Shown piece by piece: positions 1 through 34,396 of a DNA stretch of 34,396 nucleotides. The position numbers and the translations under genes are program-made. Where the stretch lies: the NCBI GenBank assembly GCA_001001045.1, contig LCIL01000003.1:1-34396 (forward strand), read 5' to 3'. Source of the DNA: Candidatus Woesebacteria bacterium GW2011_GWA1_44_23. Lineage in GTDB: Bacteria; Patescibacteriota; Microgenomatia; UBA8517. Every line of letters begins with the position of its first letter. Within the stretch, counting starts at the first letter, position 1. The notes below the pieces were generated by a model, which was not told the origin of the DNA, made no database searches, and worked only from the letters and a program-made list of their open reading frames with translations.

Positions 1-348
1 GTGTAGGAAGCCCTTCAAAGAAGGTTTGCTTTACAGGTGTCTCTTCCCTAAAGAAGAGCGCTGAGTGTTGTACGGTATCCGCATATTACTTATCCACATA
101 TGGGGACACTGAAGCGAAATGTAAGGGTTTGAGGCTAACAACTATATCAAACCATACATGTCCTCTATAAATTTTGTGTTCGGTTTTTCTTCGCCAAGCC
201 ACATACGTCGCAATTCGTGAAAACTACCTATAATATTCGTGAAAACGAAACTGTACCGGTACCAATATATCCTATAATTATAGGATGTTCCACCCTCCTC
301 CCCTGCCTGTATGTCTCCCGAATTTGCGCGCTTGATCTTTTTTTAAAT

Positions 349-1119
349 TTAGCCTCCCCAGTGCGTGGCGAAAAACATTGCGACAAAAACCAGGACTCCC
401 ACAATGACGTGTTCCCTAACGGTCGAGGAAAAAAGCCTGCCGTCAAGCTTTGCCTGCCCGAGTCCTAGAAGCATATAGAAAGTCACCGTCAGAAAAAGCG
501 ATCCGGTAACAACTGTTACCGGCCAAAAATATAAAACCGCCGCGATCTCCATTGTCAAAAGTGAGGATGTGGCAGTTATCGTTACAAGATCTTTGGAAAG
601 TTTGGTTTCCAAAAGTACCGTCCAGTAGCCCTGGAGATATAGTAAGAAGGAGACAACAAAGATGAAAGGAAGCAAATAATAAATCTCGGTTTTGATTGAC
701 AATATTGCGTCAAATACAAGGAAAGATGTTAATAGACTGAGTACAAAACCTACTCCCCTAGCCGCTCTTAGGAGGGCGATGGTCCGGACGGATGCCACCG
801 AATAGATATTCGCAGTAAGGCAGAGGACGTAGATGCCAATTGCGTAAAACATAACGATGGGTATGCGGGCAAATACGTTTGTAGGAAGGAGGAACCAGAA
901 TACACCGACACCAAGCGTAAAAATGGTCGGCAAAACCAATGTAAGGAGCGTCATTTTACGTCCCAGACTTTCCATTAGAGACCAATAAAAAAGCACCATG
1001 GTTAGAATACCGAGTGCCCCTATTGACCAAAAACGGTTTTGGTCAGTTAAAAACTGGATTGCGATAAATCCAAGTGAAAGAAGTATTGATGTAACTATGA
1101 ATCGGCGGCGCTTACTCAT
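349..1119 (-). CDS. multi-pass membrane protein, unknown function
   Basis: 256-aa ORF with many hydrophobic segments; starts 1 nt after the yebC stop. Confidence 0.75.
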   Translation of the reverse strand: MSKRRRFIVTSILLSLGFIAIQFLTDQNRFWSIGALGILTMVLFYWSLMESLGRKMTLLTLVLPTIFTLGVGVFWFLLPTNVFARIPIVMFYAIGIYVLCLTANIYSVASVRTIALLRAARGVGFVLSLLTSFLVFDAILSIKTEIYYLLPFIFVVSFLLYLQGYWTVLLETKLSKDLVTITATSSLLTMEIAAVLYFWPVTVVTGSLFLTVTFYMLLGLGQAKLDGRLFSSTVREHVIVGVLVFVAMFFATHWGG

Positions 1120-1120
1120 A

Positions 1121-1861
1121 TTAGGCAGGAATCTGTTTTACTATTTCATCGGGAATATCCAAATTGGAAAAGACTTTCTGTACGTCATCAAGACTTTCTA
1201 TGTCATCCAAAAATTTCAGTGCCTTTGCCGCCTCGGCAGGACTTGAAACCGTATGGAAATTCTTGGGCTTCATTTGCAGTTCTGTTTCCATAATTTCAAA
1301 GCCCTTCTCTATCAGTTTCTTGTGTACGGTCCCAAGACTCTCGGGCGCAACATAAACTTCGAGTCCGCCCTCCGTATCTTCTATGTCCTCTGCCCCGGCA
1401 TCTATCAACTGAAGCATTTGATCATCGGGGTCGGTGGTTTTTTTGATAAGCATGAATCCTTTGCTTTCAAAATTAAAAGCCACCGCATTTGGGCCTGCCA
1501 GACTCCCCCCTCCCCTCTCGAAAACGTTTTTAATTTCCTGAGCGGTCCTATTTTTATTATCACTCATAACCTCAACCATTACCCCAAATCCTCCGGGGCC
1601 AAAACCTTCATAGGTTATCTCCTCCAGGTTGGCGGATTCCGTGGTAGCCTTGGCGATTGCTCTTTCGATATTTTCTTTGGGCATACTGATTGCCCGGGCT
1701 TTATCAATTTCAAACCGGAGCTTGAAATTCATATCGGGGTCGGCTCCGTTTTTTGCCGCAATCATGATGGCACGCGCCATTTTACTGAAAAGATTCCCTT
1801 TGGCAGCATCATTCGTTGCCTTCTGACGTTTAATTGTTGCGTAGTGTGAGTGTCCGCTCAT
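1121..1861 (-). CDS. yebC: YebC/PmpR family transcriptional/translation regulator
   Basis: N-terminus MSGHSHYATIKRQKATNDAAKGNLFSKMARAI is characteristic of YebC. Confidence 0.95.
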   Translation of the reverse strand: MSGHSHYATIKRQKATNDAAKGNLFSKMARAIMIAAKNGADPDMNFKLRFEIDKARAISMPKENIERAIAKATTESANLEEITYEGFGPGGFGVMVEVMSDNKNRTAQEIKNVFERGGGSLAGPNAVAFNFESKGFMLIKKTTDPDDQMLQLIDAGAEDIEDTEGGLEVYVAPESLGTVHKKLIEKGFEIMETELQMKPKNFHTVSSPAEAAKALKFLDDIESLDDVQKVFSNLDIPDEIVKQIPA

Positions 1862-1925
1862 AAGTCCTCTAAGGCTCGATTATAACCAAATATTGACTGT
1901 ATTGGAAGTGGCTGGACTAACCCTA

Positions 1926-1953
1926 TTGACAAGTACTGCCTGCCATTTATACT
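1926..1953 (+). promoter_or_regulatory. sigma70-type promoter
   Basis: TTGACA-N16-TATACT upstream of the ATG at 1972. Confidence 0.6.
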
Positions 1954-1971
1954 CAAATACAGTTTAATACA

Positions 1972-2664
1972 ATGGACACACCTGCCTCTCAGACAGCCAT
2001 CAGCATGGCACTTTCGGGCGATTGGTCGGGGGCCGTGAAAGTTAACCTCGAGATAATATCAGGCTCCCCGGAGGACGTCGACGCCATCAACAGACTTGCA
2101 AGGGCTTACTGGGAACTCGGTAAGGTTACGGAAGCGCGCGAAGCCACAAAAAGAGTTCTGAAAATGGATCCCTGCAATCCTATCGCTTTAAAATGTTTTG
2201 AAAAGTGGAAATCGGTCAATAGCCCTTGCGTCCGTTTTGCAAGTCCTACCTCTAACGAAAGTTTTTTGGAGGAGCCGGGAAAAACCAGACTTGTAACTCT
2301 CCTTAACCTGGGAGACGCCAAAATTTTTGCCAACCTTGATCCGGGTGAGGAGGTCAAACTTTTTTCGCACTCGCACAGGGTCTCAATTAACACGCTGGAC
2401 GGAAAGTATATAGGACGGCTTCCGGACGATTTGGCCGCAAGACTCAGAAGCTTAATAAAAGGCGGAAACAAATATCAGGTTCTAATGAAGTCCGTCGACC
2501 CGAAAGAAATAACGGTTTTTATCAGGGAACTGGAAAAAGGGCCGAACGCCCCCGATATTCCTTCATTCCCGACCGAGAAAATTGACTATGTCTCCTTTAC
2601 TCCCCCGGAACTTATCCATAAGGATCCACCCGAAACTCCGAATCTTGAAGAAACTCCCGACTGA
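1972..2664 (+). CDS. TPR-repeat protein with additional C-terminal domain
   Basis: N-terminal TPR-like helices (AINRLARAYWELGKVTEAREATKRVLKMDPCNPIAL); C-terminal beta-rich segment. Confidence 0.75.
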   Translation: MDTPASQTAISMALSGDWSGAVKVNLEIISGSPEDVDAINRLARAYWELGKVTEAREATKRVLKMDPCNPIALKCFEKWKSVNSPCVRFASPTSNESFLEEPGKTRLVTLLNLGDAKIFANLDPGEEVKLFSHSHRVSINTLDGKYIGRLPDDLAARLRSLIKGGNKYQVLMKSVDPKEITVFIRELEKGPNAPDIPSFPTEKIDYVSFTPPELIHKDPPETPNLEETPD

Positions 2665-2672
2665 TAAAAAGG

Positions 2673-3614
2673 TCAGAACCGTTTTGCGAACTTTTGACCC
2701 AAATCAATTTCCAGATCAAAGTTTCCATTCTCGGTACTTACCTTGCAGGAAAATATACTGGCAACTTTTTTGACGGCCATCGGATTTGATCCGGAGACGG
2801 TACAGTCGGTGTCCGCCGCTTCCTTCTTATTTATCGAGACGACTTTCCCCCCCATTACCTCAATGATGGCTCCGACTTTATCCGCTACCCCGGGGACTCC
2901 CGTAGCATCCCCTATGGCAACCCTTAAGCTGCTGCCGGATGTGGTACCGCTTTCGAAGTTGCCGTCGGCAAAATAAATGGTCAACCGCTGAGACACGTTG
3001 CCGGCAAGAACATATCCCATCTGTGAGTCATTAAGTTTCTGCTTTACCAAAAACTGATTTTTCCCCAAATCCAGTAAATTTTTATTGCTTACGCCTACTT
3101 TCAAGGAAAATATTCCCGCCGAAATTCTGTCCCCAAAAGCAATATTGGTGGACTTTGGAAAAAATATAAAACGGAAGACCCCGAAGGAATTTGAACCTGT
3201 AAGCGCGCCGGCATCGCTGTCGCTCCATAAAACCACAGGGAACAAAAAATTCTGGGTAATTGTGGCGGACAAAAGGCTCCCGCCAAGCTTTTCGTTCACC
3301 CCGAGCTGCCAGACATTTTTGATACGCAGTTCACCGTAATTCCCGGCAACTTCCACCTGAGTGTCCCCGGGAATAACCAATGTAGTCAGTTCCGTGAGTT
3401 TCGGATCCAGTACTGATACAGCCACGTCACCGTTTTCCAAACGGAATGCAAATGCAAATTTATTCTCCCCGTCCCAATATTTTGTGCTAAGTTTGATAAA
3501 GGCAAAAATTCCCAATATCAATATAATCGGCAAGATAACTTTTAGAAGTATTCCGGACAACCTCACGGTCTTTCTTCTTTTTTCGATTAGTGCACGGCGT
3601 CGGGCAGAACGCAT
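2673..3614 (-). CDS. membrane-anchored protein with LytR_C-like C-terminal domain
   Basis: N-terminal TM segment; SGSSLRVAIGDATGVPGVADKVGAIIEVMGGKV resembles LytR_C. Confidence 0.65.
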   Translation of the reverse strand: MRSARRRALIEKRRKTVRLSGILLKVILPIILILGIFAFIKLSTKYWDGENKFAFAFRLENGDVAVSVLDPKLTELTTLVIPGDTQVEVAGNYGELRIKNVWQLGVNEKLGGSLLSATITQNFLFPVVLWSDSDAGALTGSNSFGVFRFIFFPKSTNIAFGDRISAGIFSLKVGVSNKNLLDLGKNQFLVKQKLNDSQMGYVLAGNVSQRLTIYFADGNFESGTTSGSSLRVAIGDATGVPGVADKVGAIIEVMGGKVVSINKKEAADTDCTVSGSNPMAVKKVASIFSCKVSTENGNFDLEIDLGQKFAKRF

Positions 3615-3627
3615 AATAAAAAATAAA

Positions 3628-5313
3628 CTACCTACTGTGTGACGATCTTAAACTCCTGATCAAGTCATTTATTTCGTCTCTCCTTTTTCCGCGGCTGGCA
3701 AGGACACCGCGGATAATTTGCAGGGCAGCCTCAAATTCGGGTTGAACGATTTTATCAACCCTAAGCGTTTTCAGTTTTTCCCAATCCTCATCCCTGTGGG
3801 CTCTGGAAATAATTTTGACGTCCGGCGCAACGGTCTGTACATAAGTTATGAGGGTTTCCTGAACCACCCTGTCAGGGATTGCCAGGATAATGGCTTTGGC
3901 TCCCCTGACTCCGACCGCCTCAAGCACTTCCGGTTCCGTGGGGTCCCCGTAGATAACCGTTACCCCGGCATCCTTCAACTCCTGGACGACTTTTTGGTTA
4001 TAATCGACAACGACAAAAGGGATTCCGTATTCTTTCAGTGCTTTCCCCACCCAGCTCCCTACCCTGCCGTATCCGCAAATAATTATATGATTTTCAAAAA
4101 TGCTCACATCCGTGTCGTGCCTTTCCCCGCTCATAAACAGTTTGGATAGGCTAGGATATTTTGCAGTCAAAAGTTTCATTTTCCGCCAAAATGGAACAAT
4201 TGACTTATATAGAATTGGGGAAAGAATCAGAGTCAGAAGAGTAACGGCAATACCGATTGAGGTTTCTTCGGGGCTTAATATTTTTAGAGCCAAAGAAGCG
4301 GAAAAAATAACAAACGCGAATTCTCCGACCTGGGCCAACCCGAAACTGTTGGCTATCCCGGTTTTCCCTTTATACCCGAAGGCCGAACTGACAATAAATG
4401 TAACCAGAATCTTTAGGGTTATGACTATGAACGTCAAAACTAAAATCAGTCCGAACTTGGAAATAACTACCGCAGGGGCAACCAAAAATCCTAAAGTTAC
4501 GAAGAAAAGCGCAACAAAAAGGTCTCTCAAGGGACGCATTTCGGCAAAAATCGCATGGTGTTCTTGCGACTCGGAAATTACCACCCCCGCCAAGAATGCC
4601 CCCAGTGCGGGCGAAATCCCGAAAAGGGATGTTACGGCAGCAGTTCCCAAGGCGAATGCGATTGAGGCTAAAAGCAGCAGTTCTCTTGAATTTGTTCCGG
4701 CCAGAATATGGATAAAATAAGGAACAACCTTTTTACCTAGTAGGACTACCCCCAAAATAACCAATATCACCTTTACTGCCGAGAGAACCACTCCGCCCAC
4801 CCAGTCCCCGCCCGTTGCGGCTAAAAAAGGCAATGCCACCATCATAGGTATTACCGCGAGATCCTGAACAAGGAGCCACCCAATCATGATTTCCCCGTGC
4901 ATCGTATCCGTCTCTCCCCTATCTGCGAGGATTTTGACAAGAACGGCGGTTGAGGAAACCGAAAAACCAAGTGAAAGAACCAGAGAAACGGCTGGTGAAA
5001 ATCCGAATAAATAGAGGGTTATATAACTGAAAAGAGTAACCAAGACAATCTGGATCAGACCTCCAAAAACGGCAATCCGCAGATATCTGGAAAGCCTTTT
5101 GAAAGAAAGCTCAACCCCGATTGAAAAAAGTAAAAGGATTATTCCGACCTCGGCCAGGCCCGAAACTTCCTTTAAGCCCGGTGGCAAAATTGCACCAACG
5201 ACAATCCCTGCGATAATGTATCCCACAAGTCCCGGAGCCTTAATGACTTTGGCCAGAAATCCCCCGGCAACTGCAGAGACAACTACAAAAAAAAGCCCTA
5301 GGGTCAGATCCAT
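3628..5313 (-). CDS. Kef-type/CPA2 cation:proton antiporter with TrkA-N domain
   Basis: Na+/H+ exchanger-like TM domain plus Rossmann motif HIIICGYGRVGSWVGKAL. Confidence 0.9.
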   Translation of the reverse strand: MDLTLGLFFVVVSAVAGGFLAKVIKAPGLVGYIIAGIVVGAILPPGLKEVSGLAEVGIILLLFSIGVELSFKRLSRYLRIAVFGGLIQIVLVTLFSYITLYLFGFSPAVSLVLSLGFSVSSTAVLVKILADRGETDTMHGEIMIGWLLVQDLAVIPMMVALPFLAATGGDWVGGVVLSAVKVILVILGVVLLGKKVVPYFIHILAGTNSRELLLLASIAFALGTAAVTSLFGISPALGAFLAGVVISESQEHHAIFAEMRPLRDLFVALFFVTLGFLVAPAVVISKFGLILVLTFIVITLKILVTFIVSSAFGYKGKTGIANSFGLAQVGEFAFVIFSASLALKILSPEETSIGIAVTLLTLILSPILYKSIVPFWRKMKLLTAKYPSLSKLFMSGERHDTDVSIFENHIIICGYGRVGSWVGKALKEYGIPFVVVDYNQKVVQELKDAGVTVIYGDPTEPEVLEAVGVRGAKAIILAIPDRVVQETLITYVQTVAPDVKIISRAHRDEDWEKLKTLRVDKIVQPEFEAALQIIRGVLASRGKRRDEINDLIRSLRSSHSR

Positions 5314-5380
5314 ACATTCAGTTTAGATTCTAGCCAGTCTTGTGTAAAGTGGATGTGAAATTATATACTTGGATAGTTAT

Positions 5381-6331
5381 ATGCCCATTTTACTTCTTAC
5401 ATTTTCCCTCTCTTTAATGTTTTTGATCATTTCTGCCAACTTTCTTTTAAAGTTCATCGAAAAATTCTCAAAACGGATTAAAATTTCACCCTTAATTATC
5501 GGTGCTACCTTAATTGCCATAGGAACGTCCCTTCCCGAAACTTTTGTAGCCGTTTCCTCGGTTGCCCAAAATGCAGCCGATATTTCCTATGGAGATATAT
5601 TAGGTTCAAATATCGCCAATATTTGCCTCGTTTTGGGACTTGGGATTCTTCTTTTCCCCGTAAGGGTCGGGACCGAAAAGACGCAAAGGAATAATATTAT
5701 TATGCTTCTTACTACCGCTTATTTTATAGGGGTACTGCTTGCTCCGCCTGAGTGGCGTAAGACTCTGGGCGTATTTCCAGTTTTATTCTATATAGTTTTT
5801 CTGATTATCGAAATTATCTGGGGCGAAATCGGACGCTTTAAGGAGGACAAAAAAGCTCTTGCCAAAATGCCCTCCTCGAGAGGTTCAACGGCGTTATATT
5901 TGGTAGGCATCCTGGCATCCATGGGAGGGCTTTTGATTTCAAGCCACTTTTTGGTAAGTTCCGTCATATCTCTTTCTAAAGCGTTTAACATAAGTGAGGC
6001 GATAATCGGGCTTTCCATAGTTGCAATCGGCACTTCTCTTCCGGAACTGGCCACAACTATCGTATCCGGAATCGATAAAGACTGGAAGCTTCTTTATGGG
6101 GACATTCAGGGAAGCAATATTTACAACCTTTCCATAATCGCGGCGTTTTTACTCACTTTCAGCAATACCGATTATCAAATATCACCCGCCACCTTAATCG
6201 TTTTATCAATATCCACGATTTCCATTATTTACCTGAGTTATAAATACGAGGGCTCGCACATCCCCCGCTACTACGGCTTGGGATACCTTGCCCTTTATGT
6301 TTTTTATATATTGAGGATTTACAATGTCTAG
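5381..6331 (+). CDS. CaCA family sodium/calcium exchanger
   Basis: Two alpha repeats (GTSLPETFVAVSS..GDILGSNIANI; GTSLPELATTIVSG..GDIQGSNIYNL). The ATG at 5381 is preferred over the TTG at 5369, which overlaps the -10 box. Confidence 0.9.
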   Translation: MPILLLTFSLSLMFLIISANFLLKFIEKFSKRIKISPLIIGATLIAIGTSLPETFVAVSSVAQNAADISYGDILGSNIANICLVLGLGILLFPVRVGTEKTQRNNIIMLLTTAYFIGVLLAPPEWRKTLGVFPVLFYIVFLIIEIIWGEIGRFKEDKKALAKMPSSRGSTALYLVGILASMGGLLISSHFLVSSVISLSKAFNISEAIIGLSIVAIGTSLPELATTIVSGIDKDWKLLYGDIQGSNIYNLSIIAAFLLTFSNTDYQISPATLIVLSISTISIIYLSYKYEGSHIPRYYGLGYLALYVFYILRIYNV

Positions 6332-7032
6332 CCGGGGAAGTTGCTTTCCAAAACCTCCTTCAGGTCTTCGGGCAGTTCGGATTTGAATTCCACCTCTCTA
6401 CCGGTTGCCGGATGGGCAAATTTTATGGATGCCGCATGCAAAAATAGCCTTGGGCACCACTTTCTGTCGTTCCTGGCTGTTTTTCGGCCGGCATAGAATT
6501 CATCGGCTACGATTGCGTGCCCGATATGTTTGGCATGAACTCGAATTTGGTGGGTTCTTCCCGTTTTTGGATAAAACTCGACCAAACTGTGTCCCCCGTT
6601 TTCACCCGGATAAAATTTCAGGACTTTATAAAAAGTCTGCGACTCCCTCCCCCCGGCGATAACTCCGAATCTGTCCCTTCTCCAGGGCAGCCTGCCGATG
6701 GTTTCTTTGATTTCTCCCGTACCTTCAAGTTTTCCGTGCAAAAGACCAATATATGTTTTTTCGACTTTCCTACTCTTAAATTCCGATTGAAGTTTTTCAA
6801 ATGCCTCTTTGGTTTTTGCCACTATAACAATTCCGCTGGTCTCCTTATCAAGCCTGTGCACTACCCCATTCCTTAAAGGCCGGTCTTCCTTCAGGGGGTA
6901 GTCAAAACCTGTCCGGATCCATGTTTGGAGTACGGGCTGGGTGGTTACGGTATCGGCGTCATTGGTAATCCAGCCGCTGGGTTTATCGACAACAAAGAAG
7001 GATTCATCCTGAAAAATAATTTTAGGCTCCAT
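6328..7032 (-). CDS. RluA family pseudouridine synthase
   Basis: Catalytic motif HRLDKETSG; C-terminal GRTHQIRVHAKHIGHAIVAD. Confidence 0.92.
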   Translation of the reverse strand: MEPKIIFQDESFFVVDKPSGWITNDADTVTTQPVLQTWIRTGFDYPLKEDRPLRNGVVHRLDKETSGIVIVAKTKEAFEKLQSEFKSRKVEKTYIGLLHGKLEGTGEIKETIGRLPWRRDRFGVIAGGRESQTFYKVLKFYPGENGGHSLVEFYPKTGRTHQIRVHAKHIGHAIVADEFYAGRKTARNDRKWCPRLFLHAASIKFAHPATGREVEFKSELPEDLKEVLESNFPG

Positions 7033-7038
7033 TTGGGG

Positions 7039-7419
7039 TTATTTTTCGCGCTTCGCGGCATCCTTGGTACAAAGGGTTGCTTCAGGGAAAGCCATGAGCC
7101 GGGCCGTATCAATCATTTGCCCGCACTCCTCACAAATCCCGTATTTCCCTATTTTAATCCTGGTCAAAGCTTTTCTGACGCTGACAATGCTTCTGGAAAT
7201 TTCTTTCTTGATGGCCGAGGTTCTTGCGTGTCCGAATTGTTCATCTGCCTCAATATCCGCGGCTGCATTATCGTCAACCCTGGAAGGATCGGTAAAGGGG
7301 TCCTCTTTGGAAATTTCCTTCTTCCTCTTTTCCAAAGTATGAAGTCTGGCAGTCAAAAAATGCGAAACGGGTACCAGGACGGTGGACGGAAATCTTAAGT
7401 TTCGTTCCTTTTTTTTCAT
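7039..7419 (-). CDS. DksA/TraR-like zinc-finger protein
   Basis: YGICEECGQMIDTARLMAFPEATLC C-terminal finger; the last Cys of the C4 set is replaced by Asp. Confidence 0.8.
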   Translation of the reverse strand: MKKKERNLRFPSTVLVPVSHFLTARLHTLEKRKKEISKEDPFTDPSRVDDNAAADIEADEQFGHARTSAIKKEISRSIVSVRKALTRIKIGKYGICEECGQMIDTARLMAFPEATLCTKDAAKREK

Positions 7420-8036
7420 TTTTTTACTCTTGCCAGGTTAAACAGTAACAAAAAACTGACCAAAGCCGTTATTCCTGAAATTAGTGCCTCCCCTTGGCCG
7501 ACAAAGGATATCACAGTAACTTTGGTCATAGCAATAGCCGTTCGGATCAAGAAAAATATTACGGCAACGGTAAGACCGGCAAAACCGATCTTGCCCGAGC
7601 GGTACCATGTAAAACCCTTATAATGCGTGTCAAGATAGTAAGAAATAAAAAGCATAATAAGTATCACGATAAAAGCCAGGAAAGAACTGAAGGAGGATCT
7701 CGCTCCGGAATCTCTTAAAAAGACTAACGCCAGCCAGGGCAGGAATGAAATGATAAAAGCTTCCAGGGTCTCGTAAAATTTTACCCTGAACCGGAGTACG
7801 GCAAATAATAAGCCAAGAAGTCCTCCGGCTATCCATGCCCAGAAAAACCAGCCTGGGGAAAAATTGACGGCAATTACCCAGCCAACGGCGCTCCCCACCA
7901 AAATATAGGAGGCTGATCTGAAAATAATTTCGCCCGCATAGTCCTCCTTAAGGCGCTTCCAAAAAAGGAACAGGAAAGCAAAAAGACCGAGAGCGGATAC
8001 GGCCAAAGTTATCAGCATTAAATGATTATACCCCAC
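7416..8036 (-). CDS. multi-pass membrane protein, unknown function
   Basis: 206 aa with repeated TM segments; overlaps the downstream zinc-finger gene by 4 nt. Confidence 0.65.
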   Translation of the reverse strand: MGYNHLMLITLAVSALGLFAFLFLFWKRLKEDYAGEIIFRSASYILVGSAVGWVIAVNFSPGWFFWAWIAGGLLGLLFAVLRFRVKFYETLEAFIISFLPWLALVFLRDSGARSSFSSFLAFIVILIMLFISYYLDTHYKGFTWYRSGKIGFAGLTVAVIFFLIRTAIAMTKVTVISFVGQGEALISGITALVSFLLLFNLARVKK

Positions 8037-8081
8037 TTCCCTGGATTTTTATGTGAAAAGCGTTTATTATTACTTCTTAGT

Positions 8082-8546
8082 ATGCTAGAAACCCCACATG
8101 TCTTTATAGGCGCAGCCATCGCCTCCAAAATCCCGGATCCTTTTATCGCTGTTCCCCTTGCCTTTGCCAGCCATTTCCTTTTTGAGATGATTCCGCACTG
8201 GAATCCGCATCTTAACTCCGAGACACAAAAATACGGCCGGCCCACAAGAAGAAGCACTGCCATCACCGCGGTTGACTCCACCCTAGCTCTTGTCTCCGGG
8301 TCATTTATTGCCTACCAGGCTCTTCCCAATACCGGTCAAGCTCTTCTTATACTCGCCTGCTGCTTTGCCGCGGTACTTCCCGATGTATTGGAAGGCCCGT
8401 ATTTTTTCCTGAAGCTCAGGACCAAATGGATTAAAAAGTGGATTGCTTTTCAAAAGTCGCTTCAAAACGACACAACCCCCTTTTGGGGGCTTCTGACCCA
8501 GGCTGCAACCGTCCTTGCGGTCATATTTTGGCTACGAAATCAATAA
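8082..8546 (+). CDS. conserved membrane protein, unknown
   Basis: METPHVFIGAAIASKIPDPFIAVPLAFASHFLFEMIPHW; probable start at the ATG at 8082 within ORF 8022-8546. Confidence 0.6.
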   Translation: MLETPHVFIGAAIASKIPDPFIAVPLAFASHFLFEMIPHWNPHLNSETQKYGRPTRRSTAITAVDSTLALVSGSFIAYQALPNTGQALLILACCFAAVLPDVLEGPYFFLKLRTKWIKKWIAFQKSLQNDTTPFWGLLTQAATVLAVIFWLRNQ

Positions 8547-8580
8547 ATTCAGCTTCGTTTGTGTTAAAATACATCGACAA

Positions 8581-8666
8581 GCCGAGGTGGCGGAATGGCA
8601 GACGCGTAGGTCTCAAAAACCTATGGGGCCTTAAACCTCATGTGGGTTCGACTCCCACCCTCGGCA
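8581..8666 (+). tRNA. tRNA-Leu (anticodon CAA)
   Basis: GCCGAGG/CCTCGGC acceptor stem, TAGGT-CTCAAAA-ACCTA anticodon arm, long variable arm, GGTTCGACTCC T-arm, CCA not encoded. Confidence 0.93.
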
Positions 8667-8698
8667 CAAAACTTTTGTACGTCTGTTATACTCAGATT

Positions 8699-8875
8699 AT
8701 GGCACCGATTAATCTTGTAAAAATTCTTAGAAAATACACATCGGGCTGGGTCGTTATCTCCAAAGACAACACGAGAGTGTTGGCTCATGGCAAAAAATTC
8801 GAGGATGTCGCGAATAAGGTCGAGGATGGCTACATCCTAAAGGCTAATAAAAATTATTCCAATTATGTCGGCTGA
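8699..8875 (+). CDS. 58-aa protein, unknown (DUF5678-like, tentative)
   Basis: ATG 6 nt after a TGTTATACT extended -10; overlaps the downstream gene by 11 nt. The longer ORF from 8438 runs through the tRNA and is rejected. Confidence 0.65.
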   Translation: MAPINLVKILRKYTSGWVVISKDNTRVLAHGKKFEDVANKVEDGYILKANKNYSNYVG

Positions 8876-9326
8876 CAAGCAGCTTTATGAAAGCCCAATC
8901 AAAATTCCCTATCGAAAACTCCCACAACTACTCGGAAAGGGGATCGATTGGCCATTAATCGACATCGGTTTAAAGTATAAAACCAAAACAATAGCACCCA
9001 AGATGTTAGCCTTGGTGGATTCGGGAGCAAGCGACTCAATACTTGACCCACAGATCGCCAAATATTTGGGGTTCGATCTTGATAAATTGCCGAAAATTCC
9101 AGGAGGAACTTCGGCGAGCGGAAAATACTTCTACAGAATACTACCAGAACCTGTCGAGATGGAAATTTACGGTAGAAAATTTACAGGAAGCTTCATAGTT
9201 ATAGATAGTCCCGATCAGATGTGGAGTTGTATACTAGGCCACAACTCGATATTTCGACTCTCTAAAATTACATTTAACACGCACAAAAAATACTTTGAGG
9301 TCGGTTTAAGGTGTGATATCAACTAG
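8865..9326 (+). CDS. retropepsin-like aspartic protease
   Basis: DSGASDSILDPQIAKYLG (D-S/T-G-A active-site motif), ~150 aa single-domain form. Confidence 0.8.
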   Translation: MSADKQLYESPIKIPYRKLPQLLGKGIDWPLIDIGLKYKTKTIAPKMLALVDSGASDSILDPQIAKYLGFDLDKLPKIPGGTSASGKYFYRILPEPVEMEIYGRKFTGSFIVIDSPDQMWSCILGHNSIFRLSKITFNTHKKYFEVGLRCDIN

Positions 9327-9337
9327 CTTTTATATAC

Positions 9338-10663
9338 TTATTTTGAATGCTTTGTCTCCCGCCCAAAGAACTTTATCCTGTCCCCCTTGAAGTGGAGGGG
9401 AACACTTTTAAGAGGTCCGTTCCTGTGTTTGGCGATATCAAGCATCATGTTTTCGCTGTTTTCTTCATCCTCTCTCCATAAAAACATCACAACATCCGCA
9501 TCCTGTTCAATACTGCCCGAGTCCCTCAGGTCCGAAAGCTGGGGCTTTTTGCCTCCCCGGGTTTCCACTGCCCTGCTTAGTTGGGAAAGGGCGAGAACAG
9601 GAACCTTAAGCTCTCTGGCTAAATTTTTGAGTCCCTGGGAAATTTCGGAAACCTCCTGGACCCTGTTTTCAAGCTGCCGGCTCCGGGCAAGCTGCAGATA
9701 GTCGACAACGATAAGGTCAACCCCTCTTTCCACCTGGAGACGGCGGGCTTTGGTGCGCATTTCCAAAATGGATAAAGCCGGTGTGTCGTCAATAAAAATA
9801 GGGGCTTCGGCCAGCTCCCCCATCGCGTTACTCAACTTCGTAAAATCATCTTCCGAAAGCTTGCCGGTTTTTAGCTTCCAGGCATCGATATCCGCCTGGG
9901 CTACAAGAAGCCTGTCCACAAGCTCTTCCCTGCTCATTTCGAGCGAGAAAAATCCCACGGGACGCTTCAGCTCCACCGCCACATATTGTGCAATGTTTGT
10001 TGCAAGCGAGGTCTTTCCCACTCCGGGGCGGGCTGCCAAAATCAATAAGTTTGATTGCTGAAGCCCCGCCAGGGCATCATCCAGGTCGGCAAATCCGGTG
10101 GGTACCCCGCGTATCCCGGCACCCGATTTGTGAAGCTCATCCAGGCGGTCAAAGCTCTCCGCCAGGGTATCTTTTACCGAAACGAATGTTTTACTCAGGG
10201 ACTTCTGGCTCAAAGAGAAAATTTCACTTTCAGCCCGGTCCAAGGCCTCCCCCGCCGCCAGTGACTCATCCATTGAAACTTCGACAAGGCGGGAGGCGGC
10301 AGACATGAGGGCCCTTTTCGTGGCGGTATCTTTGACTATTTTTCCGTAGTGCTCAACGTGTGCGGCGGTAGGAACTTTATTGGCCAAATCTGCAAGAAAT
10401 GACGAACTTCCGGCACTTTTAAGTATTTTTCTTTTCTTGAGCTTTTCAGTTACCGTCAGAACGTCAATTGGGGTTCTGTCTTCGTAAAGTTCGAGACAGG
10501 CTTGGTAAATTTCTTTAAGTCTTTCGTCGTAAAAATCCTCGGGAAAGAGAAATTCGGCAACGGCGATGACCGCGTCTTTGTCGATAAGCATCGCACCCAG
10601 AACGCTTTCTTCTGCTTCCTGGGAGTGAGGCGGGACGCGTGGTTGGTTGGTTTGTGCTGCCAT
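9338..10663 (-). CDS. dnaB: replicative DNA helicase DnaB
   Basis: PPHSQEAEESVLGAMLID N-terminus, Walker A ARPGVGKTS, DLIVVDYLQL. Confidence 0.96.
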   Translation of the reverse strand: MAAQTNQPRVPPHSQEAEESVLGAMLIDKDAVIAVAEFLFPEDFYDERLKEIYQACLELYEDRTPIDVLTVTEKLKKRKILKSAGSSSFLADLANKVPTAAHVEHYGKIVKDTATKRALMSAASRLVEVSMDESLAAGEALDRAESEIFSLSQKSLSKTFVSVKDTLAESFDRLDELHKSGAGIRGVPTGFADLDDALAGLQQSNLLILAARPGVGKTSLATNIAQYVAVELKRPVGFFSLEMSREELVDRLLVAQADIDAWKLKTGKLSEDDFTKLSNAMGELAEAPIFIDDTPALSILEMRTKARRLQVERGVDLIVVDYLQLARSRQLENRVQEVSEISQGLKNLARELKVPVLALSQLSRAVETRGGKKPQLSDLRDSGSIEQDADVVMFLWREDEENSENMMLDIAKHRNGPLKSVPLHFKGDRIKFFGRETKHSK

Positions 10664-10668
10664 AGATA

Positions 10669-10699
10669 CTTATATAAACTCGTTTAGGCAGTATGTAAA
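10669..10699 (-). promoter_or_regulatory. dnaB promoter
   Basis: On the minus strand TTTACA-N17-TATATA, ending 7 nt before the ATG. Confidence 0.55.
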
Positions 10700-10705
10700 G
10701 GGGTC

Positions 10706-11359
10706 TTACCTTTTTTCCAAAACAATAACCTTAGAACCTTGATTATCCAGGATGTCTTCGCGCTTGATCGTCAACTTGGGCAAATTTTCCACAGTCATTC
10801 CTATTTCTTTTAAAAACGGCTCAACGGGTTCAATCCCCCCAAATGTTTGGGGACTGAGCCCCGGTACGGAGTAATGCATGGGAATGGTAAAGTACGGGTC
10901 GATTTTCCCTACTATTTCGGTAGCCTCCTTGGGGCCGATTGTAAAAACCCCTCCTACAGGAATCATCAAAACGTCGATAGATCCCATTTCGTTTACAAGG
11001 TCGTCGCTAAGCGCGTGTCCCAAATCCCCCAGGTGGGCAAGTCTTAGCCCGTCCGCTTCTATCACAAAAACCGTATTTTTTCCTCTTTCTGCCCCCTGTT
11101 TAGCATCATGAAACGAAGGGTACCCGACAATGGAAACTCCCATAACTTCGTATTCACCCGGCCCCTCAAGAACTTTTTTGACGCCTGTTATTTTATCTGC
11201 GGCGTCATGGTCGTGATGGGCATGAGAGACAGTTACTATTTCTCCTTCAACGCCTGAATACTTAAGTCCCACCATCTTGGGATCAAACGGATCAGTAATA
11301 ACTGTTGCCGTTTTGGTTTTGATTTTGAAAGAAGAATGTCCTAAATATGTAATGTCCAT
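10706..11359 (-). CDS. MBL-fold metal-dependent hydrolase (UPF0173/YtkL-like)
   Basis: MDITYLGHSSFKIKTKTATVITDPFDP; SHAHHDHDA metal motif; internal start chosen by family alignment. Confidence 0.85.
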   Translation of the reverse strand: MDITYLGHSSFKIKTKTATVITDPFDPKMVGLKYSGVEGEIVTVSHAHHDHDAADKITGVKKVLEGPGEYEVMGVSIVGYPSFHDAKQGAERGKNTVFVIEADGLRLAHLGDLGHALSDDLVNEMGSIDVLMIPVGGVFTIGPKEATEIVGKIDPYFTIPMHYSVPGLSPQTFGGIEPVEPFLKEIGMTVENLPKLTIKREDILDNQGSKVIVLEKR

Positions 11360-11452
11360 TTCTTTTAGCACTCTATCAAATCGGAAGTCTTCTGGCAAGA
11401 CTATTTTTGGTCAACATTGACTTATATAGATTGATCTATTATATTGTTCCTC

Positions 11453-12457
11453 GTGAGACGCGAACTTATCTGGGTCGTTGTTATCGGAATCACTTTCGGA
11501 CTTATCATAGCCTTCGGGGTATGGAGAGTTAACTCATCACTCGAAGGACCAAAATCCGACGGTCCGACTCCGACACCCGATTCTCAAAATTCTGAGGTTG
11601 AATTTAAAATTACGCTAAGTGCTCCCGAGAATAACGATGTTGTTACTGTTTCACCCGTGACGGTATCGGGAATAACAAAGCCTCTTACCTGGATAGTTGC
11701 TTCTGGAGAGGCAGAAGACTATATCTTACAAAGCGACGACAAAGGAATTTTTACGCAGGACGTAGCTCTTGAACCCGGTATTAATAGAATCGGAATTGCT
11801 GCTTTTGATCCGGCAGGCTCCCAAAGCGTTCAAAAAGTATTGGTTGTCTACTCCTCGGTGTTTCAACTCAAAACCGCCACATCCCCCCTGCAGGATGCAG
11901 CCTCGGGAAGCTCCGCAATCAGGGAAAAAGTCGCCCAAAAAGTGGCGGCTGCCATGGACCAGCCCAAAGCCTACCTTGGCGTAGTCACGGATATCACAAG
12001 CTCGACAATCCAAATAAAAAATCCCGAGAGTCAAATTGAGCAAATCGCAATAGGCACGGACGGGATTAGTGTCGTCAATGCCAAGGGAACAACCAGTAAA
12101 GCGGTAAAGCTTTCCGATATTGCGATAGGAGACTTTATAGTGGCCATGGGATATGTAAACGGAGATGGCGTTCTTAAGGCCCAGAGAATTCTTATCACGG
12201 ACCCTCTCGAAGATTCGGGCCTCAAGGCTTTTATAGGTAAAGTGGTCAAAACTACGGTTAAAACCATTACTGTCACCGATGCGGCAAAGGGTGAAGAAAG
12301 CATAATTACTCCGGGCAAAAACACGGTTATTAAAACCTTCGCGGGCGGCAAAACGGTAAGCGTAAAAATGGCGTCAATCGAAACGGATGATCTTATTATT
12401 TATGTTATGGACACTTCAGGCACATCTCCTTTCGTCCGGTCAATCTTCGGTATTTGA
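11453..12457 (+). CDS. membrane-anchored extracellular protein with Ig-like domain
   Basis: N-terminal TM anchor, then beta-rich APENNDVVTVSPVTVSGITKP...; start (TTG 11444 or GTG 11453) uncertain. Confidence 0.65.
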   Translation: MRRELIWVVVIGITFGLIIAFGVWRVNSSLEGPKSDGPTPTPDSQNSEVEFKITLSAPENNDVVTVSPVTVSGITKPLTWIVASGEAEDYILQSDDKGIFTQDVALEPGINRIGIAAFDPAGSQSVQKVLVVYSSVFQLKTATSPLQDAASGSSAIREKVAQKVAAAMDQPKAYLGVVTDITSSTIQIKNPESQIEQIAIGTDGISVVNAKGTTSKAVKLSDIAIGDFIVAMGYVNGDGVLKAQRILITDPLEDSGLKAFIGKVVKTTVKTITVTDAAKGEESIITPGKNTVIKTFAGGKTVSVKMASIETDDLIIYVMDTSGTSPFVRSIFGI

Positions 12458-12481
12458 CATTACTGATTTAAGAGATATAAT
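12454..12481 (+). promoter_or_regulatory. consensus sigma70 promoter upstream of hisS
   Basis: TTGACA-N16-TATAAT, exact consensus hexamers. Confidence 0.8.
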
Positions 12482-12493
12482 ACTATCCTATAG

Positions 12494-12547
12494 CCTCTCG
12501 TTCCTTGCTCACCTACTTGGGTGAGCAACGACCGGGAGGTTTTTTGT
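12494..12547 (+). terminator. intrinsic terminator/attenuator-like hairpin
   Basis: TTGCTCACC/GGGTGAGCAA inner stem, CCTCTCG/CGGGAGG outer stem, followed by TTTTTT. Confidence 0.8.
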
Positions 12548-12575
12548 TGCGCTCAAACTGATATAATTAATTATC

Positions 12576-13490
12576 ATGCAAAAAGGTCCTGTTACACCAA
12601 AGGGGTTCGGGGATATTATGCCCCGGGAGGCCGTGAGCAGGCGTTTAATGATAAACGCCATTGTTCCCGTGCTTGAAAAGTACGGTTTTTCTCCCCTGGA
12701 AACCCCTACCGTCGAATTCGCCGAAACTCTTCTGGGAAAGTACGGGGAAGAAGAAAAACTGATTTATCAATTTGAGGATAAAGGTGGAAGAAATCTTGCC
12801 CTAAGGTACGACTTAACCGTTCCCCTGGCCCGCTTTGTGGCCAATAACCTGGGACTTCTTAACCCGACCTTTTCAAGGTATCAAATAGGCCAGGTATTCC
12901 GCGGGGAAAATCCCCAAAAAGGCAGGCGCCGGGAGTTTACCCAGTTTGATTTTGACACGGTTGGGTCATCCGACTACACCGAGGACGTCAAAGTAATTTC
13001 GGCGGTTATCGAATCTGCCCGTGCAATAGGTCTAACGGACGCCATAGTTCAAATCAACGACAGGGAGCTTTTTGATGCGGCGGGCTTTTCCAAAGAAGCG
13101 GTAATTGCCATAGACAAGATTGATAAAATAGGACGCGACGGCGTAGTCGCTCTTTTGAAGGAAATTGATATCGAAAAAGCTGAGGGAATGTTCGCCTCAC
13201 TGGAAAAGGCGGAGAAAACGGCAAGACTCAAAGACATTTTTGCCGGGCTTGAAAAAGCGGGGTTTGCCGAAGGGAAAGACTTTACTTTCAATCCCTTCCT
13301 GGCGCGCGGATTAAACTATTACACCTCAACCATATTTGAGCTTAAACTGGATAAATCCCCCGGGGGGCTTTCGGTGGGCGGAGGAGGAAGATATGATAAT
13401 TTAATCGGTATGTTTGCGGGACGCGAAATTCCGGCTGTCGGTTTTTCGTTTGGAATAGACCGAATTATCGACCTTTTACCTGAATCATGA
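12576..13490 (+). CDS. hisS: histidyl-tRNA synthetase catalytic core, no anticodon-binding domain
   Basis: Class II motifs (LRYDLTVPLAR; FRGENPQKGRRREFTQFDFD; ARGLNYYTSTIFE; GFSFGIDRIIDLL); ends at residue 304. Confidence 0.85.
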   Translation: MQKGPVTPKGFGDIMPREAVSRRLMINAIVPVLEKYGFSPLETPTVEFAETLLGKYGEEEKLIYQFEDKGGRNLALRYDLTVPLARFVANNLGLLNPTFSRYQIGQVFRGENPQKGRRREFTQFDFDTVGSSDYTEDVKVISAVIESARAIGLTDAIVQINDRELFDAAGFSKEAVIAIDKIDKIGRDGVVALLKEIDIEKAEGMFASLEKAEKTARLKDIFAGLEKAGFAEGKDFTFNPFLARGLNYYTSTIFELKLDKSPGGLSVGGGGRYDNLIGMFAGREIPAVGFSFGIDRIIDLLPES

Positions 13491-14383
13491 ACCCTCACAG
13501 ACTTAAGGCTTATTTTTACCTGATAGTAGTTACGGTTATCTGGGGCTTGGCGGAACCCGTAATAAAATATACTTTAGGCGGAATTCCCCCGCTTCTTTTT
13601 TTGGTTTACCGCTTCGGTCTTTCGGCTTTTTTGGCAATAATTATTTTTGCCGTTACGGGTGTAAAATTTCCTAAAGACAAAAAGGTAATATTTGAACTCT
13701 TTTTGTATGGTTTTATTGCAACTCTTTCTTTGGTCTTGCTTTTTTTTGGCCTGGAAAAAACCACTGTGCTTGACGCCGTTTTAATTAATCTTATAAATCC
13801 GCTGATTATTTCCGCAGCCGGGGTCTATTTTTTAAGGGAACGTATTACAAAAAGGGAAAAATTCGGGATGACGGTTGCGCTTCTGGGAACGGTTATTACC
13901 GTTGCCGAACCTTTAATACAAAACGGGGACGGGTTTACCAGGCTTTCCGGAAATATCCTGATATTTTTCTATCTTCTGGCCACGGCCGCAAGCGCCGTAC
14001 TTGCTAAAAAGCTGCTTAAGGCCGAGGTTAATCCTCTTTTTTTGACCAACTTCTTTTTCATTCTCGGCTTTGCGGTTCTTCTGCCTTTTGCCTTGCCGAA
14101 ATACGCTTTATCAAATCTTTCCGGCATTCCCCTTTCTTATCATCTTGGTGTGATATTCATGGCGCTAGTCTCGGGGTCTTTCGCTTACTATCTTTCCAAT
14201 AAGGCCCAAAAAACCATTGAAATCAGCGAAGCTTCCGTATTCTCCTATTTATACCCGGTAATCGCCGCTCCGATAGCGGTAATCTGGCTTAAAGAAAAAA
14301 TAACGCCTATGTTGATCTTGGGAGCCGTCATCATAACCGTCGGGGTAGTAATTGCCGAATTGAAGAAAAGGCAGTATAATTGA
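13487..14383 (+). CDS. EamA/DMT family transporter
   Basis: 10-TM EamA-like sequence; ATGA overlap with hisS. Confidence 0.85.
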   Translation: MNPHRLKAYFYLIVVTVIWGLAEPVIKYTLGGIPPLLFLVYRFGLSAFLAIIIFAVTGVKFPKDKKVIFELFLYGFIATLSLVLLFFGLEKTTVLDAVLINLINPLIISAAGVYFLRERITKREKFGMTVALLGTVITVAEPLIQNGDGFTRLSGNILIFFYLLATAASAVLAKKLLKAEVNPLFLTNFFFILGFAVLLPFALPKYALSNLSGIPLSYHLGVIFMALVSGSFAYYLSNKAQKTIEISEASVFSYLYPVIAAPIAVIWLKEKITPMLILGAVIITVGVVIAELKKRQYN

Positions 14384-14388
14384 GCGTC

Positions 14389-14697
14389 ATGAAAGCCAAA
14401 ATTCACCCCACATGGTTTCCTGAGGCTAAAGTGATTTGTGCCTGTGGAAATACTTTTACGACCGGTGCAACCGTGCCGGAGATTCGTATTGAAGTTTGCT
14501 ACGACTGCCATCCTTTTTACACAGGTACTATGAAGTTTCTTGATACTGCCGGCCGGGTTGACGCATTTAAGGCTAAAATGAAGGGTACCGTAAAACACGT
14601 CACCAAAACCGAGAAAAGGAAAGCCAAAAAGCTCAAGAAACTCCAGGAGGAAGCAGCCAGGCCGGAATCGCTTTCCGAACTCCGTTCACAAGCTTAA
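14389..14697 (+). CDS. rpmE: 50S ribosomal protein bL31
   Basis: MKAKIHPTWFPEAKVICACGNTF...CYDCHPFYTG; zinc Cys present; basic C-terminal extension. Confidence 0.93.
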   Translation: MKAKIHPTWFPEAKVICACGNTFTTGATVPEIRIEVCYDCHPFYTGTMKFLDTAGRVDAFKAKMKGTVKHVTKTEKRKAKKLKKLQEEAARPESLSELRSQA

Positions 14698-14724
14698 TTT
14701 TCGATTACCAATTTTGAATTTACA

Positions 14725-15423
14725 ATGGAAAACCAGACCGCATACCTAGAAATCCGGGGGGCTACGGGCGGAGATGAAGCCAAATTGTGGGGAGCCGATC
14801 TTCTCCGCATGTATATCCGCTTTGCCCAAAAGAAGGGATGGAAGCTACTGCAAATTTCCGAAAACACGATTAAAATAACAGGGCAAGGAGTTTTTGACAG
14901 CCTCAAAAACGAGTCGGGTGTCCACAGAGTCCAAAGAGTCCCCACAACTGAAAAAAGGGGCCGGATTCATACTTCAACTGCCACTATCGTGGTCCTGCCC
15001 GAAATCAAAGAAACCGAGATTCAAATCAGTCCGAACGACCTTGAGTGGAGTTTCACCACGGGCGGAGGCCACGGAGGCCAAAACGTAAACAAGGTTTCAA
15101 CTGCCGTCAGACTTGTCCATAAACCCACCGGTACCGTCGCAGAAGCCCGCGAGGAGAGGTTCCAGGAGCAAAACAGGCAAATAGCGCTTTCTCTTCTAAG
15201 GTCCCGTCTTTGGGAGCGCATGGAAGCCGAGAAAATGCGGGAAGTCGCAGGTTACAGAAGCGTGATAGGGAGAGGCATGAGGGCCGAGAAAATCCGCACC
15301 TATAACTTTCCCCAGGACCGGGTTACCGACCATAGAATCGGGAAAAATTGGGGAAAACTTGAAAATATTATGGATGGCGACCTGGATAAGATTATCGAGT
15401 TAACCAAAAACCTTCAGGCTTGA
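14725..15423 (+). CDS. prfA: RF1-like peptide chain release factor lacking domain 1
   Basis: Starts at EIRGATGGDEAKLW; RVPTTEKRGRIHTS (PxT-type motif); GGQ in GGGHGGQNVNK. Confidence 0.85.
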   Translation: MENQTAYLEIRGATGGDEAKLWGADLLRMYIRFAQKKGWKLLQISENTIKITGQGVFDSLKNESGVHRVQRVPTTEKRGRIHTSTATIVVLPEIKETEIQISPNDLEWSFTTGGGHGGQNVNKVSTAVRLVHKPTGTVAEAREERFQEQNRQIALSLLRSRLWERMEAEKMREVAGYRSVIGRGMRAEKIRTYNFPQDRVTDHRIGKNWGKLENIMDGDLDKIIELTKNLQA

Positions 15424-15511
15424 CTTTCTCCCTCTTGTAGCGTATTATAGGTTTAGTTCTTACGAATTCACCAATCGGGCTTAACCCGAAATCCAATTTA
15501 AGGAGAATCGA

Positions 15512-15703
15512 ATGGACAACACCGTTAAGATCGTAGATATGGAATACCATCCTCATAGCGAGGATGCAGAGATTCCCGAGTCTGACGGAATGGGAATTTC
15601 ACTGGGGGTTGATGTAAATATAGCAATTTTAATTATTAAGTTTGCGGTTGTTCTGGGCATTATAGCCATAGGGATGGTTTTATACCAGTCAATTTTCCCA
15701 TAA
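15512..15703 (+). CDS. small single-TM protein, unknown
   Basis: 63 aa; AAGGAGA Shine-Dalgarno; C-terminal TM helix. Confidence 0.65.
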   Translation: MDNTVKIVDMEYHPHSEDAEIPESDGMGISLGVDVNIAILIIKFAVVLGIIAIGMVLYQSIFP

Positions 15704-15711
15704 TGCCCCCC

Positions 15712-15765
15712 AAGCGTGACTTGGCATCAAACAATTTTTCATCGATGCCCAAGTCACGCTTTTTT
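15712..15765 (+). terminator. intrinsic terminator
   Basis: AAGCGTGACTTGGCATC ... GATGCCCAAGTCACGCTT followed by T-run. Confidence 0.9.
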
Positions 15766-15968
15766 CTTTCCCGTTTTTGACACATCGCAATTTGTAATGA
15801 TGTAAGCCATTTATGAACGAACGGGTTAACCCAAACCTCAGGGAAATAAAGTTCTGTAGAGAAGGAAAGGCTGAAAGCATCAAGCGAGGTTTTGCCGTAT
15901 CCATAAACTTCCGGCCGATCCGAAAGTTTCCTTTTTCCGCCCCATCGTACTGGGACTTTTTGACTAAC

Positions 15969-17114
15969 CTACTCCGGGGATTGCGAAAGAGTCACTCTGA
16001 TGTTACTTGTTTCACCGTTTCTCCATATGTCCAGGCTTAAGCTGTCTCCGGGTTTTTTACCCGAAACCAGGGATCCCAAGCCCCCCGAGGCGTCATTTAA
16101 GGCATTGCCGTCAATTTTAAATATTATGTCCCCAATAAGTACTCCCGCCTGATCCGCCGGGGAGCCTGCTATAACGTTTACCACATAAGCCCCCTGCGGA
16201 ACCTGATTAAGAAGGGCAATCTGGGTAGTCAGCATCTGGTATTCAACTCCGAGGTAAGCCTTCGCCGGAAAACCGCCCAGAGCTTTATACTGGTTTAGGG
16301 CGTCTTTTACTGTATTAACCGGAATGGAAAAGGCTATATTATTGGCCCCCTGGGCAACAGCCACGTTAATCCCGATTACTTGGCCGGAAACGTTAAGAAG
16401 CGGGCCGCCGCTATTGCCTGGGTTTATGGCCGCATCCGTTTGAATTACGTTATCAAGGCGCTCAACGTACCCTTGTAAACTGTTGCCGGCGCTAATTCCG
16501 CGGCCAAGGCCTGAAATTACCCCCGTTGTGACGGTATTTCTAAACTCCCCCAGTGCGGTACCAATCGCAATCACGAACTGTCCCACCTCAAGATTTGACG
16601 AATCCCCCAGCTCAATGGGTTTGAGGCCGGTGGTTGCGATTTTAATCACTGCGATGTCGTTACCCGGATCCTTGCTAATTTGGGTTACGTCATAGGTCTT
16701 GCCGTCCGAGGTCGAAACCTTGTAGGAAAGAGATGTGTCTGCAACTACGTGTTTATTGGTAACGATCAACCCGTCGGAAGAAACGATAAATCCGCTTCCG
16801 ATATCCTGCTGGGTGCCCCCTTGAGTCCCTTGAGTGAATCCGCCGAAAGGAGAAAACTGAATTACCTGTCGCTTCGGAGTTTGAGCGGAAACCGTCACAA
16901 CCGATGGTCCGACGTTTTTAACAACGTCTATAACCTCGCTGTTTTCGTTTACGACGGTCTTACTTAAGTTCAGACGTGCGGCTCTGGGGAAAAGAACATC
17001 GAGAGGCTTAAACTCAAAAAGTCTGTCGGCAATTGCGCCTGAAGTAACGGCCACAACCACGACTATCAAAACGGCTAATCCGAGCAGTAATTTTTTAAAA
17101 GCTGATTTTTCCAT
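15969..17114 (-). CDS. HtrA/DegP-like serine protease with PDZ domain
   Basis: VTNKHVVAD, NDIAVIKI, INPGNSGGPLLN catalytic triad; C-terminal PDZ. Confidence 0.93.
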   Translation of the reverse strand: MEKSAFKKLLLGLAVLIVVVVAVTSGAIADRLFEFKPLDVLFPRAARLNLSKTVVNENSEVIDVVKNVGPSVVTVSAQTPKRQVIQFSPFGGFTQGTQGGTQQDIGSGFIVSSDGLIVTNKHVVADTSLSYKVSTSDGKTYDVTQISKDPGNDIAVIKIATTGLKPIELGDSSNLEVGQFVIAIGTALGEFRNTVTTGVISGLGRGISAGNSLQGYVERLDNVIQTDAAINPGNSGGPLLNVSGQVIGINVAVAQGANNIAFSIPVNTVKDALNQYKALGGFPAKAYLGVEYQMLTTQIALLNQVPQGAYVVNVIAGSPADQAGVLIGDIIFKIDGNALNDASGGLGSLVSGKKPGDSLSLDIWRNGETSNIRVTLSQSPE

Positions 17115-17205
17115 TTTTCGTAACTTCAGACGTGTTTTGGTTTTTTTCTAAAACTTCCTGAATATGCTGCTTATTAAAGTTTACCAGCCTTAGGCAAGCC
17201 CTCGG

Positions 17206-18477
17206 TTACTCGAAGAGCTTGACTGCCGCTTCCAGCTGGGCATCTACCGTAGCGTCTTCATTGGCTATCTCCACGTCCGGAATAAGTCCCTTTTCGTGTA
17301 CCCATGTTCCGTTCGGCGTCAACCATTTTGCGGTCGTAACGTGGAGCCCGCTGCCTCCGGAGATGTTAACCGGCTCCTGAATGGTTCCCTTCCCGAAGCT
17401 TTTATCCCCCACAAGCTTTATCCCCCGGTTATCGCGAAGCGCACCGGCCAAAATTTCTGAAGCGGAAGCGCTTCCTCCGTTAACCAGAACAACAACTTTG
17501 TAGTCCTTAAGCCTGGGAAGCTTATCCGATTTAAATTCCTGTCTTATTCCGTCTCCGTTTTCCTGTATCACCACGGTAGTATCTATCGGCACAAAATCCG
17601 AAGCAATCTCAACGGCAGATTGGAGATATCCCCCGGGGTTATTTCTAAGATCAATTATAATTCCCTTACATGCTACTTTTTGCGTCTGACACTTGTCGGT
17701 TATCTCCCTTACCACCTTGTCCCATTCCCCCGGAGTTGCCGAGTCAAATTTTGCGATTTTTACATTGGCAATCGTGGAACCCGTTCCGACCCAGGAAAGA
17801 ATAACCGAAGGAATATCAAGCTTTACGCGGGTCAGATCAACCACGATTGGTGCGGGGATGCCTTCACGGACAAGGGTCAATGTAACCACTGTCCCGGCCG
17901 GACCTCTTATATAATCAACTGCCTGCGATAAACCCAGATTTGACGAGTCAACGTCTACTTGCTTTTTCAGATCGGTAATGTGGGCAATATAGTCCCCCGG
18001 TTTGACTCCGGCTTTTTCCGCGGGAGAGCCAGGGAGGGGTGAAACTACCGCCAGATGTGTGTTTTTGTAGCCTATCTCGATCCCAACCCCCTCAAAGGAA
18101 CCGCTCAGATCGTCATTAACGATTTTGTTCTGCGACGGAGGCAGGTACATTGTGTAGGGATCCCCAACGGCAGAAACCATGCCGGATATTGCCCCATAAA
18201 CCAATTGCGACGGAATTAATTTCGATTTATCAAAGTATTTCTCACTAAGGACGTCCCAGATCTGCCAGAAAAGCGAAAAATCCACATTTTTCTCCGGCGG
18301 AAGCGTCCTTGAAATATTAACCTGAAGAGCTTTTGTCACCTCGGCTTTATATCCTTGAACTCCCAATCTGTAACCGCCCGCAAAAACGGCAACAGCAAAC
18401 ACCAAAATCAGTATAAAATTCCGGGCTTTGGAAAACCCCACCTTAATACGCATACAAAAGATCATACCGAGAAACAA
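17206..18477 (-). CDS. S41 family C-terminal processing peptidase
   Basis: PDZ (SPAEKAGVKPGDYI); NGGSASASEILAGALRDN, GKGTIQ catalytic Ser/Lys. Confidence 0.93.
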   Translation of the reverse strand: MFLGMIFCMRIKVGFSKARNFILILVFAVAVFAGGYRLGVQGYKAEVTKALQVNISRTLPPEKNVDFSLFWQIWDVLSEKYFDKSKLIPSQLVYGAISGMVSAVGDPYTMYLPPSQNKIVNDDLSGSFEGVGIEIGYKNTHLAVVSPLPGSPAEKAGVKPGDYIAHITDLKKQVDVDSSNLGLSQAVDYIRGPAGTVVTLTLVREGIPAPIVVDLTRVKLDIPSVILSWVGTGSTIANVKIAKFDSATPGEWDKVVREITDKCQTQKVACKGIIIDLRNNPGGYLQSAVEIASDFVPIDTTVVIQENGDGIRQEFKSDKLPRLKDYKVVVLVNGGSASASEILAGALRDNRGIKLVGDKSFGKGTIQEPVNISGGSGLHVTTAKWLTPNGTWVHEKGLIPDVEIANEDATVDAQLEAAVKLFE

Positions 18478-18492
18478 AGGCTAACTCAAGTC

Positions 18493-18747
18493 TTAAATTC
18501 TGGGGGTGTAAGGAAGAAGGCCAAGATGTCTTGCTCGTTTGATGGCCACGCTGATTCTTCTTTGATGCTTGGCGCAAATGCCGGTTCTTGCCTTACCCAA
18601 TACTTTGGCGCGGTCACTCATGTAGTTTGCTAAAGATTCGGCGTCTTTGTAATCGGGAGAGGTCTTGCTTTTGCAAAAAGGGCAATTTACGGGAACCGCT
18701 TCTTCTTTAATTACCCTTCTTCTTCTTTTTTTGTCTTTCTTTGCCAT
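18493..18747 (-). CDS. rpsR: 30S ribosomal protein bS18
   Basis: CPFCKSKTSPDYKD, RISVAIKRARHLGLLPYTPR. Confidence 0.94.
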   Translation of the reverse strand: MAKKDKKRRRRVIKEEAVPVNCPFCKSKTSPDYKDAESLANYMSDRAKVLGKARTGICAKHQRRISVAIKRARHLGLLPYTPRI

Positions 18748-18756
18748 AGTCAATCG

Positions 18757-19275
18757 TTAAAAGGGTATATCCTCCTCGGCAGGTTCCTCAACTTCTTCTT
18801 TCTTATCTTCCTTCTTTTTTCCCTTAACCGCTTTAGCCTTCGCATCGGAATCGCCGGCTTTGGTTTGCCGAGGTTCCGGGACGGCTTCCGGAATTTCTAT
18901 TCCCGCATCGGGTATCGCCATTTCCCCTTCTTCGGGAAAATCGCTCTTTTTATCCAAAATCACCATGTCGCTAATTACCACTTCGGTTCTTTGTTTTTGG
19001 GCTCCGTCAGTTCCCTGCCAGCTCCTGGTGGAAAGACGGCCCTCCACGTAAACCTTTCTGCCTTTTTTGAGAAGCTGCGCGCAGATTTCGGCCAGTTTAT
19101 TCCAAGCAACAACATTGTGAAACTCCACATCTTCCTTCTTTTCTCCGTCTACAGTCCAGCTTCTGTTGGTGGCAACCCCGAAAGTGCAAACCGCCGTTCC
19201 TTGGGGCGTGTAGCGCATTTCAGGATCCCTTGTAAGGTTCCCTATAAGCATTACTTTGTTTAAACTTCGTGCCAT
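18757..19275 (-). CDS. ssb: single-stranded DNA-binding protein
   Basis: MARSLNKVMLIGNLTRDPEMRYTPQG OB fold; acidic EEDIPF tail. Confidence 0.96.
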   Translation of the reverse strand: MARSLNKVMLIGNLTRDPEMRYTPQGTAVCTFGVATNRSWTVDGEKKEDVEFHNVVAWNKLAEICAQLLKKGRKVYVEGRLSTRSWQGTDGAQKQRTEVVISDMVILDKKSDFPEEGEMAIPDAGIEIPEAVPEPRQTKAGDSDAKAKAVKGKKKEDKKEEVEEPAEEDIPF

Positions 19276-19571
19276 TATTTGTCTTTTCTAATCAGCAAAA
19301 ACCTTATCAGGTCCGGGTCAGTCCTCAGTTTATCATTTAACGCTTTTACGCTCTTTGGGTCAAGTTCAAGCTCGAAATAAAGATAGAGTCCGGTTTCGCT
19401 TTTGCCCAATTTGTAGGCCAATTCCTTTACTCCCCACTCTTTGGACTCGGCCACGGCTCCTTTAAAAATCTTAAGGGTTTTCTCCAAAGTTTCAACTACC
19501 TTTTTCTTTTTGACGGCTCCCGATTTGCCGTCCAAAACCAAAGTCAGTTCGTATTTATTCATCGCCTGCAA
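19275..19571 (-). CDS. rpsF: 30S ribosomal protein bS6
   Basis: bS6 fold sequence; canonical rpsF-ssb-rpsR order. Confidence 0.92.
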   Translation of the reverse strand: MQAMNKYELTLVLDGKSGAVKKKKVVETLEKTLKIFKGAVAESKEWGVKELAYKLGKSETGLYLYFELELDPKSVKALNDKLRTDPDLIRFLLIRKDK

Positions 19572-19612
19572 TTATAAATTAGAAATCGGTAATAAGCAAT
19601 CAGGGTTTGAGG

Positions 19613-20716
19613 CTAGGTTCCTATTTTAAATTCCACCACATCTCCGTCTTTTATGGTGTAATCCCGCCCTTCAGAACGGACTTTGCCAAGCTCGCGGCAG
19701 ATCTTCCAACCGCCGTTCCCGACAAAATCGGTGAAGGTAACCACATCGGCTTTGATGAACTTTTTAATGAAATCGGTGTGGATTACCCCTGCGGCTTCCT
19801 GGGCATTAATGCCATCCTTGATGGTCCATGCCCTGACCTCTTTTTCTCCCGCGGTAAGAAAAGTGATCAGCCCGAGGGTGGCAAAGGCTTTTTGAATCAG
19901 TCTTTCAAGACCCGATCCTGTAATCCCGAGGTCTTTCATGTAAATTTTTTGATCTTCTTCGGAAAGTTCCGAAAGTTCGGATTCTGTTTTGGCACAGATT
20001 GCCACAATCTGGTTTTTATCAACCTTCAACTCCTCCGCATATTTAGCTTCCAAATTGTCCACGTCCCCCAGGGAACTTTCATCAACATTTAAAACGATGA
20101 GTATCGGTTTGGCTGTAAGAAGACTTAAACTTTTGGCTATTTTTTCTTCTTCCTCGGTTAACGCAACGTCCCTGGCCGGGGTCCCCTTTTGAAGTTCGTT
20201 TTTCAGTCTTGTCACAACTTCCCACCATTTAACCAGTTCTTTATCCGGAGTATTCCCCGGATCCTTCTGTTTTTCAAGGGTCTGAAAGTCGGCAAGAGTC
20301 AACTCCGTTTCCACAACCTCAAAATCGGTTTTGGGATCAGCCACTCCCTGTTTGATTATATCGGGGTCGGAAAATGCGCGGACTACGTGGCAAATTGCGG
20401 AAGTTTCCCTTATATGACTCAAGAACTTATTCCCAAGTCCTTCCCCTTTACTTGCTCCGGCAATAAGACCTGCAATATCAACAAACTCGACGGTAGCGGG
20501 AATTTCGGGGGGAAGGTTTGCCATATTCTCGGCCTTTTTTGTAACTTCGGCAAGCTTTCCCAGACGCCCGTCCGGAACCGGAATCACACCAATATTCGGC
20601 TCAATCGTTGCGAACGGAAAATTTGCAACATAGGCTTGCTGGCGCTTTAAAAGCGCGTTAAAAAGGGTAGACTTTCCAACATTCGGAAGACCCACTATGC
20701 CGCACGAGATATTCAT
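19613..20716 (-). CDS. ychF: redox-regulated ATPase YchF
   Basis: CGIVGLPNVGKSTLFNALL, NxxE-type G4 region, C-terminal TGS domain. Confidence 0.96.
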   Translation of the reverse strand: MNISCGIVGLPNVGKSTLFNALLKRQQAYVANFPFATIEPNIGVIPVPDGRLGKLAEVTKKAENMANLPPEIPATVEFVDIAGLIAGASKGEGLGNKFLSHIRETSAICHVVRAFSDPDIIKQGVADPKTDFEVVETELTLADFQTLEKQKDPGNTPDKELVKWWEVVTRLKNELQKGTPARDVALTEEEEKIAKSLSLLTAKPILIVLNVDESSLGDVDNLEAKYAEELKVDKNQIVAICAKTESELSELSEEDQKIYMKDLGITGSGLERLIQKAFATLGLITFLTAGEKEVRAWTIKDGINAQEAAGVIHTDFIKKFIKADVVTFTDFVGNGGWKICRELGKVRSEGRDYTIKDGDVVEFKIGT

Positions 20717-20732
20717 GAGCGTATTTTAGCAT

Positions 20733-21536
20733 TTATAACTCAAAATCCAGAACCAAAGGTAAATGGTCAGAAACATCCTTATCGAGGACTTTAAAATTAT
20801 TTACTTTAAGATTCGGACTTACAAACACATAATCAACAACATTTCTTCTGTTGCCACTTAGTTCATTAGACGACGGTCTTGTGGATTTGACTTTGAATCT
20901 GTCTATTAAATTCGTAAAATCTTTTTCAAAAACCTTAATTGATGGTGTTTCCGGAAACAAATTAAAGTCTCCACAAACAATCACATTACCCTTAAATGAA
21001 GAGGCATAATTAAGAATCTTTTTACACGCTTCAAATGTTTTATCGTTTCCTTTTTTGTCTCTGGTCCAAATCCCGTGGTAATTAATTATTCTTAAAGATT
21101 TACCACCATCTACTAATATATCGGTTATTAAAATTGCTCTTTCCTGTTCGTTAGGCCATTTTTCTTCTCGACTGGGATTGTAAGAAAAATCCCCCTCCAA
21201 AAATATACTACTAGCTTCTGATATTTTAAATTTAGATTTGGTATAGTTCCCCATTTCTAGAAACCCTTTCGGGTCGAAATGGAAATTCCCCTGTCCATGA
21301 AAATCCTTCATCTTAATTTCCCCAAAAACATTTGTGGGGCCAAAAAAACTATATTTCAAATCACCCGTCCCCTCATCAATTGTGTCTTTGGAAATAAATT
21401 CTTTATCAACACCATCAACCAAACCCCTAGTTACCTCTTGAAAACAAGCAATATCAGGGCATTCCTCTTTCAAATAACCAGCTAGTTTTGGATTGTTTGG
21501 CTCAAACAAGGCTGCATTAAGAGTGATTAATTTCAT
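20733..21536 (-). CDS. endonuclease/exonuclease/phosphatase family protein
   Basis: LNAALFE..., CFQEV, GDFNLFP, SDHLPLVLD motifs. Confidence 0.85.
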   Translation of the reverse strand: MKLITLNAALFEPNNPKLAGYLKEECPDIACFQEVTRGLVDGVDKEFISKDTIDEGTGDLKYSFFGPTNVFGEIKMKDFHGQGNFHFDPKGFLEMGNYTKSKFKISEASSIFLEGDFSYNPSREEKWPNEQERAILITDILVDGGKSLRIINYHGIWTRDKKGNDKTFEACKKILNYASSFKGNVIVCGDFNLFPETPSIKVFEKDFTNLIDRFKVKSTRPSSNELSGNRRNVVDYVFVSPNLKVNNFKVLDKDVSDHLPLVLDFEL

Positions 21537-21554
21537 TGGCTCAATTTTAATCCA

Positions 21555-21734
21555 TCATAAATTACAAAACAATGGAGGAACTTTTGAATGAATTATCTGT
21601 CCCAACTCGTTCCTTTCAATGATTAAACGCTCTTTATTGGCTTTCGGAATTGGAAGCTTGAAGTTAAATTCAAAAGTTGGGACAGTGAAATGAGTATCCC
21701 AACTTCTAAGGAACTCATGAAGGTATTTTAGCAT
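21555..21734 (-). CDS. repeat-family small protein, copy 1
   Basis: MLKYLHEFLRSWDTHFTVPTFEFNFKLPIPKANKERLIIERNELGQIIHSKV..., aligns with copy 2 with mainly third-position and conservative changes. Confidence 0.6.
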   Translation of the reverse strand: MLKYLHEFLRSWDTHFTVPTFEFNFKLPIPKANKERLIIERNELGQIIHSKVPPLFCNL

Positions 21735-21738
21735 ACCC

Positions 21739-22362
21739 CTAAATCTCCTGAACAATTACCTCCCCGTCACGCACTGTCTTATAGATCATCCCCTTCTTCT
21801 TGTAATATCTAATAGTTTCATCAACTTTTACAGATTCGGGGTGGTCAGATTTGTAGTGAGGAACAAAGATAAAGTCGATCAAATCCAATCCGTCCCAAAT
21901 AACATCGGTGCTATAACCTTTAGAAACAATATTGGGTTCATCAACAATCTCCAACCCTTTTAGTGTTGGAGAAAGAATACAACACCCTGCACTGTATCCG
22001 CCATAAACTAGTTCTTTATTATTTTTTTGAGATAGAAGCCATTTATCAAAACCGCTTTGCTTATAAGCCCGCCTCAAAATAAAAGTATTCCCTCCCCTAA
22101 CCCAAATTAGTCCGAACTCCGACATCTTCCCGAATAATTCATTGTGCTTACCAAAATATTTTTTTAAATCGACCACTTCTGGATTAAACCCAAGATTTAT
22201 TAACTCATCCATATTCGCCCGAATTTTTTCTCTTATTAATTCCTTGTCCTCTATATTATCTAATGCATTCGGAATCACTGCTGCTCTCTTGTTCTTACCG
22301 ACCATATCGACTAAAACTTGAGGATCATCGCCTAAGCGATAAGAGGAAAGATAAAGTTTCAT
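21739..22362 (-). CDS. pepE: peptidase E (S51 family)
   Basis: MKLYLSSYRLGDDP; GGNTFILRRA; GYSAGCCIL nucleophile motif; start moved to the ATG at 22362. Confidence 0.82.
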   Translation of the reverse strand: MKLYLSSYRLGDDPQVLVDMVGKNKRAAVIPNALDNIEDKELIREKIRANMDELINLGFNPEVVDLKKYFGKHNELFGKMSEFGLIWVRGGNTFILRRAYKQSGFDKWLLSQKNNKELVYGGYSAGCCILSPTLKGLEIVDEPNIVSKGYSTDVIWDGLDLIDFIFVPHYKSDHPESVKVDETIRYYKKKGMIYKTVRDGEVIVQEI

Positions 22363-22375
22363 AAATCTGTTTATC

Positions 22376-22552
22376 TTAACATACTGGATATTGCTTGAGC
22401 ACCCTAGAATGAACAATCTGTCCCATACTATTCCTCTTGGTAATTATTCTTTCCCTGTTTGGCTTTGGGATTGAAAATTTGAAGTAAAAATCAAAAGTTG
22501 GGATGCCAAAATGAGCATCCCCACTGAAAGACTCATGAGCGTATTTTATCAT
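22376..22552 (-). CDS. repeat-family small protein, copy 2 (below the ORF-track length cutoff)
   Basis: Manual translation: MIKYAHESFSGDAHFGIPTFDFYFKFSIPKPNRERIITKRNSMGQIVHSRVLKQYPVC*. Confidence 0.6.
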   Translation of the reverse strand: MIKYAHESFSGDAHFGIPTFDFYFKFSIPKPNRERIITKRNSMGQIVHSRVLKQYPVC

Positions 22553-22560
22553 TTTTGAAG

Positions 22561-22586
22561 ATTCTCTGTCCCAACTTTTGAAAATT
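22561..22586 (-). repeat. fragment of the same repeat family
   Basis: TTTTCAAAAGTTGGGACAGAGAAT on the minus strand resembles copy 1 segments (TTCAAAAGTTGGGACAG; GTTGGGACAGATAAT). Confidence 0.5.
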
Positions 22587-22630
22587 TTATTGCTAGTATC
22601 TGCTTTTTAAAGTATACTTTCATTTCGTTC

Positions 22631-23167
22631 ATGAAAGTAACATTTCTTTTATTAATCTTGTTTTTACTGCTGTTGACAAAAACAGATCAGGCTTTGGCTG
22701 AAATAAAAGTTATTGAATCACCAACACCCACGCTCAATAAAATCCTGCTTCCTGCCGGATCTCCCCTACCACAAAAACCGCTGCTTCCCACTGGAACACC
22801 CCGACCGATCAAACCCCTGCTATCGCCTATTCCTGCTCCGGTTAAAGTTCAGAGCGGCATTCTACTGGAAGTTAATGAATCAGGAAAATTGGTGGCTGAA
22901 ACGGACTCCATTAAAAAAGTGCTTGCCAAAAATCCCGAGGAAATAACCGGTTTAGCCAAAAACCAGGGTTTGGATGAGGTTACCGAACTGAATCTCAACG
23001 AATCAGCCGGAGAGTTTAAATATGTAGTCAACGGTAATAAGATTGAAAAATTGCTGTTAGTTTTCCGGGTCTCATTACCAACCGCCCTGACCTTCAGTGA
23101 TTCCGGAAAGCTGGAAAAATCTATTCAGTCTCCGCTGGTTAAGTTAATTGATTTCCTCAGTAACTGA
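22631..23167 (+). CDS. secreted protein with Pro-rich segment, unknown
   Basis: Signal peptide MKVTFLLLILFLLLLTKTDQALA; LLPxGxPxP-type repeats. Confidence 0.65.
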   Translation: MKVTFLLLILFLLLLTKTDQALAEIKVIESPTPTLNKILLPAGSPLPQKPLLPTGTPRPIKPLLSPIPAPVKVQSGILLEVNESGKLVAETDSIKKVLAKNPEEITGLAKNQGLDEVTELNLNESAGEFKYVVNGNKIEKLLLVFRVSLPTALTFSDSGKLEKSIQSPLVKLIDFLSN

Positions 23168-23202
23168 AGGAGTTATTCTATATTAGCCTTATGTAAAGTT
23201 AT

Positions 23203-23275
23203 GAAGAATTTGAAGTCAAAAATTGGGATGCCGAAATGAGTATTCCAACAGAAAGGCTCATGGGGCAATTCTAAT
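23203..23275 (-). repeat. degenerate copy 3 of the repeat family
   Basis: Minus-strand frame HEPFCWNTHFGIPIFDFKFF matches copies 1 and 2; no intact ORF in that frame. Confidence 0.6.
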
Positions 23276-23297
23276 ATTTGGGTATAAAAATATACAG

Positions 23298-23819
23298 CTA
23301 GGTTACAATTTTCGTAGTACTTAATTCCTTGAGTTTGGCCACAAGTTCTTTCACCGTGTAGCCGGATGTATCTATTTGTTTATTTTCAAAAATTCTTAGC
23401 CCCTCAATAATTCTTCTCGCAAGAACTGCCTCTTTGGTTCTCAAATTTGCTATTTTTATTTCATTCTCTTCAAAAGTTTTTGAAATAATAACCAGCTGCG
23501 AAAAGAAGACCACAGTATTGATAAATATGTTGGAAATATCTTTTATATCAACACTGTGGACCTCGGATGAAAATATATGGCGGTTTATTATCGTAATTCT
23601 CCCCTCTTCTATATTGAGGATGTCGGGAAAGGGATCAAAAGGAAACCTGTGGGAAGAAACGCTGACCAGAATTCTGTTTGATTTTTTGACCAATTTTGCC
23701 ACGGCTCTAACCTCTGCCCTTTCTTGTTTTTTAACAGCCCTGGTCTCTTCCTGGTGTATTTTTAGCTTTTCCGATACAACATTCACACTCCCCTTTTGAT
23801 CATATATCTTTGTTTCCAT
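23298..23819 (-). CDS. conserved hypothetical protein
   Basis: 173-aa ORF, no signal peptide; charged N-terminal region then alpha/beta domain. Confidence 0.6.
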   Translation of the reverse strand: METKIYDQKGSVNVVSEKLKIHQEETRAVKKQERAEVRAVAKLVKKSNRILVSVSSHRFPFDPFPDILNIEEGRITIINRHIFSSEVHSVDIKDISNIFINTVVFFSQLVIISKTFEENEIKIANLRTKEAVLARRIIEGLRIFENKQIDTSGYTVKELVAKLKELSTTKIVT

Positions 23820-23826
23820 TACAAAT

Positions 23827-23964
23827 TTAGCTTAAAAAACGAACAACCAATACAATTACTGCTATTACTAGTAATAGATGAATCAAGCCTCCGCCAATAT
23901 GCATAGAGAATCCTCCCAGCCAGGCAATAATCAATATAACGATCACAATATCAAGTAGTCCCAT
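23827..23964 (-). CDS. lmo0937-like small membrane protein (DUF5670-type)
   Basis: Manual translation: MGLLDIVIVILIIAWLGGFSMHIGGGLIHLLLVIAVIVLVVRFLS*; AGGGGGTGAG ribosome-binding site; absent from the ORF track (45 aa). Confidence 0.8.
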   Translation of the reverse strand: MGLLDIVIVILIIAWLGGFSMHIGGGLIHLLLVIAVIVLVVRFLS

Positions 23965-23996
23965 ATGTCTCACCCCCTAACACTCATTCCGACCAA

Positions 23997-24386
23997 TCAC
24001 TCTGCTCTCTCGCGGGAAAGTATTCTGATCAAAGCCACTATTCCCCAGGCTAAAACAGCGTAGACGATAACGGCAACCAGTGTCGCAGGCTCAAGAATAG
24101 CAGTGGTTTCTACACCGGTAGCTGTAGCCTGACGGAATATTCCTCTAAAAGGTATGATAAAAATCCCGGTTAGGGTATAAATTAAACTCACAAAAGTGCT
24201 TCCCTGACTTGCTCCTGCAAGCTTAAAAATTAAACGGAAAATCAGGAGAACCTCCAGTATTCCAAACAGGAAATAGACCAAACGTTCCACTGTTTGATTA
24301 CTACTTACCTCCGCCTTGGCCGGAGCCACCGTCTCATTATTTTCTGTTCTGACTGTTTCTCTTACGATTTCTGCCATATTACTCAC
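23997..24386 (-). CDS. YggT-like integral membrane protein
   Basis: FGILEVLLIFRLIFKLAGAS...FIIPFRGIF; RBS GGGGGTGAG. Confidence 0.65.
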   Translation of the reverse strand: MSNMAEIVRETVRTENNETVAPAKAEVSSNQTVERLVYFLFGILEVLLIFRLIFKLAGASQGSTFVSLIYTLTGIFIIPFRGIFRQATATGVETTAILEPATLVAVIVYAVLAWGIVALIRILSRERAE

Positions 24387-24547
24387 CCCCTTTTGATCAT
24401 TGTCACTTTAGGTAAATATTTCATTAATGATCTTTCTACAAGTGCGGTTAAACTTAATTCTTCAATAACGGCCTGGGCCTTGGCGTGTTTGACAATCGCA
24501 GGCTTCATAAAGAGGGTTAAGCGTTGTTTACCATTCCTTTTTGTCAT
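24383..24547 (-). CDS. small RHH/Arc-like protein (tentative)
   Basis: MTKRNGKQRLTLFMKPAIVKHAKAQAVIEELSLTALVERSLMKYLPKVTMIKRG; 4-nt overlap with the next gene; internal start in ORF 24383-24757. Confidence 0.55.
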   Translation of the reverse strand: MTKRNGKQRLTLFMKPAIVKHAKAQAVIEELSLTALVERSLMKYLPKVTMIKRG

Positions 24548-24567
24548 ATTTCTGTCGACTTCCTTTT

Positions 24568-24930
24568 TCAAAGAAAAACAGAAAGGATAAGTCCTACTAT
24601 AATTACAAGAACGATGACGTTGGGTAGTCCTGTTATGGCCAGGATGCCCAGAACCGAGAGGATCCAAAGGATTAAGAGAATCCCGGCTATCGTCTGAAGC
24701 GGCGCGGGTAAAATTCCTATCGCCCAGACAACAACAATAAGAATCAGAAGTTCCCACAAGGTAACAGGGTGACCGTTAATCGTAAAAAGAGAAACGTTCG
24801 GGATGGGAATTCCCGAAAGAGGCATATACCCGAGAAACCAAAGGATGACAAGTATGACAACAATTGCAATTAGCATAAGTACTTGAATTATACGTAGACG
24901 GGAAGTAATAGTCTGTAATTTAAATAACAA
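24568..24930 (-). CDS. small multi-TM membrane protein
   Basis: Very hydrophobic 120-aa ORF; start uncertain. Confidence 0.6.
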   Translation of the reverse strand: MLFKLQTITSRLRIIQVLMLIAIVVILVILWFLGYMPLSGIPIPNVSLFTINGHPVTLWELLILIVVVWAIGILPAPLQTIAGILLILWILSVLGILAITGLPNVIVLVIIVGLILSVFL

Positions 24931-24952
24931 ATATTGTGTGATCTGAAACTGC

Positions 24953-25666
24953 TTAGGTTTTTGCGTTATTTGAAGTTAATTCGGCATTCATAAGGGGAAT
25001 ATTGCCGATAAATATTGCGCGGTCAATGTGCTCGACTAATCCTTTTTTCTCGAGTCTTGCCATTTCAACGCTTGCGGTTTCTCTGGCCACCCCGACAAGT
25101 GTTGCTATGTCCTGCTGGGTAAAGTGATGGGTAATTAAAACACCCTTGCCTTTTTCTTCCCCAAAATGTTTGGCTATATATAGGAGGACCGATATAACCC
25201 TCCTATATGCGTCGCTGAATACCAAATTCTCCATGCGGGTCAAGGTTTCCGCGTAGCGTTCTATCAGTTCACTAAGAAGCTCAAAGACAATAGTGGGTTT
25301 GTCTTTAATAAAATTGACTACATCTTCTCTGGGTGCACGTCCAACTTCAACCGGAGTCAAAGCTTCAAAAAAGTAAACATTGGGGGTGCCGTTTATTGCC
25401 CAAACCATGGGAAAATATGAGACGGGTCTTAGAATATGAAGCGTAAGTTCAAAACCGGTTTTGGAGATAGTATATTGTCTGACGTAGCCTTTAGTTAAAC
25501 AAAAAATACCTTGGGGATCGTCGTCAGCCCTGATGAGCGTCTCCCCTTTTTTGTAACTCCGAGTTTTAAACTGTTTGTAAAACTCTTCAAACTCTTTGGT
25601 CTTGCCTGTATCCATTAAGGTTTTCCGGGAAGTTTGCAAACCCATTATATAACCGGAACACAACAA
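24953..25666 (-). CDS. Crp/Fnr family transcriptional regulator
   Basis: cNMP-binding-like domain (GETLIRADDDPQGIFCLTKGYVRQY) and HTH (FTQQDIATLVGVARETASVEMARLEKKGLV). Confidence 0.9.
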   Translation of the reverse strand: MLCSGYIMGLQTSRKTLMDTGKTKEFEEFYKQFKTRSYKKGETLIRADDDPQGIFCLTKGYVRQYTISKTGFELTLHILRPVSYFPMVWAINGTPNVYFFEALTPVEVGRAPREDVVNFIKDKPTIVFELLSELIERYAETLTRMENLVFSDAYRRVISVLLYIAKHFGEEKGKGVLITHHFTQQDIATLVGVARETASVEMARLEKKGLVEHIDRAIFIGNIPLMNAELTSNNAKT

Positions 25667-26139
25667 AAGAAAGACCCCTGCTTTTGAGGATTTACTGTTT
25701 AGCTAATCTTCGAAGTCAACACTGTTAAAAAATCTTTAACAATACTGTCTTTATACATCTTCTTTATCCAGCTGCTTGAACTGCGTTTTTCAATGGCCAT
25801 ATTCTTCCAAAAGAAACTCGCGGGTATGACAGAGCCGGAAAATAATTTATTTTGTATGGGAATTACGTTCATGTTTATGAGTCAGGTTGGGGCAGTAAAG
25901 AAGCAAAAGATATTTGTGTATAATTCGTTAATCTGCCTTCTCTAATATTAACTTTAAGGTTAACTATTACGATTACTATATTAAAAGTTATAGTTATCGG
26001 TTATGTTAATTACTGCCTCAACCTTGACTAATAAGAAGTATATTAGTAATTTTGCATATCTTCAGTAACTTAGATTTCTTTTTTAAAGTAATGTAAATTA
26101 CCTGAGTTATGTTATCTGTAAAATTGTGAAAAAAATAAC

Positions 26140-26610
26140 TTACAGACCCGTTGAATTTCGCTCCCTTATGGCCTGGTCGATCAAAAAAACCTGGTTCTCC
26201 CTGAGAAGAGGGAGTTTGTCCTGAGAAAAAAACCCGTATTTGGAAACCTCGTGACTTGGAGTAAAGTCGCCGCCTATAAATGCCCCCGTGTAGCACATAT
26301 CGAGTCGGGCATTATCTCTGTCGGTTCTGGTTTTAAGAGGTTCGTCAACACTTACAATGAGTCCCGACTCTTCTTTAATCTCCCGTTCCAAAGCCTCGCG
26401 CGGATGCTCTCCGGACTTCATATAGCCCCCGGGTAGCGCCCATGCATGAGACCGGTACGTATGCTTAAAAAGAAGAACTTCGCTTTTTTCGTTGAAAATA
26501 ATTCCGGTTACACCGATTAAAAATCTGTCCTGGAAAAAACGCATGACAAATATTTGTACTCCCTTGGGAAGGTTCAGTGCTTTATAAATTTTGGCCAGGA
26601 GATTTTTCAC
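26140..26610 (-). CDS. NUDIX hydrolase
   Basis: Nudix box GGYMKSGEHPREALEREIKEESGL. Confidence 0.92.
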   Translation of the reverse strand: MKNLLAKIYKALNLPKGVQIFVMRFFQDRFLIGVTGIIFNEKSEVLLFKHTYRSHAWALPGGYMKSGEHPREALEREIKEESGLIVSVDEPLKTRTDRDNARLDMCYTGAFIGGDFTPSHEVSKYGFFSQDKLPLLRENQVFLIDQAIRERNSTGL

Positions 26611-26951
26611 AAAGAGTTAGAATCTTCAGAATCTTTATCCGAACCGTGTTTCAGCTTTTCGTTTTCCAACTCCAACTGGTGAACACGTTTGGTTAGCTCA
26701 AGCACTTGGTCTTTCTCTTTTTTGATTTCCTTATTCTTACCACGCAATTTTAAGGAAGTGGAAATGGCGCGTATCAGATAGATCAAATAGGAAAAAACCA
26801 AGCCGACAAGAATGGATCCGATAATCACGAATATGAGGGGTACGTTTGAAAATGTGTAGAACTTAAGATTAACCGTAACGGGCATTAAATTAAATTTGGA
26901 AATATAGACAAGAAGTGAACCCGCAACTAAAAATAAAATCAAAATAAACAT
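26607..26951 (-). CDS. LapA/DUF1049-like membrane protein with coiled coil
   Basis: Two TM segments then Lys/Glu-rich coiled coil. Confidence 0.6.
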   Translation of the reverse strand: MFILILFLVAGSLLVYISKFNLMPVTVNLKFYTFSNVPLIFVIIGSILVGLVFSYLIYLIRAISTSLKLRGKNKEIKKEKDQVLELTKRVHQLELENEKLKHGSDKDSEDSNSL

Positions 26952-26969
26952 ATCCTATTATACTCCAAA

Positions 26970-27266
26970 TCAAAAGGATGAGGAGTCAGCACTTAAGGAG
27001 TTAAGTTCTTTATCTATTTGACCAAGATCCGTGCCGTCAAGGTCCGATGTTGCCCTATCCAGGTCCGCGCCGCTTTTTATAGAGGGCGCATTAGCGGCAC
27101 CTTCTTGATAATCCGCCTGATACTCCGCAGCGATACCGGCATTAACCGGCATCTCGCTGCCTATACTCTTCCTTGCTGTGAAATAGTAATAGGCTCCGGC
27201 TCCGACGACAACCAACGCGACTGCCGCGATGATTATTATTTGAATGAATCCTTTTTGTTTTTTCAT
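26970..27266 (-). CDS. short membrane-anchored/secreted protein
   Basis: MKKQKGFIQIIIIAAVALVVVGAGAYYYFTARKS anchor. Confidence 0.55.
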   Translation of the reverse strand: MKKQKGFIQIIIIAAVALVVVGAGAYYYFTARKSIGSEMPVNAGIAAEYQADYQEGAANAPSIKSGADLDRATSDLDGTDLGQIDKELNSLSADSSSF

Positions 27267-27985
27267 ATAGGTGTTGCTGTGGGCGATGCCGTCGGTGATA
27301 CGGTTGGTGTCGGTGTTGCTGTCGGTGATGCCGTCGCAGTGGGTGTTGCGGAAGAGGTAGCTGTTGCGGTTGAGGCCGGAGACCCTGAAGGCGTTGCCGA
27401 ATCACTGCTTGTCGTGGTCGGCACCAGGGTGTGTACTCCTACGATAAGATTCCTGATGGATGTTCTGTAGTTATTCATGGCTCTTTTTACGAGCTGCATG
27501 TTAAGTCTGTATTGATTCAAAAGGCCTTTAGGATCACCAAACTCGCAGCTAAAATTGGCGGAGTCGGTTTGCGTCTTTGTCATGGCAGCCGTTACCAAAC
27601 CTTTTTGTTTGTCTATATCGGCAACCAGTGCATCATAATTGGAGAGACTTTTCCCGCTGGCAATCACTTTCGTTTGATAGAAATTTTTAACCCGGAGTGC
27701 AATTGCGTCAAACTTACCCATCGTGTTTATAGCCAGACGGTTCAATTGACCGATTTTTTTAGTAATGCCGTTTTCTTTTGCCTGACAGACCTTCAGTTTT
27801 ACCGCGGTCAAATTACTTTTTCCTCTGCTTGCGGGGGACGCCGAAGGCGATGCTAGGATACTGTCAGGCGTTAGAGCACCGGGGTTATTTCTTACGGTGG
27901 CGGCACGGTCACTTGCCGCAAAGGCCGAAGTTGCAAAAAAACCGAAAATCAAAGCCAGGACAATGGGAAGAAGTTTTAATTTCAC
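27263..27985 (-). CDS. secreted protein with Ser/Thr/Pro/Ala-rich C-terminal tail
   Basis: Signal peptide; tail SATPTATASPTATPTPTVSPTASPTATPI. Confidence 0.7.
   Translation of the reverse strand: MKLKLLPIVLALIFGFFATSAFAASDRAATVRNNPGALTPDSILASPSASPASRGKSNLTAVKLKVCQAKENGITKKIGQLNRLAINTMGKFDAIALRVKNFYQTKVIASGKSLSNYDALVADIDKQKGLVTAAMTKTQTDSANFSCEFGDPKGLLNQYRLNMQLVKRAMNNYRTSIRNLIVGVHTLVPTTTSSDSATPSGSPASTATATSSATPTATASPTATPTPTVSPTASPTATPI
27266..27400. repeat. low-complexity degenerate short repeats within a CDS
   Basis: Recurrent (g)tgttgctgt / gatgccgtcg / gtcggt units encoding TA/TP/SP. Confidence 0.6.
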
Positions 27986-28046
27986 AAGGTTCAGTCTAAC
28001 AAATTTCCTGAGTGATTGTCAAATAAAGACGATGTAAAATGTCACA

Positions 28047-28301
28047 ATGAAGGAAAGGTGTATTTTTACGGCAGCGGATTTCCAAGAACCTGCTTTTCCG
28101 AAAAACAAAGGAGATTGTGGTGAATGTTATGCAAATCCGGGAAAAGAGATGAACGGTTGCTGTTTTGAAGCCGCTAAAAGACTGATCATGCTGGACCAAA
28201 AGGAGGAAGTAATAGATGTGGCGGGGACGTTAAGAGGCAAAGCGTTATCCCAAACGTCAAGATTAAGAGGATTAAGCGGAGCGCTTATTAACTTGCCCTG
28301 A
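28047..28301 (+). CDS. small Cys-rich protein, unknown
   Basis: GDCGECYANPGKEMNGCCFEAAKRL; ORF in intergenic space. Confidence 0.5.
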   Translation: MKERCIFTAADFQEPAFPKNKGDCGECYANPGKEMNGCCFEAAKRLIMLDQKEEVIDVAGTLRGKALSQTSRLRGLSGALINLP

Positions 28302-28340
28302 TTATAAAGGGCAGCGTTGGAGCTTCATGGTATATCATTA

Positions 28341-29171
28341 GATGTGGATAAAGAAAAGGGATTTACTTATGTTTTTGTAATTTTCGTAGTTTTCGTGCTG
28401 GCCGCATTCTACCTTGGACGTTTACCCAAAACAAAAAACCTTGCAGTCAGTATCCTCCCCACCCCAACCCCATACCAGTTCCCCTATAAAAATCCCGTAA
28501 TCCCCAAAAATCGTTCGTACAGAATTGTAATTGTGGGAGACTCCATCGTTGACTCACTGGGACCGAATGCCAATGTTCTCCGGGAAGATTTAATAGGTTA
28601 TTATCCGGATAGTGAATTTGTAACATATAACTACGGCTATCCGTCAACCAATATTCTTAGTCTCTATCAAAGGCTTACCGAAGATACCGTCGGAAACGGA
28701 GAAAGAAATGAAGCCGTTTTTGAACTATCGTTTGAACTTATTATCATTGAATCTTTCGGCAATAACCCGCTTTCGGAGTACCCTCTGGCAGAAGGCCTTA
28801 AAAAGCAGGATGAAGAACTGGAAAGGAGTGTTACCGCAATTCTTTCCCAAAAACCAAACGCGGCTCTTGCATTTTTGACCCCCATTGCTTTTAACCCGGT
28901 AAACTATGCAAAAAGTACCCGTGATCTGTCAGCGGAAGAACGCAAAAAGTGGGTAGATGAAAGAACCGCATACGTAAATAATCACAAAAAGTTTGCGGAA
29001 GAAAAAGGAATACCTGTAATTGACGTTTACGCGGCATCCCTTAAATCAGACGGTGTGGTTGACGGAAGCTATATATCGGATGACTTCGTCCATCCTTCCG
29101 AAAAAGGCATTGCCCTAATCAGTAAATCCATTGCCGACTACATTTTCGCAAACAAAATTTTTCCCCAGTAA
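28341..29171 (+). CDS. SGNH/GDSL-type hydrolase, membrane-anchored
   Basis: IVIVGDSIVDSLG block I; DDFVHPSEKG block V; N-terminal TM; start (TTG 28317 or GTG 28341) uncertain. Confidence 0.82.
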   Translation, partial: DVDKEKGFTYVFVIFVVFVLAAFYLGRLPKTKNLAVSILPTPTPYQFPYKNPVIPKNRSYRIVIVGDSIVDSLGPNANVLREDLIGYYPDSEFVTYNYGYPSTNILSLYQRLTEDTVGNGERNEAVFELSFELIIIESFGNNPLSEYPLAEGLKKQDEELERSVTAILSQKPNAALAFLTPIAFNPVNYAKSTRDLSAEERKKWVDERTAYVNNHKKFAEEKGIPVIDVYAASLKSDGVVDGSYISDDFVHPSEKGIALISKSIADYIFANKIFPQ

Positions 29172-29188
29172 ATAGGTATAAGCTTAAA

Positions 29189-29416
29189 TCAGACGCGTTT
29201 ATCACTCACCGCGGCAAGTTCCCTGAAGTTGGTATTAGTTACCTGACAAGTTTTCTCGAGGCATTGGTAATATTCTTCGAGGCTTATTTCCCCCTTAAGA
29301 AAGGCAACCGACACTCGATTTTCTTCCCTAAGTGCCTCACCCAAACCTGTAAATTCCCCCACTTGCCCGGGTCCGTTCGGTTTAATAATATTTGAAAGAC
29401 TTTCTTTAAGGGGCAT
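29189..29416 (-). CDS. hypothetical protein
   Basis: 75-aa ORF, acidic/helical C-terminal half. Confidence 0.4.
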   Translation of the reverse strand: MPLKESLSNIIKPNGPGQVGEFTGLGEALREENRVSVAFLKGEISLEEYYQCLEKTCQVTNTNFRELAAVSDKRV

Positions 29417-29486
29417 TTGAAAAATATTAATATAATAACGGTCGCTTTACAATCTGTTGACGGAGGTAAGAAAAGGTTTGGGGGTT

Positions 29487-29897
29487 CTAGTTCCCGGGTT
29501 TTAAAAAGTAGGACTCTCTTAGCCACCCAATAAATTCATCATCGATCTCTTTTTCCGAAGTGATTTCAAAACAATTTTTATAGTTTTTGCCCGATAGAGG
29601 TACAGATTGTACTAACCTGGAACTGTCAATTATTCTGTTAGCGGCGATTCTTACTTCTAAACTTTCTCTTTTGGGAAGTGCCGCCAAAAAATCATAAATC
29701 CCGAATAAGTGAATACAGCAAGGAAGTGATATTATTTTTACTTTCCCCGCCTTTTTCTCTATCCTTCCGGCTAAGTAGTCAAATATTTTCTTGGCCTTTT
29801 TCTTGTTTTTGAAGTGATCTTCTATGGGAACCGAACGGCAGCTGTGGGGCTGCTTCGCCCTTTTGAATATCCTTTTGCATTTGTCACAAGTCCACAT
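29487..29897 (-). CDS. DUF5655-like protein with N-terminal zinc ribbon (tentative)
   Basis: MWTCDKCKRIFKRAKQPHSC; HLFGIYDFLAALPKRESLEVRI. Confidence 0.65.
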   Translation of the reverse strand: MWTCDKCKRIFKRAKQPHSCRSVPIEDHFKNKKKAKKIFDYLAGRIEKKAGKVKIISLPCCIHLFGIYDFLAALPKRESLEVRIAANRIIDSSRLVQSVPLSGKNYKNCFEITSEKEIDDEFIGWLRESYFLKPGN

Positions 29898-30027
29898 TAT
29901 GTTGTCTTCATACACGCAGTTGAAAAAGCAATCAAAGGAATTGCCCTACGGGTAGGACGCATCCACAAACACTAACACCCCCCTTGGGACATTTACCAGA
30001 CCACACCTCACCCGCTTTCCACTTATC

Positions 30028-30699
30028 TTAAGGCGTCGCGGACGGTACGGCTGACGGCGTACTCGATTCTATGGGTGTCGGGCTTGCCGATTCCGAAGCC
30101 TCCGGGCTTGCGGAAGGAGACGGTGTTACAACTGGCGCCGGGGTAAAACCGGTCAAAAGTCTATTCAACCAGCCCAAAAGGCTGAAACCCTGCAAACTGT
30201 TATAGAGTTTCGTCTCTATGGCAGTAAGTTCCGCCTGAAGAGTCATAATCGTTTCCGAAATTGTGCCGCTTTCGGTAGCCCCTGCTTTTTCCTGAATTCT
30301 ATTCAATTTGGATACTTGATTCCTCAAACGCACTATTTCACTGCGAACCTGTCCCGCATTTTTATAATCAGGGCCCATGATAAACTTCACAATACTCGGG
30401 CGCGCTTCCATTGTTGCTATCGAGGTGCTGATTTCAAAGTCGGACTTCTCCTCTTCTTCAATAACCTCCGAAATCTCATTTCTGATTTCCTTATTCTTGG
30501 TTTTTGCTTCCACCACCTGAAGCTTCTTTATGGAATTTTCAAGATATTTATTGGTGTTTCCGGTAGCAGCTTCTGTCTTTTTTCCCTGTACGGAGCCGGT
30601 AACACTTCCCTTAAAACCGTTTGTGAATACATTGGATACGATTACTCCCAGAATAACCAGCGGAATTGCAATGACGAATAATTTTGTAATTATAATCAC
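30028..30699 (-). CDS. membrane-anchored protein with PSATP-type C-terminal tail
   Basis: N-terminal TM, coiled-coil middle, tail TPSPSASPEASESASPTPIESSTPSAVPSATP. Confidence 0.65.
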   Translation of the reverse strand: MIIITKLFVIAIPLVILGVIVSNVFTNGFKGSVTGSVQGKKTEAATGNTNKYLENSIKKLQVVEAKTKNKEIRNEISEVIEEEEKSDFEISTSIATMEARPSIVKFIMGPDYKNAGQVRSEIVRLRNQVSKLNRIQEKAGATESGTISETIMTLQAELTAIETKLYNSLQGFSLLGWLNRLLTGFTPAPVVTPSPSASPEASESASPTPIESSTPSAVPSATP

Positions 30700-30808
30700 C
30701 TTCTAACTAACACCTCTTTTTTAATGCACCTAGGTGAACGTGCTCCATACCATAATCACATCTGGAAAAATAAAAGTCAACAATGTTAAGCATAAAGGAC
30801 GGGGAAAA

Positions 30809-31150
30809 TTACTCCGTTAATTGATTAAACCAGAATTCGTCTGCGGCGCGGATCCTTTCGAGAGGAACCCCTGTTATTTCACTGGCGTACTGTTGAAGCT
30901 TAAGATATTCCGTCTCTCCCCTTTTCAACATTTGCCCATGCTCCGGATCTTCAAGGCCACCCATGTACAGAAGCGCATCGCGGTCGATATGGGAAAACTC
31001 AACTTCACCACTCATAACAAGCTCAAGAAGGTCATCAATTATTTTGGAAGCTTTGAGCGCTTCCTTGTCGGGATACATAAGGGAGAGAAACTCCGCTTTT
31101 GCATATTTTTCAGTCAGCTTTTGGATTTCTAAAGATTGAGCCTCTTTCAT
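30809..31150 (-). CDS. hypothetical protein
   Basis: 113-aa ORF, soluble, helical. Confidence 0.55.
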   Translation of the reverse strand: MKEAQSLEIQKLTEKYAKAEFLSLMYPDKEALKASKIIDDLLELVMSGEVEFSHIDRDALLYMGGLEDPEHGQMLKRGETEYLKLQQYASEITGVPLERIRAADEFWFNQLTE

Positions 31151-31254
31151 ACCCGCGATTGTATCACAAATGAAAAAAGGGGTTTTTCTTTTTCACGGAT
31201 TGCACTTTGCTCCTTTATATACTTAAATTAAATAACAGAAGGGGGTGATAATTA

Positions 31255-31788
31255 ATGACTACCAAAAAATCATCTAAAAATTGGAACTTGGGCTTACTTT
31301 CTTTTGCCGCGATTGTGCTTCTGGTGGGAACTGTCTATCTTTCAAAAATTTCTAAGGGTTCCGTAGAAGGTGTAGGAACCGGTTTTGACGGGTTTGGATA
31401 TAACTATACTGCGAGACTATTCCAAGGCACATTGGATGGAGCCGATAGAAATATAGACGAAACATATTGGGGTGATGAAACTTATGCCAATGACCGTCTT
31501 GTAATGAAATGGTCCAAAGCATGGAACGATGCAAGGTTTAACGGAGAACCCTGGACACCGGATGCCTGGACATCTAATGAATATAACGGAAAAGTTCCCG
31601 GAGGAAGCGGTGAGGTTTGGCATTACAAAATTTCCTGGGTCGGACCCGAATTGGAACAAAGCCAATATTGGCGGCCGGGCGGATATGCTATATGGGGACA
31701 ATTTGAAGTAATTTTCTCCCAAGGAACTGTTGCAAACGAACATTTTTGGGATGCACATGCCGATCCTGCGGGATACGGAATGTTCTAA
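31255..31788 (+). CDS. secreted protein, GFDxxGYN...WTSNEYNG family, compact form
   Basis: Signal/anchor then GFDGFGYNYTARLFQG...PGGSGEVWHYKISWVG; strong RBS GGGGGTGA; paralogue of 31874-32680. Confidence 0.75.
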   Translation: MTTKKSSKNWNLGLLSFAAIVLLVGTVYLSKISKGSVEGVGTGFDGFGYNYTARLFQGTLDGADRNIDETYWGDETYANDRLVMKWSKAWNDARFNGEPWTPDAWTSNEYNGKVPGGSGEVWHYKISWVGPELEQSQYWRPGGYAIWGQFEVIFSQGTVANEHFWDAHADPAGYGMF

Positions 31789-31794
31789 GGAGAA

Positions 31795-31860
31795 AAACAG
31801 AGAGAAGCTGGCTGGCTTATATTTAAAGGTCAGGTGACCGTTAAATTCTCTGTTTGTTTG
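31795..31860. terminator. possible bidirectional terminator between convergent genes
   Basis: AAACAGAGA/TCTCTGTTT outer pairing with inner GGTCAGGTGACC hairpin. Confidence 0.45.
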
Positions 31861-31873
31861 TTAAATCTTACGA

Positions 31874-32680
31874 TTAATTACCATAGCCATTAGGCGTAGC
31901 ATGTGTGAGCCAGTAATGGGCTCCATCTGACATCCCTTGGTCCATGACAACTTCGTAATTACCCCAAATTCGGTAACCACCATTTTTCCAATAAGAACCT
32001 TCATCTAGAACAGCGTTACCCGTAGTGCTATACCAGGTTCCATTGTCACCATCTGTGGCCGTCCAAGTTCCATTAATGATGGTGCCTGCAGCAGATATGG
32101 TCCCGTTGGCGGTATAGGTGTAAGGATAAGCTCCGCTTCCTGGCAAATAAGTTGCGACTATTGTCACAGTATTACCTGCTACAGAAACAGCGGCGGTGTA
32201 AGTGTTACCCGTTGATGCTCCGATTGCTGAACCATCTGCTGCGACTGTTAGCGTATGAGCGTATGTACCAGGATATTTTGTTGAAACAAAGTTTAATCCC
32301 CAGTTCCCCGTTAAATTCCAGGTTGCGGCCCCTACCCAGATGATCTTGTAGTGCCAAACTTCGCCTGATCCACCCGGAAATGCTCCATTCCATTCATTGG
32401 AAGTCCACGCGCCTGCACAAACAGCCGGATCATTGTTCCCTGCGTCATTGCAAGCATCCCAAGCCTCGTTCCACTTCATGATTAGGTTATCGTTGGAATA
32501 AACTCCCATGCAGTTAGCAGCTTGGCCTCCTGCAAGGCACCATCCTGATGCGGGTCCGTTAAAGATATTGCCGTTATCGTTGTAGCCGTATTGGTCAAAT
32601 CCGTTGCCACCAGCGAACGCAGTTGTTGCCGGTACGATCACGAGAATCAGTACTACAAGTATTGCAAAGATCTTTTTCAT
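31874..32680 (-). CDS. secreted protein, same family, with internal Gly/Thr-rich inserted domain
   Basis: Signal peptide; FDQYGYNDNGNIFNG...WTSNEWNGAFPGGSGEVWHYKIIWVG...SYWKNGGYRIWGNYEVVMDQG; RBS AAGGAGA. Confidence 0.78.
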   Translation of the reverse strand: MKKIFAILVVLILVIVPATTAFAGGNGFDQYGYNDNGNIFNGPASGWCLAGGQAANCMGVYSNDNLIMKWNEAWDACNDAGNNDPAVCAGAWTSNEWNGAFPGGSGEVWHYKIIWVGAATWNLTGNWGLNFVSTKYPGTYAHTLTVAADGSAIGASTGNTYTAAVSVAGNTVTIVATYLPGSGAYPYTYTANGTISAAGTIINGTWTATDGDNGTWYSTTGNAVLDEGSYWKNGGYRIWGNYEVVMDQGMSDGAHYWLTHATPNGYGN

Positions 32681-33116
32681 CGCGAATTCTCCTTATTTTG
32701 AATGTGCTAGCCAGCTTCTCAGGCTACATTATATCCGATAATATGGCAAAAGGCAAGTCACAAACCACAAAAAAGCGCAGTAGTTGCAGATTCTTAGGCA
32801 GGTGCAGGGGTTTGTAAATTTAGATGATGGTTTCTTTACTAAGATCTGATGCCCGCTCTTGCGTCGTGGGTTGCTTTTTTAATGGCTTATTTACATTTAA
32901 AATGCGACTCGTATTTTTTTGTCATCGAATGCCTTTGGCTGTATGACCTATAATTTGACATTTTTCTTCAGGATGCTATACTCCTTTATGCTAAATCAGG
33001 CACAGTTTAGGCATAATTTGCGGCCTAATTTGGTGTAAATTAGCTTGTTCTCTTGCACGTTGAAATTGCGGACTTTTGGGTAAGATCATATTTTATCTCT
33101 CAGAAAGGAGAAAAAA

Positions 33117-33359
33117 ATGAAGGCAAAGAGTTTGGTCATTTTGTTGGTAACACTAACACTATTGGTTAACGGTGTGGTAATTTCCACTCCCGCCAAAGCA
33201 GATAATGTCCAAGAAATGTATCATACGTTTCTCCCGATTGTTTTGAAGAACCCTGACGGGCCAATTTGGGTATTAAATCCGGTACATAAACAAGATAACC
33301 ACGATGTATTTTTACTTTATTCTCAAGGGTGCGTACGCTACTGTCCCTCCTGTTGGTGA
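33117..33359 (+). pseudogene. secreted protein, 5' part of a likely frameshifted gene
   Basis: Signal peptide, YHTFLPIVLKNP motif, RBS AAAGGAG; reading frame overlaps 33304-33585 in a different frame. Confidence 0.5.
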
Positions 33360-33585
33360 GGTGGGAGATCCAAACGGTTGCTACGCTGTAATTCTCACGG
33401 AGGATTGGGAATGGAGTAGTTCCGATCCTATTATTTTGGGTTATGACCATGCTACGGAGGTCTGGATGAAAGTGGCTGATTTTTCAGCAGCAGATCCGCT
33501 TGCATGGGCAGCGCAGCTAAAAGAAGACCTTCAAAATGAATATGGAGGAAAAAGCTGCGACATCGCCTTGTACTACAAACCATAA
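33304..33585 (+). pseudogene. 3' part of the likely frameshifted gene
   Basis: Continues the coding signal (GCYAVILTEDWEWSSSDPIILGYDHATEVW) without its own RBS. Confidence 0.5.
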
Positions 33586-33608
33586 ATCCGCACCCAAGTT
33601 GCAAGAAT

Positions 33609-33671
33609 CCCTCCATTCAGAGAAAAATTGTTTTGCTTAGGCAGACGATTTTTCAAAGGTGGAGGGTTTTT
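33609..33671 (+). terminator. intrinsic terminator
   Basis: CCCTCCA ... TGGAGGG followed by TTTTT. Confidence 0.6.
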
Positions 33672-33809
33672 CGTTTTTTTTATTTGTGCCTTTCTATGTC
33701 TGAAACCAGACTCCTGAATATGTAGGAGGATGTCAAACCCTAGACTATAAAAAGCAGGGGCTTTGGGTGTCTAAATCATAACGGGAGTAAGTATGTTTTT
33801 CCCAAAAAA

Positions 33810-33865
33810 AACCCTTTAACTGGAATGTCATTTGACTGGCGTGTCAAAGACTCAATTAAAGGGTT
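33810..33865. terminator. hairpin/bidirectional terminator candidate
   Basis: AACCCTTTAA...TTAAAGGGTT with A/T runs on both sides. Confidence 0.6.
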
Positions 33866-33917
33866 ATTTTACTCATACAGAAGGCACGTTAAAGGCCACT
33901 TGAAAGCGCTTATTCGC

Positions 33918-34376
33918 TTACGATGTGATTAACCACATAAGCAGCCACAACCAAAATCCTACAAGCAGTACTGCTAAAGTTACATCAATTATATTGCTTG
34001 TAGTTTTCCCTACGGTAATTTTCATCTCCTCATCACTGTACATGTGTGCAGTGTAATCTCCATCGTCAATTATCCAGTTACCCGCCTTTATGCTGGTTGG
34101 GGGTGTAGTGAAGTAATTACTGTACTTCCAACCCAAGGGGGCTTTCGTTATCTTGCCTATCAGTGCATCTTCTCCTAGATGCATGGCGTAAAATTCCGAT
34201 GACGCAGCCTCAAAGTTAACTGTGGCTACGTTTTCAATAACCAACGCGTTGTCGTTGTGCAAACGCAAGTTCACATCTGTTCCGTTATATACGTCGGGTG
34301 CGCTGTAATTGGCAACCAGAATTACGGCTGCGGCAAGTATTACAGCGGCCAAAAGGGTCAGAGCGATATTCTTCAT
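33918..34376 (-). CDS. membrane-anchored extracellular protein, unknown
   Basis: N- and C-terminal TM segments around a ~100-aa domain; RBS GAGGAGA. Confidence 0.6.
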   Translation of the reverse strand: MKNIALTLLAAVILAAAVILVANYSAPDVYNGTDVNLRLHNDNALVIENVATVNFEAASSEFYAMHLGEDALIGKITKAPLGWKYSNYFTTPPTSIKAGNWIIDDGDYTAHMYSDEEMKITVGKTTSNIIDVTLAVLLVGFWLWLLMWLITS

Positions 34377-34396
34377 TGCTGTTTCTCCTCAAAAAA

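Follow-up and report, generated by a model that had tools for sequence, protein, structure and literature searches.

Repeated sequences upstream of ychF in a Woesebacteria genome as probable attachment-site scars of serine-integrase elements

Why is a short coding sequence repeated on both sides of a peptidase gene in the 596-kb genome of Candidatus Woesebacteria bacterium GW2011_GWA1_44_23? Here, we address this question for a stretch of 34,396 nucleotides of contig LCIL01000003.1, referred to as the window. A preliminary description of the window had proposed a family of free small proteins of ~58 residues, or else a coding palindromic element of the kind known from Rickettsia. The evidence set out below makes it very probable that the repeats are attL scars, left by serial site-specific insertions of mobile elements with a serine integrase into the 5′ end of the gene ychF.

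The repeats and the gene ychF

Two intact minus-strand open reading frames (ORFs) flank the peptidase E gene and read as first described (copy 1, 21579-21734; copy 2, 22400-22552). The decayed third copy is real, lying at ~23164-23277 (protein E 3.4e-6), and the fragment noted at 22561-22586 exists at 22566-22585, on the strand opposite to the copies. The repetition is far beyond chance (E 1e-16 between copies). At the protein level there are three copies in the whole genome, all within 1.7 kb of each other on one contig, while a DNA search gave an extra 22-bp match directly 5′ of ychF (20713-20734). No match was found in a Pfam search of the copies. The features of the locus, as we read them, are as follows.

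19613-20716, minus: ychF, the target gene; its first six codons are the left half of attB/attR, whose core GG is at ~20700-20701
20714-20731, minus: current ychF promoter -10 element and start (TGCTAAAATACGCTCATG), directly after the endonuclease stop codon
20733-21536, minus: putative cargo gene, endonuclease/exonuclease/phosphatase family (PF03372, E 1.4e-10)
21555-21698, minus: predicted right half of unit 1 attL, integrase C-terminal tail (copy 1)
21677-21682: predicted attP right arm of unit 1, TCCCAA, exactly 16 nt past the GG
21699-21734, minus: predicted left half of unit 1 attL, former ychF promoter and start (ATGAGTTCCTTAGAAGTTGG, MSSLEVG)
21739-22362, minus: putative cargo gene, peptidase E (S51/PepE; PF03575, E 1.4e-18)
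22376-22519, minus: predicted right half of unit 2 attL, copy 2 of the integrase C-terminal tail, with TCCCAA as right arm at 22498-22503
22520-22552, minus: predicted left half of unit 2 attL, former ychF promoter and start (MSLSVG)
22566-22585, plus: putative short inverted remnant of the attP right arm and tail (CTGTCCCAACTTTTGAA), preceding the plus-strand gene at 22631-23167
22631-23167, plus: inverted gene, possibly cargo, without a Pfam match
23164-23244, minus: predicted right half of unit 3 (outermost) attL, copy 3 of the integrase tail, decayed and interrupted by one stop, with TCCCAA as right arm at 23223-23228
23245-23277, minus: predicted left half of unit 3 attL, former ychF promoter and start (MSLSVG)

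Elsewhere in the window, adjacent genes on opposite strands (31255-31788, plus; 31874-32680, minus) encode related secreted proteins, which have in common the motif WTSNEWNG..PGGSGEVWHYKI.WVG.

Aligned with their flanks, the 5′ parts of the copies are copies of the promoter and start of ychF. The sequence TGNTAAAATACNCTC-ATGAGYCTTTCTGTTGGGATA encodes MSLSVGI, which is the start of YchF (MSLSVGIVGLPNVGKS), and the genome as a whole has four occurrences of the promoter motif TRNTAAAATANNNNNATG, of which three are at ychF, copy 1 and copy 2. A general promoter motif, as distinct from a copy of that of ychF, was discounted on this near-uniqueness. Four different ychF starts are found at the locus, namely MSSLEVG in copy 1, MSLSVG in copy 2, MSLSVG in other codons in copy 3 and MNISCG in the current gene. 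Each copy thus reads as an attL scar, its left half the former ychF promoter with the first six codons and its right half the tail of a serine integrase.

These 5′ parts bear on the proposal that each copy makes an independent protein of ~58 residues with its own function. Conservation at the protein level, ORFs that are open in most copies and a promoter in front all speak for such a protein. However, its supposed beginning, MLKY or MIKY, belongs to the -10 element of ychF and does not mark a start codon; the codon varies between ATG, GTG, TTG and CTG, and TAG stops occur inside the supposed start region in G037 and L043. The natural start codon of the promoter lies in a different frame, and the N-terminal ~7 residues are noncoding, being ychF promoter and start read in the wrong frame. 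Taken with the tail standing in one frame with an integrase at three loci, and with insertion at ychF accounting for nearly every location (both described below), this leaves the independent small protein very improbable.

Selection at the protein level, which the preliminary description had suggested, is borne out past the core. pN is lower than pS in 350 of 351 pairs, which are not independent of one another but agree clearly in direction, and dN/dS is about 0.2, ranging over ~0.1-0.3 in the closest pairs; pairs of more than 60% identity have 768, 546 and 1220 substitutions at codon positions 1, 2 and 3. The simplest reading is that selection acts on the whole integrase of free elements, so that scars may decay afterwards, as in copy 3 and several copies in G014.

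Homologues in other Patescibacteria had been anticipated, and were found. An initial search gave homologues, often clustered, in 29 of 97 relatives (E <= 0.1), and a profile of the tail matched 70 of 286 genomes of the class (E <= 0.001), a total that is approximate because some matches are short and weak. Homologues of ychF itself are present in 267 of the 286. In 52 of the 53 genomes that have a tail and ychF on one contig, the tails are without exception upstream of ychF and in its orientation (n=71; 357 to 32282 bases away, median 2861), an arrangement with a chance of ~0.016 per genome; the exception, G017, has a weak match of 24 residues. Genomes with and without tails can also be compared at this locus. 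In G050, the outermost tail follows a recR-cysS block and ychF is ~33 kb away, beyond an island; in G007 and G040, which belong to the same genus and are without tails, the block and its neighbours lie a few kb upstream of ychF. G051 (ychF 82% identical to that of the window's genome) is also without a tail, and homologues of the genes on the window's left flank lie no more than 4 kb upstream of its ychF. The link between repeats and insertion drawn in the preliminary description is upheld.

Two further loci carry additional ychF sequence. In G054, the first 100 residues of ychF are present a second time as a truncated copy (G054:C16:51191-51490; L054:3192-3491), upstream of the tail and the intact ychF, and duplication here can therefore exceed the start codons. 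At L103 (G004), just before ychF at 9455, the present ychF promoter is preceded at ~45 nt by a second one that has decayed (TGCTAAAATACACCCATAAC), possibly the trace of an old insertion or of a promoter replacement.

The parent integrase and its attachment site

The source of the tail is indicated by genomes in which a large serine recombinase is found just upstream of ychF, its frame running over the ychF start (G011, G003, G026 and G050). A search across the class located the integrase in 26 genomes, and in 24 of these ychF, the target, starts at or just past the integrase 3′ end. In the 25th, G210, the integrase is followed in frame by an intact tail (...NEVEVMGHLPINHLNIGYELISRN...RYERLIVQRDEFGRIIHSKPPDIQI), and integrase C-terminus and tail are likewise in one open frame in G161 and G024, which brings the unsplit junctions to three. 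The G210 junction is 5.6 kb upstream of ychF, as expected if one element had integrated immediately behind another. The catalytic domain has been lost from the G210 ORF, so this full junction comes from an integrase without one, which we count against our reading. The integrase of G011 has Resolvase (PF00239, E 6e-26) and Recombinase (PF07508, E 1e-13) domains, together with a zinc ribbon (PF13408, E 2e-4) that is below its cutoff. By these domains and by the dyad site described below, the parent gene of the tail is classed as a large serine recombinase integrase. The preliminary description had named a remnant of some larger gene as an identity that would refute its small protein, and such a remnant is what the tail is.

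A joint alignment of integrases and tails was poor, a PDB sequence search with the G210 ORF found no relative, and a phage search gave distant integrases only, the best from a Wolbachia phage at 30% identity. In G060, a distant integrase (29% identity; L133, G060:C2 ~27876-29267) ends before a coding sequence like Mg-chelatase/ComM and not before ychF, which suggests that in this relative the target gene has changed.

The attachment site is a dyad around GG, TTGGRA-N16-GG-N16-TYCCAA. Its right part, GG-N16-TYCCAA, is present in many attL sites, and its left part, TTGGRA-N16-GG, in many attR sites; TCCCAA stands exactly 16 nt after the GG in all three copies of the window. Some attL sites deviate from exact N16 spacing, and this too counts against our reading.

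The boundaries of the element can be read in G050 and G026, which belong to different genera and carry nearly the same element. Identity is 98.8% across 4.7 kb at the left and 98.6% across the final 1.5 kb of the integrase at the right. At attL, the two genomes have different host sequence (...CTGTCGG and ...CTGTAGG) and then share one element sequence, identical from GATAGAATAAG onwards; at attR, the two are identical through TATCGGTCGG, after which ychF diverges (66% identity over 600 nt). Since host DNA diverges exactly at the GG on both sides, the crossover lies in or next to the GG of ychF codon 6. The element is ~19 kb long (G050:C1 ~773.6-793 kb; G026:C1 ~20-39 kb). Its near-identical ends in two genera indicate recent horizontal transfer, and its middle, 76-88% alike or unmatched, suggests that cargo has been exchanged.

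The site also accounts for the inverted repeat noted in the copies. The repeat is present. Its left arm, however, consists of ychF codons at the core; only the right arm (TCCCAACTT), from the right half of attP, takes part in the functional dyad. Rickettsia palindromic elements are repeated coding sequences with an inverted repeat, and the several copies here, each with such a repeat, invited the comparison. In contrast to elements that insert themselves in genes, however, the three copies are at a single locus of the genome, outside genes, and their dyad is half of a recombination site; an Rfam search gave no match. A coding palindromic element is accordingly extremely improbable.

Much the same holds for an integron-like array, in which the copies would be attC sites for a tyrosine integrase (IntI). 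GTTGGGA/TCCCAAC is similar to integron core boxes, and units of one gene are cassette-like, but the enzyme adjoining ychF belongs to the serine recombinases, the site is a dyad centred on GG with boundaries at that GG, the copies are attL with one half from ychF, and the sequence is under codon-level selection. This reading was dropped on account of the serine recombinase and the GG boundaries, and we give it almost no credence.

A mechanism for the array

The sequences show directly which gene the tail comes from and that the two share a frame, and likewise the target, the place of the core, the ends of the element, the replacement of the first ychF codons and transfer between genera. The proposed mechanism relies on ordinary serine recombination by the integrase, and the order of events is one that we infer. 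The integrase gene is at the right end of the element, with attP in its last ~150 bp, centred on the GG; within attP, the integrase frame crosses a mimic of the ychF start one base off and continues into the conserved tail of ~50 residues. Recombination of attP with attB (approximately ychF codons 1-12, with the same GG) would generate attL and attR. At attR, the element would supply new first codons for ychF, and the integrase would read out of frame into ychF and soon stop; at attL, the old ychF promoter and start would be joined to the severed tail. Because attP is inside the integrase 3′ end, integration would cut off the last ~50 residues, which would end up at the opposite end of the element. 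With the ychF start restored, further insertions there would repeat the process and give an array with cargo between the scars, from which the integrases of the window would since have been lost.

By its structure the enzyme qualifies as a self-splitting integrase, with the predicted attP inside the gene, the integrase running into ychF at attR and the tail placed at attL. Whether the integrase becomes less active, or inactive, on losing its tail, which would make integration self-limiting, we regard as an evenly balanced proposition.

Two negative results count against this explanation: the class-wide integrase search detected no integrase gene in the window's genome, and no excised circle of the element was seen in the genomes searched. 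A further difficulty is posed by the inner scars, which mostly have a ychF-type promoter on their left and not the end of the previous element's integrase; simple serial insertion predicts the latter. At the inner scars of the window (21699-21734 and 22520-22552) and of L047, L046 and L052, this promoter is 0-8 nt behind the stop codon of the cargo gene. Deletion of the integrase and restoration of the ychF promoter may have come before each new insertion; alternatively, integrase-free units carried a ychF promoter of their own.

The second of these options leads to a variant of the attL-scar explanation, in which the units of the window are not remnants of full elements. They would instead be cassettes without an integrase, each made up of a scar, one gene and a ychF promoter, which are mobilised in trans or rearranged through homologous recombination. 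In favour of the variant, the window, G014, G021 and G054 have units that measure 0.8-2 kb, contain one or two genes and end on the right in a ychF promoter. A unit flanked by ychF promoters on both sides would nevertheless be without a proper attP left arm, the tails are still under selection as parts of an integrase, and the tight spacing may reflect genome compactness alone. We judge the variant unlikely, though far from negligible.

Known systems and significance

The integrase shares with the large serine recombinases, including the phage integrases of TP901-1, A118 and phiC31, the domain order Resolvase, Recombinase, zinc ribbon, as well as the logic of attP × attB recombination, a dyad around a 2-bp core and a coding gene as target. 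It differs from them in that attP is inside the integrase coding sequence, a conserved tail is split off and the target is the start of ychF. Self-disrupting integrases were stated in a 2021 review to be exclusively archaeal and of the tyrosine type (PMC8371274). In those 'suicidal' integrases of the SSV type, the site is likewise inside the integrase gene, the gene is partitioned and scars mark the ends of the element, but the enzymes, tyrosine recombinases, end up as an N-terminal and a C-terminal pseudogene (PMC8371274). Here, the enzyme is a bacterial recombinase with serine and not tyrosine domains, and loses its C-terminal tail only.

Integration-dependent immunity in mycobacteriophages also places attP inside a gene, that of the repressor, the C-terminus of which is altered by integration; there, the integrase is of the tyrosine type and acts at a tRNA gene (PMC9262239). 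Pneumococcal prophages integrate beside ychF and have int immediately upstream of it, and an effect on ychF expression has been reported, but their attB is between DUF951 and ychF, and the parts of that report available to us describe neither a split integrase nor replacement of ychF codons (PMC8637289). A literature search, for which subscription journals were mostly out of reach, turned up no case of a serine integrase that carries attP within the integrase gene itself.

On sequence grounds, the integrase at ychF is a bacterial serine counterpart of the archaeal self-splitting tyrosine integrases, and self-splitting integrases are thereby extended from archaeal tyrosine to bacterial serine enzymes. 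More tentatively, such integrases may operate across the class, with the lost tail needed for activity, insertion fixing the element where it is, ychF receiving new start and expression signals each time, and integrase-free units accumulating as an integron-like gene array in Patescibacteria. The locus offers a base-pair definition of an integration hotspot, and an integrase family, in uncultured bacteria with poorly known mobile elements. It is also a warning that small conserved ORFs in annotations can be scars of att sites, and it suggests a simple route to one-way integration without a separate control protein.
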